Positions 1-64,000 of a DNA stretch of 64,000 nucleotides are shown here, piece after piece. Where the stretch lies: contig CALYLX010000126.1 of the NCBI GenBank assembly GCA_944990035.1, positions 2,480,001-2,544,000 on the forward strand, written 5' to 3'. This DNA comes from Clitopilus passeckerianus. Taxonomy: Eukaryota > Basidiomycota > Agaricomycetes > Agaricales > Entolomataceae. Position 1 is the first letter of the stretch. Each line of letters starts with the position of its first letter. Below the pieces are notes generated by a model, which saw nothing but the letters and a program-made list of their open reading frames with translations, had not been told where the DNA came from and ran no database searches. The translations under genes and the position numbers were made by a program.

Positions 1-599
1 CTTGGAGTCACCTCCTGACGCCTTTCAAATTCCAGAAGCTTTGGTTTCCAAAGGTGACGGGCAATCCGTCACATGCTGATTACAGTCTCCCAAGGAAGAC
101 TATATCGCGCGCCGACGACGACGGGCGTCGTTTTCTCTCCTCTGCCCAGTTCACTTGTGGTCAATGGGATCTTCCTCTCCTGGGATCATCGATATCTCTG
201 AAAGGCACACCGGTCGCGTAGCTTCTGGCGAATCAGATCCATGGTGAGTATTTACCGCCGCTCAATCACTGAATCCGCAATCGGCAGATGAGGGAGCGTG
301 TAATCCATAAGGGATCCGGACGAATGGTCCCGAATACACAGGATGGATTTGGAGGAGAATCTGAGATGCTTCTCCCGCAAAAGTCGCCTTGAAGGTCCTA
401 ACGGAGGGAACTTTAAACCACGTTTGATGCCATCGTGGTGAAGCTGATTCCAGCGCACGACCTTTTTGGACATGGGCGTCCGAAAGATGGAATGCTTCTT
501 GCTTTTCGTTCTCCTGAGGCTCCCATGCCCTTGACTTGGCGGTGAAACTTGCTGCGGGGCCGTCGCATGTGTATCTTGTATTGCACGAGTATTTCTAAC
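1..599. other. window edge, no gene recognised
   Basis: I see no reading frame here with recognisable protein character. Short minus-strand frames between about 250 and 750 are Arg/Ser/Pro-rich, carry no family motif and partly overlap the C-terminal exon of the neighbouring P450. The stretch probably contains that gene's 3' flank and the edge of an upstream transcription unit outside the window. Confidence 0.4.
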
Positions 600-2649
600 C
601 TACAGTACATCTCTCTGTTTGTATATGATTTGGATCTTTTTGTCTGGAGCAGACATAACGAACGACCATTTTGGTGTGCAAACCCGATCGCCCGCAATAG
701 AAAGTTGGTAGTTGTAAATAGTGTAAGAAACGAGAGACTTAAGCAAACAGACGGCAAAATATCGGCCAGGACTGGAATTTACGTTAGCAGATGTCGAACA
801 GAAGACAAGACCAATCTTACCAGGTGTGTCGCCCATGGCCCCATGCCATAAACTTCGAGGATGTGCTTGTGCAAACGGCGGTTGCTTGCCGGACATCGTC
901 GTCGTTGGAGGTAGCAAAACGGAATGGTTGAATTTCCGAGCCAAAGTGCTCGAGGCCAACCTCACGAGATGCGGCGCCGAGTAGTGTACCTGGCGGGACC
1001 TCGACGCCGTTGGAAAAGACGAAAGGTTGGTCCTTGACAAGCCTTCCAAGAGTGACTGCACAGAGGTTAGAAAGGTTCGGGTACACACTGCCAGAATCAT
1101 TGACATACTGGAGGAGAAGTGGTGGTAACGCATAACTTCTTTGATCATGGAGTCCAATTTCGTCATTTGAGGAAGAGCGGCATACCTCCACCCTTCTTGG
1201 TCGATAACCGCCTTTGTCTCTTCATAGATCTGGGCTTGCCAATCCGGACGAGAGGCGAGGTGTTGGATAAGCAAAGTCGCAATCTATGAAACACACAAGT
1301 GTCAAGAGTAGCCGCCAAGGATGCAGGAGGCACCGACCATCGCCGTAGATGAGATGCCTGCAAAGTTAACATGCAAGATCCGCAAAGTAAGGTCGTCAAG
1401 TGGTTTCTTTCTTCCGCCATCGGCTTCGATCATGTCGGAAAGAAAATCCGGCTGCAACGAGAGATGAGGGCCACCAGAAAATACAACCAACGCGAAGACA
1501 TACCGGATGCAGGTTCTTGTTACCCTTCTCTCTGTTTTCACGTTCTTGAATGACAGGCTCAAGCAGACGTTCGACTGTTTTTCGTGACCTCTTCGGTGAG
1601 ATGAATCGTGCCAGGAAGCTTCGAAGGCATTGGAGTTATTTAAAGGATTCAGGATGGTCGAACTTCATCCTTACCTTCTCAAGAATCTGGGCGTTGCGCT
1701 GATAATGAAGCCTACAAACGTCATCTGTAGGATATAATCCAAGACCAATTTGATGTATAGATCATCACGGCCTTTTCGTCTCATTAGCATGGTCAATAAC
1801 CACGCAGGTGATAATACTCACATAATGGTATTCCCACAAACACACGGTTGCTTGCTCTGGCAATTAGGTCTTCAATAAAGCCAGCCCCTCTACTGATTGC
1901 TTGAGATGGTCCAGCCGCTGGCGATGCAGTACTCAGTAACGAAATTAAAACTAAGCGAATAAAACTTACCGAGTTGAGGGACCTCAGCAAAATGATTTGC
2001 AAACACATAGGACAACTCATCAAAAATGGTGGGCGTGAGCTCGTCAAGACGTTTCGATAGGAGAGAGGTGAATAAGGGGAAGTGGTAAGGGTTACGAAGT
2101 ACGTCGTGACTCAAGGTGTGCGTGAATTGTAAGGTCTGGGAAGGCGGTGGTCAGCCAAGGCTAACGAAACGTAAACGTCGTGGGGTACCTCTTCGATAGC
2201 CGAAAAGGCAGAAAGCTCGTAGTCAGGTGCGCGATATACATCTTGAATAGTATCTGGGCTCGTCGCAACAACAATCCAGCGAGTTGGGCTTGCTAGCTTG
2301 AAAAGACCACCATTGTGTTTCGTCTACGAGCAACGGTCAGAAGGTCCCACCAACTTGATAGCAGTATTGAAAACGAACTCGTTCGTAGCCTTCGTGCAAG
2401 CAGCCTTGTGTTCGAGTGATAGTATGGAATAGAGACACAATGGGTAAAGACGAGCCTGCTGTCGGAAGCTGTAGAGAATCATCAGTATGCTACTTCATGA
2501 TGCTCACTGACACGCACTGAGTTGAGGGGGTTGGGAGATAGAAGTGTATGAACAGCAATTCCTAGAACTAGTGCAAAGGCCAGGAGAAGAGCCGCTATCC
2601 TAGCATCTAGATAGAGCCCGTCTGTCAGGAGGATCGCCAGTATATCCAT
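600..2649 (-). CDS. cytochrome P450 monooxygenase, ent-kaurene oxidase-like group
   Basis: Multi-exon microsomal P450. The start at 2649 opens a hydrophobic N-terminal anchor (MDILAILLTDGLYLDARIAA, continuing as leucine-rich sequence). Later exons give KHNGGLFKLASPTRWIVVAT, the helix segment SSTAMV, the K-helix ExxR as KEVMR, and the haem loop FMAWGHGRHT. The haem-ligand codon is split by a 49-nt intron (772-820): TG joins T, giving HTCPGRYFA. The I-helix reads NFAGISSTAM rather than the usual AGxDTT. As I recall, such an I-helix is common in fungal ent-kaurene-oxidase-like P450s. The last exon ends IIYKQRDVL. I see no break. The substrate is unknown. Adjacent GMC oxidase and MFS genes suggest shared metabolism, which is inference. 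Middle exon borders are approximate. Confidence 0.87.
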
Positions 2650-3249
2650 CCGTTCAAGGGCTGTAGTGGATAGGAGATTAAGGTCGTAGATGCCGAGTGA
2701 ATCTGCCACGGGGATCATCCGCAAGTTGTAGGCAGGGGGAGCATCATCTTTATGTATTAAAAAAGATACCAAGTCCCTCCTTCAACAGCTGTGTTCAGAA
2801 TGGATCAAGCGTCAGCTGCCTCGTTGGGTTATCTGAGCGTCCAATGATTCTCCAATTCCCCGACTCAAAAAGGGGCCGATTCTAATCAAAACGTTCATGA
2901 GCGCGGCACATCTGGCTATCTGAGGTGAGATCGTACCTGTTAGGACCACGGCGTGAACATATGGGTGGTGTGAAGATCGGTATGCATTGGGTTTCATCAG
3001 TCATAAACCAATGCATGCGGCCAAGGCTTTGGCAAGTATGAGGTCAGTTGCTCGTCCGGATTTCGAGCATCGGTTTAACTCCGTTTAGAGGGATCCCAGA
3101 CGAGATCTACAGATGAGTTGCTCCGATTTGCTGAGTAGTCGCACATGTGTTTGGAATAAAGGCCGAAAAGTAAGGGATAACGGGGGATAACGGGGGTCTA
3201 GGTACAGAGGTAAAACAGTATGGGTATGTTGAAGGCGATCAAAAGTAGA
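2650..3249. other. intergenic region between P450 and GMC oxidase
   Basis: This is the 5' flank of the P450 and 3' flank of the GMC gene. No gene is visible. Around 3173-3200 a ten-base unit (gggataacgg) is repeated twice in tandem. It could be a regulatory site or a chance repeat. Confidence 0.4.
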
Positions 3250-5318
3250 TCATATCTTTGTTCCGTACTTCGCTTTGATCATGTCCGCACACTTCTCTGC
3301 TGCTGCCACAACAGGTGCCATGGTATGACCGGCAGGCACTTCCGGGAAAACGGAGGCGTCACAGACCCTCAACCCATCTACCCCATAGACTTGGAGTTCA
3401 TCATCTACGACTCCCGGAATCTCGTCCTCGAATGGCGCCATCCTACAGGTGGAGGAGTAGTGGTACACCGTACGAGCGTTTTCGCGAATGTATGCTTCAA
3501 TATCCTTGTCGCTCTCGGATTCCGGGAGGACGAAGTCACGGAAAGGGTATCCTTGAGCGCGGGCTTGGTCGACGAGACGAAGGGCAAGGTGAACACCTTT
3601 TGTCAGGGCGGTGATATCATCGTACTCAGCGAGTAGATTGAGGTAGCATTCCGGTCGATCCCATGCAGAGGCAGAAGGGAGGCGGACACGTCCGGATGAT
3701 TTGGGTCTAAGAAGCGACACGAGGAGTGTGAAGGCACCGTCGGGGACGACGAAGTTTGGGTCAGGATCCTTGCCCTGTACAGCAAGTGGCTTGACTTCGA
3801 TATCAGGCCGGTTCCTGGATAGGCTAGAATCGAGGTCCATAGGATCCGTCGTAGTGACCTCCGAGTTCTCGTTGAGGAGTCTCGTAGGGAGGAATATGGC
3901 GAAGTGCACGTATGGATCGCGGAATAGACCCTTTCCAGCGGTGACATATTTCGCAAGCTCCCACATCGCTCGGAGTGGTCGTTTCATGAGGACATACATA
4001 GAGTCTTCCAGAGGACTATGCCACATGACTGGTAGATCTACGTGATCTTTCTAGAGAGCCAGTCAGAATGTGAAGGAAATGATTGCTTATAGGATAACAT
4101 ACAAGGCTTTCGCCAACACCCGCATTGTCGACAACGATCGGGATCTTATGCTCTTGTAGGTGAGCCGCCGGACCAATGCCACTAGATTATTGTCAGTCGA
4201 GGCTCGAAATCAAAAACATTGACGGATGTACCTGAGCATCAGCAGTTGAGGGCTGGCAAGAGCACCGCAGCAGATAATGACCTCTTTCTTGGCCTTTGCA
4301 ATGAAGGTTGCACTGCCCTGGCCGGCATTGCGATCCTGGAACTCGACGCCACTAGCACGGGGGCGTTTCCCAGTGATCTCATCGAAAATGACTCTGGTCG
4401 CAACTGCTCCGGTACATATTTTCAAATGAGCTTTCCGAGCAGTTGCCACAGATAGCGGAAGGAATGCAGAGTATGTCGAGGAGCGTTGCATGTAACGGTC
4501 TGTTGCAATATCTAGAGCCGCGCAGCTAACCGAAGGAACGGTTGGAGAATTGTAGTCTTGAACAAAAGGGATTCCCAAGGATCCAGAAGCTTCTTTGATG
4601 CTTCACAAACTAGGTTAGCAGTCATCAGTGTGGTAGTATGAAGAACCTACTATCTTAAGAACGTCCAAGGCCAGTCCATGAAAGTTTGGTTCTCCCAAGG
4701 CCCTAGTCAAACAAAGAGTCGTTAGTGCAAATTCGTTTGTCTGAGGAATGCAATCATACCATCTTTACCCCGATAATCAGAAGCAGGTTGGCTGAGGGAA
4801 TTTTCGGATTTGACGAAGTAAGATTTCATGCTTTCGTAGTTCCAGGTAGGGTGGCCCATTTCCTCCCAGAGTTGATATTCTCCGGGTACTCCGCGTGTAT
4901 AAATCATGGCGTTGACTCTCGACCCTCCTCCAAGCGCTTCGCCTTGTAACATGGTGACCTGGCGGTTGTTTGCACCCGGAAGAGGCTTTGAGGGGAAAGG
5001 CTTTGCAATTCCATCCTTCTTGAACATGTCTCCGGATAATAGAGGGACACGGTTGGCCCATGTATCGCGGACGTCGCCGCGTTCCAGCAGCAGCACGGTC
5101 ACATTAGAGTCTTCACTCAGTCGTGCAGCAAGAGCGCAGCCAGCAGTTCCGCCTAATGATCATGTTCGGTGACAACCTGAGAACCAGACTAAATCACTAT
5201 CCGTACCTCCGACGACAACGTAGTCGTATACCTGATCATTGGTTGTCCTTGGGGAGTCCGCTTGCAGTCCAACTTCAGCTGGTGACAAGGCAGGGTATGG
5301 CGAACTGAATGGCCACAT
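3250..5318 (-). CDS. GMC-family FAD-dependent alcohol oxidoreductase
   Basis: Glucose-methanol-choline oxidoreductase, aryl-alcohol/choline-oxidase-like. The start at 5318 gives MWPFSSPYP, an N-terminus I associate with agaric GMC proteins. The first intron splits the dinucleotide-binding loop; after joining it reads YDYVVVGGGTAGCALAARL, the Rossmann GxGxxG. Then come LLLERG, the GMC signature region EALGGGSRVNAMIYTRG, CGALASPQLLMLR and, near the C-terminus, the active-site pair YHYSSTCRM and PAGHTMAPVVA with both histidines present. About 600 residues, normal for the family. No N-terminal signal peptide is evident, so it may be intracellular. It is divergent from the MFS gene across 0.9 kb. 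The substrate cannot be told from sequence. Confidence 0.9.
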
Positions 5319-6210
5319 GGAAGACGTCAAACGATGCTGGTGGTGGTTGTAAACGGGCTCGTTGAAACGCTGTACACCTATAACTGCGCCCACTTGAAGA
5401 TATCGGCATGCTTATGAGTGGTCGGTCCAAGAAAAGGCCTTGGAGGCCATGTCGAATCTGATGTTGATCGTTCGTGAGAAAGGGTCCTTCTGCTGGCGTG
5501 AATGGGGCAAACGGATCGTCCATCGCGATCTTGCCTCGTTTGAGTTTCTTCGGTGAAATCGCCGTTGACCGCCACTATCATTGCGACCATGCGCACGAAG
5601 AAGCACCAAGACTCTTCTGGTGAACGCCATTGTATCGACGGAGCACTAAAGCCGCAACGGAACTCTATCAAATCTCCGTCTTCTACGAATGAAAGTGACT
5701 GTGCTGCTGAGAACATGTCATCTGCATTGCTACGGCGGCAATTAGGTGACTAGGAGAGCGCTCAATCGAACTCGACAGAGACATTCTCAGCTGGGTTCTT
5801 CTGGGTTCTCTTTGCCCCCAAGATATTCTTATGGGCGGTGTTTGATATCGGGGCTCGTGTTACAGTTTGATCATAACGATCGAGGTAAGGTTAAGGTGAG
5901 GCAAAGCATCCAGCCCGAACACCACGCAGAAGCTGGGGTGTAGATCTCAACAGACTCGGTATTTCGTATTCTGTGACACGCAAGGAAGAAGCTAATTCTT
6001 AGGATCATACCACTTCTCTTTAGAAGTGATGCATGATGGACTAACGGAGGAGGTTTGTTTATGCCACCATTTCGTTCAACTGGCCTGAGAATGTTCCAAT
6101 TCAGGCGCCTGATGAACTCCCTAGCTCCATGGCTTGGATATATATGGCCTTAGAAGATGGTCCAAAAGTTCTTCTTCAAGCTCGTATCATAATACGGGAT
6201 CCATCGACCG
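5319..6210. other. divergent promoter region between GMC oxidase and MFS transporter
   Basis: Short frames on the minus strand at 5380-5720 have no family character and are probably chance. The region most likely holds the shared upstream regulatory sequence of the two divergently transcribed genes. I see no clear TATA box. Confidence 0.4.
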
Positions 6211-9038
6211 ATGAATGAAGAAAGCAGGACAAGCGATGAGGAGAAAAGAATCGGTGACCACCAGACGGAAAGTGAAGGCTCGGGTGAGAAGGGCTTAATA
6301 ACCGGCCGGGATTTGGTCCTAATTTTCACGTACGAGCGTTTACTGTCTCAAGTACCCGCAGACTGATAGTAACTCATTTCCTTTTAGTGGATTTATCTCC
6401 TCCGTGTTCCTTGTCAATCTTGACCAGACTATTGTATGTTGTTCAATTATGAGATTCGATTCTACTCCTTGACAAGTAAAAACAGATTTCCACTGCACTT
6501 CCGCGAATTATATCTCAGTTCAATGCGCTGAACCAGGTTTCGTGGGTTGCATCTGTTTGTATGTACTGTAGTACCAATGGCATCGTCGAGAACTTTTGCT
6601 TAAACGCACCACTCTAGATTTTCTTACCGAATCCGGCCTCCTCTTAGCGGCGAGCCAGCTACTCCTTGTCATCCCAACGAAATGGGTCTTCCTCGGTATG
6701 ATCGTCATATTCGAGATCGGTAGCTTAATTTGTGCTGTGGTACGTGGACCGACTTTACAAAATTGACGGAAGGATGTTGATAATTTATTCAGGCTCCTTC
6801 CCTTGCTGTCTTGATTTTTGGACGAGCTGTGGCTGGCTGTGGCGCGTCAGGGTATGATTTCCCGTGCCAGAAACGCCACTAAGATGCTCACAGAAGGTGT
6901 CAGAATTATTGTGTCGGTTATTGCCGCGATTTCACAGGTAAAGAGCTCGACATTTCTCAGCTCAGGATTATTCTGATTTGACATAGTCAACGCGCTTTCA
7001 AGATCGTCCGTTCCTCTTTGCTTGTATCGGGGCAACCTTCGCTGTTGCAAGCGTCACGGGCCCTTTGATTGGTGAGTTCGAATTGTTATCCCATTTAATT
7101 CGCAAACCTAACCTGAGTGTGGAAGGGGGTGGCTTCACAGGTATGTTCTATGCATGATTTGGCATAAGCCACTGCTAAAGCTTGAGATTAGAGCACGTCA
7201 GCTGGAGATGGTGTTTCTACAGTGAGTTGAATAGTAGAGTTTTGCCATATGGTGTGCTCAATTGTCGAGTTTCTAGTCAATTTGCCGGTGGGTGACGTCC
7301 ACCAGATGGGCCGCATTCGCTAATTCTTGACAGTTCGGAGCTGTCTCGATTGCCCTTGTTACTCTCTTCCTTCACTCGCGTGAGCCACCCATTCCCAATC
7401 ACCTCAAGAGCCTATCAACTGGGAAAAGGGTTGTTAAGTAAGTTGCCTCGCCGCTATCTAACACCGCAAGCCCTAACTGGATACTGGTGTAGGTCTGATT
7501 GGATCGGAACATTCCTATGCTTTGCCGCGGTCGTCTCTCTGCTCCTCGCTCTTCAATGGGGAGGAAATGAAAAACCCTGGGGTCACTACAGCGTGATCGT
7601 CTCGTTCGTCTCCGCAGGAGTAGCTCTCATCATTTTCTTGCTGTATGAGTGGTGGCTTGGCTCTGAGAAAGCGATGTTCCCCATGGACATGTTCCGTCGG
7701 GGTACCCAGGTGGGTGCGATGCTACAAGTGGTGAGTATCTTCATCATTGATGCACCTGAAAGCGGCGTTGACCAGAATAGTTCTGGAATATGTTGTCCCT
7801 TTTGGTCGGGGTGGTGTGTATCCCAGATATCGTACTGTGAAATTAACAGCTAATGACGGCATGGATAGTATTATCTACCCCTATGGTGAGTTCCATTAAC
7901 TCAGTTCTTTGATGTTTATTCAACTGCGGTCATCAGGTATCAAGCTCAAGGGAGGGAGCCAACTCGTTCTGGATTGGACATCCTTCCATTCATGATCTCT
8001 CTGGTAGTAGGTGCGGGTTGAACTTTATCACAATGATGTTCGTCGACTGATGTGGATGAATGGTCAGCATGCTTCGTATCTGGGGCTGTCATTAAGGTGA
8101 ATAGATTCCTGACTTCAATTTAATTCTCCTGGTAACACATGGCATAGGTTACCGGGCGTTATTGGATCTGGCTGCTGGTTTCACCGATGATCTCTGCAAT
8201 CGGGGCAGGTCTCCTATATACCATCGACGAGACCACGCCGACACCAAAGTTGATCGGGTATCAAATCTTGTTTGGGGTATGTTGCGAACGTTCGCATTTT
8301 CTGACGATCTTTCCATGATTTACTAACTGGTGGCTGAGCAGGCAGGCATCGGTCAGTTGGATTTGATAGATGATTGCTGATCCATGCGATCTCACCTTCG
8401 ATTCATCAAGGAGGAGGGCTGCAAAATACATACGTTGCGTCTCAAGTGAAGTGCCTTTTCTCAGTACCTTGAAATTGTTCTGACTGATCTGTTGGTAGGC
8501 TGAATATCAAGATGACGAAAGTCAGCTTTTCAAAGCCTCGTCCGTGGTGGTGAGTTGATCAGAAATCAGAAGCCTTTCTACCAGCGCTTAATCCAGGCAC
8601 TATGCTCTGTTCAGGCTTTCACGCAGCTTCTGGGCGGTGTGGTCGGTCTGTCGTAAGTTGACGCCTTTCTATTGTCGTTGGTGGCGCGCTGAGATATCGG
8701 ATCAGGATTGCAGCAACGATATTCTTGAATAGGTTGACGGTATTACTCCCACGATACGCACCAAACCTTCCCCCGGAATTGGCAAAAGCCGTCCAGCAAA
8801 GCATCACAGCGATCTCGTACCTCCCTCCCGATCAAAGAGAGCAGGTTACACGTGCGTACATTCATAGTCTCGACCCCGTATTCTTGGTTGGCGTCGTCGC
8901 CTCGATTCTCGCGAGCCTTTCGACTCTGTGAGTATTCTGGATGATCCCATTTCCTCAGGTCACAGGCTGAATGATTTCAGATTCATGAAAAACTACAGCA
9001 TTCACGAGAGAGCCAAGCTCGCTGGCATGACCATGTAA
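6211..9038 (+). CDS. MFS multidrug transporter, DHA2 (14-TM) class
   Basis: Proton-driven efflux permease of the plasma membrane. The ATG at 6211 starts a hydrophilic tail (MNEESRTSDEEKR). The first TM crosses an intron and reads TGFISSVFLVNLDQTI, then STALPRI, the DHA2 motif normally seen in TM1. Further exons give [31 protein letters not shown] (motif C and the loop typical of TRI12/DHA2 proteins), TGYWCRSDWIGTFLCFAAVV, a long middle set of helices, AFTQLLGGVVGLSIAATIFL and the end IHERAKLAGMTM. There are many short introns and exon borders are approximate. It lies beside a P450 and a GMC oxidase, so export of their product or tolerance to a substrate is plausible but unproven. Confidence 0.88.
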
Positions 9039-10048
9039 TACTACTCTGTAGAACGATTATACTGATGTGGGACAACGAATAATATTATGGCCGCTTTGGC
9101 TTGCATTCAGAGACTTTCAGATACCTGTTTGATCGACTAGAACTGAGCTCGACGCGCTGTTCGTTTTTGGTCCGCTGTGTCTAGGTGTTTCCCATTCAAC
9201 ATGGCGGTTCCCATTCACCGCTTGGGCGTCAGGAACCCTTCTCACAGTGACAATAGAAGAAGAATACAGGCAGACAAAGTTGGTTATTCTGAATGCGATA
9301 TGGGCATAATTAATCATCACACATGTAAACCATCGAGCCATCGGGGATCTTCAAACCGAGCTAGAAGCTCTGCTGAGCGCTACGCTCCGAGTCAAGGGAT
9401 AAGCCTGAGTATTTCGTTGATACCAAGAGAATCAATTTCCTCAAGCTGATCCTAGGATCAAGTATTCTTACATACCACTTTTGCGTTGATTTTACCTTTT
9501 CAGATATTTTAATAGCGCCCTATAGCACAGCTTAAAGCAATCTCCTTTTGGTGGAAGCCCCCAAGACCGCAGTCAGAGTTGCAAAAACAGTACTGTATTC
9601 GCCCGCAGGATACCAGTATATGATACTTGTGATGCATACCATATTTTAAGACGCCTCATGATCAAGAAGACCCCACTTCCATGATAACACTTCCCATACA
9701 AGCCGGAAATCTGAGTAAATCCCACACCAGAGTATTGTCCAGTCCTTGTTGCCTGTGTATTCTGGATGATCAACCCCATGGGTTACCCAGCTGAGTCTGT
9801 TGGCCAATCACAAGATCAGACCCCTCCATGGGAGCTCTATTAGGGGCAGATTTCTTCCTAGGCCTCGAAGCGTGAATTCTAAAGTCGGTGTCGACGGTCG
9901 TTAGGCCTTGAGGAGTTGGGACAAAGTTTAGAGGGTGCTCACTGCTCAGAGTCGTGGTCGAAACTGTGGGAATATGATCGGAAGCCATATCCGAGTACCG
10001 CAGTGAGCTTCTACCATTTGACAGTGAATGGCCAGTGTACACAACAGA
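9039..10048. other. intergenic region, MFS gene to PFS2
   Basis: About 1 kb with only short frames lacking family character on both strands. It should contain the MFS 3' end and the PFS2 promoter. No repeat, RNA gene or TATA box stands out. Confidence 0.4.
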
Positions 10049-12260
10049 ATGGCCACAACGCTTCCTGTATTGCTTCCGGCCGATAATTCAAGCTTTTCCC
10101 ATACCTCACCCTTTGAATGGACTCCCAAAAAATTCAAGAGTGCACCTCAACCGCCGCCGGTAGATGACGGCAAAGATCTTGAGACGGCCAATGCCAAACT
10201 GGCGCTGGATGGCAAGCTCATTAAGAAGACGCGTCCTCGGCGGACAGTCGACTACAATGGAGGTCTAGGGAGATGGTCTATAGTGAGTTTCACCGCCTTG
10301 TGATTGTTCGTCGCAAAGGGAACCTAACCTATTTCAATAGTTGAAGAAGACGAGACCAAACCCTTCCTATGTACCATACTTGCGGCCGAGTCCACCATAT
10401 ATCATTGACGTATGTGGTACAGATAGAATGCACAATAGAACCATATTCAATGCGAAATTCATAATCTTCAGCTGTTGCCTCCAAAGGCCTATCCCGATAA
10501 TCCCTCAACTTCATTGTGCACCAAGTTTGTACATACATCGACCAACAAGCTGCGCTGTCCAGTCAAAGTTGTAACAGTCAGCACCCTTTTTGCTATTTTT
10601 GCGTACATAGGTTGAACTCGGCTGAATCTCATTATAGTGGACACCAGAGGCGCGACGAATACTGACAGGCTCCCAAAGCGGGGAATTCACACTATGGAAT
10701 GGCCTCACCTTCAACTTCGAAACAATTCTCCAAGCCCATGATACTGCAATCTCTGCCATGCGATTCAACCACTCTGGCTCCTTCCTAGCCTCCGCTGACA
10801 AGAACGGTGTGATCAAGTACTTCGAACCCAACATGAACAACTTGGCTGCCTTTCCCGGCTCTGGTTCACGAGAAGGCATAGGAGGGCTCAGCTGGAGTCC
10901 AGACGATCGAAGGTTTGCGACTGCGAGCGACGATTCAAGTGTGAGAATTTGGTCATTTGAAGACGGTCGTGAAGAAAGTGTCCTATCTGGTGAGTCCTAT
11001 TCGCGCGTAATTTCTTGCGACGCTAAATGTTTTCTAGGACACGGCTGGGATGTCAAATGTGTAGAGTGGCATCCAACAAAGGGACTTCTCGTCTCAGGTA
11101 GTAAAGACAACCAGATAAAATTCTGGGATCCCCGAACAGGGACAACGCTCTCAACCTTGTGCGTTATTCTACTCAACCAATGGGTCCAGTAATCTTATTA
11201 TGCTCTGAAGACATTATCATAAAAACACGATATCAGCATTAGCTTGGTCACCGAATGGAAACATGGTCGCCAGTGCTTCCCGAGACCAAACTTGCCGAGT
11301 CTTCGACATCCGCGCCATGAAAGAATTCTCCGTTCTCAAGGGCCACAAAAAGGAAGTTAACTGTAAGTTTTTTTTCCCTTCCTATCCACACTACAAGGTA
11401 TTTACTATGTCACAGCTGTAACCTGGCACCCCTTCCACCCAATAGTCGCCTCTGGCGGATCCGAAGGGTCAATTCTACACTGGGACCTATCAAGCACGAC
11501 TGAACCCGCATCCTCCCTCTCGCCAACCTCCGTCACAGCCCCACGAGCCACACTCTCCCAAGCACACGACTCCAACGTCTGGTCACTAACATACCACCCC
11601 CTCGGCCACATCCTCGTCTCCGGATCGAACGACCACACCACACGATTCTGGTCTAGAGAACGACCTGGAGATTCTACGTCTGTATTCTCTGGAGGTGGTG
11701 AGAAGCCTCCCGAGGTGGCAGATGGAGGTGGCCAGGATGATGATGACGATAATATGGTTCCTGGGTTCGGTTTCAGCGGGAACGGACCAGAGGCTACAAA
11801 CTGGTGGGGCAAGGAGGACGACACTGCGAATGGTGACATCCCAGGATTTGGTGTTGGCAGTGCCGGTGCCGCTATCAACGGGGCCGGAGGAGGCTACGAT
11901 GACAGGAAACCGGAAGGAGGCTTCGGGAATGCCTCAAGTTCAGCGCCAGTGGATGATTTCCCTGGCTTTGGAGGGGGCGGAGGCGCTGGTGGAGGGGGTG
12001 GTGGTGGTGGTCGAGAAATTGACTACTCCCTTGGTGCCCAGCCAGACGGTCCTTCGAATTCCCGTGGATATGGACAACATGACCGTGATTCATACAACCA
12101 AGGAGGTTCAGACTGGAATCGCGATGGTGGAGGTGGTGGAAGAGGCGGCGGTGGGAGGGACAACGACGATTGGTCTGGTGAAGGCCCGGGCAGAAACCGT
12201 CAAGGCCGTGGTGGCAGGTGGGGAGGACGTAGTCGTGGAGGTGGAGGTGGAAGATACTAG
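10049..12260 (+). CDS. PFS2: polyadenylation factor subunit 2 (Pfs2/WDR33), WD40 protein
   Basis: WD-repeat scaffold of the cleavage and polyadenylation factor, nuclear, needed for recognition of the poly(A) signal and 3' processing. N-terminal signatures are [13 protein letters not shown] and [19 protein letters not shown], then, over an intron, [11 protein letters not shown] and [22 protein letters not shown] repeats follow ([51 protein letters not shown]). The C-terminus (about 11,700-12,260) is Gly/Asp-rich with RGG-like and poly-Gly stretches ending GGGGGRY, longer than the WD core requires and probably RNA-binding or disordered. An in-frame ATG 21 bases upstream (10028) is an alternative start. 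One intron near 10580 appears to use a GTCAGC donor. Confidence 0.93.
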
Positions 12261-12674
12261 TTTACCCTTATTGTATTACTACACCTATATCGTTTATGAA
12301 ATGCCTCAAATACTGAGCAGAATGTGTTGAACGTTGGGCTCTGGAATTCAGGTGCCTGTATGCCGCGTTTAATTACTGTCATGACGAACATTGTGCTGTC
12401 GGGAACATCGTTATGCGCGTGAATTGCTAAAAGTACAAGGGTGATACGTAGATAATGAATAAATGACGAGACAGTTTCCAATCTCGTACAAACCCAAGGA
12501 AATAACGAAAAGGCGGAAGTATGGACGAGGGGGTAGGTGGTATGACTAAAAGACGTGTAGATACTTTAGGTGAACTATTATACAGAGGCAGGAATATTTT
12601 GCTTGGTATTGTACATTGAAGTATGATGAAACTAGGCGGGCGTGGGTGGTCATATAAATGAGATAAATAGAATG
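12261..12674. other. convergent 3' flank of PFS2 and PP1 subunit
   Basis: The two genes converge here, leaving about 0.4 kb. It is AT-rich and carries both 3' untranslated regions. No other gene is seen. Confidence 0.5.
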
Positions 12675-15237
12675 TTACACAAAAACTGAAGCGAGTGGAC
12701 GTGCGTCAACAGATTGCACTGAGGAAATCGTCTGGAGACTATGCGAGGTTGGGGTGGACGATCCGCTTCGAACGGCAAGATCGTCGAAGCTTGGTGACCT
12801 GGTGGGCGTGTTGGAGGAATAGGAATCCAGAGAATGCAGGTGAGGCGTGGTAGAGAGTAGATCCTCAATATCCGATGCAGATTGCGTGCGTGAAATTGGG
12901 TCATGGGGTATATCCAATTGCGGTGCCTCTTCCATTCCAGTGAAAAAGCAGAATCTAAGAATAAAAGATCCGTATCAGCAATCATATCTCCCAAAAGTAC
13001 AAGAAAAGCACGCACTTATTCAAGAACTGGCGGTAACTGGTCTTGGGGCTAATAGTCGAGATACCACCAATAGCAGAAGCGGTAACATCCGCCGAGGTAT
13101 ACTCCAAAAAGCTCTGAGTTGGCGAAGAGGTCGTAGATGGGGAAGAGCTGGAGCAAGGTGAAGCAAAACTCGGCGTAGACAGTTCACTCGAGTTGTCTTG
13201 ATGGTCAAAATAAGACGACCTGAGCCCCAGGCCGTAGGGCAACTCGGATCCAAACTCTGTGCTCGGAGTCTCTTCCTCCTCCGCCGGGCGCGATGGGAAA
13301 GCACAAACGTGAGCAGTCAAAGGTGTCGAATCCAACGTGGGGAGTGATGGCGAGTAAGACTCGGATAATGGCGTGCCAGGAGGTGTCCGCTTGACCTTTG
13401 ACGCAGCTGGTGCAGTCTCGTCGAAACTTCCCCTCTTGTGATTGCGAAAACCGTGCCCCTGTCCACCGAACCCACGATTGAAATACGATGGTCTCATGTC
13501 CCCATCAACGGCAGCTGTCCTGGGGCCAGTGAACAACGTTTCTTCGTCCAAATCTCTCGGCGATCCCAAAATAGGGATCGTCTTGATGATCGGCATGCCA
13601 CGCGCCTTTACTTTGTCCGGCCACGGAATAGGGCTGACAGTAGGCGGGGTAATCTTCAATGAAGGGTGTGTCGTTGTCCGCAAATGTCGCGCTGGAGAGA
13701 AATCCGAAGGCCGCCATGGTGTAGCATCTGACACGTCGAACCGATACCGCGCCGCAAACCCTCCGTCATTCCCTGCGGACAGCGAGCTAGAGTTCGAATT
13801 GGAAAGTGGCCCGGGTCGAGGAATAGGAGTGGGGGTAGAAACGGTAGAGTTGGGCGAATGCACTCGCGGTCCGTGTTCTCGAGATTTGACAACTTTCTCT
13901 AGTTGGGACTTGAGGTTAGCCAGATCGTCCTTCGAGGCCGGAGAATCCACCACTACTGACATGTGCACGTTTGCTACTGTTGGGACCGTGACTGTAACTG
14001 GAGGTGCGAGTTTCGGTGGAGGGGAGGATTTCTTGAATTCCGCGAGATAATTCATGCCGTGATTATTATCCCATAACTCCTGCCCAGCGACGGAGTATCT
14101 CACAGCCAAGAATAGCTGTTTTGTTTCGATCCGAGTCAGCAGGTCATTCAACCGGATCGTGAATGTGAACCTGTCGAACAACTTGTCTACGGACTCGAGG
14201 TACTTCCCAGCTACCTCGCTCGTCGTCTGCCAGTTGTCGAAGGTGAACCTGACGGCGATCGCCTTCGAATATGCGATATTGCGAACTCGAACGCGTCCGG
14301 TGATTGACAATCCATCGAAAGCGAGTGCAAGGCCCTCCAAGGCAACGTCTGCTTTGAGGTTTACGCGATCAGGCATATTGTGAAGCTGCATCGTGATCGG
14401 TTTCCTCGATATCTTCTCGTCCGATTCCCCAAAGATGAAGGAGGGGAAATCGCTGTCGGTGCAGCTATCATCCGTTGGGCTACCATCGCGCGAAACAGCC
14501 AAAGGCTTCTGCTCAGCGAGGAAGAGCTTGACATGTTCGAGCTGTGCATCGAAGTGGACGGCCTTATGATGTGTAGGAGTCGTCGGTTCGCTCTTCGTGC
14601 CGAACGCCGGGGTGATAATTGTAAGTGATTTGGAAGTCTTCAAAGAAGACTTCACCGGCTCGCCGGATTTCTTGCGGATGAGATTGGGTTGCGAAATGAT
14701 TGCTGAGGCACTGGTGGTAATGGTTGGAACCTCAGGAGAAGAACGAGAGGCATGAGACTCCGAGAAGTTCCGTGCTTTTGGCCTTTCTGCCTGCTGACGG
14801 AGTGGTATACCTGGGGTATACATCAACGGACGAGGACCAGGGCGAGCTGCCCCATTCACATGTTTCCCCACCGAAGGGAAGGGTATTGGCGACCTGTTCT
14901 CTTGGTTTGAGCGAGAGTGATAAACCGTGGGCGTCGGTGTTGACTGCTCTGGGGGCCGGGCAGAGGGTGTACTGAGCCCGCGTTTGTTTTTAGGTCTCCG
15001 AATGGTCGGTGGCGAGTTATCCGAGTTCGTACTAGAGGAACTCGAGTCGGAGTCGATAACAGAAGAGGTCATGGTAGGCGTAGAATCCGAGGGTGGTGTG
15101 GATTGCTGAAGCACAACTTTTACGGGCGAAGGGTTCTCCAGCAACTGTGGCGCAGGGCGTGGATGAGAACCAGTCGAAGCCCGCCGTGGTATTGACGGTA
15201 GAGGTACGCCAGCCGTATTCGAATGCCTGGGAGACAT
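12675..15237 (-). CDS. protein phosphatase 1 regulatory (glycogen-targeting) subunit with CBM21
   Basis: Gac1/Pig-type PP1 targeting subunit, which brings PP1 to glycogen to activate glycogen synthase. 833 residues in two exons. The N-terminal third is Ser/Pro-rich and probably disordered. The PP1-docking RVxF motif is KAVHF at about residues 225-229, followed by a CBM21 fold at about 280-404 (LKADVALEGLALAFDGLSIT; RVRVRNIAYSKAIAVRF; FTFDNWQTTSEV; ELWDNNHGMNYLAEF). The long Ser/Pro-rich tail ends in a conserved block rebuilt across the 61-nt intron 12955-13015: YRQFLNKFCFFTGMEEAP. I chose the ATG at 15237 because the longer frame upstream has no family character. A TATA-like element lies 77-86 bases upstream. 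Confidence 0.9.
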
Positions 15238-16890
15238 GTTTTCTATAGCAGAAACATTTTTACGTGTCGCCAGAGTCACTATCATTGGGGGGTTTATCTC
15301 GAGATGATAAGGCTCTATATAAATGAAATCAGAGCCGAGTCAGAAAACTGGAACCACGCCTAGAGCACTCTAGAAACCACGCACAGAAAAGTCCTGAATC
15401 AGTCCAAGGACCCGCGCCTTTGTTGGTGAAGGAGGTGGCCTGGGTTGAAAGATAACAACACCGAGCAAGTTGCAAACAAATGGTATATATTGCTCTCGAC
15501 AATGACGCCAGAAATGACCGAACCCTGATGCCTCGGCCCTTAGCGACCTTCACGGGTACACGACGGACCCTTAGGATTGATGCCGTTTTACCCGGATCGT
15601 CAGGCGTACCAAGGACCAGCGGCCGCTTTCGGGGAGAACGGATAGCCTGAGGCTGGAATGGAGGTCTACAGCGCGAATTGTGACAATAGCTCGTCGCTGT
15701 TACTGACGATGAGCACGGCGGGATGGGCGGCGAGGTCAAGGGGGAGCCAGGGAGAGCGGATGTAATAATAAGACGCGTCGAGAAAAGGGGAATCGAAAGA
15801 GTCAAGAAGTTTGTGCCTTCATCGGCAATCAGGCCGAACAAGGTTTATTTCCTTTTCAGGCAAGAACACAAATACCGACAATCCCCACGGTGATGTCATT
15901 TCGATGTATATCTTCAACGTTTATTAGGATTCGTCGTCATTATCAGCAAACGTGTAGCCAGGTTATCGCTGCAAGTGCTTCTGTTTCCCTGGTTTCTATG
16001 TTTTCCTACACATGTCTACCCAGAGTACAATGCGTTCCAAGAGAAATCTTAAATCCATGGCGTGATACGAGGTTTTCAGCCACATCTTCATTCTCCAAAA
16101 TTTCAATTGATAGCAATGGGGAGACCCGCCAAGGACCCGCCTCTCCTTCAAATCGCCCAGGTACAGCGCCTGGATGTTTCTAATAACAATAGACTGTTAT
16201 CCACTATTCCCCAAGGTCTCTCTTGCGTTCTCCTCTTCATGATATGGCTCAGAAATAAACCACTAACGTCGGATTTACGGCGCCATTGCGGTTATTCGTC
16301 ACATAATGTTCATCACGAAATTGGCGGTGGCACACGATGACTTCCCCTACAGAGTCCTATCAATAACGCGCAATTAACGCGCAAATCAATCGTAACACCG
16401 AACAGGCCACGACTTGTGAAGGAGATGGCTGAGAACGAAGTTTCTCAGTAACTCCACAAATCACCGGGAGAAATAACACATTGATGGTTTTGGCGTCTTA
16501 TCTTCTGCTGGGGAGTATGTGCTTTTCTCCAGCGACAACGGTGGGATAAACAGTGATCGCCATAGGACTCCCTCAGAGACTCATCCAGTCAAGGAGCCAA
16601 TCCTATACTGCTCAAAGAAAAATAAACAAGGTATATCAGGCGTATTGTCACATATTCGCCGATAAAACCAAGAGAAATTTACTGACCCTTGCTATTCAAG
16701 TAATCCGATGAACAATTTTGCGCCACGGCTGTACGAGCAATAGAGCAAATAGACTGGAACATGTACCTCTGTCCTAATTCCGCCCAAAAGTTTTCAGTGT
16801 GCATGAATTGTTGGGTACCTGGTCAGACTATCGCAAGAAAACCTAATTCTTTGAGGCAAAAAGAGTTTTCTATCTGAACGAAAAGCTATC
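15238..16890. other. long gene-free region upstream of the PP1 subunit gene
   Basis: About 1.65 kb. Apart from the TATA-like element near 15314 I see no supported gene. Frames at 15329-15841 and 15890-16340 have no domain character. The length suggests a promoter and long 5' leader, possibly with an unrecognised non-coding transcript. Confidence 0.4.
15314..15323 (-). promoter_or_regulatory. TATA-like element of the PP1 subunit gene
   Basis: On the minus strand this reads ATTTATATAG, about 77-86 bases upstream of the chosen start codon, the usual distance in basidiomycete promoters with a short leader. Confidence 0.5.
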
Positions 16891-16963
16891 TTCCCTCTAG
16901 CCGACTTGAACGACTGACCTCGTCATTACTAGTGACGCGCTCTACCAACTGAGCTAAGAGGGA
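16891..16963 (-). tRNA. tRNA-Thr (anticodon AGT)
   Basis: 73-nt cloverleaf without intron on the minus strand. The acceptor stem TCCCTCT pairs with AGAGGGA, followed by discriminator A. The D arm is GCTC/GAGC with loop AGTTGGTA. The anticodon stem CGTCA/TGACG encloses loop CTAGTAA, so positions 34-36 are AGT (threonine, codon ACU and, after inosine formation, ACC). The T arm AGTCG/CGGCT, with one G-T pair, encloses TTCAAGT. All stems are complete, so it should be functional. Confidence 0.93.
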
Positions 16964-17350
16964 GTTATTTGCAACTATGTAAATACGCAACACAATACCA
17001 ATGCCTAACGAAAACCGGGGCTGATGAGATGATTGTCGATCGGATAATTTAGGTTCGCCATGTGGATGTCGATCGCTATGTCTGGATACGGGTCAGGGTG
17101 CTGCGCTCTAATATTATCTTTGTACCTGCTAGGGTCGTTTGAGGGATTGTGGTGGCCATTGGTAGGGGAGCAACCGCTCTGGTCAATACACATTCAACGG
17201 CAAGATATAATCATAAATACAATATACAGTAAATACCGTTACTCTCCATCCTGGCTTTCCTCGTCACTCATCGCAGTCATTACATACAGTCCAAGAAAAG
17301 TTCGTTAAATTGTCTCTGTTCTTTAATTCCTCTCTAGCCTTCAAGCATCA
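16964..17350. other. spacer between tRNA-Thr and the M50B-like gene
   Basis: About 390 bases upstream of the tRNA and downstream of the protease gene. No gene is recognised. Confidence 0.4.
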
Positions 17351-18855
17351 TCACCATACACCAACAGCTCCCAGAGCAGCAACGAAACACGTCACACCCA
17401 TTGCTGACAAACTCGGTGTGGCGGACATTGACAGCGCACTGTTATGCGTCCCCGGTACTGGCAAGAAATGTGCAGTATCTGCTTCTTGCTGCTCAGCCGA
17501 TTGCTATGAAGACGTTTGTGAGTAATTAGACTCGGAGGGTAAGATGCGGGGAGGAGAAGAACGTACCTTAAACGATACCAAGCCGACGATCACGCCCAGG
17601 CCGAAGAATATGAAGGCTTGGATGAGCCAGATCACTCCCCATACTGGTAGAATGGTCAGCAAAAGAGTATAATAATTGGTGATGTAGTGAATTGTGTTAC
17701 CTTGGGAGGGGAAACACCCGCAATATTTCGCAAATGCAGTTGCGTCCGAAGTGTTCGTCTTCCGCTCGATGGTATCATCTGGTCGTGGCAGCGTAAGCTG
17801 AGCAATGTGGAAGAGAATATTAGACACCTACCGATGATATCCCACAGGCAGTACATGCACGACATGACACCGATGAATAGGACCTAAAGGGAATGATTTC
17901 AGCTCCTGGAAAGTGACAAGAGCTAAGAATAACACTCACAAAGTAGCGCAAAGCAATACTTCCCGCGACAAACCAAAATAATAGGATCAGCCCTGACATG
18001 CCGAGTATAAGCACCCAAGTTCTATTAACCAGCAAAATCGTAAGCATCTTTTACCACAGATAAAATGAAATGAAACATACAGGATATTCCTCCTCGCCCA
18101 CCAAAGCGTAAACAAGAAGAACACCGCCAAAACAATGCTCGCAATTTTGCTCGCATTCGTATTGAACCCGCACGCAATCAAGCAGGCGCCGATGAATGAA
18201 GATCCAAGGTAGCCAGCAGGCAAAGTGAGCCAGGGGATTCCCCCTGACATGGATGTTGACCCTCCTTCGTCCGCTGAAGAAACGTGTTAGCGAGGATCCG
18301 AGGGGGAAGCTTTTCTTCTCTTGCTTGGTGAGAGAAAAGAAGGGAATGGGACGCACGGTCGAGCTCTATGGAGTGGATCCGGGCGCATGTGAGGACTCCC
18401 ATTATGGCGTGGCTCATCTGCAGCAGGGGTAAGAGGAGGGGTGAGTTGAAAGGGAATGGAACATACTTCGTGGAAACCGACGACCAAGAGTCTAGCGATT
18501 CGGTCAGTCTAGCTCAATAAAACAGGCCCTGGACATACTTAAAAGGGTATACTAGAAACAGCAATGTCAACCATTGAGTTCATAGAAGAAAGTGGCGATC
18601 ACTCACTGATCAATCTCAGGCCTGGCACATGCCTGTGGTCATGTTCATTCAATCCGTTCCCAAAAGCTCAACAAACTCTTACCATAGAATACCAATCGCA
18701 ACGATATAGCATCCCGCAACAATCAATGTAACTTTCTGCGTCTCATTTGGGGTAACTTGTGTTTTGAAGTCTCTAGCATAATGAACAAGTGACTGAACGG
18801 CATCCGGAGGTCCATAGGTTGTGGTATCAAGGGCGAGGGTATCAAGAGTGGGCAT
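17351..18855 (-). CDS. peptidase M50B-like membrane zinc protease
   Basis: Polytopic membrane protein of the fungal M50B-like group, related to site-2-type intramembrane proteases. The start MPTLDTLALDTTTYGPPDAV is followed by TM helix VTLIVAGCYIVAIGIL. The zinc motif is built across an intron: VVGFHE joins MSHAIMGV, giving HExxH as HEMSH. Then come GGIPWLTLPAGYLGSSFIGA, IASIVLAVFFLFTLWWARR, WVLILGMSGLILLFWFV and a last helix WGVIWLIQAFIFFGLGVIVG. The final exon joins SFK to QSAEQQEADTAHFLPVPG and ends with a hydrophobic Ala/Gly/Val tail at the stop 17351-17353. Without the last splice the frame would run to 17504, but the spliced end resembles the family better. The biological substrate is unknown. 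Confidence 0.85.
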
Positions 18856-19213
18856 CCTAAGCTAGTTGGGAGCCTTTAGCGCTTGAAATGAAGGGATGAA
18901 AGATGGGAGGCGTACGCGCGTGGCAGACATTAGTTCTACTTTTATATAAGGGCAATGATCGAAGGAATGTTCAGCCGGTACTGCGGCCAAGGCGGCAGGA
19001 GGAGAGCCAAAGGAGAACCGAATAATGGTTGAACAATGTGGCTGTGCCGGCTAGTGATGAGCGATGCCAAAAATATCCGTAAACCCGGATGGTCGCACTT
19101 TCGTCATCGCGGTCCAGACCTGTTGTGGTGGGTCAAAGTATCAAGTAGAAGCTTGGGTGTTTCGAGGGAGATCGATTGAAGACAGTATATATATTAGAGC
19201 TACGTTGTTCATG
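18856..19213. other. promoter of M50B-like gene and 3' flank of F-box gene
   Basis: Holds the TATA box at 18941-18950. Nothing else is recognised. Confidence 0.5.
18941..18950 (-). promoter_or_regulatory. TATA box of the M50B-like gene
   Basis: The minus strand reads CTTATATAAA about 86-95 bases upstream of the ATG at 18855. Confidence 0.55.
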
Positions 19214-20752
19214 TTAAGCAGAATTTCGTTCGTGATTTACACCGTTAATCTCCACGCGCTGTACACTGGGACATGTAGCAAATATTGAAGTAATAAAATG
19301 AAAGCGTCGCGCTGGATCTGTTGGTCCATCCCTGGATATAGTGGTAAACTGTACAGATGCTAGCTTCGGAAACAACGAGAACCACTTTGGCCAGGTGTTG
19401 GTGAGTCCCTCTGGGGTGCTGTAGAACGCTAGTCGTAAATGGATGCTTGACAGGTGGAGCAAAGGGTTCTGACGAAGAGCATCTGTTACAATGTCCCCAG
19501 TTTCCAAGCGCTCAGAGATATTAAGGGCCCAGGCAGCATTTGGGTACTCGCAGGAGACTTCTAGGGAAATATCCACTTTCCTAAGTCGCCTTCGCACGAG
19601 CAGGAGCGTATTCCCGAGCTTAACGAGGTCAAGCTCGTCGCCCATTGAATTGCGCACGACTAGGCAAACGGACTTAAGCGATCGAAGAACGCTCCTGTAC
19701 TTCAACAAGGCACAAACATGTCCTGGGGTCGCTGCGAGATGGGAGAGTGAAGGTAATAGGCCTGACGGTGGCGACTGCAATTGCGTGCATCTGAGGTAAC
19801 GACCCAATCGAAGGTGTGTAATCTTGGGGTGACGAAGGAGGAAATCGAAGAGGTCGTCATCTGCGATTGGGCATGCCTCGACGGAGAGATCTCTGAGTGA
19901 GGGCATAGTGATTGCGGGTAGGGTGACTCCCCAAAATCTCGAGGTGGAGCCGATATCCCGGAGAGACAGGGCTCTGATTTGACTCGAATTGAGTAAACCA
20001 ATTGTCCAGAGAAATATTCCTTCTTGGAATAGCATCGGTGAATGCAGGTTAAGAACCTGTAGTTTCGGCGCTCGCTTCGCCGAACCTAATAATCCTAGGG
20101 CGGCCATCTGTCTCTTCATGCATTTCACTGAAGCTGTGACGAGGTCCTGTAGGCCGTTGTGTCTTGGTTCACTGAAAAATGAGGGAAGGGAGATGTTCGG
20201 CCGGTTTACTTTGTGGAGCGCTCTTTCCAGGTTTGGCGGATACGGCAACTCCCATCCTTTGACACACACTGTGAGGGTCTCACAGCTTTTGTCGAGGGCA
20301 GTCTCAATCAATTCTTGGAACCCCTTATGAATGACTGCAAAACGACATGAAAGATTAGAGCTCGTTGGAGACTGGAAAGGTTGGATATTACCTTTGGTAA
20401 GCGGAGAGGATATTTGGATATTAATGGCGTCAAGGTGCAGCTCTTTGACGGATCCCAATGCCTCTATGGCGCCTCTAGCCCTGGACAGCTCGGTATATGG
20501 CCGGTGGGAATCGAAGGAGTAGTACACGGAGTTCATGGCTGGTTTGAAGAGCGCAATGCTCAAGCCACGCAAGACATCCATCGACCAGTCGTTGAACAGG
20601 ACGAGTTCTCCGGTAAATGGGTTCATGCCCTTGCGAGCAAAATATACGGGCAACGCAAGGTAATGCAAACGCCGAGATATTTGCGACAGGGTGAATAATT
20701 CATCGTCGAGGCATTCGCATACAGCGAGTAGGATCTCGTTCGGAAGATCCAT
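19214..20752 (-). CDS. F-box protein with leucine-rich C-terminal part
   Basis: Intronless frame of about 512 residues. The F-box is at the extreme N-terminus (MDLPNEILLAVCECLDDELF then TLSQISRRLHYLALPVYF), the motif that docks to Skp1 in SCF ubiquitin ligases. The rest has irregular leucine-rich segments (LRALSLRDIG-like, LRDLSVEACPIADDDLFDFL, ITHLRLGRYLRC), as in agaric F-box proteins that use LRR-like repeats for substrate binding. The frame stays open 57 bases upstream of this ATG but begins with a TTG codon. I chose the first true ATG, which begins the F-box. An upstream exon cannot be excluded. No target can be inferred. Confidence 0.82.
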   Translation of the reverse strand: MDLPNEILLAVCECLDDELFTLSQISRRLHYLALPVYFARKGMNPFTGELVLFNDWSMDVLRGLSIALFKPAMNSVYYSFDSHRPYTELSRARGAIEALGSVKELHLDAINIQISSPLTKGNIQPFQSPTSSNLSCRFAVIHKGFQELIETALDKSCETLTVCVKGWELPYPPNLERALHKVNRPNISLPSFFSEPRHNGLQDLVTASVKCMKRQMAALGLLGSAKRAPKLQVLNLHSPMLFQEGIFLWTIGLLNSSQIRALSLRDIGSTSRFWGVTLPAITMPSLRDLSVEACPIADDDLFDFLLRHPKITHLRLGRYLRCTQLQSPPSGLLPSLSHLAATPGHVCALLKYRSVLRSLKSVCLVVRNSMGDELDLVKLGNTLLLVRRRLRKVDISLEVSCEYPNAAWALNISERLETGDIVTDALRQNPLLHLSSIHLRLAFYSTPEGLTNTWPKWFSLFPKLASVQFTTISRDGPTDPARRFHFITSIFATCPSVQRVEINGVNHERNSA

Positions 20753-21415
20753 TAGGGTGAGGACAGCGCGTGGTCCTGGGTGCGTATTCGTATCTGGAAC
20801 GACTGCCAAGACCTCTGACTTGAAACCAAGATCGAGCTTGACTGGCGCATCTTGTATACGAACGGAATGGAAGGGATCCTATTCGAAGAACTTGAGCAGA
20901 GCGTCAACCACGAGAGTTCGCTCACGTACCATGATTTCCGAGAATGCTCCAGGTATTTACGCTTGACGAGCACGTATTCAACGGCGAAGGGAAAGAGGGA
21001 AAGGTGAGACTGAGGCCTGCGGCCACCTGAGGTGCTGTACGGTGCCTTGCACTGACATGGTTTGAATAGAGTTTTGGGAGGCTGTGCAACCGCAATTCCA
21101 CACTTTTCGGGGCAGATTCAGTTTGCTCTGGACCGCAACGCGCTGGATTTACAAGCCCTCTGGGGCTGGACTATATTCTAAATATATGAGCCGTATTCAA
21201 TATGTATGCTCTACTGCTAGGCTATATGGACTCGGGGATATTCCGCACAAGTTCGATACATGGCTGTCGAATCCCCTCGAGTCAAAAAGAGGGGAAAAGA
21301 GATGTAGCCAGGTTCCAACGACTTCTTTCCGTGAGACTCAGCGTTCAGTACTCAGTCGTGATACATTCTACCCTGCCTGAGCCCCGACGTCCACTACATC
21401 CTCTCTGTACTGCTA

Positions 21416-21444
21416 CATTCCCTTTGGTCTCTGAAAATCATTCT
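21416..21444 (+). repeat. 29-bp imperfect direct repeat, copy 1
   Basis: Shares the core ggtctctga and atcattct with 21872-21900. 26 of 29 positions match and the three differences are all transitions. It could be a relic of a dispersed element. Confidence 0.5.
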
Positions 21445-21871
21445 CATTCAGGGCGGGAGAGACCTCCCAGCGACGTCATACTCTGGCCACAGCGGGGCAC
21501 ATCATACTACCCCTCACGGCTACTTCGGCCGAATTAAGGTAACTGGAACCAGTCGAAGTAATCATGAGGCATAGCTCCTCTGTATAGGGAACGACCAACG
21601 GAATGTGGGCAGTATGAGTCGAGGAAAACCCAACCATCGGTCTATTTGCTAATTTATTCAGGGTGATGTCATTTGCTTCATGAAAAGTGCCACCCCAACC
21701 AGGGGGTTGACACTCGACAGACAGTACTGTAACTCGCTGATCACAGGGGACTTCAAAAAAATGAGCCGGTCAGATTCCTATGACTGCTTCCCTGAGACTG
21801 TCGTAATGAACCGACTTCGCCATTCATCTCAAGGATAGCCACAAATCCCAAACACACACTGCATGAATGCT

Positions 21872-21900
21872 CATTCCTTTCGGTCTCTGAGAATCATTCT
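21872..21900 (+). repeat. 29-bp imperfect direct repeat, copy 2
   Basis: Partner of 21416-21444, 456 bases downstream in the same orientation. Flanks do not align, so this is not a simple tandem duplication. Confidence 0.5.
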
Positions 21901-22312
21901 TAAAAGGGGGTGTAACTCGGTCACACCGTTTACGACCAATAAGATGTACCACGGTACGATACGTATATCTCATGACAACGACCTACTCTGAATGAGCGCA
22001 GTGTGCGGCGAGGGAATCTCGACCAACCGGTACATTAAATACCAGCTTGTTCCGGTTGGCGGCAACCTTTTGTAATTAGGACAACCCCGCAGGGGAAAGG
22101 CAGCCTCTCCATCCACGGTGGCTTGCTTGGCTCTGCTCTAATGGTTTGTTACTTGAATTTCCTCTTGAATATCGCTAAAGTATAGATGGTAGACACCAGT
22201 TGTAGGGTTGTTTCAATAGAAACGAAGCAAGTCGTAGGTTTATTAGAGGAATAAGCAACACATTTTTTGAGAACTGGACTATGCACATTCATACAAACCT
22301 ATCATACCCCCC

Positions 22313-23011
22313 TCAAACCAAAAGCTCAGGGTAGGCCGCCTCAAGGGCCTCAAAAGACACTTCCAGGTCCTCGACTAATTCCACTATGGCAACACACCTG
22401 CAATTGTGCTTGAAAGTGCTTGCAAGGTCAGAACGCCAGCCTCTGGAATGGATGTCGAGTGGCCACCCGGCCCTGTCAACTCGCCCTTCGGCGACCATAT
22501 AGTAGCCATACGCCGCCAACAAAGGCGCACCAGTCATGGCGGAAGGTGGTGGTTCCTGAACAGCCCCACTCATTATAGCACGGCCGAAAAGAACGAGCGA
22601 TTTCATCCGGGTGAAGATTTGGCGAGAGATGGAATGAGGTGAACCACCTTCGATGGTAAACCCCGTGGTATGGTACGCCTCGAGGTGAGGCTGTACTCCA
22701 AATGCCTTGCAGAGCAAGGACATGACGATACCTCGGAAGGAGGAGGATACCGTCATAAGGTCTACCAGGGGTGCCCATAATTCCCCAAACATCTCTCCGT
22801 TCATTGCCGAGGCGTTGAGGAAAGTGGTGGAGACGATCCATTCGTGGATTGACCTACCAATAGCTCTGGCGAGGATAGGCTCCAGGATTTCGAAGGGAAT
22901 GTTTGTGAGATCTTGAATCTCATGTGAGCTGAAGGTAGAGTTAGCATGCAGGAATTCAGGACAACAGGCATCAGCTTACTCGGAGAGCGTTTCGCTGGAG
23001 GCAATAGACAT
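22313..23011 (-). CDS. F-box-like protein of unknown function
   Basis: Two exons (22980-23011 and 22313-22928) with a GTAAGC donor and CAG acceptor give an exact 215-residue frame. After a short start (MSIASSETLSD) comes an F-box-like segment (IQDLTNIPFEILEPILARAI), then a mostly helical part (IVSTTFLNASAMNGEMFGEL; FRGIVMSLLCKAFGVQPHL) ending FEALEAAYPELLV. I do not recognise the C-terminal part. The IPxEILEPILARAIG pattern resembles the first F-box helix, but the domain is not certain. It is smaller than the F-box/LRR protein upstream and not obviously a duplicate of it. Confidence 0.65.
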
Positions 23012-23283
23012 TTCAGTTGATCTCTTGAGATAAAACCTGCACTGCATGAAAAAGCCGGGTTTCAGCAAGAGAATCCTTCACCTGAGAGATTGATCGAGAC
23101 ATTGGACCAGTGCGCTTGCTTGGAGTGTATTTAGATATAGGTTCTTCTTGGAAATGAGTACCAGAATATGGTAGGAGGCAGAGATGCGAATGACTCGCGC
23201 CATTTGCTTCCGCGGTTGCGATCACCCTAGTTCCGAGTCCCGCTTAGATCATCCATACCTTTCTTGGGCATCAACCATTTACT

Positions 23284-24208
23284 ATGGCACCTCCTACCGA
23301 CGTAGAAACGGTATTAAAGAATGAAATCAAGTAAAGTGTTGTTAATAACGCTTATTAAACCGAACTGACCTGAGCACAGGGAGTGGCATTTCCGTACGAT
23401 GGATACGCACCCGCCCGTTTGCTCGCGTCTCGCTAAAATGTCACCTTCTTTCCAGATATCTATTTCTTCCAGAACAATGCCGACTCTCACCATGCTGCTT
23501 TACAGCTGAGAGATGGAGTACTGAGACTGCGAAGAGATGGTGCCTTTGTGGCAGTTCCTCTCTTCAGAGTAAACACGGACCCCATTGGGCCTCATCCAAT
23601 TGGTGAGCAACTCTATCGTGCTTCATTAGCTGGTTTGACTGAGCACACTCGCAGGATCCTATGAGATTTGGGTACCTTCTGAGACATTCTCAAGCGTGTT
23701 TTCATACTTGTGTATGCACCGCGGTGAATTGAGGTGAGGAAGAATTAGCCAACCGTTATTATTTTTACCAACAACGTGATCAGCATTCTCGTTCATCCAC
23801 TGACGAAAGAACAGGTGAGCTTCTAGCCCAGGTTTTCTGATATTATTTTTACTGACTTTCCTTGAAGAGGAAGTAGGTTCAACCTAGATATATCCGACAG
23901 AGGGTTTCCATCTCACATCTTTGTAGGGACCATGAACAAAGAGCAGCCTGGATTGGTCCTCCTCTCCCACTTGATCTGAATACACTCCCAACTAGATCTG
24001 CTGAAGTTCCTCTCCAATATCCTTCGCTGAGTGAGTGGGTCTACATTCTCAGGATTATGCGCCTGATTGCTCATCCTTCGCAGAACTTGGGTATTCAAGC
24101 ACTGCTCAACCTTTCACCTTAGAAGAAAGGAAGAAGATGGGTGACAATGTAGAACGCATTCTCCTCGGCGAGAAGGAAGCAGCTCGAGCCCCGCCGAGGG
24201 ACGCCTAA
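23284..24208 (+). CDS. DODA: DOPA 4,5-dioxygenase-like protein
   Basis: Extradiol ring-cleaving dioxygenase of the fungal DODA family. In fly agaric the family member opens L-DOPA to seco-DOPAs leading to betalamic acid and muscaflavin. Eight exons: 23284-23330, 23380-23393, 23456-23602, 23655-23733, 23784-23814, 23868-23872, 23927-24030, 24084-24208. They total 552 nt, an exact 183-residue frame. Key pieces: the metal-binding-type WHFHIYFFQNNADSHHAAL, LRLRRDGAFVAVPLFRVN, GPHPIGSYEIWVPSETF, SILVHPLTKEQ, DHEQRAAWIGP and the C-terminus LKLGYSSTAQPFTLEERKK. The sixth exon has only 5 nt (AGGAA) and supplies Gln-Arg-Lys; the protein is otherwise out of frame. Many agarics without betalains also carry this family, so a pigment role is only a possibility. 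Confidence 0.9.
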
Positions 24209-24387
24209 AGATTGTCCTAAAATTGATACCTGCACTACCAGTGCACACTAACACTTGCTTCGTGGAATGTAATAACAACCCAATGAACAGTCTTTGTCAA
24301 AGTTTTGGGTATATGCGTGGTATATTGAATTACAGCTTTACAAATACAGAAAGTGTCGAAAGCAGTGACTAGTGACCAGCTGGTCCT

Positions 24388-25683
24388 TCAGGCAGGTCTA
24401 ACCTTCCCCAGCCATGCGTTGATGTTAGAATACAGAGGTGGTGGCGGGTTACTGGCATCCGACTCCTCATACGTTCTATTGACACCTGAATACGTGGTTT
24501 GATGCATATGGAGAGGGGAATTCTGGGTGTCAGAACCTTGGGGACCTATTCACGAAATTAGTATGAGGTCGGCATATTCCATGTGGAAAATTGTTTCCAT
24601 ACGTGATAGGAACCTAAACATCTGAGATGGTGCCATTCTGTTGCGACGTCTTCGACGGTACCAGAATACACCGGCGACAATGAGGCCAATGAGAACGAAA
24701 GCCCCGATTACACCTCCTGCTATAGCTCCTGCAGAAGACTTGTGGGAACCTCCAGACTGGGATGTGGTTGAGGTAGGCTCGGATCCAGGGAATATAGTTG
24801 TGGTGACGACATAACCATCGCTATTAGTGAAGAGCGAAGTGTAAATGATAGTGGGCATGTCAGAGCTAACCGCCGAAGATTCAACAGGCGTAGGGGATAC
24901 TCCTTCCATGCTTTTGGAGGTAGCTGTAGGGAGAGGTGCGGTAACGGCTTCCGTAATGGTGGTAGTGAGTTCCGTCACTACTATAATGTTTGAGCTTGTC
25001 GAAGTACTAGGCGAGGTTGGCGACCTGGTGGGAGGTGGAGGCTGGTTCGTTGGGGTGGGTGAGTTCCTGCACGGGTTCGGTAGGCATATCAGTAGAATTG
25101 CCGGGAAAAGGAGGGGAACATGTACGTGGTTGGAGCCTGATCAGGTCCTGGCTCAATGGTGAAGGAAGGGCCTCTTGTATCGAGGGGTTTTCTAAAAACA
25201 AATTAATTTATATCAATCCGGAGAGAGTGAGCCTAAACCCACCCATTCACACTCATAGCAATGGTGTAGACTCTGTGTAGACCCTCAGCTTCTGAAAGCA
25301 TGTTGATACACTGAAAGAATGGACGTACGCTGGAGCCGGTGCGTTATTCACAGGCATGGTGGCCCTTTTGGGCCTCTGCGAGCTCACGTTTGGCATGAGC
25401 AGAATCAGCCTTCCATCGCTAGTGCGCAAGTTTATGTCGAATGCTGGAGGATCGCTCGTTTCGGCGCTCCATGAGACCACGATCTGGTCATTTTGGTGAA
25501 TAGTACTGCTTCCACTTGGGGTGACAACCGAGTTGACGATGACCACAGCCAACGAGTGGGTGTAAAGGAAGGATAAGAAACTAAAGGGCGCTTATTTGGT
25601 CAACGAACGCCCCAAAACGATGAAAACAGAACTCACAGGAGTGTACTAGGGTTGAACAGAGCAAACCAAGGTGCAGGACGCAT
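24388..25683 (-). CDS. tandem array copy A: KRE9/KNH-like single-pass membrane protein
   Basis: Most downstream of five paralogues. The signal exon (MRPAPWFALFNPSTLL) joins FLSFLYTHSLA. Then a KRE9/KNH-like beta domain (STIHQNDQIVVSWSAETSDP; FDINLRTSDGRLILLMPNV) continues over an intron as VYTIAMSVNG and GPSFTIEPG. A Ser/Thr/Pro stalk follows, then the juxtamembrane motif YTSLFTNSDGYVVTTTIF, one TM helix (GAIAGGVIGAFVLIGLIVAG then VFWYRRRRR), and a short tail ending PPPPLYSNINAWLGKVRPA. An apparent frame change before the stalk is explained by an intron with donor GTACATG. This copy lacks the cytoplasmic coiled coil of B-E. It is probably a surface protein; sensing or wall binding is inference from the domain order. 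Confidence 0.78.
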
Positions 25684-26287
25684 CCTGCTATGAGAAGTCA
25701 GTGGATTCAGCAACGACCATGAGCGGGGTGTCCAGGGTGTGCAGCAAGGCACTCTATCAGGTCCACTGACCCACTTTAGAGAGTTCCCACAGATTGGCAA
25801 AGATTTCTTGACATCAAGGTTCGATGAAGGGGCTGTAACATCACTTGATTCGACTTCGCATAATTCAATTGATGCCTTCAAAGTTCCGTTTGAGCGATCC
25901 GAGCGTTTATCCTACTAACCAACTGGGTCCCACACAACCGTGTCTGCCCGTAGGTCCTTGAGTGGACCATAGAATGGAACTAGTGCGAGGCGGTCACAGT
26001 GCTTGTAGATGCCAGGTAGGTGCTAAAGTTTGCAGGAAACATCCCCGACAGGATAAGTTCGTATTTGCTGAGACGTTGACAACCCAGGGGTCATAGGACA
26101 TGATGGTCGAGTCGAAGTCCAGTAGATATCGCTACCTGACGCCACGAATAGAATACCGCCGGACATCTTTACAGAACCCGACAATTGAATGGGTTGCAAA
26201 GGTCAACAACCACTATCTTGCCATTATCTAGATACCCTAATAAGCCCGTGTATAAAATGACAAACAGATAAAGTATATGTACAAAGA
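25684..26287. other. spacer between array copies A and B
   Basis: About 600 bases: promoter of copy A and 3' flank of copy B. A minus-strand frame at 25684-25881 upstream of A's signal exon is probably leader sequence. No other gene is seen. Confidence 0.4.
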
Positions 26288-27692
26288 CTATGGAACAGCG
26301 CTCTTGTGGAAGCTTATACGAGGGTGGTTGGGATCCTCAGCCCTCGGTGGTGTTTGACTCGACGTTGACGTGGGTTCGACATAGTCGGGTGCCATGACGC
26401 CATTAATAAGGAGCCTGCTCACAAGAGCCTCCTGCTGGTTTTCAAGAGCTTGGATACGCTCTTGAAGTTCGTGGTTTTCGCGCATTAGTCCTGAGGAGTC
26501 CCGAAAGGCACCAGACGATGGCGGTTCAGGCTGGCTCGCGAATGTGCGTTCTGGCATGATATGAGATGAGGTGGTGAGTGGCACAGGAACGGGGTGCACT
26601 TACCAGACTTGGTTTGAGAGTAGACTCGAACCAAGGACACAGCGGATTCACCAGAGGATCTCTTCCGTCGACGCAGGAGGAAGAAGACGACGATGATAAT
26701 TGCAATGAGAGCCAAAGCGCCAAGGACACCTCCTACAATAGCGCCAACTGGAACCTTTGAAGTGCCGTTACTGTTGGCACTGTCCTGGGAACCGGGCGAG
26801 GGCGTCGATAGAATGCTGGTGGTGTAAACTTGGCCGTTGCTGGTAAATGCGTACACGATCGTTGAGGCGCTTGGGCTTGTACGCTCCTCGCTGGCAATGC
26901 TTCGTGCTGTGGTTGAGACGGAAGTAGGTTCAGGGGACTGGCTTCTATTACCCTGAGATGAGGATGCGTTTTCAGGGAATTGTGTATTAGAGACTTGCGT
27001 CGTTGGTCCTGCATTATTAGACGTGGAAGTTGCAGGTGTGTTTGTATTCGGTACAGTTGTCTTCACCGTTACGGTCTGCTGGGCGGGAGGATTTCTAGAA
27101 TCTTGGGTTCAGCACGTTAAGGACTAGAGAGGAGGCGAGGTCGAGACTCACTTCGTGGTACTTGTAAGTTGACTACCAACAAAAAAGTACGGGCCATGAG
27201 TGAGTACGGAAAAGCTGATGGAACATGTCAAGAGTGTCGCAGAAAAGTAACAGCAACCCCACCTACCCTCTCACGTAGATACCGTTGGCGTACTGGCTAC
27301 AGAAATGGTCAGGGTCGTATTTTTTCTGCGGAATTCGTAGACTTACCCATTGGAGAGGCCAGCAGGCAAATCGAGGACTACTTCTCCCCAGGCCAGTTCA
27401 ATGTTGGGCCGTAGGAGTCCATGTGTGCCATCGAAATGGACGAGGTCTATATCAAAACTATCTGGATCACCAGATTCGGCTACCCAAGAGACCTTGATTT
27501 TGCCAGGTGACTGAATATTGTTACTTCCATCTTCCCCGTTAATGGTTGGGTTGAGCCGTATTGCAAAGGAATGAATGGGCGCCAACAAGGCCAATCTGTT
27601 TGAAACGCGGGGTGAATGGTTGCTCGGTGGTATCTTGTAGAGACTCACGAGAGTGCGAAGATTTTGCAGGCCAGTGGCATATGCGCTAGCAT
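26288..27692 (-). CDS. tandem array copy B: KRE9/KNH-like single-pass membrane protein
   Basis: Signal exon MLAHMPLACKIFALS joins LALLAPIHSFA. The extracellular beta domain is NPTINGEDGSNNIQSPGKIK, VSWVAESGDPDSFDIDL and LRPNIELAWGEVVLDLPAG, then GQYANGIYVRG. Then a long Ser/Thr/Asn-rich stalk, the motif STIVYAFTSNGQVYTTSIL, TM helix (VPVGAIVGGVLGALALIAII then IVVFFLLRRRKR) and a tail with a coiled coil (RENHELQERIQALENQQEAL) followed by the block LLINGVMAPDY shared with copy C. The frame is intact over all joins I checked. A TATA-like box lies about 85 bases upstream. The domain order resembles cell-wall stress sensors. It could equally be an adhesin or structural wall protein. Confidence 0.8.
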
Positions 27693-28497
27693 AGGAAGAT
27701 TCTAGTGAGGACGGAAATCATGACCTCGAGGAGAAACCGAGAAAGAAAAAGTCTGTGAATGTCACATCGGATGGCTTTATATCGCAAGGCATCGTAACTA
27801 GCGAAAATCCAGGGGTATCTCCTCCATTTCGATTTGGGCACCCAATTTGATGTTGTGATGAAGGACACCAAGCAATAGAAATTGCGACAACTCGCAGAAT
27901 TGATGACCGGGGAAGCGGTCCTGTGAAATTCTAGTTCGTTCGGTACCGCATCCTCGCCCTGAAAGACAGAAAGAACAGTAAATCGAACGCCCACGTCAAA
28001 CTTCATTAGCGCTGACTGCCAACACAGTACAAGGTCGGGAATGTGCCTGTGAGCCAAGCACTGAGCGTTTTTTCACCGACGACGCTTCACGAAGGCCAGA
28101 AGGATCCGCTCATCCAAATCAACATAATTCTGATAAGAAGATTGATTATTAGCCCGTTCGCTAAGAGATGTGAAGGTTTTCCTATGAAATCACATGTGTT
28201 TGTAGTTACAAGTAGATGGTCTGGAGACGGGCTGAGGTGAAACACCTAGCCATGGGCCATGAGATGGATGTCAAGAAAGAGGTCTGATTGCGCCATCAAT
28301 CCCAGATTCAGAAGTGATCCCTGACCATGTGTTGATACCTGGCCATTCATTTTTAGGAGCCTGATAAGTACGACCACAGGGACATATAATGTTATATTGC
28401 GGTAGTTCGGAATATAGTAATGCAATCTAGCGGTTGGGCGTAATAAACCCCACTGTAATAGTATACAACATGTCCAACATGGGTCCGATGCGATCTG
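27693..28497. other. spacer between array copies B and C
   Basis: About 0.8 kb. Contains the copy B promoter. Remaining frames have no domain character. Confidence 0.4.
27773..27785 (-). promoter_or_regulatory. TATA-like box of array copy B
   Basis: The minus strand reads GCGATATAAAGCC about 81-93 bases before the ATG at 27692. Confidence 0.5.
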
Positions 28498-29694
28498 CTA
28501 CCGGCGCGAGTCTGGTGTCAGAGGCGAGTCTAGTGTTGGGTGCAAGCTGTCTCCAGTTGCATCGTAGTCAGGCGCCATGACGCCGTTGATCAAAAGGCGG
28601 TTTTCAAGAGCGTGTTGCTGCGCCTCGAGTGCTCGTATCCGGTCTCTCAGCTCGTCGTTCTCCCGTACAAGCCCGGATGGAACCTTGGACGAAACCGTCG
28701 TGGCAGAGTCTTGTATGGTTGCGTGCGTGAGCGACACTTGTGATGCTGAAGGAGCTAGACAAATCAATGGTCAGGTAGAACAGAGATCAGAAAAAGAATT
28801 GCATACCGTGCCTCGTTTGTGGCCCAACCGTAGTAGGTGAAAAAGGGCTCACTACGGGTTCAGTGGTTGTCGTGGATCTTCTGCGACGCCGCAGGAGGAA
28901 CAGAATTATCCCTATGATTACGAGCAATGCCACGCCTCCAACTACACCTCCTACTATTGCGCCGACGGGTGCCTTCTTACCACCAGAAGCGGGCGCAGCC
29001 GTTGTCGACGGTGTTGCAGACACGGCTATGGTAGTCGTCTGCACTTGGCCATCGGTCGTGTAAACATACACAGTTGAAGCAGTCCCAGAGGTCCTAGAAC
29101 CAGACTCAGCACAATCAACCTTGATATCGTAGTGGCTACATACGAGGAACTGGGTGGTGGCAAAACAGTGAAGACGGGGCCGCGTGGAACGATAGGCTTT
29201 CTGCAAAGCGAATGTTGAGTCTCATGTGAATGCGAGCTTTTTGCAAGAACTGTACTTACCCAGCTTGGTATACGGCAATGTTGTATGGGCTATGAAAAGG
29301 TTAGAATCCTGAGATGCTAATTTTGAACATCATCCACGTACTCGGGAGGAACATTAGGCAAAGCCTGTGTCAAGCTTCCCCAATTGAGATCAACATTTGC
29401 TTTGAGGCCTGTGAGGCTCCGGTTCTTCCACACCAGACTGACATCAAAACCGAAGGGGTCTCCGGATTCTTTCTGCCAAGTGAACTTGATAAAGCTATCA
29501 GGGTATATGTTGCTGCTTCCATCGTCAGCATTAACCACGGGTCCCAGTTGCAGAGCTGAACATCTCGAGGGAATTAATCCAAAGATGTAACTGAAGAAGC
29601 CTCGGGATTAGTACGGACGTTCGCGTTATCTGTCCAACGAAGGTACGTACACGGCCGACAGGTAACCTACTACCTTCCAGTAGAACCCGAGCAT
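28498..29694 (-). CDS. tandem array copy C: KRE9/KNH-like single-pass membrane protein
   Basis: Signal exon MLGFYWKVVGYLSAV joins YIFGLIPSRCSALQLGPVV. Beta domain: NADDGSSNIYPDSFIKFTWQ, KESGDPFGFDVSLVWKN, LKANVDLNWGSLTQALPNVP. Then YNIAVYQAG and KPIVPRGPVFTVLPPP. A 54-nt intron with donor GTATGT restores frame into the stalk motif STVYVYTTDGQVQTTTIAVS. The TM helix (APVGAIVGGVVGGVALLVII then GIILFLLRRRRR) leads to a tail with coiled coil (RENDELRDRIRALEAQQHAL) and LLINGVMAPDY, nearly identical to copy B. All joins are in frame. Together with B this forms one subgroup, probably the best-preserved pair. Confidence 0.8.
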
Positions 29695-30803
29695 GGGGAT
29701 GTGCTCTGCAACACAGGTAGGCTTCTGTATAACGCGCGAGACGGTGAGGGGGCGAGAAGAGCGTTTGTAACGGCGAGCCAAGCGGTTTATATGACACCAT
29801 GTGGTGCTTCGGCGGCTGCTACATTTGGGCTTGGAATCAGGGCGTAACCGATTTATGGATGCTGTAAGGATCAAATAAAATCGGAAAAGTTGATCAGCAG
29901 CTCCTCTTGATAACCATGGAGTTGGCAGCCGTGAGATGTTCCTCATCTTCCACTACTAAAGGCTGGTCTAAACGCTTTCGTGGCCGTCGAATTGAACTCG
30001 GAGAAATATCGTAGATTGCACTAGAATCATGAGGATATCCGCAGTCGGAACGATTGATCCTGTTCTTGTGGAGACTACAGTTCGGACAAGGGAACTGACA
30101 GCCACCATAAAGGAGGAAAAGTCCGAAAATCATCTCCTTTTCAACTTGATTGGCACTGATTCCTTATCCTAAAATGGCTTGAAGATAGCAGATTTTTGAC
30201 CCCAGGCGTATGTCTGGCCCAGAACTTTCGGCGATCTCCTTTCGTTGTCCTGAATCTGATTCTGAGAAAATATTTGAGTGCAATTCTGAAAAGCTCCCAC
30301 GGCATGGTTTGTCAGCCTCACTCCAAAGACGCCCAAATTGGCACTGAAACCGTTTCAAATCAAGCACAGGGGCTTCTGGTTGGGAAAGTCTGCTGTTAAA
30401 GTCGCAAAAGTTGACCCCATTTGATCAATGACACTAGAGAAGCGTTGAATTTGGCCAAAATTTGGCGCAGCCGAAAACGTTCTTTCGTAAGCGTCGACGT
30501 ATTTCGTCTTCCTGAGCTTGAATCTGAAGTTGGTTTTCTCAAAAGTTCTTCCTTCGGAGGTAGCGACTTTGTTGAATTCGCTTGTTCGGAACTGTAAGCA
30601 ATTCTGAATCTCAAACTGATATGAAGATGTTGGCACTTTGATCATCGAGATGCGAGGGAAGAACTGCATGACAAGGATCTGCCCGAGTTCATCAATCCTC
30701 AAAACGGGATGTATCTTTGTCATCGAGTAAGATCACCCAAAAGCAACTTTTAGCTGAAGTTTGACCAGTTCCACTTGTATTCCCAAATTAAAGAGAACCA
30801 ACA
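29695..30803. other. gene-free insert within the array, between copies C and D
   Basis: About 1.1 kb, the longest spacer in the array. From about 30150 to 30720 it has a distinct texture: repeated variants of ctgaatctga/ttctgaa, two tttgacccca/gttgacccca blocks, and broken frames rich in Phe, Ser, Glu and Lys on the minus strand. I suspect an old inserted repeat but cannot name it, and no intact gene is present. Confidence 0.4.
29783..29794 (-). promoter_or_regulatory. TATA-like box of array copy C
   Basis: The minus strand reads TCATATAAACCG about 89-100 bases before the ATG at 29694, matching the spacing seen for copy B. Confidence 0.5.
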
Positions 30804-31893
30804 CTAATTATGACCGGAATATTCCCTGATCCATCGGTCCGAGTTACAGACGGTGTTCCACATGCGTTCGGCTCTTTGTTGCTGGGATAGGTTAGTAGGA
30901 GCTGGGGTCTCTGTGGGAGGTGTATACGCGGGTGGGGTGTTCAGTGTTGGCTCTAATGCACGCTCGAGTGCCCCAATCCTCTCGTTGAGAAGTTGGTTTT
31001 GCTGCATCAACATTTCGCGGTCGTTAGATTTTGCACCACCAGCCTCTGGACACCAATATGGCTCGTCAGATCAAGCATTACCATTGAACAGGGTGTCAAC
31101 GTACCGACAGAAGAAGGTCCTCCATCGAAAGGAGAGACCTCAGAGACCGGACTGTCAGATCCAGCTTTCCTCCGCCGGAAGAAACAAAATGCCAAAACAC
31201 CGATAATCACTAACAGACCTACTCCACCGACGATTCCGCCTATGAGAGCGCCGGGAGGAACCTTCTTGATACCGCTTGAACTGCTTGAGGTCGCGCCAGG
31301 GGTGTTTATGGTACTACTCGTAGGTGAACCAGAGGTCGAGGTTGAAGAGGATGATCCATCCGGCGTCACGGTGAAAGATGGTCCTTTGGGCACCACGGGG
31401 TTACTGTTGACAATCTCAAGTCAGACTGTAGTTGTGCAGAGGAATGAGAATAAATCTCCGTACCCAAAGACATAAACAGCAATGTTATAAACACTATTGT
31501 GTAGAGTCGATGATGAGGTCCATACAGAGAGACGGATAAAGGACGCACGCTGGGGCAGGAACGTTCCCCAGTTTGACAAGAGTTCTGGTCAAACTTCCGT
31601 CGACATCTGGTGCAATGGTTGTCAGATTCCCATTCGCCCATAGAAGGTCAATGTCGAATCTTGGCGGGTCGCCACTTTCGTTCGTCCAGGAGACCGTTAT
31701 CTCGTCATTGGGATGGATGACCGTGGAATTGGCTTAGAAACGACTGGGTTCAGTTTCAAGAGAGGGCTTGCAAGGGAAACAGCAGTAGACTACTGAAGAC
31801 ACGATCAGAAAACTGATTCTGGGTAAATGTATATCTGACGAAAGCTGAACTCACAAGAGTACGGAAGTGCGAAAGTGGACCAGCGGCATGCAT
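30804..31893 (-). pseudogene. tandem array copy D: KRE9/KNH-like membrane protein with apparent frameshift
   Basis: Signal part MHAAGPLSHFRTL joins STAVSLASPLLKLNPVVS. The beta domain follows (STVIHPNDEITVSWTNESGD; FDIDLLWANGNLTTIAPDVD; VKLGNVPAPA), but the frame of the signal part and that of the domain differ by one base at 31731-31735, and no intron signal explains it. Downstream parts are intact: PKGPSFTVTPDGSSSSTSTS, TM helix (GALIGGIVGGVGLLVIIGVL then AFCFFRRRK) and tail coiled coil (MLMQQNQLLNERIGALERAL). Read directly, translation would end soon after the signal peptide. This is either real inactivation or a single-base sequence error. The tail groups this copy with E, not with B or C. 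Confidence 0.65.
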
Positions 31894-32378
31894 TGGGTTC
31901 CGTTCCTCAACAGCCTTCCTGAGCGTCAATAAAAAGGCTGGGCAACTCGGTCTCAATAATGGAGGCCATCGACATGGTTTTGAAGCCCTGACTTGTTCAT
32001 CAGTCCGGTCAGACCGTTTCAGGGCACTGAGGAAGGCACAACGCCACCCATGGATCTTCCTCGACAAGTTGCGTGTTGACGCTACCTTCGCGATGGGCGC
32101 TGAAACTTTGCTGAGTTTTGCCATGACTTTGAGGTTTCGAGATGATAGTCTGGCGGAAGGTGTTGGGCTCAGGCTGTTTGGATACAGTACCAGGCTTCTG
32201 ATCAACGATTCCAGGCAATTACTCTGGAGCAAAGAGAATCGAGCATTTCGGTACGAACGACGATTATATTATCAATAGTATAATATAGATACAGGGACTC
32301 CATACAATCCAACCTACAGTCCACATAGTACAAGATCAGGGCAAGCGAGAAGCAGGACGCAATTGTGCAGTCGCATAA
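31894..32378. other. spacer between array copies D and E
   Basis: About 0.5 kb. Minus-strand frames at 31756-32232 overlap copy D's signal exon and have no further domain character. Confidence 0.4.
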
Positions 32379-33708
32379 TCAGGAGGTGCTTCTCCCCCAA
32401 CCTCCTTCAATATCCCTCTGCTGCGTCTCGAGGGCCAGAATCCTTTCGGCCAGTAGTTGATTTTGCTGCATGAGCAATGCTTCACGCTGCGTAGGTCCCT
32501 CGTATTGTTGAAGATGGGAAGCACGTTGATTCCGTAGGTCTGCTTGGAGAAGGTCCTGTTGTCGTTGAGCTTCCTCCCTCTCCCGGATAACAGCCTCCAA
32601 ACGGCCTATAGAAGAGAAATGAGAGATTAGAAGATGTCCACGTGCAGCTGTGGAAGAGAGTAAGTACCTTGCTTTTCAAATGGTTTGGCGCCTGTTTGAA
32701 TGGGCCGATTGAAGACCTCGTCCGCTAAGGCATCTGAGGATGTTGACTCCGAAACGCGTTTACGCCGTCGCAGGAGGATGAATGCAATGATGCAAATTGC
32801 GATAAGGATTATGCCACCACCAACAGCACCTCCTGCTATTGCGCCCGTCGGTTTTCTTCGCGGTGTTTGTAGATTGGTTATTTTGGTCTGGAGATGTGAC
32901 GCCACCAGTCCCACTTGACTGAATATTGCTTTCGGTAGAGGACGGCGCAAACGTGACAAGCGCAGTATTCGAGGACGATGCAAAGGTTTGAGTGTTTGAT
33001 GAAGCAGACCCTGTAGTAGCAGTAGACGAGGATTCTGTGGTCTGTGGTGCTTGGGTGCTTGGGGGTGGTGTTGATGTCGTGGCCGGTTTCGTTGTTGTTT
33101 CTGTTTTCTGGGTAGGACTACGCTTAGTTAGCTCCAGCAAGCAGACAAAACGCTAAAGCAGCTTACGAAGGAGCAGGAGCATTCGGAGAAGGAACCACAG
33201 AGAAGAGAGGACTTGTTCCTATCGCGGTTCTATAACGAGGGTGTGAGAATGATCGAGATGAACAAAAGCAGAGAACTGACCCAGAAACAAAGACTGCCAG
33301 GTTATATGATCTATCAAAACAAGTGTTAATTTGAAGCATGGTCTAGAGGGAAAAGTCCATTTACGCTGGTGCATCAATCTTCCCTACACTCCCCTCACAG
33401 TCCCAACGTTGATGTCGACGTTCGAAGCAAAGTACGTCAAAGCGTCTGTAGGCCACCAAATCATTATTGTAATCGTGTTAGGGTCACCACTCTCCTTCGT
33501 CCATGAGGCATAGATTTGACTGTCGGGATAGATAGGTGCATTCAACCCAGCTTGCGGGGTCACTGGGTCAAATCGAAGAGGGCAGGCGATGGGCAGGAAC
33601 GAGAGGATTCTAACATGTCATTAGTTCTGAGAATCGCAGCAAGATAATTTGAATTGTTACTCACAAAAATGAAGGTATCCACCACTCAAGTAGAGTAGGT
33701 GGCATCAT
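32379..33708 (-). pseudogene. tandem array copy E: decayed KRE9/KNH-like membrane protein
   Basis: The signal exon MMPPTLLEWWIPSFL joins ILSFLPIACPLRFDPVT. The beta domain reads NAPIYPDSQIYASWTKESGD, then runs into an in-frame TAG at 33384-33386. The expected end of the exon (GKIDAPA, before a GTAAAT donor) lies in another frame. A second frame change falls just before the TM helix, at an A4 run near 32852. A weak GTGGCG donor could remove it by splicing, but other copies have no intron there. The TM helix (GAIAGGAVGGGIILIAICII then AFILLRRRKR) and the tail coiled coil (LLMQQNQLLAERILALETQQ) are well preserved. Two independent disruptions make a pseudogene likely. Confidence 0.65.
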
Positions 33709-34561
33709 GTTGACTCCAGCAACAAGTTGGACAACGCCGTGGAAGCACAAGCTTCGCGGATGGAAGTGAAGCGAAAGCTGAGCGCTGAAGCCTGAGGTTC
33801 AATACAAAGTAGAATGAAGGAGATTTCCCATGCAAAGCGTCCTTGGCCTGTCAAGACAACTTACAATGGGAACCATTTCGTTGCCAATGTCAAACTTCCA
33901 TCAAGATCATCATGAAGGCGCTAATTGAATTGAGACACAACAAACACGACTTTTCAGGGTCTTTGTTATCTTCGGCCACGGAATGAGCGCTGCAATGCGA
34001 AATTGACGCTTTGCACTGCGTGCGTTCGACAGACCAAACCACAAGGTGAAATTGTTTGCATCGCCGCCGACAAAGTTCAAGTTGTTCCGGCTTTCTCGGA
34101 TCGAATGTGGTGTCCTCCTTCAATCAGCCCGTACGATGGATGGATACCGAGTGAGGGACTATGCGGCAACACTAGGGCCTGGAACGCAACATTTCGCGTA
34201 TGGGAGGCCCATGATCTCTGCTGGTGTTCTAAGGCGTAAAATGCTGTAGAAGAACCTGATGGCGACCGGGGATACGCCTCAAAATTCGAGCCTGATGTCA
34301 CGGAATGGTCTCTTCGTCAAGGACGCGGTTTGGACACGCAAACGAGTGCAATGACTCAAAACACTTCATAAGGAACTAGGCGTGATTTCTATGCCAATTA
34401 CAGGCGAACAATAACGGATATAAGGGGAGACTAGAAACAAGAATGGATACAGTATGTGACGAAGAAAGCGTACATGAGTGCACAGGATGACAGAACACCA
34501 GTCCTATCCAGCAAGTCGAAGCTTCCCAACACTCCTCATTAACCTCTCACCACCGCAGCAA
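33709..34561. other. spacer between the array and RAB11
   Basis: About 0.85 kb holding the promoter side of copy E and the 3' flank of RAB11. Opposed frames around 33890-34300 have no domain character. Confidence 0.4.
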
Positions 34562-35606
<1,045 letters not shown>

Positions 35607-36200
35607 GATAAAGTCTTGTCGTTCGTATAAGGTGGTGGCGTTAGAGGATATATAGGACGTTCACTGTGATGGTTCGTTTCAAACGAGTGGTGTAGTAAGG
35701 GCTGATGCGGAGTTTCAATCGCTGATCACCTCCTGAATGCTCTGAAAGATCCTCAAGCACACTAGTTTACATTCTTTGCTTGCTGACATTGATATCAGTT
35801 TCGCAGTTCGTGGTCCAGAAAGCTGTGCGAAAAATGCTATCAGATATGGGCTGCTTGGAGGTTCTACTGGCTAGTCTCGCAATTATTCTCTGATTTCAAA
35901 CAGTCGCTATGTCAATGAGGTCTCCTCCAGAACACCTCGACCTTGTAATGAGAAACATCAAGGAGTGTCCAACCAACGTCCAACAACTGATGGATTTCTA
36001 CGAACCCCGCCATTGGCCAACGCGATACCTCTATTCTCAGCGACCTTCCAGCTCCAGCCGCTCAACTAAAGCCGCTCATCCGGTTTCCGGGCCGCTTCAG
36101 GCCTTCTTATAATCGACCTATCTGGAAGGCACCTCCAAGACCCTGTTCCTGCTCTGCGTAAACTCTTCACTGGTAACCGTATCAGCCTGAACTTTACCTG
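35607..36200. other. divergent promoter region, RAB11 and rhamnose mutarotase
   Basis: Contains the 5' flanks of both genes. A 67-codon plus-strand frame at 35909-36112 has no domain character and is not called. Confidence 0.45.
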
Positions 36201-36667
36201 ATGGTCAAACGAGTTTGTCAGATTATCAAGGTATGTCTGCCATGTCGTTGATATCTGCACACATCTGCTGATCCATGCCTCCCAGTTGAAGCCTTCTGCG
36301 GTTGCGGAATACAAAGAAATTCACGCGGCCGTTTGGCCTGGAGTCCTGGCAGCAATTGAGCGTGCTAACATATATGACTACTCGATACATCACTATCCTG
36401 CCCTTCAGCTTTTGATCGCCAACTTCAAGTACGGCGGAGATGATTACGAAGGAGACATGAGGAAGGTCGCGGAAGATCCAGAGACGCAGAGATGGTGGAA
36501 GCTTACCGATGGGATGCAAGAAAGTTTCAACGAGGGTGCAGAGGGGAGCGGAAAAGATGTGCCATGGTGGACTGTCAGTTTTCGTTTCCTTCCCTTAATT
36601 GGGGTTTCCTCATGCTAATACGCTGCAACAGGAACTCGAAGAGGTATTTAGGTTTGAAGGTGCTTAA
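36201..36667 (+). CDS. L-rhamnose mutarotase family protein
   Basis: Interconverts alpha and beta anomers of L-rhamnose (YiiL/RhaM family, dimeric alpha-beta barrel). Three exons (36201-36230, 36286-36573, 36632-36667) give an exact 117-residue frame. Diagnostic pieces: MVKRVCQIIKLKPSAVAEYK, EIHAAVWPGVLAAIERANIY, YSIHHYPALQLLIANFKYGG, a segment like the family's D-x-A-x-x-DP (MRKVAEDPETQRWWKLTDGM) and the C-terminal PWWTELEEVFRFEG. The WW pairs and the catalytic-type His/Tyr positions are present. The size matches the bacterial enzyme plus a few residues. It points to use of rhamnose-containing sugars and lies next to two polysaccharide lyases. Confidence 0.87.
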
Positions 36668-38029
36668 GTCTCCATATGTTTGGGTCCAGGAGACATTCGC
36701 TTACTTTGTCATGATTTATTCACGTGTACGAAGCTTAACAAACACGGAATGTTTACTTACCACGGAGAACATTCAATTGGAAGGGTGATCCACCCATGAC
36801 ATTCGATGTAGCTCCAAAATGTTATCATCGATTGGATGCGAAGCTAAGGGCATTCTTCGCGCTCCAAAGTCAACATTTCTCCGAACACTCCACATTACGG
36901 AACCTTCTCCTTGAATGGATATATTCTCTGCTTGAAGTTCTAGAGATGGAATATACATGAACGATGAAATGAAGTGAGGGTTCGTCGCTGAGGTTTGGAA
37001 ACCATGCCGTGTAACCTTCGACATCTAAAGTAGTCTGGTTTCAAACGGTAAAATGCACCCTGGTGAACCCAAGTGTTGCAAACACCACGTTGCACTGGAA
37101 CTTTCCAGCCCTTTTATTGAGATGTCAAAACTGTCTTTGTTCACTGCCAGGTGGCGTCTGGGTATCCTTGTACCAATTCTGTTAGAGCTGATGAATTTTG
37201 GGCCAGATTCCGGTTAAATTTTGATGTTGCTACGCCAACTTGCCTCGTTTTGTGTCAGTTTTTTTGTTCCTTTTGTGCGACTATTCCTTTTTGTGTGATT
37301 TACATCTTTCTCTTGTTCCGCCAACCTGTTGTTGCCGGGCGGATGGCTCAGGTTGATTGTTCCCAATTCCTTGTCGAGGGCTATGCTTATCTCTGGGGCC
37401 AGAATATCTTACCGACGCCGGTGCCGACATTGGAAAACGTCCGTTCATGGACGTGGAGAAGAATGGAAGTCCTGAATACGCGAAATAAATGAGCTGTCGG
37501 CCTTATACTCGAGCCTCTGTGTGTTTTCAGCATCAGCATTAGGTTGTAGAATGCGATCGAGCAGCCTTCGATTGATGAAAACCATGCAGGTCCATCCATA
37601 ACATGATGTACACATATGTATCGCCCACCAACAACTCGAGGCTCGAGGTCAAAATATGCAGCCGAAATGGGGTTGAATAGGGTTCAATCTGCCAAATCAA
37701 TCGACTGAGGGAAGAAAACAACGATCTGTACAACTGCCGTCGGCTTCAACGGCCATTTTGGCAGAGATTTGACCTTCATGTGCAAACTTGATGGGGAATG
37801 CCAAGCCTACAGGATGTCCCTCGGAAAATTTCTGGCAATATGCCCTGTGGGGTAACGACAACAATCGTTTTATATATGGTTTTCGGCCATGTCAACTATT
37901 CTCATTCCTCCTTCCCTTCCTCCGCCCTTCTCTCCAATCCAATCGTTTCTTTCTCGGTTATCCAGATATTAGTCTTTCGTTTCAGGCTTGCCCAACGACT
38001 ACTATCTTTCCCCCATCCTGTCATTAACC
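36668..38029. other. gene-free region upstream of the PL14 lyase
   Basis: About 1.36 kb. A 113-codon frame at 37151-37492 is Phe/Cys-rich without motifs and is not called. A TATA-like element near 37868 belongs to the lyase promoter. Confidence 0.4.
37868..37878 (+). promoter_or_regulatory. TATA-like element of the PL14 gene
   Basis: Reads tttatatatgg about 152 bases upstream of the ATG at 38030. The leader between is CT-rich, as in highly expressed fungal promoters. Confidence 0.45.
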
Positions 38030-39283
38030 ATGTTCGCGACAAAAGCACTTTTTTTCCTGCTCGCAATTGCGCTTTATGCACAAGCCATGCCACATCACGG
38101 ACGTGCCTTCCCCAGTCACCACAGTCGTCCCACACGCCGCGGTTGCAAGCCTCATCCTCCCAAAGCTGCAGCTACAGCTGGTCACGATGTCAATGTCAAA
38201 GGCAATGCTGATGACGTGAAGCCTTCCGCTTCACCCTCCGCTTCACCTTCCGGCACCAAGCCCTCCAACGCGGCGCCTACTTCTGACGAGTCAAGCTCAT
38301 CATCATCGTCGAAAGGAAACTCCATAGGTGGTCTCCTTGGATCCCTGTTCCCCGTCTCTGGTTCCTCCAAGTCCTGGTCCACCTCGACTGCAGCCGAGAA
38401 GGCCTTTTCCTTGTCCGATTCCACCTTCCGCCCCACCAAGGTTCTCAAGGGCTTGTCTCACGACTACGTCTCTGCACCTGATGGCAAGAAGGCTATGAAG
38501 GCCCACTACCCCAAGGGATCGTACAACTTCGGTCACAATCCCATGGGTGGCTTCTCATTCTACGCACCTGGACCTTCAAACGTCGACCTGAGCACTGCCA
38601 AGGAGGCCACCTTCGGCTACTCTGTCTACTTCGGCAAGGACTTCGACTTCCAGCTCGGTGGCAAGCTTCCCGGCATTTGTGAGTACCTGCATGTTTTAAC
38701 GGTATGGATCAAATCTAATTTGTTTTCAACAGACGGTGGTGATGATGACGAAGTTGCTGTTTCTTGCTCTGGCGGACGTCGCGATTTCCGCTGCTTCTCT
38801 GCTCGCCTGATGTGGCGCGAGGATGGCAAGGGAGAGTTCTACACTTACCTCCCTGACTACACAAACTCCAAGTTCTCTGCCAACAAGAAGCTCTGCAGCG
38901 TCGCTCCTCAATCCGATTGTAACCCCACGTACGGTGCTTCCGTCGGTCGTGGTTCATTCCGCTTTGCTCGTGGCGCCTGGACTACCGTCAGCGAGCGTGT
39001 CAAGCTTAACTCTGCTGGCAAGGCTGACGGCGAGCTTGAACTCTTCGTTAACGGCAAGAGCGTCATCAACGTCAAAGGGCTCATCCTCAGGGATAGTGCT
39101 GCTGGAAGAATGCGTGGACTCCAGATGCAAACTTTCTTCGGAGGTTGGTACCACCATTTTCTCACTGAAAAATGTCAAACTGAGCTCGTTCCGCGTTTAG
39201 GTTCTCATCCCGAGTTTGCAACTCCCAAGGCACAGGATGTCTATTTCTCCGACTTTTCGGTTGCTATTACCGAAACCATCTAG
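38030..39283 (+). CDS. secreted polysaccharide lyase family 14 protein
   Basis: Beta-jelly-roll lyase acting by beta-elimination on uronic-acid polymers (alginate or glucuronan type). The signal peptide MFATKALFFLLAIALYAQAM is followed by a basic, then Ser/Pro-rich linker of about 85 residues. The catalytic domain then reads KAHYPKGSYNFGHNPMGGFS, ATFGYSVYFGKDFDFQLGGK, LPGI joined over an intron to YGGDDDEVAVSCSGGRRDFR, CFSARLMWR, CNPTYGASVGRGSFRFARGA, LELFVNGKSVINVKGL and RMRGLQMQTFFGG joined to SHPEFATPKAQDVYFSDFSV. Three exons. The long linker before the domain suggests attachment to the wall or an added spacer. Clean frame, strong codon bias towards C-ending codons, so probably well expressed. 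Confidence 0.9.
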   Translation: MFATKALFFLLAIALYAQAMPHHGRAFPSHHSRPTRRGCKPHPPKAAATAGHDVNVKGNADDVKPSASPSASPSGTKPSNAAPTSDESSSSSSSKGNSIGGLLGSLFPVSGSSKSWSTSTAAEKAFSLSDSTFRPTKVLKGLSHDYVSAPDGKKAMKAHYPKGSYNFGHNPMGGFSFYAPGPSNVDLSTAKEATFGYSVYFGKDFDFQLGGKLPGICEYLHVLTVWIKSNLFSTDGGDDDEVAVSCSGGRRDFRCFSARLMWREDGKGEFYTYLPDYTNSKFSANKKLCSVAPQSDCNPTYGASVGRGSFRFARGAWTTVSERVKLNSAGKADGELELFVNGKSVINVKGLILRDSAAGRMRGLQMQTFFGGWYHHFLTEKCQTELVPRLGSHPEFATPKAQDVYFSDFSVAITETI

Positions 39284-40326
39284 ATGATTGGATTGTTACC
39301 ACCTCACACCTCTGCATTCACAACACATACGCCTTCAAGGATCGGAATCAATGTCACCAACTAACGTACCGGATCCCATCAAGATTTCGTCTTTACAACG
39401 ATTCTTACATGAATCCGCCGTCGTACCACTCTTTTCGACCACAATCACTCACGACTACGTCGGATCGCTGCATCAATAGTTCTGTCTTTTCTCTTCTCCC
39501 TCAGTGCTGGTCGCCTTGCTTCGTTCGACGTGCTCGGAAGATCAGGTTGAGAACTTACCATTCTCGTCCTCCTCGCTCCGAAGCACCTCTTCAATAGCAA
39601 CGACACCACAAGATTCTGAATCAGTATTTCGTCGCGTCGCTGGAGCTTTGCTAATTATTCGTACGGTCCTCGTAACTTTGCTTGATGACGTTGGAACATG
39701 GATCGAGTCTGGATGACTCGCTGGTGGTTCCTTCTGCAAGGACGGTCTCGTGCGCGGGGTTATATAGGTAGACTTAGACGGTAGATCCTCTCGAGTTTTC
39801 TGTTTTGTTACTGTGTAGTTTTACTTACTGGTGGAATATACGAGAAATACCGAAAAGTGTTTGACTGGATGCTAAGCTCAACCATGTGGTTTTGACAGCA
39901 GGTGAGTGTGAAAATATGTGCAAAGTCCCCGTTATGTCCTCCGCCGACGCAAGTTCAGCCCGGCCCGTTCGTCAACCACCATGTTCTCTGCGATGAACAG
40001 TCTTCAAACCCACCGCTTCATGACAGGAGCTGCAAATTGAGCGCTTCATCTCCGCCCACGACAGATGTTGCCGCATGGAAATGCAAAACTCTTGGCTCAT
40101 CAGCCGTTCAGGCGCATTGACAGCGCTCGCCCAGGTCAGCCCCCTTTCTCGGCTCGCTGTTTCGCAAAAAAATGACGCGGAAATATGCTTCCTAACAGCG
40201 ACCTGATTCAGACAAATTTGGGAATTAGGCTGTCTGTCAGCTAGGTATAAAACTCCCCGCCTTGGCAGTCTAAGATGGTCCTCGCTGTTGCCTCTATTCT
40301 CCCCGCCTCTCTGAGCTTTGGCACAG
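39284..40326. other. intergenic region between PL14 and PL8
   Basis: About 1 kb with no supported gene. A TATA box at 40246-40252 serves the PL8 gene. Confidence 0.45.
40246..40252 (+). promoter_or_regulatory. TATA box of the PL8 gene
   Basis: TATAAAA, 75-81 bases upstream of the ATG at 40327. Confidence 0.6.
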
Positions 40327-43299
40327 ATGCGCACAATGAATGCCGCGATTAGCAGACTGCTCACACTCTTTTGCTTAACCTACACTCTTTTGTATTTATC
40401 CGCTCCTGCCGCTGCACTAGACGCGACGACTCTTCGCTCCCCACTGTCACATGGCCGTCGGTATGCCCGTTTGAGAAACGGTGCTCGTCATGTGGATCTT
40501 GCTGGCTCTTCTTCCAACGTTCCACTCAAGAGAGAACCTCGGCTCATCCGGCCATGCAAGCTCGGACAAGTCGGCTGAAGATGCCTACGACCATCTCTTA
40601 GGCAGTAGGGCCCCTACCAAGCCCAAAGCACAGGCTGATAGCTTGACCACAATCAAGACGAGGAGGGTCCAATCTATTATCGATAGCTTGAACAGTCAGA
40701 ACAAGACCATCGATGCCTGGTAGGTTCATAAGTCGACACTCGTGCAAGCAATCGGTAACAGATATCTACAGGCTCGCCACGCTCTCCCCACCGGCAAATG
40801 GCCTGATTCCGAGGTGGATTACACGACTGGCTGCGATGCTCGTCGTGCCAATTGGCCTGCACAGGACCATTGGATTCGTATCAGTATGACATGCGCTCCT
40901 CTGATGATAGGCGTACCCCTAACAGTGTGAATTTCAGGTGTTATGGCCGCAGCTTGGCACGGAGGGCTTCCCGGTGCGGAGTCTTGGGCGGGCAATGCCA
41001 ATCTTAGGTCGAAGATCGCCGTCGCGATGGATTACTGGTTTAGCCGTGACTTCACTGGGACCGGATGTCTTGAGGAGGAGGAACTGATGCATGTCCCTGC
41101 TCAAATCCCAACAATTGGCTCTGGTGTGTTATGCTCTGATTTTAGGCTGCATCTCTATGCTGAATCCTTGCCTCCAGGAATACGAACTGGTACTCCAATG
41201 TTGGCATTTTTCTACGCTTACGATCAGCTTGGTTTCTAATTTACCGTTTTCCGACCAGGTTATCCTCATCCCAAAACTTGCATTGCAAACTGGCGTTCTC
41301 TTGGGAGATACGATGACCTCTGGTCAAGTACAACACATGATCACGATGGGCACTCGCTCCTACAACTATCCTGGCCAAACTGGCGCCAACGCTCTCGATG
41401 TCTCCAGAATCGGAATGGACCAAGCCCTCGTGACTTCTGACACCTCGCTCCTCGCAAGCGCCTACAGTCGATCACACCAAGAGCTTGTGATCCAGAACGC
41501 ACCCAGGGCAGACGGGATTAGGGCAGACGGTGCTTTCGGCCAACACGATGGGATGCTCTATAACGGCAATTACGGGAAAGACTAGTAAGTACATTCCTGT
41601 TCTATCAACCATCGCCCAGTTAACTGTCTCTGACAGCTCCAATGATATTCTGGGTGCTGAGATCGATGCAGCTGGAACTGAGTACGCAGCCAACGCGGCG
41701 GCTCAAGCTGCCTTTGGAACCCTCTTCGACGGGAACAAATGGATGATTTACCGCAACTCGATTACCCAGGTGCTGCATTGGGACTTCGTGAGTTTCGCCT
41801 GCTAGTGTTCCCATACTCTCAATAACATGCTTCAAGTCTGCGATTGGTCGCTTCATCACCTTCCCTGCCATCGATGCTCAGTCAGTCATATCTCCCCATC
41901 AGTCAAACTCTATCGTTAAATCATCATTTTCAGAGCGTCCGGTAGCATCAACACGAACCTCACCAGTGTCGGTCGACTTGGGCAGCTTTGGGGCTCCCAG
42001 TCCTTAACGAACTTTGCCAACAGCCTTATGGGTTCGTCTGGCAACGCAAATGCCGGAAACCTGATCGGCAACAAGATGTTTTTCACTAATGACTACATGG
42101 TAAGTCTTGAACCTGAATAATTCTACTAAAATACTAAGGCGATAATAAGGTTCAACGAGGCTCCAACTATGTTACCACTATCAAAATGTACTCCACCCGC
42201 ACACGTCAAAGCGAATGTACGAACTCTCAGAATGTAGGATTTCACCCTCTACCTTAGCGTCGACTCCTCCTGACCTCTCCTCCCAGCCTCTCGGATTCCA
42301 TCTAGGAGATGGCGTCGTCTACAACTACCTCCGTGGTGATGAGTATGAAGATATCTCTGCTGCCTGGGACTGGAATCTAATTCCCGGCATTACCGTCGAC
42401 TATAATGCAACCCTCTTACATGCTCCAACAATCACAACCTAGGTGCCGAGGCCTTCGTCGGTGGTGCCTCTGATGGGAAGAGTGGCGCGGCGGCTATGAG
42501 ATACGGGAACCCAATCACCGGAGCACTCAAGTGGCAGAAGACCTGGTTCTTCCTCGATAATGATGTTCAATATGTCATGTTATCAGGATTGTCATCCACC
42601 AGCGGCGCTCCCGTTTACTCGGTCCTCGACCAACGCAGGCACAATGGCAACATCTACATCAACGGTGCCGTCTCGAAGACTCAAGCTGGCAAATCAACTA
42701 CAGTTGCCAAATCCTTGTGGCACGGTAGCGTTGGATATACCTTCTCATCAGCCGGCTCATCTTTGGTTGTCAATGTTGGCACGAAGAGCGGAGCCTGGTC
42801 TGCCATTGGCACTTCCGAGCAGCCTCCTACCTCCGTCGACCTCTTCGCTGCGTACATAGAGAACAAAGGCGCGGATGCCACATCCCTCGCGTACGCCGTT
42901 TTCCCTGGAACCACGCAGTCCACCTTCACCACCAAGAGCAGCCAGCTCAAGCTGACCACCGTCTCCGCTACCACATCCATCTCGGCGGTCTTCGACAAGA
43001 CATCCGAAGTCTTATATGCCACCTTTTGGTCCAGTACTGGAGGCAGCATCACCTTCACCCCAGTCTCCACCACTGCACCAATCACTGTCACCTCTAATCG
43101 CAATGCCGTCGTCATCTATAGGGTCAAGGACAGAAAGGTCATCGTATCTGAGCCTTCCCAGACACAAACCACCCTTCAAATGCGGTTGGTTCTTGGAGAC
43201 GGTACAGCCCCTTGGGCAAGCACCTCTCGCTCCAAGACATTCAATTTCAACCTTCCTACCGGTGGCTTGGCCGGTAGCACCCTTACTCAGGCTGTCTAA
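40327..43299 (+). pseudogene. secreted polysaccharide lyase family 8 protein, with two apparent frameshifts
   Basis: PL8 lyases (hyaluronate, chondroitin AC, xanthan) cleave uronic-acid polymers. The signal peptide has core LLTLFCLTYTLLYLSAPAAA. The alpha-toroid reads IDAWLATLSPTGKWPDSEVD, AAWHGGLPGAESWAGNANLR, SKIAVAMDYWFSRDF. A 22-nt exon (41178-41199) encodes NTNWYSN, probably with the catalytic Asn. Then VILIPKLALQTG, FGQHDGMLYNGNYGKD joined to YSND (catalytic-type His and Tyr), and the beta domains from PLGFHLGDGVVYNYLRGDEY to LPTGGLAGSTLTQAV. The frame breaks twice with no intron signal: at 41071-41084, in a GAG repeat between TGCL and GGTDACPCSN, and at 42416-42424, between DYNATLL and CSNNHNLG. 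Each fits one missing base. All other joins are clean, so this is a recent pseudogene or two local sequence errors. Confidence 0.75.
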
Positions 43300-43894
43300 T
43301 GTTTCAGCTGATATGCTTTAACGTCAACGCTTCGTCCCCGTCTTGCTTTCGTTCTCGATGTGGTTTTCTTTGTACTCCTGTAATCTAGACAAGATACCCC
43401 GGACTTTTTGAATAACAGACACTCTTTTATCACTCCGATTGCCTTTCCTTTTCTCAAGCTGTGTGGTTTATCAATCTTGCCTAGCCTAGCTAGGTGAATT
43501 GAAGGTCCTGGGACTACGATATATGCGTTCCTCGCGGAATCCTAGTCTCCTGATTGGGTTAGATTGCAACCTCCTGGGATTCGCATCAGGCTCCGGAGTC
43601 AACTGAGCGTTTCATGTCAGAACGGAATACTGCTGACCAAGGATGACATCCAGGAGGCGTGTTGCAAAGCTTTGCACGGCTTCCAGCCATAAGGCCCACG
43701 ACCTTGAAGGTACTCCTCACAGAAAAGGAAATCTCCTGGTCACGTGATAATTTGATGAGTGCCGGGAGGGTACTCTCGTCCGCCTGCGCCACGGGCATAA
43801 ATACTGGGTGGGCCACCCACCCTAAGCTCATTATCATCCCAATTTCCAACCTTTCCTTCAAAATCAGAACAACTAACACATTCTACTCTGTGAA
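43300..43894. other. promoter region of the first methyltransferase
   Basis: About 0.6 kb between the PL8 stop and the methyltransferase start. A TATA-like gcataaata near 43795 lies about 100 bases before the ATG. Confidence 0.45.
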
Positions 43895-44808
43895 ATGTCT
43901 TCCCACACTCACACCCACACCCATGCCGACGCATACGCTGAAGCAAACAAGGAATTATTCGATAACTTCGCCCAGACGTACGAAGACCTTGCTCTTGCTC
44001 ATGATCGTGCTCGAGCGTGAGTCTCAACATGTGGTTTCTCCGATATCTCTCTGCTGACTTATACCTATCAGGATTGCTGGTGTTGCTCGTGAGGCGTACC
44101 AATTCGACCCAGAGAGGACTGTAGCGATGGAATTTGCTTGTGGCACTGGTATGCACGTTCCCATCTTTAAAGTGTGACGTATTGAACTGTATATATCTAG
44201 GTCTCGTCACCAGAGAGCTTGTCCCCTCCACTAAGCGCATTGTTGGCGTAGATATAAGCTCTGGAAGCATCGACAAGTTCAACGAGAATGCGGCGAAGTT
44301 TAAGATTCCGAGTGACAAGATCCAAGGCCAATGCATTGAGCTCACTGGAAAAGAAGAGGAACTCGATGGGCAGAAATTCGATGTTATAATTGTAAGCCAT
44401 TTTCCTTTTCTTTTGCAACTAGCGGCTCAATACCTAAATTAGTGCTCTCAAGCATACCACCACTTTGGATCCATTGACAATATGACCCGCATGCTGGCAT
44501 CTTTCCTCAAACCAGATGGTGCCCTCCTTGTTGTCGATTTCATGGACCATCACGACACGGCTAAGATCAATGTCGAGGAAATCTTTGTCGGCACCGCTGA
44601 GGAAGCGATGAAGATGCCCAAGCACAAGGACGTCCAACACGCAGTCCCTCACATCCACGGGATTGCAGAGGTAGCCATGCATGGCGCTACCGACAATGCA
44701 GGACTCGTTGATTTTGAGTACAAGTATGTTTTTACCTCTTTCTCTCCAGACGGCCGGAAACAGCCATTCTTCGTTGTCAAAGCTGTGAAGCCAATGTCAG
44801 CGGCTTAG
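43895..44808 (+). CDS. class I SAM-dependent methyltransferase, paralogue 1
   Basis: Soluble Rossmann-fold methyltransferase. The N-terminus has an alternating His/Thr tract (MSSHTHTHTHADAYAEANKE), then LFDNFAQTYEDLALAHDRAR. Motif I (TVAMEFACGTG joined to LVTREL) binds SAM and is followed by KRIVGVDISSGSIDKF (motif II acidic end). After an intron, CSQAYHHFGSIDNMTRMLAS (motif IV/V region), FLKPDGALLVVDFMDHH and a C-terminal beta hairpin VFTSFSPDGRKQPFFVVKAV. Four exons, all joins in frame, about 240 residues. The closest relative in the window is the next gene. The methyl acceptor is unknown. Confidence 0.87.
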
Positions 44809-45059
44809 AGGGATTTTATTTTGACGACCCTATGATCAACCTTACTGGTGTTAAATGTATCGAATTGAGCATTACTTACTGTTTCTGCTGTAATAGTTAT
44901 CGATATCTACTATGAAATATATGCCTACCAGTCTCCAATAGTGCCATACATATGGAGATAAATCTTAGAATCGAAATGTCATCCGATGAGTCCACGACGA
45001 TCTCAGAGATTACGACTGTTGGTTGGACTCCTTCCCATTGATATCGTCTCTGCTATTTG

Positions 45060-46024
45060 ATGTCCTCCCATGAGAACCACGAAGCGAACGTGAAAGCCAA
45101 CAGGGAGTTCTTCGATGGCCTTGCTCATAAGTATGAATCCCCACGCGCCATAGAGCGTGCTCGAAGGTGACTTCTCAAGTTTGGTCGACTCACATCGTTG
45201 CTTATGACGATTGCGACCAAGAACTGCTGCGGCCATCAAGAAGGTATGCATCTTGGATGAGGAGGCTACCACTGTCATGGACTTTGCTTGTGGAACAGGT
45301 GCTTGACCCATAACCGCTCTTGAAGTGTCAGCTTATCCTGAAATAGGCCTGGTCTCTAGGGAGCTGATAGCAGATGTGAAACGGGTCGTTGGAGTCGATG
45401 TGAGCCAAGGAATGGTTGACCAATTCAATGCACGGGTATTCAACCAAGGCATATCCACGGAAGAGATGCAAGCTTTTTGCATAGAACTGAAAGGGGTCTC
45501 TGGCGAGCTCAGCGATGAGAAGTTTGACCTCATAATGGTAAGTTCGCTTGATGGTCCAGGGTACTCGACTGAACTGACGACATCAATATGTATTTCAGTG
45601 CGCATCTGCCTATCACCACTTTACAGACATTGACGAAACTACGCGGGTACTTGCATATTTCCTGAAGCCAGGGGGGACACTCGCCATAATTGATCTGCAA
45701 AACCCAGCGGATCCCGAATTTGAGAAACTGAACGAACCCGAGGGCGAGGATAAGGTGCACGATCGTCAACATGCCGCGGAGAACCCTCTACCGGGTGAAC
45801 ACAAACATGGGCATCATCATGTAGAGGGGAGTGATACCGTAATACCCAAAGATACCGCGCATGTGCACCACCATAACGGGCTACGTAAAGCCCAAATCCT
45901 CCAAGCCCTTGAAAATGCTGCTCTGGAGTCCGTGAAGTTTGACCCTGCGTTTTCAGCCTTGCAGTTTCGTCACAAGGTCCAGCTCTTCATAGCCACCGGA
46001 AAGAAAGGGGACACAAGGTCTTGA
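45060..46024 (+). CDS. class I SAM-dependent methyltransferase, paralogue 2
   Basis: Tandem duplicate of the preceding gene, 252 bases downstream in the same orientation with matching intron positions. Start MSSHENHEANVKANREFFDG. Motif I is VMDFACGTG joined to LVSREL, then KRVVGVDVSQGMVDQFN and CASAYHHFTDIDETTRVLAY, FLKPGGTLAIIDLQNP. Unlike paralogue 1 it has a His-rich insertion before the last helix (GEHKHGHHHVEGSD and DTAHVHHHNG), which could bind metal, and it ends with FRHKVQLFIATGKKGDTRS. Lacks the HTHTHT start. It converges with REV1 across 145 bases. The substrate is unknown. Confidence 0.85.
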
Positions 46025-46168
46025 TTGGATATTTATCCTCTTCAATCATAATCTGGATCCCTTTAATTAACTTGAAACTGTCATGATTGTCGAACGAATG
46101 AAGTACCTTGTGAGAACCCAGCCCTGGTTCATGCGGTGCCAGAATGTCTCCCTGAAAGTACACATGGA

Positions 46169-49100
46169 TCATCTGAGTGATAAACGTCCGCCGAATTTTT
46201 TTCGAGCGATTGCATCCATATCGGTCTTCGCCTGCCTAAATGCCTGCCACCATGCGTGACCTACAGGATCCAGCGGTGTTCCCAAAATCGGATCGTCGGG
46301 GTCGTAGAATTCAGAACCACCCCACTGCCTCCTGAGAAGGACGAGCCACCATTTCATGACAGCAATCGCCCTCTGAACGGTAACGTCAGAGTATGCGCGC
46401 CCGTCGACAGCTTTTGTCAGGTACTTCGAGAAGAACTCGATGTCCTTGGGCTTGGGTGCCCATTTACGGTAGGCAGTCACCCAATTTTCAAGCGTCGTCA
46501 TAATGTCCCCTGTTTCGCTGAATGTAAGCTTTTCCTTCTTGGTTTTTCCTTGCTGGCGCAAGGTTGGAGGTACGACGAATTTCGCTTTGGGTGGGGGCGC
46601 GCGGTATATGAGATGGGGTGGGATTGCCTTTGGTTTCTTCGCTTTCAAGACCTTTCGCTGGGTTGGGGGTTCAGGTATGAAACCCTTCTCCTTGATGATT
46701 CGAATCATTGCCAGCTGTTCATGCTGAACATTAGGCGGTAACGCTCGAAAGACCTCGGGCTCGATGTTCATGCTCTTGAGAGCGGCATCGGAAAGCTTTG
46801 ATGCTCCAGCCCTCCCTCCTCTGGACATGAGAAAATCTTTGCGAATGGCAATCATGCTAGTTGGTCGGTTTCGTGGACGCAGCGCGGAAGCAACTTTCTT
46901 GTAGTTTATTGCCTTGACTGTGATTTTCTTCGGAAAGATGGAAGCTTTTTTCGTTGGAGATACGGACGCTGACGCTCTCCCCATGTTTCCAGCAACAAAA
47001 GGAGATTCAGAACGACGCTTGTATTCCTTTTCCAGTTCCTGCTTCACGTCGGTAGGAAGTGCATTGTACACCTCCATATCGACCTGGGAGAACGAAGGAA
47101 GGTCGTGATCGCCTATGGCTGGTTTGGTAGGGGATGCGCTTCGGCGCAAGGATTCGATGACTGGATTAACAGCCGGGCCTAGTTTGGTACCAGGCCGGCT
47201 GGAAGTAGTACCTTGAGGTTGTCCCAGGCGCTGGAACGGCAACATCGCTTGGCCAGCCTGCGGGGCCTGAGCTGATGGGCTCTCCAATTTTTGAATTTGT
47301 ATGGCGATTCCTCGAAGCTCCTTGGGGTCGAAGTTGAAAGAACGCAGGAGGCGCCATGCATGCTCCCCGATGAAGCGAGCGTCGCTGGTGGCTCTTCCAG
47401 CAGGCCCAATGAGGGCCATCTGCTTATTGAACAGGTGGCAAGCACCGTGTCCCATGAACTATGACAATTATTATTAGATGTGAGTTGAAGAGAAATACGC
47501 GAGCACTAACCTTGGGAGGTTCGACAGGCGCAGAAGGATCTCGCTTCATGATCTTCAGCGTGATGGAACGACCAACCATCCCGACTTCGTCAAGCCTCCT
47601 CGCAACCTCTGTACCCATTTGGTAGATGAATGCTTCAGCTTGTTCATTATCCTCGAACCGGATGCCATACTAAACCACCCTGAGCATCAGTAATCGATCT
47701 TATGTAGGGGACGAACACGTACGTTGATATCACAAGAGACCGACTTTCGAGGTTTATCGGATTCAAGCTTCTTCTCGTCAATACCTCTGAGGGCATTGTA
47801 CAGTGTCTCGCCGGTATATCTTCCAAGAGCATCACATAGTACGGATTTGCTCTTCTGACTCAAATCGCCTAGATTGACGGTACCGAGCTTTTCCTGAGCC
47901 TTCTGCTTGGCAGCCCAACCAAACCCATGGAGGTCGGAAATAGTGAGCGGTGCAAGAACTTCTTCGACATGTTCTGGAGTGAGGTGATATGATCCTGCAG
48001 GTTTTGCCCGACGGGTGGCGACTCGAGCGAGCAGGATGTTGTGTGAGATTCCAATGCTCACTGTGAATCAGGCATCAGTTTGCGTCATTTATAGCCAAGG
48101 ATCAGAAGTGTATACCTTCACATCCCGTAGCCTTACGCACTTGCGCACGAATAGTTTCAGCAAGATCCTTAGCAGGATCGATTGAAGGATCCTGTGAACT
48201 TCGGTTCCTTGATTGGGTGACAACACTGGAGACATCGATAAGAGCTTCGTCCACAGAAACGGCTTGCAGGTCGTCGGCATGGCTCATCAAAATGGTGTAG
48301 AATTGGAGAGAGAACGTTTTGTATCTGGAAAGAAGGATGGGCAGGGTAAGCTTCTGGCACAGTGGCATTCCTGAACCCTGCTTACTTTTCAAATTCGTAA
48401 GGTATCGTGATAATCCCTGGGCATAGCTTACGCGCCTGCTGCAGGCTGGTGTTCATGTTAGATGGTAATCGCAGAAAAAGGTGCCCTCATATACCTCATG
48501 CCATTCTTGATCCCAAACGCCCTGGCTTCGTAGCTGCAACTTGCAACTGAACTAGTGCTAGAGGCACCTCCTTGATCCCCTTGAGAATGACAAACGACCA
48601 CTGGCTTGCCCTTGAGATGTGGTCTGGTAACCAATCCGGCCGAAACGAAGAATGAGTCAAAGTCGCAGTGCATAATGACGCGAATATCCACGGCCTTCTC
48701 CTTGCCTTTGCCTTTAGCTTTCGTGGGTGACTTCACTAGAAGCTCTGCGCTCCTCATACTAGTGCCTTCTGCGCTGCCATCGGCACCAGAGGATGTCGAC
48801 ATCTCCGACTCAATCCTCCCGACGATCTCCCCGATTCCCTGGTTCTCGACACGTTCCTGAGCTTCCTGGACGAGATTCCGTAATTCTGCTTTCCAGGTCG
48901 AGAGATGGTGGAGGCGGGAATTCTTGTAATACCCTTCGATAAAATCCGGGGCAATTGAAGTGTGGGCTTTGCGCCACTCAGCGTTCGCCATGACGCGTTG
49001 AGCGTGAGGGTTGGATTTGTCGACGGCATACTCGGGAATCTCTCCCGGAATTTCCGGTTTAACCTGACGAGGAGAGACCTTGGTGGGTGTTTTAGGGCCG

Positions 49101-50003
49101 GGAGGTGGTACGGCCACCTCTTCTGCGGTGAAGATGGCATTGAAAGAGTCCTCCTGGGAATAGGGGTCACCGAGTGGAGGTTGGGACTGCAGGGATGTTT
49201 GATGTGATTGGGCTCCCTGAGAAGCTTCTACACGTTGGTTGGGGTTGTAGATGAAATCTTTCCAGGGCAGCAGAACGCCAGCCTTGTCGCTTTCCACGAG
49301 CCATTCTGGCCGGACGATCTTCATGTGCTTCCACTCTCGTATTTTTGACGGTGTGAGGGAGCACGTAATGATATGAGTTCTGGAATCTTGCAGTGAATGA
49401 TGTTGAACATAGGTAGTGGACGTGCCGACTTACACAATACCCTTCGCATCAAGGTAGGGCTGGAAGATCCCCCCATTCTTGACGATTAACTCTCGCAGAA
49501 CTTGAATAGATGGGTCTGTATAGCCGTTTATCTGGAAACAGAGTTGATACACCATCCATTAACCCTCGTAAACGCGTCAAACTCACGTATATGGCAAGAC
49601 CCTGGAAGATATTGCTCTTGGTATCAGTCTTCTCCATATCTTCATCATCATCCATTTCTGCATTCTGGATTTGTAGTTTGGCGCGTTTCCTGCGCATGTA
49701 CTGGCCAAAATCACCAAACCGAGAGGCGCCGTAGACTTCTTCATCAACTTTCGCTTGTTGCAGCGCTGCCCATTCTCGTTCTCGTTCTCGTTGCTCGTAA
49801 ACCTCAAGCCGGCGACGTTTGAGAGAAGGCTGTGAAGGTGGAGGTGGTTCAAGCTCTTGACTACTCTCGGAAGTTTCATTGAAGGACCCTTCCGCAGCTA
49901 CATCTCCAGGTAAAACGGATGTTTGTAGAGCTTCAAGGAACGCTGGGTCGTCTTCTTCATAGTAATCCGAGGAATTAGTTTGGGAAGGGACTTGACTGTC
50001 CAT
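46169..50003 (-). CDS. REV1: DNA repair protein REV1 (Y-family deoxycytidyl transferase)
   Basis: Translesion polymerase that inserts dCMP opposite abasic sites and scaffolds Pol zeta. N-terminus MDSQVPSQTNSSDYYEEDDP, an acidic/basic stretch, then BRCT (FQGLAIYINGYTDPSIQVLR; KIVRPEWLVESDKAGVLLPW). The catalytic core starts VIMHCDFDSFFVSAG, then SCSYEARAFGIKNGMR, IPYEFEKY-type palm, SVDEALIDVS with the catalytic acidic residues, and ISHNILLARVATRRAKPAGS. Little finger: VGRSITLKIMKRDPSAPVEP, FMGHGACHLFNKQ. Two ubiquitin-binding motifs follow (DMEVYNALPTDVKQELEKEY; EPEVFRALPPNVQHEQLAMI), then the C-terminal partner-binding domain ending ARKKFGGRLSLR. Several introns; all joins examined are in frame. 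About 1.1-1.2 thousand residues, normal. Confidence 0.94.
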
Positions 50004-50570
50004 TCTCTAGAAAATCGCTATCACATTCAAGAAAGTATTCGCCACTAACACACCCTGCTAGGAAAGGTCGCACGAAGAACTTGAACGTTGCATGGGCGCC
50101 GTTGCAGTCACTGGCACTGACCAATGGTCAGTTTGGGCCGGTCCCGAAGGCGGCGCTTTTGCTTAGTCAGCTGAAATCCTTCAGAAACAACAGCTTCAAA
50201 CAAGCCGCGCTAATCCTTGTGCACAGCCTCATCCGAATTGATCATCGCCCTACCATCGCCACGAGGCCACAGGACCTCCCAAGTGCAAAATATTGTGTAT
50301 GCTGTCTGCTCACCTCACGATGCTCCCGGAAACGACAGAAGGAAACTTGATCTGCCTCTGATAGAGGAGCCGTTTCCTACCGATGGTCAATCAAGCTTCT
50401 TTCAGGAATCGATACCCCTCTTGGTGCGGTCTAAAATAACCACATCATGTGTATGTCATTTCCACCGAGAATAGCCTTCTGACGTGCGCAGTATATAAAG
50501 GACCCTTGCCCTGCGTCATGAAACCTGGCTTTTCAACATCTCGCCCCTCAACGCCCGCGACGAAAGCAAA
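50004..50570. other. divergent region between REV1 and the small secreted peptide gene
   Basis: About 0.57 kb containing the REV1 5' flank and, at 50492-50500, the TATA box of the peptide gene. No other gene is seen. Confidence 0.5.
50492..50500 (+). promoter_or_regulatory. TATA box of the small secreted peptide gene
   Basis: TATATAAAG, 71-79 bases upstream of the ATG at 50571, followed by a CT/CA-rich leader. Confidence 0.65.
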
Positions 50571-50804
50571 ATGAAGTTCTCCAAGTCGCTCTGCCTGCTC
50601 GCTACTTTCGCCTCGATAGGGTCGTCATGGGCACTTCCTACTGCAATAGTTCAACCCCAGTCTGAAACGCCGTCTAAGGTATGAACATCCTTTCTACCCC
50701 TGATCCGTCCATGACGTTATTTTCAGGCGAAATCATTGTTTGACCTGTTCCGACTCCCCGAGTCGAAAAATCATCTGCGCCATTATCATCCGCGCCATCC
50801 TTAA
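50571..50804 (+). CDS. small secreted peptide, 61 residues, unknown function
   Basis: Too short to appear as a long open frame. Two exons (50571-50678 and 50727-50804) with a GTATGA donor, TTTTCAG acceptor and a 48-nt intron give an exact frame. The N-terminus is a classic signal peptide (MKFSKSLCLLATFASIGSSW then ALPTA). The mature part is about 40 residues, lacks cysteine, and has a basic His/Arg-rich end (FDLFRLPESKN then HLRHYHPRHP). A strong TATA box at the right distance supports expression. I do not recognise a family. A precursor of a signalling peptide or an effector-like small secreted protein is possible, without direct evidence. Confidence 0.65.
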
Positions 50805-51484
50805 AGTTGGAATGAAATTTCAATGAAGGGTGGCTTCTAGGCCATGGCGCATTATACATTGTGTGTATCTTCGCAAAGTTTGCAAAGTTTCCGACCTGAT
50901 TACGACCCATCACAGTTATTTTCTCCACAAATAGACCTCACTTCGGACACTGTACACGGACACTATACTCGGACTCTGCATGATGGACTTCTACAATTAT
51001 CTTCTTATTATATCACTCGAACATGAACGGACAACATACCATAATGAATAACGACTTCATTCGTGATTAGATCACACCCTTCGGAAACTTTGGGCCTCAT
51101 GACCAATTCAAAGCGATAACTAAGTGATCCTACGAAATCTTGCAGCTCCGAATTCCTGTCCGGCGATCGCACTTCCTTTGCTTCCGAAAGACCCCGATCT
51201 GGCATGCTGGCATTGAGAACCGAACGGGTTACTTGGACATCCTAAACTTCCGCTCCATCCTCAGCGATATCCCAAGATCCTTAGCACACCCGAGTCGCTC
51301 GGACCTCGGTGCTCAGTGGCTCCTTCATATGACCGTGATTCCGTAAAAATAGCTCACGCGAAAGACTCTTACATTTTCGAAAAGAGTAATAGTACAGGGG
51401 GTGATAAGCAGAAAAGGTTGATATAGACATGATGGGGGATAGGTAGAAAGATTGAAGTGTGTACCATCTGTGTCTGCGGTAACG
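50805..51484. other. intergenic region after the peptide gene
   Basis: About 0.7 kb. Short frames on both strands without domain character. No repeat was noticed. Confidence 0.4.
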
Positions 51485-53173
51485 CTATTCCATGCGCAGA
51501 GTGATGGAATCGTACGCGTACGCCACTCTCAAGCTTCCTCTATCTCTGGTTTCGTGAACACGCTGGTGCTGCTGTGGGTGGATAAGGCAAGAGGCAACTA
51601 CCTCATCAAGCCCGGAAAAGTGGCTGGAAGGACTGATGTTTGCTCTGAAACGTGGTCGCAAGATCTGAGTGATGCGGTCCAAGGACATATCGGTGAAGAA
51701 TCGAAGGTCCTTGACATGCGGTAAATAGGTCCCAGTGGCGATGTTCTTCAGGTCGGCTTCGTTGACCTTTGTGAGACCGGAAAACTTCAACGTTTTTTAG
51801 GCCATTAACCAGCTCCTGGAAGTCATGTCGAGCCGTTTCTCTGAACTGCTTGGGGTGGGGTCAACCTCAATGAAGTTGGTAATGGTACATTGGGATTGTC
51901 GGATGAATTCGGTGACATCGTCGATAGGAGGGTGATGGTCTCGAATCTCTAAGAGAGATAGGGAAGGTAGACCAAGATGTCGGAAGAAGAAATATATGTC
52001 GAAAGCGATTACGAGGCTTTCAAGCCGGGGAAGACAAAGGTTTCCGTCCTCGATGTACCATTCGTCATCGTCCTCGTCCTGGTATAGTCTGCCGCCGACA
52101 CCAACAATAAGAGTGAGGTGTCTGAGGTTTTTGCACGACTTTGGGATGGAGAGAATGCCGTCGTAAGAACCATAGTAGACTGATTCAAATTTATGTTCAA
52201 TAACAAGATGGGTGATCTGTTCCCAAGGAAGACCTAGAAATGACATTGACCACTCCTCTAGTCCGAATAAGAGCGAGCTAGGGCTTTTAGAAATTAAATC
52301 AAGCTGGTAGAAGCCTGTAGCATTCTGAAACAACTCCCCATGGGCAGCACTGTCAGCTATCATCTCTTCCAGCCCTTCACCATACCCGGTGTCTCACAGT
52401 ATAATCTGCTCCAACACTTCCGGACGCTGCAACCTCATCGAGAAAAGGCTTTCAAGCTGAGAAAAATGGCCTTGGATGAGCGCGGATATTCGCCGCCCCG
52501 GAACCGAGAGTGGGTTGTAGATTTGCTCCACCGCTAATTGGCAGGCATCCATGCTTTCGAGGCCGGACATTTGAAGGTCAATGCCAACAACGGCACGCCC
52601 TTTCAAAGGTAGAAGGTTCAGCGCGGTAGCCAACAAAGTTTTCCATTCGTCGTGACCATCCCAGTCTTCAAGACTATACGGCCCACGAGATCTATACGAT
52701 ACGGAGCCTTGAGGGGCGACCACAATGACGTTCGACCACAAAAAGTGAGCACTCAGGGCTGCTTGCCTCCACGCGAAGCAGATCTGGCGAAGCACAAATT
52801 GCCAAGGGATCCCGCTCTCCCGGCCAGAACTTTGACCTGGAATGCGTATTTGCGTTGATTCAGGATCTTCTTGGGCATGGAGTAGCCACACCCATCGGAA
52901 GATTTCCGTCAGCAGTTCAGGTATCGTGGAGATTCGCCGGATAGGTGCAGCCGCCGACCGCAAATTTTGGAGTAGCCTGACTCGCTCGGAATGCTGAAAT
53001 TGTAGCTGTACAATCTGCTCTCGGATTTCTAGAATCTCCGCCTCGGCGGCGGGAATCTGGCATCGTAATTCATCGAAGGATGGGGAGAAATCTCTCGTTT
53101 GCAAATCCTCTTCTTTTAGCTTGTTTCCTGGTTTGTGGACAGGGCTTCGCTGAAGGCATCGTGAGCTTAACAT
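51485..53173 (-). pseudogene. decayed F-box protein gene 1 of 3
   Basis: Starts with an ATG at 53173. A coiled coil (IPAAEAEILEIREQIVQLQF) leads into an F-box-like motif (ISTIPELLTEIFRWVWLLHA), then QFVLRQICFAWRQAALSAHF and an LRR-like C-terminal half. The reading frame is interrupted by TGA at 52394-52396, directly after VLEQIIL, where paralogue 2 has Arg, so a CGA to TGA change is likely. Further down two indels between about 51785 and 51860 shift the frame and back (HDFQELVNGLKNVE lies in the shifted frame). The remaining sequence still looks protein-like up to ITLRME. Decay is therefore moderate in age. Confidence 0.75.
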
Positions 53174-53482
53174 CTGTTCCTAGATATAACATGGATCCCC
53201 AATAACAGGCCTCAGCGAGTTAAGCCTCTTGTCCTCTAAATCGGATGTGATGGTTCAGTGAAACTATGGTGACAACCCTTAGTTTGGGAACGCCTCGCAA
53301 TCAAAGTTCAGCAGCTCGGCCTCAGGGTCCAAGTCTCCCGGTCAATGCTAGGACGGTTGGAATCTCTACGGTGCTCCAATTGCGGCAACTTGAAGTTATT
53401 CACATTTCCTGTCTTTAGAGATTCTAAAGATTGAAGAAATCAGAGATTGAACTTTTAAATTAGCTAGAACTGGGAGGAAAAG
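53174..53482. other. spacer between F-box pseudogenes 1 and 2
   Basis: About 0.3 kb, AT-rich. No gene is seen. Confidence 0.4.
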
Positions 53483-55221
53483 TCACAGATCACTATCACT
53501 GTCCATGCTATCAGAGTATATTGTGCCAGTCACTGATTTGACCCTATGTATATAGGTAGGTTCGAACAATGTCCTAGACCTCGTTCCATCCCTGTAAAGA
53601 GGCCAACGTCGCAGAGACTTGCTGAGGCAGCAGACAACTACTTCATCAAGCCCGGAAAAGTTGCTGGACGGATCGACGTTCGATTTGAATCGTGGCCGCA
53701 GGATTTGAGTAATGTGGGCGATGTGCAGGTCACTGTAAAATTGGAGGATCTTGACGGTTGGTAAGTAGGTGCCTGCAGCGATGTTCTCTAGGTCTGCTTC
53801 GTCAAGTTGTGTGATAGTGTTAAAAGTCTCGACGTCGTGTAGCCTGTTGAGAAGGTCCTCGAAATCATTCTTTTTGCACTCTCGGGGCCTGACGGAATAA
53901 AAGACGTTCTGTGATGGTTGTTCCCGTCGATCGGGGTTAATCTCGACCAGACTTCTTAGGGCGCAACCGGATTGCCGGATAAATTGAGCGATATCGCTAA
54001 GGGCTGGGTCCCGTTTGCTTTGGATCTCCAGGTGAGATAGCGAGGGCAAGTTAAGATGCCGGAAGAAGGATGTCATTTCGACTGCAACCACCAGGCTTTT
54101 GAGTAAGGGAGATGCAGTAGCACCGTTGTATCATTCTCGTCATCTTCCCAGTCGAAGGGCTCTATGCCGACAAACACGGTGAGGTGAACGAGATTTTTAC
54201 AAGCCATCGGGATCGAGAGAATGGTGGATAGAAGGTTACGTCGTCGCTACCGGCAGTACTGAACGGGATTTGGATGATAAGATGAGTGAGCTGTTGTAGA
54301 GGAAACTCAACTCGTTCCGGAATCATGTCCCAGAAGAGGAGATTGACCGTTCTCCGCAATCAAGTCAAGGCGTTGGAGGTTCACGGCTTTGCGAAAAAAT
54401 TCCAGATAACTTTGGTCGTGTTCAAACAAGTCATCAAAATCCGAGTGTCCACCTTGGTCGCGGAGTATAACGTGCTCCAGTGCTTCTGGGTGTTGAAGGT
54501 TGATAGCGAAGAATTGCTCGATCTGACTATAGTAGCCTCTAATGGTTGCCGAAAAACGCCTTCCCGTGCGGGAAAAGGGGTTGTAAAGGTGCTCCATTGC
54601 CAATTCCAAGACGTCTTGAGCGTCAAAATCGGCCTTTTCGATGTCGACTTGAATGTTAGCTGGACCTCGTACTGGCAACACGTTGAGTGCACAAGCAAGC
54701 CCGGATATCCACTTGTCATGCGCGTCCCAGTCCTCTTCCGGATCCTCGTGATAGGGCTTACTACTTTTTGGAGTGATAACCCGGACGTCAGCCCACAAAA
54801 AGTGAGAATCAAGAGCTGCTTGTCTCCAGGCGAAGTAGATCTGACGAAGTGCAAATTGTCATGGACGGCGTTTCTTCTTCCAGGGAATACAAATCTGTGA
54901 GGCTTCTGGTTTATCTTGTCGATGAAGTACCCAGAGCCAACGGAAAATCTCCGTCAGTAATTCCGACGGCATGCGTCTGGCAGGTGCCAATTTCAAGACA
55001 AATCTGTGCTTTTCGAGAGCCTGGCCTCGCAGGGAATGATGACGCTCAAGTTGTGCAATTTGTTCTCTGATGCCTAGCATTTCGCGTTCGACACCGGCGA
55101 TCTGTTCTTGGAGGATAGATGGCTGGTCAGGCGAGGGGGGTAAGTCTCTTTTGGCAAGATCGTCCTCGGTAAGGATTAGCTTGTTTCTTGACATGCTTCC
55201 GTTTCCTTCACGGGAGGTCAT
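53483..55221 (-). pseudogene. decayed F-box protein gene 2 of 3
   Basis: Same architecture as its neighbours: coiled coil (ILQEQIAGVEREMLGIREQI), F-box (ARRMPSELLTEIFRWLWVLH), then QFALRQIYFAWRQAALDSHF, ADVRVITP and an LRR-like region with LEHVILRDQGGHSDF. A TGA at 54859-54861 interrupts the frame after KKKRRP, where paralogue 1 has Trp before QF. At least three frame changes follow (near 54345, 54230 and 54110), and the last part (FFRHLNLPSLSHLEIQ; ITQILRPRFKSNVDPSSNFS) is again readable to the stop at 53483. No GT..AG intron resolves these breaks. Confidence 0.75.
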
Positions 55222-55704
55222 CAAAGCAGGGGTGTCACCGGTAACTATTGTAATTTAATATATTTCTTCATTTGCAGTAGGATGCCAACGACGAACCTGA
55301 AGCAAGTTACCTGGTATATCACGCAAGGATATGATGGTGGTGGAAAACTATAGTTTCCAAATAGCCGAGGTGGCATTGTTGCTTATGTCAAATGTGGCGC
55401 GTACACCAGTCCTGCAAGGCCGTAGATTGAGTTCAGGATTGGCGCAGCTTGCACGAAAAATGTATTCATTAGGTTACATTAGGCAGGGTCCTCAGAGGTC
55501 TATCTAATCGTAATTATTGCTGCGTGGCTGGAATATACTCCTAGTCGACCTCTAGGCTCTTCTCAATTTACAAGAGTATAGCAAGGTTATGGGAGTCCTT
55601 GGATGCCGTCCTTTCGCAGCTATACGTCTCTAAAGGAAGAACGTCTGTGTGACTAATGCAATGTCAGTAAACTTCATTCTAATAGTCGAGATAGGAAATT
55701 CACC
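55222..55704. other. spacer between F-box pseudogenes 2 and 3
   Basis: About 0.5 kb. Nothing recognised. Confidence 0.4.
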
Positions 55705-57421
55705 TCAACGTTCGGCTTTGAGTCTGTGTAAGGAATAACAGTCGGATGAAGACTTTATTATAGTCCCACATATGTCTGTAATCGTGGAATCCGAGTCGCA
55801 TCTGCGCCAGACCTCCTCATCCTCGGGCTTGTACGTGATAGACACCTTCTCAAGTCGTGATAGTCTCTATCGGGAGGCACTTGAGTCCTGAATCTCGGCT
55901 TGAGGAGTTAGACGACGGATTCCAAGGGAAGAGGGCTGAATACCGCCAGAACATTGACCCCCGGGAGTAATTTGCCAGACGCGATATCCCTAGGTCGGAT
56001 TCGTCAAGAAGGGTAAACGAACAAAATTCTTCCACCTCCTCCAGACAGTCGAGTAACCCAATGAATTCGGCCTGAGTTACGGTCCGAAATCTGGTAGTTT
56101 TATGACCCCATGCTTGTCTCTGATTCTCCACAAAACTCTTGAGGGGGCAAGGAGATTGGTAGAAGAAGGTAATGAGGTCATGGACGGAAAGATAATATTG
56201 TCCTGTGATTTCGAGGCGGGACAGGGATGGCGGACGAATGTGGCGAAAAAAAGGCTACCATGTGGAATGATACCGTGAGTTGTTCCAAACGGGGGAGGGT
56301 CACTATTTCATGCGGATTAGCGTCCAAATCTTGGTCTGCCTCCGACTGAGCAGACTCTGAGTTAGGTCGGGATCAGGGTCCCAGATCAAATCGCGAAGAC
56401 TGAGAGAAGTGAGACTCTTGCAAGTTCTGAGTATGTTCAGGATTTCTCGAAATGACAATGGCGCGGGGTGATTCATTGGCACACCGGAATCCGAATGATC
56501 GATCCTCAGGTGAATAAGACACGCCCAAGGCAGCGGTAGAGAAAGCAACCTGTTTCCCAGGAGGAGCAAGGAATTCTGGTGCTTGGTTTTCAGTTCTAGG
56601 CTGTGGAGGTTGAATGCTGTCTCAAGAAAGGGATACATGGGTCCTACGCGGACGATAAACCCATCGTCTGTGGAGCAGTTTTCCGCTTCGGCTATGCTCA
56701 AACACCGAGCTTGCAAAGGATGTCTTCCCTGGCAGCCGATAAGTTCCAAAAACTGGTTCGAGCGGGCTCTAATTGTAAGCGCGAGGCGTGCCCCCATCGG
56801 TGCGAGTAGTTTATCATGCGCCAGCTGATAGAGGCGATCAAGATACAGGTCGCAAGCTCTGGTGAAATCCAGTTCGACGGTGATAGGACCACATGAAGGA
56901 AGGATTCTCCTGGCCATTGAAAGGCTCCGTTTCCATTTCTTCGTTTGCAACTTCTGGTCTAGAACTCGGTAGCCGACGCGATAGAGGTAAATCTTTTCAG
57001 CAGCAATCCTGATCGTAGACCACAATACATGTGTGCTGAGTGCGGCCTTCCTCCAAGAAGAACAAATGCGGCAAAGCCAGAGGTGTACGGGTTAGGGGCT
57101 GGCATATTTTGGGATATTAATTAACTCGTCTTTTCTCCTTTCTTCCTCGAGTAGTGCGTGTAATGAGAGGAAAATCTGGATGAGGATTTCGGTTGGCAAA
57201 CGTCTCAGTGCTGAGACAGCGCTTTGAAGTGTTCGCAAGTCATCCACCCGCTCGGCGCACTTGCGCTTTATCTCTTCGGCTTGGGTTTGTAATTTCGCAA
57301 TATCATCTTCGACGACTTGAATGTGAGATCGAATCGCATTGTGTTCTCCCTCTGAGAGCGAACGTCTAGAACTTGCCAGGGACAACAGGTGGTCCTCGGT
57401 AAGGCCTTCGTTGTCAGACAT
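55705..57421 (-). pseudogene. decayed F-box protein gene 3 of 3
   Basis: The start at 57421 (MSDNEGLTEDHLLSLASSRR) leads to a coiled coil (IRSHIQVVEDDIAKLQTQAE) and F-box (LRRLPTEILIQIFLSLHALL). A TAA at 57092-57094 follows KYASP; the same frame then continues PVHLWLCRICSSWRKAALST. A long LRR-like stretch (LPWACLIHLRIDHSDSGVPM) ends at 56303, and the remainder down to about 55705 is spread over several frames with another internal TAA. It is the most divergent of the three copies. Probably the oldest pseudogene of the set. Confidence 0.72.
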
Positions 57422-57655
57422 GCAGTCGCAAGTTCCTCCTTTGAATGCACAATCCACGATTTGCACCTGGTGCAAGCTTCCTTCAGATGAAAGCAAGGTC
57501 CGGATTTGCTAAAGTGACAGCGCGAATGAAGGTTGGACCAAAGTGAGGACCGAAAAGGTAAGGCGATAACGTTGCCATCAAAGTTCGCGTCGCTTCACCC
57601 GAAGCAGAGTCATCAGACTAACCGGCTTGTTCTCGTATATATACCTTCTCCAACC

Positions 57656-60127
57656 ATGCTGGGACGAGCAGACCCTGAGGCAGGGAGCCCAACGGACCAA
57701 GAACGAGAGTCGTTGCTGCCAACCAGCGAACCAGTCATGAAGACGCCATTGGAGGACCCATACACCAATCTGAAGAAACCATTCTTTGTTCGCAAACAGT
57801 TCGCTGCATGGCAGCTTTCAATTGCATTCCTTGCCGGCTTGTTTGCATGTGGAATCGCCCAGCTGGCTATCATGGGTCCAGATTGTTTCTCGAAGAGCCA
57901 TGGTGGGAACGGGCGAGTTGCAGATGGCAATGCTAACGTCTTCGCCCCACCGTATGTCGGTTCTACCGAACAACACAACTACCCTCCGACATCGCCCACG
58001 AACGCCTACCCTAGCCAGTTCCCCACCAGCATAGGCTACGCTGGTCCCACGCCTACCGGAGCTGAGCCTGCCGTCATCGCCACTGCACCCAGCCAGCCCC
58101 TCCATACCGGCGCTCCTCAGCTGGTACTACCGGAGTCCTTCGGTCACAAGAAACAGGGCAAAGGATTCAACTTGTTCCAGAAATGGGGCAACCTATCCCC
58201 GTGGTACTCCGTACCCCGAACTTCGTTCGGACTGGATTCAGGACCAGAAGCCCCTGATACCTGCCGTATCACTGGCCTTCACTTGCTTCATAGGCATGGT
58301 GCTCGTTACCCTACATCCTACGGTAGGTGATTTCCCCTTTTTCCAGTTAATATTTGACTGATCGCTTGTAGCCTCTTATGGTGGTCCATCGAAATTGGCC
58401 GGAAAGCTGAATAAAGCAGCAGCAAACTGGACTGGAACAGGAGACCTTGATTTCTTGAACACATGGTACGCTTCTTGACCATTCCTACTGTCACTCTCTT
58501 ACACGGTTCATCGCAGGACCCATAAGCTTGGCGAGGAGTGTATGTAATACAACCACCCTTCCGGCCAGCCAGCTGATCATCTATTCACTAGTACTCACTC
58601 CCTTCGGGCGTCAACAACTCTGTGAGCGCCATACATCTCGAAGTTGTAATATCAAACTCACTCACCCCCTTCCTCAGATGATCTCGGAATCTCCATGAGG
58701 CTCAAATATGGCTTCCTTCTCAAGGTGATCACCCCCCACCCCAGCGGCCTCACGATTACTGAGCTTCTTTTCAGAACTTCACCGAGTCCAACACGCTTCC
58801 AGTCTTCCGAACCGAATCCCAAGACCGCATGCTCCAGTCGGCTCTCAACTTCGCCTTGGGTTTCTTCGGTTACCCCCTCGAGGGCAAATACCTACAAAGC
58901 GTCACCATTGAGGCGAAAGGGGTGAGTTGAGGGAAACTTCACCCGGTAACTTTTACTCAGGTTTTCTCCGCTTCTCCAGTTCAACAATACACTTGCTCCA
59001 TACGATACGTGAGTTTTTCTAGAACCTCCTCCGAATTCCTGACTAATTAACTGGCCGTTCGCAATAGTTGTGACAATGCCAACGACAGGTCCAGGAGTGG
59101 CCGTGGAGACTTCTATGTCGCGCACTGGGCAAACAGGTACCTCAAGGACGCTCAAGCACGTATCAAGAAGGACATCAAGGGTTTCGACCTCACCATTGAG
59201 GATGTATTCACCATGCAGCAGATGTGCTCGTATGAGGTCAGTTGCTTGCACCGTGGCCCCAATGTAACAACTAGTCCTGATACTTCCGATGCAGACCGTC
59301 GCCATCGGCTACTCTAGATTCTGTGAACTCTTCACTGAAGAAGAATGGGAAGGCTTTAACTATGCATGGGATCTCTACTTCTGGTACGTCCTTGTTTCCT
59401 GACATTCCTTATATGTACTGATCACCTTCATCTGTGAAAAGGTACGGCAGCGCCTTCGGTTCCCCAGTTGCCCGAGTTCAGGGCATTGGCTGGATCAAGG
59501 AGCTTGTTGCACGTCTCACCCATACTCGCATCAAGGATCATAACACCTCGACCAACTCTACTCTTGACGATGACCCAATCACGTTCCCTCTTGACCAAGC
59601 CCTCTACGTTGATGCTACCCATGAGGTTGTCGTTCTCAACAGTACGTATAGTAAATTTTTTGGCGGTCATGGTGTTGATCGGTGACATTATGCAGTTATC
59701 ACTGCTCTCAACCTGACTAACTTTGCTGTCGACGGCCCATTGCCATACACCCACATGCCCAAGGAACGCGCCTTCCGTGTTGCACAACTGGCACCATTCG
59801 CAACCAATCTACAATTCCAGCGTATGTGCTTGCTATGTCTTCATTTCATACCCTTCCTAATCTTCTATTGTCTTCTCAGTCCTAGAATGCGACTCTATTC
59901 CCGGCCAACAAATCCGCATTATCATCAACGACGGAGTAACACCTCTTACTGGTATTAAAGGCTGCCCTGAACAGAAAGATGGGATGTGCCCCGTGGACAC
60001 TTTCGTCAAAGCTCAGACTGAAATAATTGACGATACGGATTGGAACTGGGAATGTTACGGCGACTGGGTTGTTCCTCCGGGTCCGGCTTGGAACACAACA
60101 ACTGGTCAGCCTCCCCGTAAGCCATGA
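57656..60127 (+). CDS. membrane-anchored histidine acid phosphatase (phytase-like)
   Basis: Branch-2 histidine phosphatase that releases phosphate from phosphomonoesters. Start MLGRADPEAGSPTDQERESL. A single TM helix at about residues 51-74 (WQLSIAFLAGLFACGIAQLA) acts as a type II signal anchor, followed by a Pro/Thr-rich stem. The catalytic motif is RHGARYPT, within LHLLHRHGARYPTSY. Joined exons give YGGPSKLAGKLNKAAANWTG, FRTESQDRMLQSALNFALGF, then the second active-site motif as HE (YVDATHEVVVLN) where many phytases have HD. Cysteines typical of the family are present (CDNANDRS; ECDSIPGQQIRIIINDGV; CYGDW). About eight or nine short introns. The ATG at 57656 was chosen because upstream codons open only with TTG. 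Phosphate acquisition at the cell surface is likely. Confidence 0.88.
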
Positions 60128-60343
60128 GGGGTTCAAGTCTTTGCCATAACCGCAAAGAGTATCTACTTTGTTGCACTGATGTATATTATACCTTTAATGA
60201 CGAATATCATTGTGTTGCTGACTTTATGTTTTCGTGTCAATTGTGGACAAATAAATCAAGATCTACCAGTACAATACGTGTGGATGCGACGCAAATGATT
60301 CTTACAAGATGAATAAATAAAATGCGCGCGTATAATATCTGAA

Positions 60344-62549
60344 TCACATTTTGCTGTAGGGCTTGATAAAAACAGGGAGTTGATTCCCTCCTTCAGGATC
60401 AGAACGCAGAACAGGTCGCTGAACGACTGAGGCTTTCTTCTGGATATCCTGCACAGGAACTGCAAGCTCGAACTCGAATGCCCGAATCAGCGAGAACAGA
60501 AGGGCCTTGATCCTAATCATGCCAGAATTATTGAGCAACCATTCCCCCTTACAGCCATAGAAGACTTACTCGATAAGGGAGAATCGATATCCAATGCAAG
60601 CTCGCGGACCGCCAAGGAAAGTCAGGAGATTGCTCCATACACCAGGAATTGTCGTTGCACCGTCAGGTATGGCAGCCCAACGTTCGGGCTTGAACTCCGT
60701 TGCATCCTCTCCCCATAGTTCCTTGCTCCTATGGATTGCCAGAATAGGAATGAAGAGAGTCTGTCCCTTCTTGACCCTAAACCGAGGATCAGCTATATGC
60801 GCAACTGGAAACGGTTGGAACCTACTGGATTTCGTACTGCATCTTGCCATTGAGATCCATGAAAGGCTCGCTTAAGGGCAGAACGTCGTCCCTGACCGCA
60901 ACTCGAATAGTGGAGGGTACGGGGGCATGAAGCCTCAAAGTCTCACGGACAACCATGTCAAGGTAGGGCAGGGCATTGAGCTGGTCCATGGTCGGTGTCT
61001 CGGTGTCAACGGCGAGTAACTCCTCCCGAAGCTTGCTCTGAACTGCAATAGCTTGAGTCAAGGCAAATATTGCCCAGGTTACGGCATTGCTGTCGCAAAT
61101 TATTAGAACGGCGAAGGCAATTTAGATAACCCGAATTAATACCTCGTAGTTTCATGTCCAGCGACCAAGAATGTTGGAACCTCTGTTCATAATGACTATC
61201 AGCGGAAGCTTGTGGTATCGTGTTGCCTGAGACTCACGGGCCAAAACATCGTCATCGGACAACCTCTGGTTCTCTGGCAAATCAGTCGCCATGTTCGCCC
61301 TCACCAGCAGCGTCAGCAAATCGCGTCCTCTTGATTTGTCGTGAATCGAGGCCTTGCTCTCCCTGATCAGCCGGTGGCCAATTCTATTCATGGTCGCCTT
61401 AGAGTGCTGGACTTCTTTCTCTCTGTCCATAGGCTGCAATGATTTAGCGCTAGTCACGCATGACTATATGCGACTAGAAATGACTTACCAAAATTCGAAG
61501 AGGAGGGAAAAAGCCTGCAAGTATAGGCAAAATTGGGAAGGAGTTCTGAGTCTGGAACAGCGCTTCAAATGCCTTGCTGAGTTCGTTCGGCTCGCCATTT
61601 GGGTTCAGGGTGTTGAAGTTGTAGTTGAAACCTGCGAGTCCAATGACGTCCAGTGTCATTTTGGTCAACCATGAGAGAACGTTGATGCGATTGTTGCCAG
61701 TTTCTTTGATTTGTTCCATCCAGATATCCCGAAGCTATACGAGAAGCATCAGAATGTTGTCAGGTGGAATCTAGGACAAATACACCCTCACCTCATTGGA
61801 TTTCTCAACGAAGATTTCAGTCAACTCTCGGATCTGGGCGGGGCCAAACGCAGGGTTCTGTAAGGTCCGGATGAGTCCAAGAAAGTTGGGGAAGACAGCT
61901 AAGAAGCATACCATGATTCGGCGCTGTAACCCTTGGTCAGTCTCACATTTCGGAGGCGTAGGCATGTGGATTCACCTGATGCTTATGCTTGTCCTCCTCT
62001 ACGACCAGCACACCTGAATGAGAATGCGTCAATCACGGTGGTTGAGTATGTTTCGGCGAATATATGCTACCATCTCCTAGGATTCTTGACAGTTGGAACC
62101 GAGCCGGACCAGGTTTCTGATAGGTGTAGCTATTTGTGAGGATATGCGAGATCGCTTTGGTATCCATCGTGAACAAACGTGTCATCTAGAGGCAAAACTT
62201 TGTCAGCCCATGAAGGATGTCCAAGATAGGTCCACATACCCCAAGGAACGCTTTGTATCGAATGGTCTTTCCATGCTCCGCTACCCATTTCTCGTGCATA
62301 ACCGAATTCTCCTGTCGCAGATCATCAGGGTTACCGATACATCTAGATATGGTTTGCGCCACTTACAGCTTCCCAAATCTCCTTGAAGTTTCCATACAGC
62401 CAACTCTTGCTTTCTGGCCCAGGTAAAGCCCGTAGTGGAGACGTCAGCTCACTGTAGATGAGCCTCAACACCCTGTAGATGCCGTACGCGGTCAAAGTCG
62501 CAGCCAGAGAGCCAGCCAATCGGACAGCAGCGCCAGATACCGAAGTCAT
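60344..62549 (-). CDS. cytochrome P450 monooxygenase
   Basis: Microsomal P450 unrelated in subfamily to the one at 0.6-2.6 kb. The N-terminal anchor is [20 protein letters not shown], then the proline region [20 protein letters not shown]. Later pieces: [20 protein letters not shown] (C-helix to E region type motif), the I-helix [10 protein letters not shown] with the conserved acid-Thr pair, the K-helix [17 protein letters not shown] with ExxR, PERW, and the haem loop [15 protein letters not shown] with the ligand Cys. Ends FIKPYSKM. Many introns. The sequence resembles the large agaric families that oxidise fatty acids, alkanes or xenobiotics. The substrate is unknown. Confidence 0.9.
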
Positions 62550-63290
62550 TATGGTAGTTATGTTCTAAAGTCGTATTCTGAGGACAAGGTCGAACACGCA
62601 GTTCATGCACAATCCTTTGCAGGTTTAAGAGCTCTGATCACCACATACGACATTCGGCAGACGTGTAAGCAACAAATGTAAGCGGTCTCCGGGATATTCA
62701 CATGTTGTTGGCACAATGTCGCGGCAGAGGTTCGGCGATTGCTTCGGTTGCTGTTGACCTCGCTGAGCAATTGTAGCGGCGAAAAGGTGTTTGGAGCTCA
62801 GAAGTGAGTAATTTTAGAATTCCAAAGTCAGAACATCGGGGCCTGCCGAGCGCTCAGTTGGCGCCTTGAGGCTTGTTATCTTCTGCGCAGCGCTTGCGTG
62901 TAAAAGGAACAGATGAAGGAGAAAGTCTATTCAATCATCATCTTTGGATTAGAAAACGCGGAGTATCTTCCCCTCAAGGCTATGCAGCTGTTAATTCCTG
63001 TGAGAAGATTGGTATATACATAGATACAGTATGTATTCTGTGTGAGGATGGCCGGAACGACATGAGTGGAAGATGAGATAGAGACACTAGGGTGTGAGTA
63101 GTGTGACGAGTACAAATGCAACAAAACACAGCAATCTAAAGATATGCCAAGCTCGAGCCGATAGGGATATCCAATAACTAATCGCTAGCAATAAACAGAA
63201 TAAGTAGTAAACGAGAGTCTGGGTAAGAAATCAGTGAAATCCAGATAGGTAGCGCCCGGCGAAGCAAACCAACGTAGCATCCCTCCCCAA
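62550..63290. other. intergenic region between P450 and DUF6699 gene
   Basis: About 0.74 kb of P450 5' flank and DUF6699 3' flank. Nothing else recognised. Confidence 0.4.
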
Positions 63291-64000
63291 TCACGTCAAG
63301 CCGTTATCAGAAGGAGCTCTCGAAGGCCCCCTCGAGGGAGCTCTCGACCTGCTCCTCGCACTCTTTGCACTCCTAGCAGACGCAGCCTCCATCTCCTCAT
63401 CAATCCTCCTCTGCTGCTCCTCATGCTCCCTAAGCTCCTCAGCGGTCAAAGCATACTGCCTAACACACCGCAACAAAAACGTCGCTGGCAGCACCGCACC
63501 CACAATCTGTTTAACATACCCAGGATCATCCACGATCCCACCAAACACCGCTTCCTGCCCCAAGAAGTCCAACTTCCTCAGCCCGTCACCTAACCGTCCT
63601 CCGGGAACACCGTGCGCTCTTGAGCGGTTGAAATGGTAGCTTTTACCTACGGCGGCTTGCATTGCCGAGTTGAGGGATTTGAATTCCCCGCCGGGTGTGA
63701 TCTTCGACATTTCATCCCCGATTCTTTCGATGATGTCCCCGCAAGTGACGCCTTCGTCTGGGTTGCTCGCTACGACCTCGATTGTCCATGGGAAGGTTTT
63801 TGAAAGGATCCTGATCCTGTCCACCCGTGGCCAAGTCGCTGGCTCGCTACGACCTTTTGACCATGATACATGTGTAGGGTCCGTGGATCTTTGACAGTGA
63901 CTTGCAGGGAAGAGCATAGACCACTTCAAGTGTGGCCGGTCCGCGTCTGGTCCGCTTTCAGGCACGGGTTCAATGAGGGGATTGAGCTGGAGCTTGGAGA
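63291..64000 (-). CDS. DUF6699-type protein, 5' part outside the window
   Basis: The open frame enters from the window edge with LQLNPLIEPVPESGPDADRP, followed by HLKWSMLFPAS, FPWTIEVVASNPDEGVTCGD and IIERIGDEM. This agrees with the agaric DUF6699 fold (NPLIEP near the start, then a W-x-I-x-V strand and a VT-x-x-D helix). The C-terminus has a charged coiled coil (TAEELREHEEQQRRIDEEME) and a Ser/Arg-rich end (ARSRSRAPSRGPSRAPS) before the stop at 63291. Function is unknown. The start codon is not in the window. Confidence 0.8.
   Translation of the reverse strand, partial: SKLQLNPLIEPVPESGPDADRPHLKWSMLFPASHCQRSTDPTHVSWSKGRSEPATWPRVDRIRILSKTFPWTIEVVASNPDEGVTCGDIIERIGDEMSKITPGGEFKSLNSAMQAAVGKSYHFNRSRAHGVPGGRLGDGLRKLDFLGQEAVFGGIVDDPGYVKQIVGAVLPATFLLRCVRQYALTAEELREHEEQQRRIDEEMEAASARSAKSARSRSRAPSRGPSRAPSDNGLT

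What the first reader, a model, noticed from the sequence alone, without database searches (positions are those of the whole stretch)
24388..33708. Five-copy tandem array of KRE9/KNH-domain, single-TM, coiled-coil-tail proteins
Five minus-strand paralogues follow each other with the same order: signal peptide split by an intron, KRE9/KNH-like beta domain, Ser/Thr stalk with a Y-x(n)-G-x-V-x-T-T motif, a Gly-rich TM helix (GAIxGG) and an Arg-rich stop, then a cytoplasmic tail. This is seen in the sequence. KRE9/KNH domains are known from wall-glucan assembly proteins and from agaric Ser/Thr-rich anchored proteins. The join to a TM plus coiled-coil tail resembles Wsc/Mid2 wall sensors. That the array is a receptor or self/non-self surface family evolving by birth and death is inference.
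Basis: partly seen in the sequence, partly recalled or inferred. Interest (0 to 1): 0.75.

Follow-up and report, generated by a model that had tools for sequence, protein, structure and literature searches.

The report
Mushroom KNH surface proteins, PPxY tails
A mushroom chromosome carries five neighbouring genes for wall-facing, once-through-the-membrane proteins whose inner tails end in a short motif of the kind that ubiquitin ligases grip, and many other surface proteins of this fungus end the same way, which points to a shared and testable way of controlling what sits on its surface.

Summary
The array is real: five minus-strand genes, each with its own ATG, an intron inside the signal peptide, a 30-nt micro-exon, a beta domain, a Ser/Thr stalk, a Gly-rich TM and an Arg stop. 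Corrections: in the window, copies 1 and 2 are frame-broken, but the genome also holds two haplotigs (C23, C22) in which 9 of 10 frames are open; the window here is a phase-switched consensus of the two. None of the five reaches Pfam's KNH cut-off; homology rests on same-genome paralogues that do and on a confident Ig/FN3-like model. The coiled coil is in four of five copies, the stalk motif in three. New: every tail carries PPxY or APDY, behind a coiled coil in c1-c4, and a C-terminal PPxY recurs on single-pass proteins with other ectodomains in this genome, which also has two WW+HECT (Rsp5/NEDD4-type) loci. Best reading: wall-facing KNH proteins whose surface level is set by a WW-domain ubiquitin ligase gripping a membrane array of PY motifs. 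The ligase step is inferred. Self/non-self diversification is not supported: both haplotypes carry the same five genes, and the KNH domain is the most constrained part (allelic dN/dS 0.07).

The parts
32336..33708 (-). Copy c1: exons 33708-33665, 33609-33365, 33310-33281, 33229-33167, 33117-32668, 32605-32336. Frame-broken three times in the window; open (367 and 368 aa) in haplotigs C23 and C22. TM 32845-32756; first helix 32597-32535; second helix 32477-32427; APPDY 32389-32375
30804..31893 (-). Copy c2: five exons, 31893-31855 (a second ATG lies 4 nt in), 31792-31549, 31493-31464, 31403-31105, 31045-30804. Frame-broken in the window between signal peptide and beta domain and again near the 3' end; open in C23 (277 aa), one break in C22. 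TM 31252-31166; coiled coil 31013-30963; TPPAY 30938-30924
28498..29694 (-). Copy c3, intact, 307 aa: exons 29694-29651, 29590-29342, 29289-29260, 29200-29144, 29093-28807, 28754-28498. KNH 29553-29158; TM 28963-28877; coiled coil 28671-28591; APDY 28575-28564
26288..27680 (-). Copy c4, intact, 375 aa: exons 27680-27649, 27595-27347, 27296-27267, 27214-27152, 27094-26604, 26550-26288. KNH 27561-27172; TM 26745-26659; coiled coil 26488-26408; APDY 26392-26381
24388..25683 (-). Copy c5, intact, 338 aa: exons 25683-25637, 25580-25329, 25272-25243, 25191-25126, 25066-24603, 24545-24388. KNH 25546-25149; TM 24729-24637; no coiled coil; PPLY 24441-24430
30078..30594 (.). Insertion of about 517 bp in the c2-c3 spacer, present in window and C22, absent from C23; a 78% identical relative lies at C23:135852-136439. 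Not part of the mechanism

Best explanation
The array encodes type I single-pass plasma-membrane proteins that put a Kre9/KNH-like Ig/FN3-type beta domain on a glycosylated Ser/Thr stalk into or next to the wall, and carry a short cytoplasmic tail with a self-associating coiled coil (lost in c5) and a PY motif (PPxY in c1, c2, c5; APDY in c3, c4). I propose that the PY motif is read by the WW domains of an Rsp5/NEDD4-type ubiquitin ligase: when the ectodomains are gathered by wall glycan or by each other, the tails form a membrane-bound PY array that activates the ligase, which ubiquitinates the protein itself or neighbours and so sets surface residence and turnover of wall-contact proteins. 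Shown: gene structure, domain order, homology of the beta domain, helical tail followed by PY motif, constraint, recurrence of C-terminal PPxY on other single-pass proteins of the genome, presence of WW+HECT genes. Inferred: membrane topology and glycosylation, oligomerisation, binding of WW domains, ubiquitination, the trigger and the ligand.
Against: No binding, ubiquitination or expression data. The PPxY background is not rare: PMC5892558 says 22% of yeast ORFs match (PLAVI)PXY, half of them PPXY or LPXY, so position, not mere presence, is the argument; the 136-frame control is mechanical frames, mostly not genes. c3 and c4 carry APDY, weaker than canonical. Other WW proteins than the HECT ligases exist in the genome (one search lists 22 WW matches). 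Tail dN/dS (0.18) is higher than that of KNH. Tails hold few lysines (1, 3, 1 in c3, c4, c5). Coiled-coil oligomer state untested; pTM of the tail model is low. KNH scores of the window copies are below Pfam's cut-off. No homologue was found in 2 protein database searches, so conservation beyond this genome is unknown.
Confidence: 0.5

Rival explanations
1. Wall-stress sensors in the manner of Wsc/Mid2: the stalk acts as a spring, the tail signals to a Rho GEF, and the PY motif only serves routine turnover.
For: Ser/Thr stalk (39-41% S/T in c3-c5), Gly-rich TM, Arg stop, cytoplasmic tail; weak Mid2 lines for c3 and c2.
Against: Mid2 far below cut-off (13.6 and 11.8 against 23.2), no WSC domain listed; the conserved tail core is coiled coil plus PY, not a recognised GEF-binding motif.
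Confidence: 0.2
2. Structural wall-glucan proteins: the KNH domain acts in beta-glucan assembly as Kre9/Knh1 do, the TM merely anchors them, and the tails are neutral.
For: KNH domain is the most constrained region (dN/dS 0.068); a Kre9/Knh1-family gene is strongly induced at primordium formation in Flammulina (PMC7567395, passage).
Against: Tail core conserved down to a distant cluster; no C-terminal Kre9/Knh1 family listed by hmmscan; KNH similarity weak.
Confidence: 0.17
3. Receptor or self/non-self recognition family that diversifies by birth and death.
For: Tandem duplication and a second cluster; copies are divergent (KNH identity to c3 of 30-39%).
Against: Same five genes in both haplotypes; strongest constraint on the would-be recognition domain; array divergence close to the flanks. 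Only two alleles.
Confidence: 0.06
4. C-terminal PPxY is a by-product of shared ancestry and proline-rich tails of basidiomycete TM proteins and has no common reader.
For: Some tails are related to each other; PY-like motifs are common in fungal ORFs.
Against: Tails fall in clearly different classes (coiled coil plus PPxY; HHxDSGxR plus PPxY; others) yet end alike, while reversed and altered motifs are absent or rare at that place.
Confidence: 0.07

Closest known systems
Kre9/KNH-like N-terminal Ig-like domain proteins (PF10342), often called Ser-Thr-rich GPI-anchored
   Same: Secreted beta domain with W..ESGDP core followed by a Ser/Thr stalk; same-genome paralogues pass the Pfam cut-off.
   Different: Window copies score below the cut-off; a TM and cytoplasmic tail in place of a GPI anchor.
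Kre9 and Knh1 of Saccharomyces
   Same: Distant likeness of the N-terminal domain only.
   Different: Those are soluble wall-assembly proteins with a second, C-terminal family domain (recalled); no such family listed here.
Mid2 and Wsc wall-stress sensors
   Same: Layout: ectodomain, Ser/Thr stalk, one TM, short tail.
   Different: Mid2 below cut-off, no WSC listed; coiled coil plus PY tail.
Single-pass membrane PY proteins of the Rsp5 system: Rcr1/Rcr2, Sna3, Ear1, Ssh4
   Same: Membrane protein with cytoplasmic PPxY-like motif; Rcr1 uses VPEY and PPSY (PMC5578492, passages), Sna3 binds Rsp5 by PPXY (PMC2171029, abstract).
   Different: KNH ectodomain with stalk and a coiled coil; no SPRY line (Ear1/Ssh4) in hmmscan; interaction untested here; Sna3 is not single-pass by my recall.

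Membership tests
Pfam PF10342 Kre9_KNH | Score at or above the curated cut-off (24.6 bits) | tested here: not met
   0 of 5 window copies: c2 17.1, c5 17.2, c1, c3, c4 no line. Paralogues at C25/C125:2.74 Mb pass
Pfam PF10342 Kre9_KNH | Homology to accepted members | tested here: met
   Reciprocal profile searches with paralogues; c1 is marginal at E 0.0028
Pfam PF10342 Kre9_KNH | Ig-like beta sandwich | tested here: met
   AF2 of the c3 KNH exon pLDDT 89.1, all beta; FN3/Ig rows lead but weakly. The last two strands lie on later exons and were not in the model
Ser-Thr-rich GPI-anchored type of PF10342 | C-terminal GPI signal, no cytoplasmic tail | tested here: not met
   TM followed by RRRR and a tail of about 60 to 120 residues; no GPI predictor was run
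Kre9/Knh1 proper | C-terminal Kre9/Knh1 family domain | tested here: not met
   Not among Pfam lines at E <= 10; the family's existence is recalled
Mid2/Wsc sensors | Mid2 (PF04478) or WSC domain | tested here: not met
   Mid2 13.6 and 11.8 bits against 23.2; WSC not listed
Rsp5/NEDD4 PY adaptor or cargo | PPxY or accepted variant in a cytoplasmic tail | tested here: met
   PPDY, PPAY, PPLY in c1, c2, c5; APDY in c3, c4; cytoplasmic side inferred from the Arg stop
Rsp5/NEDD4 PY adaptor or cargo | Binds WW domains of the ligase; ubiquitinated | not testable with these tools
   -
Rsp5/NEDD4 PY adaptor or cargo | A WW+HECT ligase in the same genome | tested here: met
   Two loci with three WW matches followed by HECT

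The most novel reading that the evidence does not exclude
In this mushroom, and perhaps in agarics at large, a C-terminal PPxY is a common cytoplasmic port of single-pass mucin-like surface proteins: many different ectodomains (KNH, a DYLxLEP-type domain, stalk-only) sit on tails that end in the same WW ligand, so that one ubiquitin-ligase circuit with array sensing would control the cell-surface repertoire facing the wall.
Probability: 0.33. Interest if true: 0.75.

Novelty: new variant of a known kind. Interest (0 to 1): 0.48.

Why it matters
PF10342 proteins are usually listed as GPI-anchored wall proteins. Here is a clustered branch with a TM and a conserved coiled-coil plus PY tail, in a genome where C-terminal PPxY recurs on many other surface proteins. 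If the PY motif is read by a WW-HECT ligase, it gives mushroom wall biology a concrete handle: one E3 that tunes which wall-contact proteins stay on the surface, testable by peptide binding and by a single motif change. It also warns that two of the five genes look dead only because the assembly mixes two haplotypes.

Tried and rejected
Protein database searches: c4 whole (7997 candidates scored, none at E <= 0.001) and c2 residues 20-122 (31 candidates, none at E <= 10); I read this as a database poor in fungi, which I did not test. PDB by sequence with the c2 KNH domain: three weak lines (4cua E 0.069, 9yhq 0.84, 1uxa 0.93), not used. A whole-array DNA search in the own genome returned only an unrelated spacer match and missed the haplotigs, which the protein search then showed. 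A real-pseudogene reading of c1 and c2 was considered and dropped: in 8971 aligned columns the window has 1 private substitution against 236 for C23 and 459 for C22, and 29 window-only gaps (28 of 1-2 bp) against no window-only insertion (exon borders of c1 were preliminary there); at 746 sites where the haplotigs differ it equals C23 at 480, C22 at 264, neither at 2. Against a pure error reading: none of these gaps falls in c3-c5 coding sequence. Literature: terms 'ppxy, rsp5, single-pass transmembrane, fungi, cell wall sensor' (at least 4 of 5) gave 0 papers; 'ppxy motif, basidiomycete, transmembrane' gave 0; 'ser-thr-rich, kre9, transmembrane, agaricomycetes' (at least 3 of 4) gave 4, of which I saw a passage of one, PMC10406608, and the listing of the rest; one search listed 20 of 385, no title on mushrooms. 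So I found no prior report in these open-licence papers, which is not proof of absence. Dropped rows: in the allelic dN/dS, c2 was compared over 195 codons up to the break in C22.

Full report
Setting. The window is G000:C125:2480001-2544000 of a 64.8 Mb, 160-contig assembly.

Gene models. Reading the minus strand and splicing at GT..AG borders gives five genes in head-to-tail order. c3 (307 aa), c4 (375 aa) and c5 (338 aa) are open in the window. c1 and c2 are not: c1 changes frame three times, c2 twice between signal peptide and beta domain, with two further window-only gaps near its 3' end. All five have a signal-peptide intron in phase 2 and a third exon of exactly 30 nt; c1, c3, c4, c5 have six exons, c2 five. 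No transcript evidence was available, so splice sites are predictions.

Haplotypes. A protein search of the own genome shows the same array at C23 (about 22.9-31.4 kb) and C22 (about 116.8-125.9 kb) (fetched). Whole-array identity to the window is 98.0% and 92.6% (two blocks) for C23 and 92.8% for C22; C23 to C22 91.3% and 86.4%. At 746 sites where the haplotigs differ the window follows C23 at 480, C22 at 264 and neither at 2, in short alternating runs. Left of the array (window 7.3-12.7 kb) the window is 99.8% C23 and 91.5% C22; right of it (36.6-42.2 kb) 99.1% C22 and 95.0% C23. So C125 changes phase across the array and is a mixture of both there. In the haplotigs 9 of 10 frames are open, the exception being c2 of C22. 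I conclude that the breaks of c1 and c2 in the window are assembly effects; that no window-only gap lies in c3-c5 coding sequence is a point against a uniform error and is not explained.

Tails. In c1-c4 the tail holds a helix with RIxxLE followed by a PY-like motif: APPDY, TPPAY, MAPDY, MAPDY; c5 has no helix but ends near PPPLY. The second cluster on the same contig (C125:2.717 and 2.745-2.749 Mb; alleles on C25) has KNH exons, TM and tails ending in PPPDY, SPPEY, PPPNY, PPPQY. A KNH-less stalk protein at C97:480 kb with a near-identical partner at C157:645 kb has RI(I/V)ELEAQQRDL and PPRY. In eight aligned tails R, I, L, E, Q, P, Y are invariant. AF2 of the C23 c1 tail: helices 2-33 and 40-71, then coil; pLDDT 77.5, pTM 0.35.

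Genome-wide tails. A stalk-TM query lists 120 matches (counts are lower bounds). I fetched 16 of them downstream of the TM, chosen from the upper part of the list outside the array and outside loci already held, so they are not a random sample. In 11 of 16 the frame with the TM ends with PPxY in the last 30 aa; in 3 more (L083, L086, L092) a later frame has PPxY; L094 and L096 show none. YxPP 0 of 16; other PPx-letter controls at that place 0 or 1. In 136 window frames of 100 aa or more PPxY stands in the last 30 aa in none. With nine earlier loci and near-identical ones grouped, 13 of 19 groups have it in the TM frame; L028 was mis-read in that script (its frame ends PPVYR), L030/L096 have PPPY in a later frame of L030, L032 and L094 none. 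PMC5892558 (discussion read) notes that PY-like motifs occur in 22% of yeast ORFs, so the case rests on position and recurrence.

Reader of the motif. The genome has 22 WW matches at E <= 1, 17 of them over the cut-off, including two places with three strong WW matches (C125:1979634-1980217, C139:1183235-1183728) directly followed by HECT matches, the NEDD4/Rsp5 layout. PMC2810449 (passages) states that Rsp5's three WW domains recognise PPXY or LPXY and lists membrane adaptors Bsd2, Tre1/2, Ear1, Ssh4 and possibly Rcr1/2. PMC5578492 (passages) reports VPEY and PPSY in Rcr1, VPEY binding Rsp5, and that Rsp5 is not needed for Rcr1's role in chitin deposition, which cuts against too direct a wall analogy. 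PMC2171029 (abstract) shows PPXY-dependent Rsp5 binding of Sna3. PMC5892558 (abstract and discussion) shows that clustered or membrane-tethered PY arrays, not single soluble motifs, activate these ligases. A coiled-coil, membrane-anchored PY tail fits that requirement; this fit is inference.

Selection. Between C23 and C22, NG86 dN/dS is 0.068 for KNH (54 syn, 13 nonsyn), 0.28 signal peptide, 0.18 stalk, 0.18 TM plus tail, 0.15 overall, dS 0.16; by gene, c4 is highest at 0.37 (stalk 0.86 on 2 and 5 changes). Fisher p for KNH against stalk plus TM and tail 0.027, against all else 0.0097 (counts rounded). That is purifying selection on the outer domain and gives no sign of diversifying recognition, with the limit that only two alleles were seen.

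Literature on the ectodomain. PMC4649063 (passages) labels PF10342 'Ser-Thr-rich GPI-anchored'. PMC7567395 (one passage) lists a Kre9/Knh1-family gene among the genes most induced in Flammulina primordia. PMC10406608 (one passage) lists Kre9/Knh1 among fungal wall novelties. None describes TM-plus-PY members in what I saw.

Verdict. The most useful new element is the conserved PY tail and its recurrence across surface proteins.

Noticed in passing
G000 loci L017, L020, L025, L026, L034, L084, L085, L088, L090, L091, L095, L097: Another class of single-pass proteins carries an HHxDSGxR-like stretch (L017 has DTG; L091 DSGER; L084 DSGAR) some 15-25 residues before the C-terminal PPxY. DSG recalls a phosphodegron, from memory only.
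   Followed up: partly
G000:C125:1979634-1981526 and C139:1181931-1183728: Two WW-HECT (Rsp5/NEDD4-type) loci on different long contigs; yeast has one Rsp5. Whether they are paralogues or alleles was not tested.
   Followed up: no
window 7258-42211 against C22 and C23: The window contig switches haplotype phase: like C23 on the left, like C22 on the right, a mixture across the array. Haplotypes differ by about 5-9% in the flanks compared.
   Followed up: yes
window 30078-30594: About 517 bp insertion in the c2-c3 spacer, in window and C22, not in C23, with a 78% identical relative on C23 at 136 kb; looks like a small dispersed element.
   Followed up: partly
window 34565-35600 (-): Rab-type GTPase gene next to the array (by eye from the frames), with the GTPase region apparently open.
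   Followed up: no
window 36202-36618 (+): Frame that looks like an L-rhamnose mutarotase-type protein (by eye, recalled family).
   Followed up: no
window 37973-39283 (+): 436-aa secreted-looking frame that resembles a fungal polysaccharide lyase (by eye, recalled).
   Followed up: no
G000:C97:480 kb and C157:645 kb: KNH-less stalk-TM protein with the same RIIELEAQQ plus PPRY tail as the array, on two contigs: the tail module can sit on another ectodomain.
   Followed up: yes
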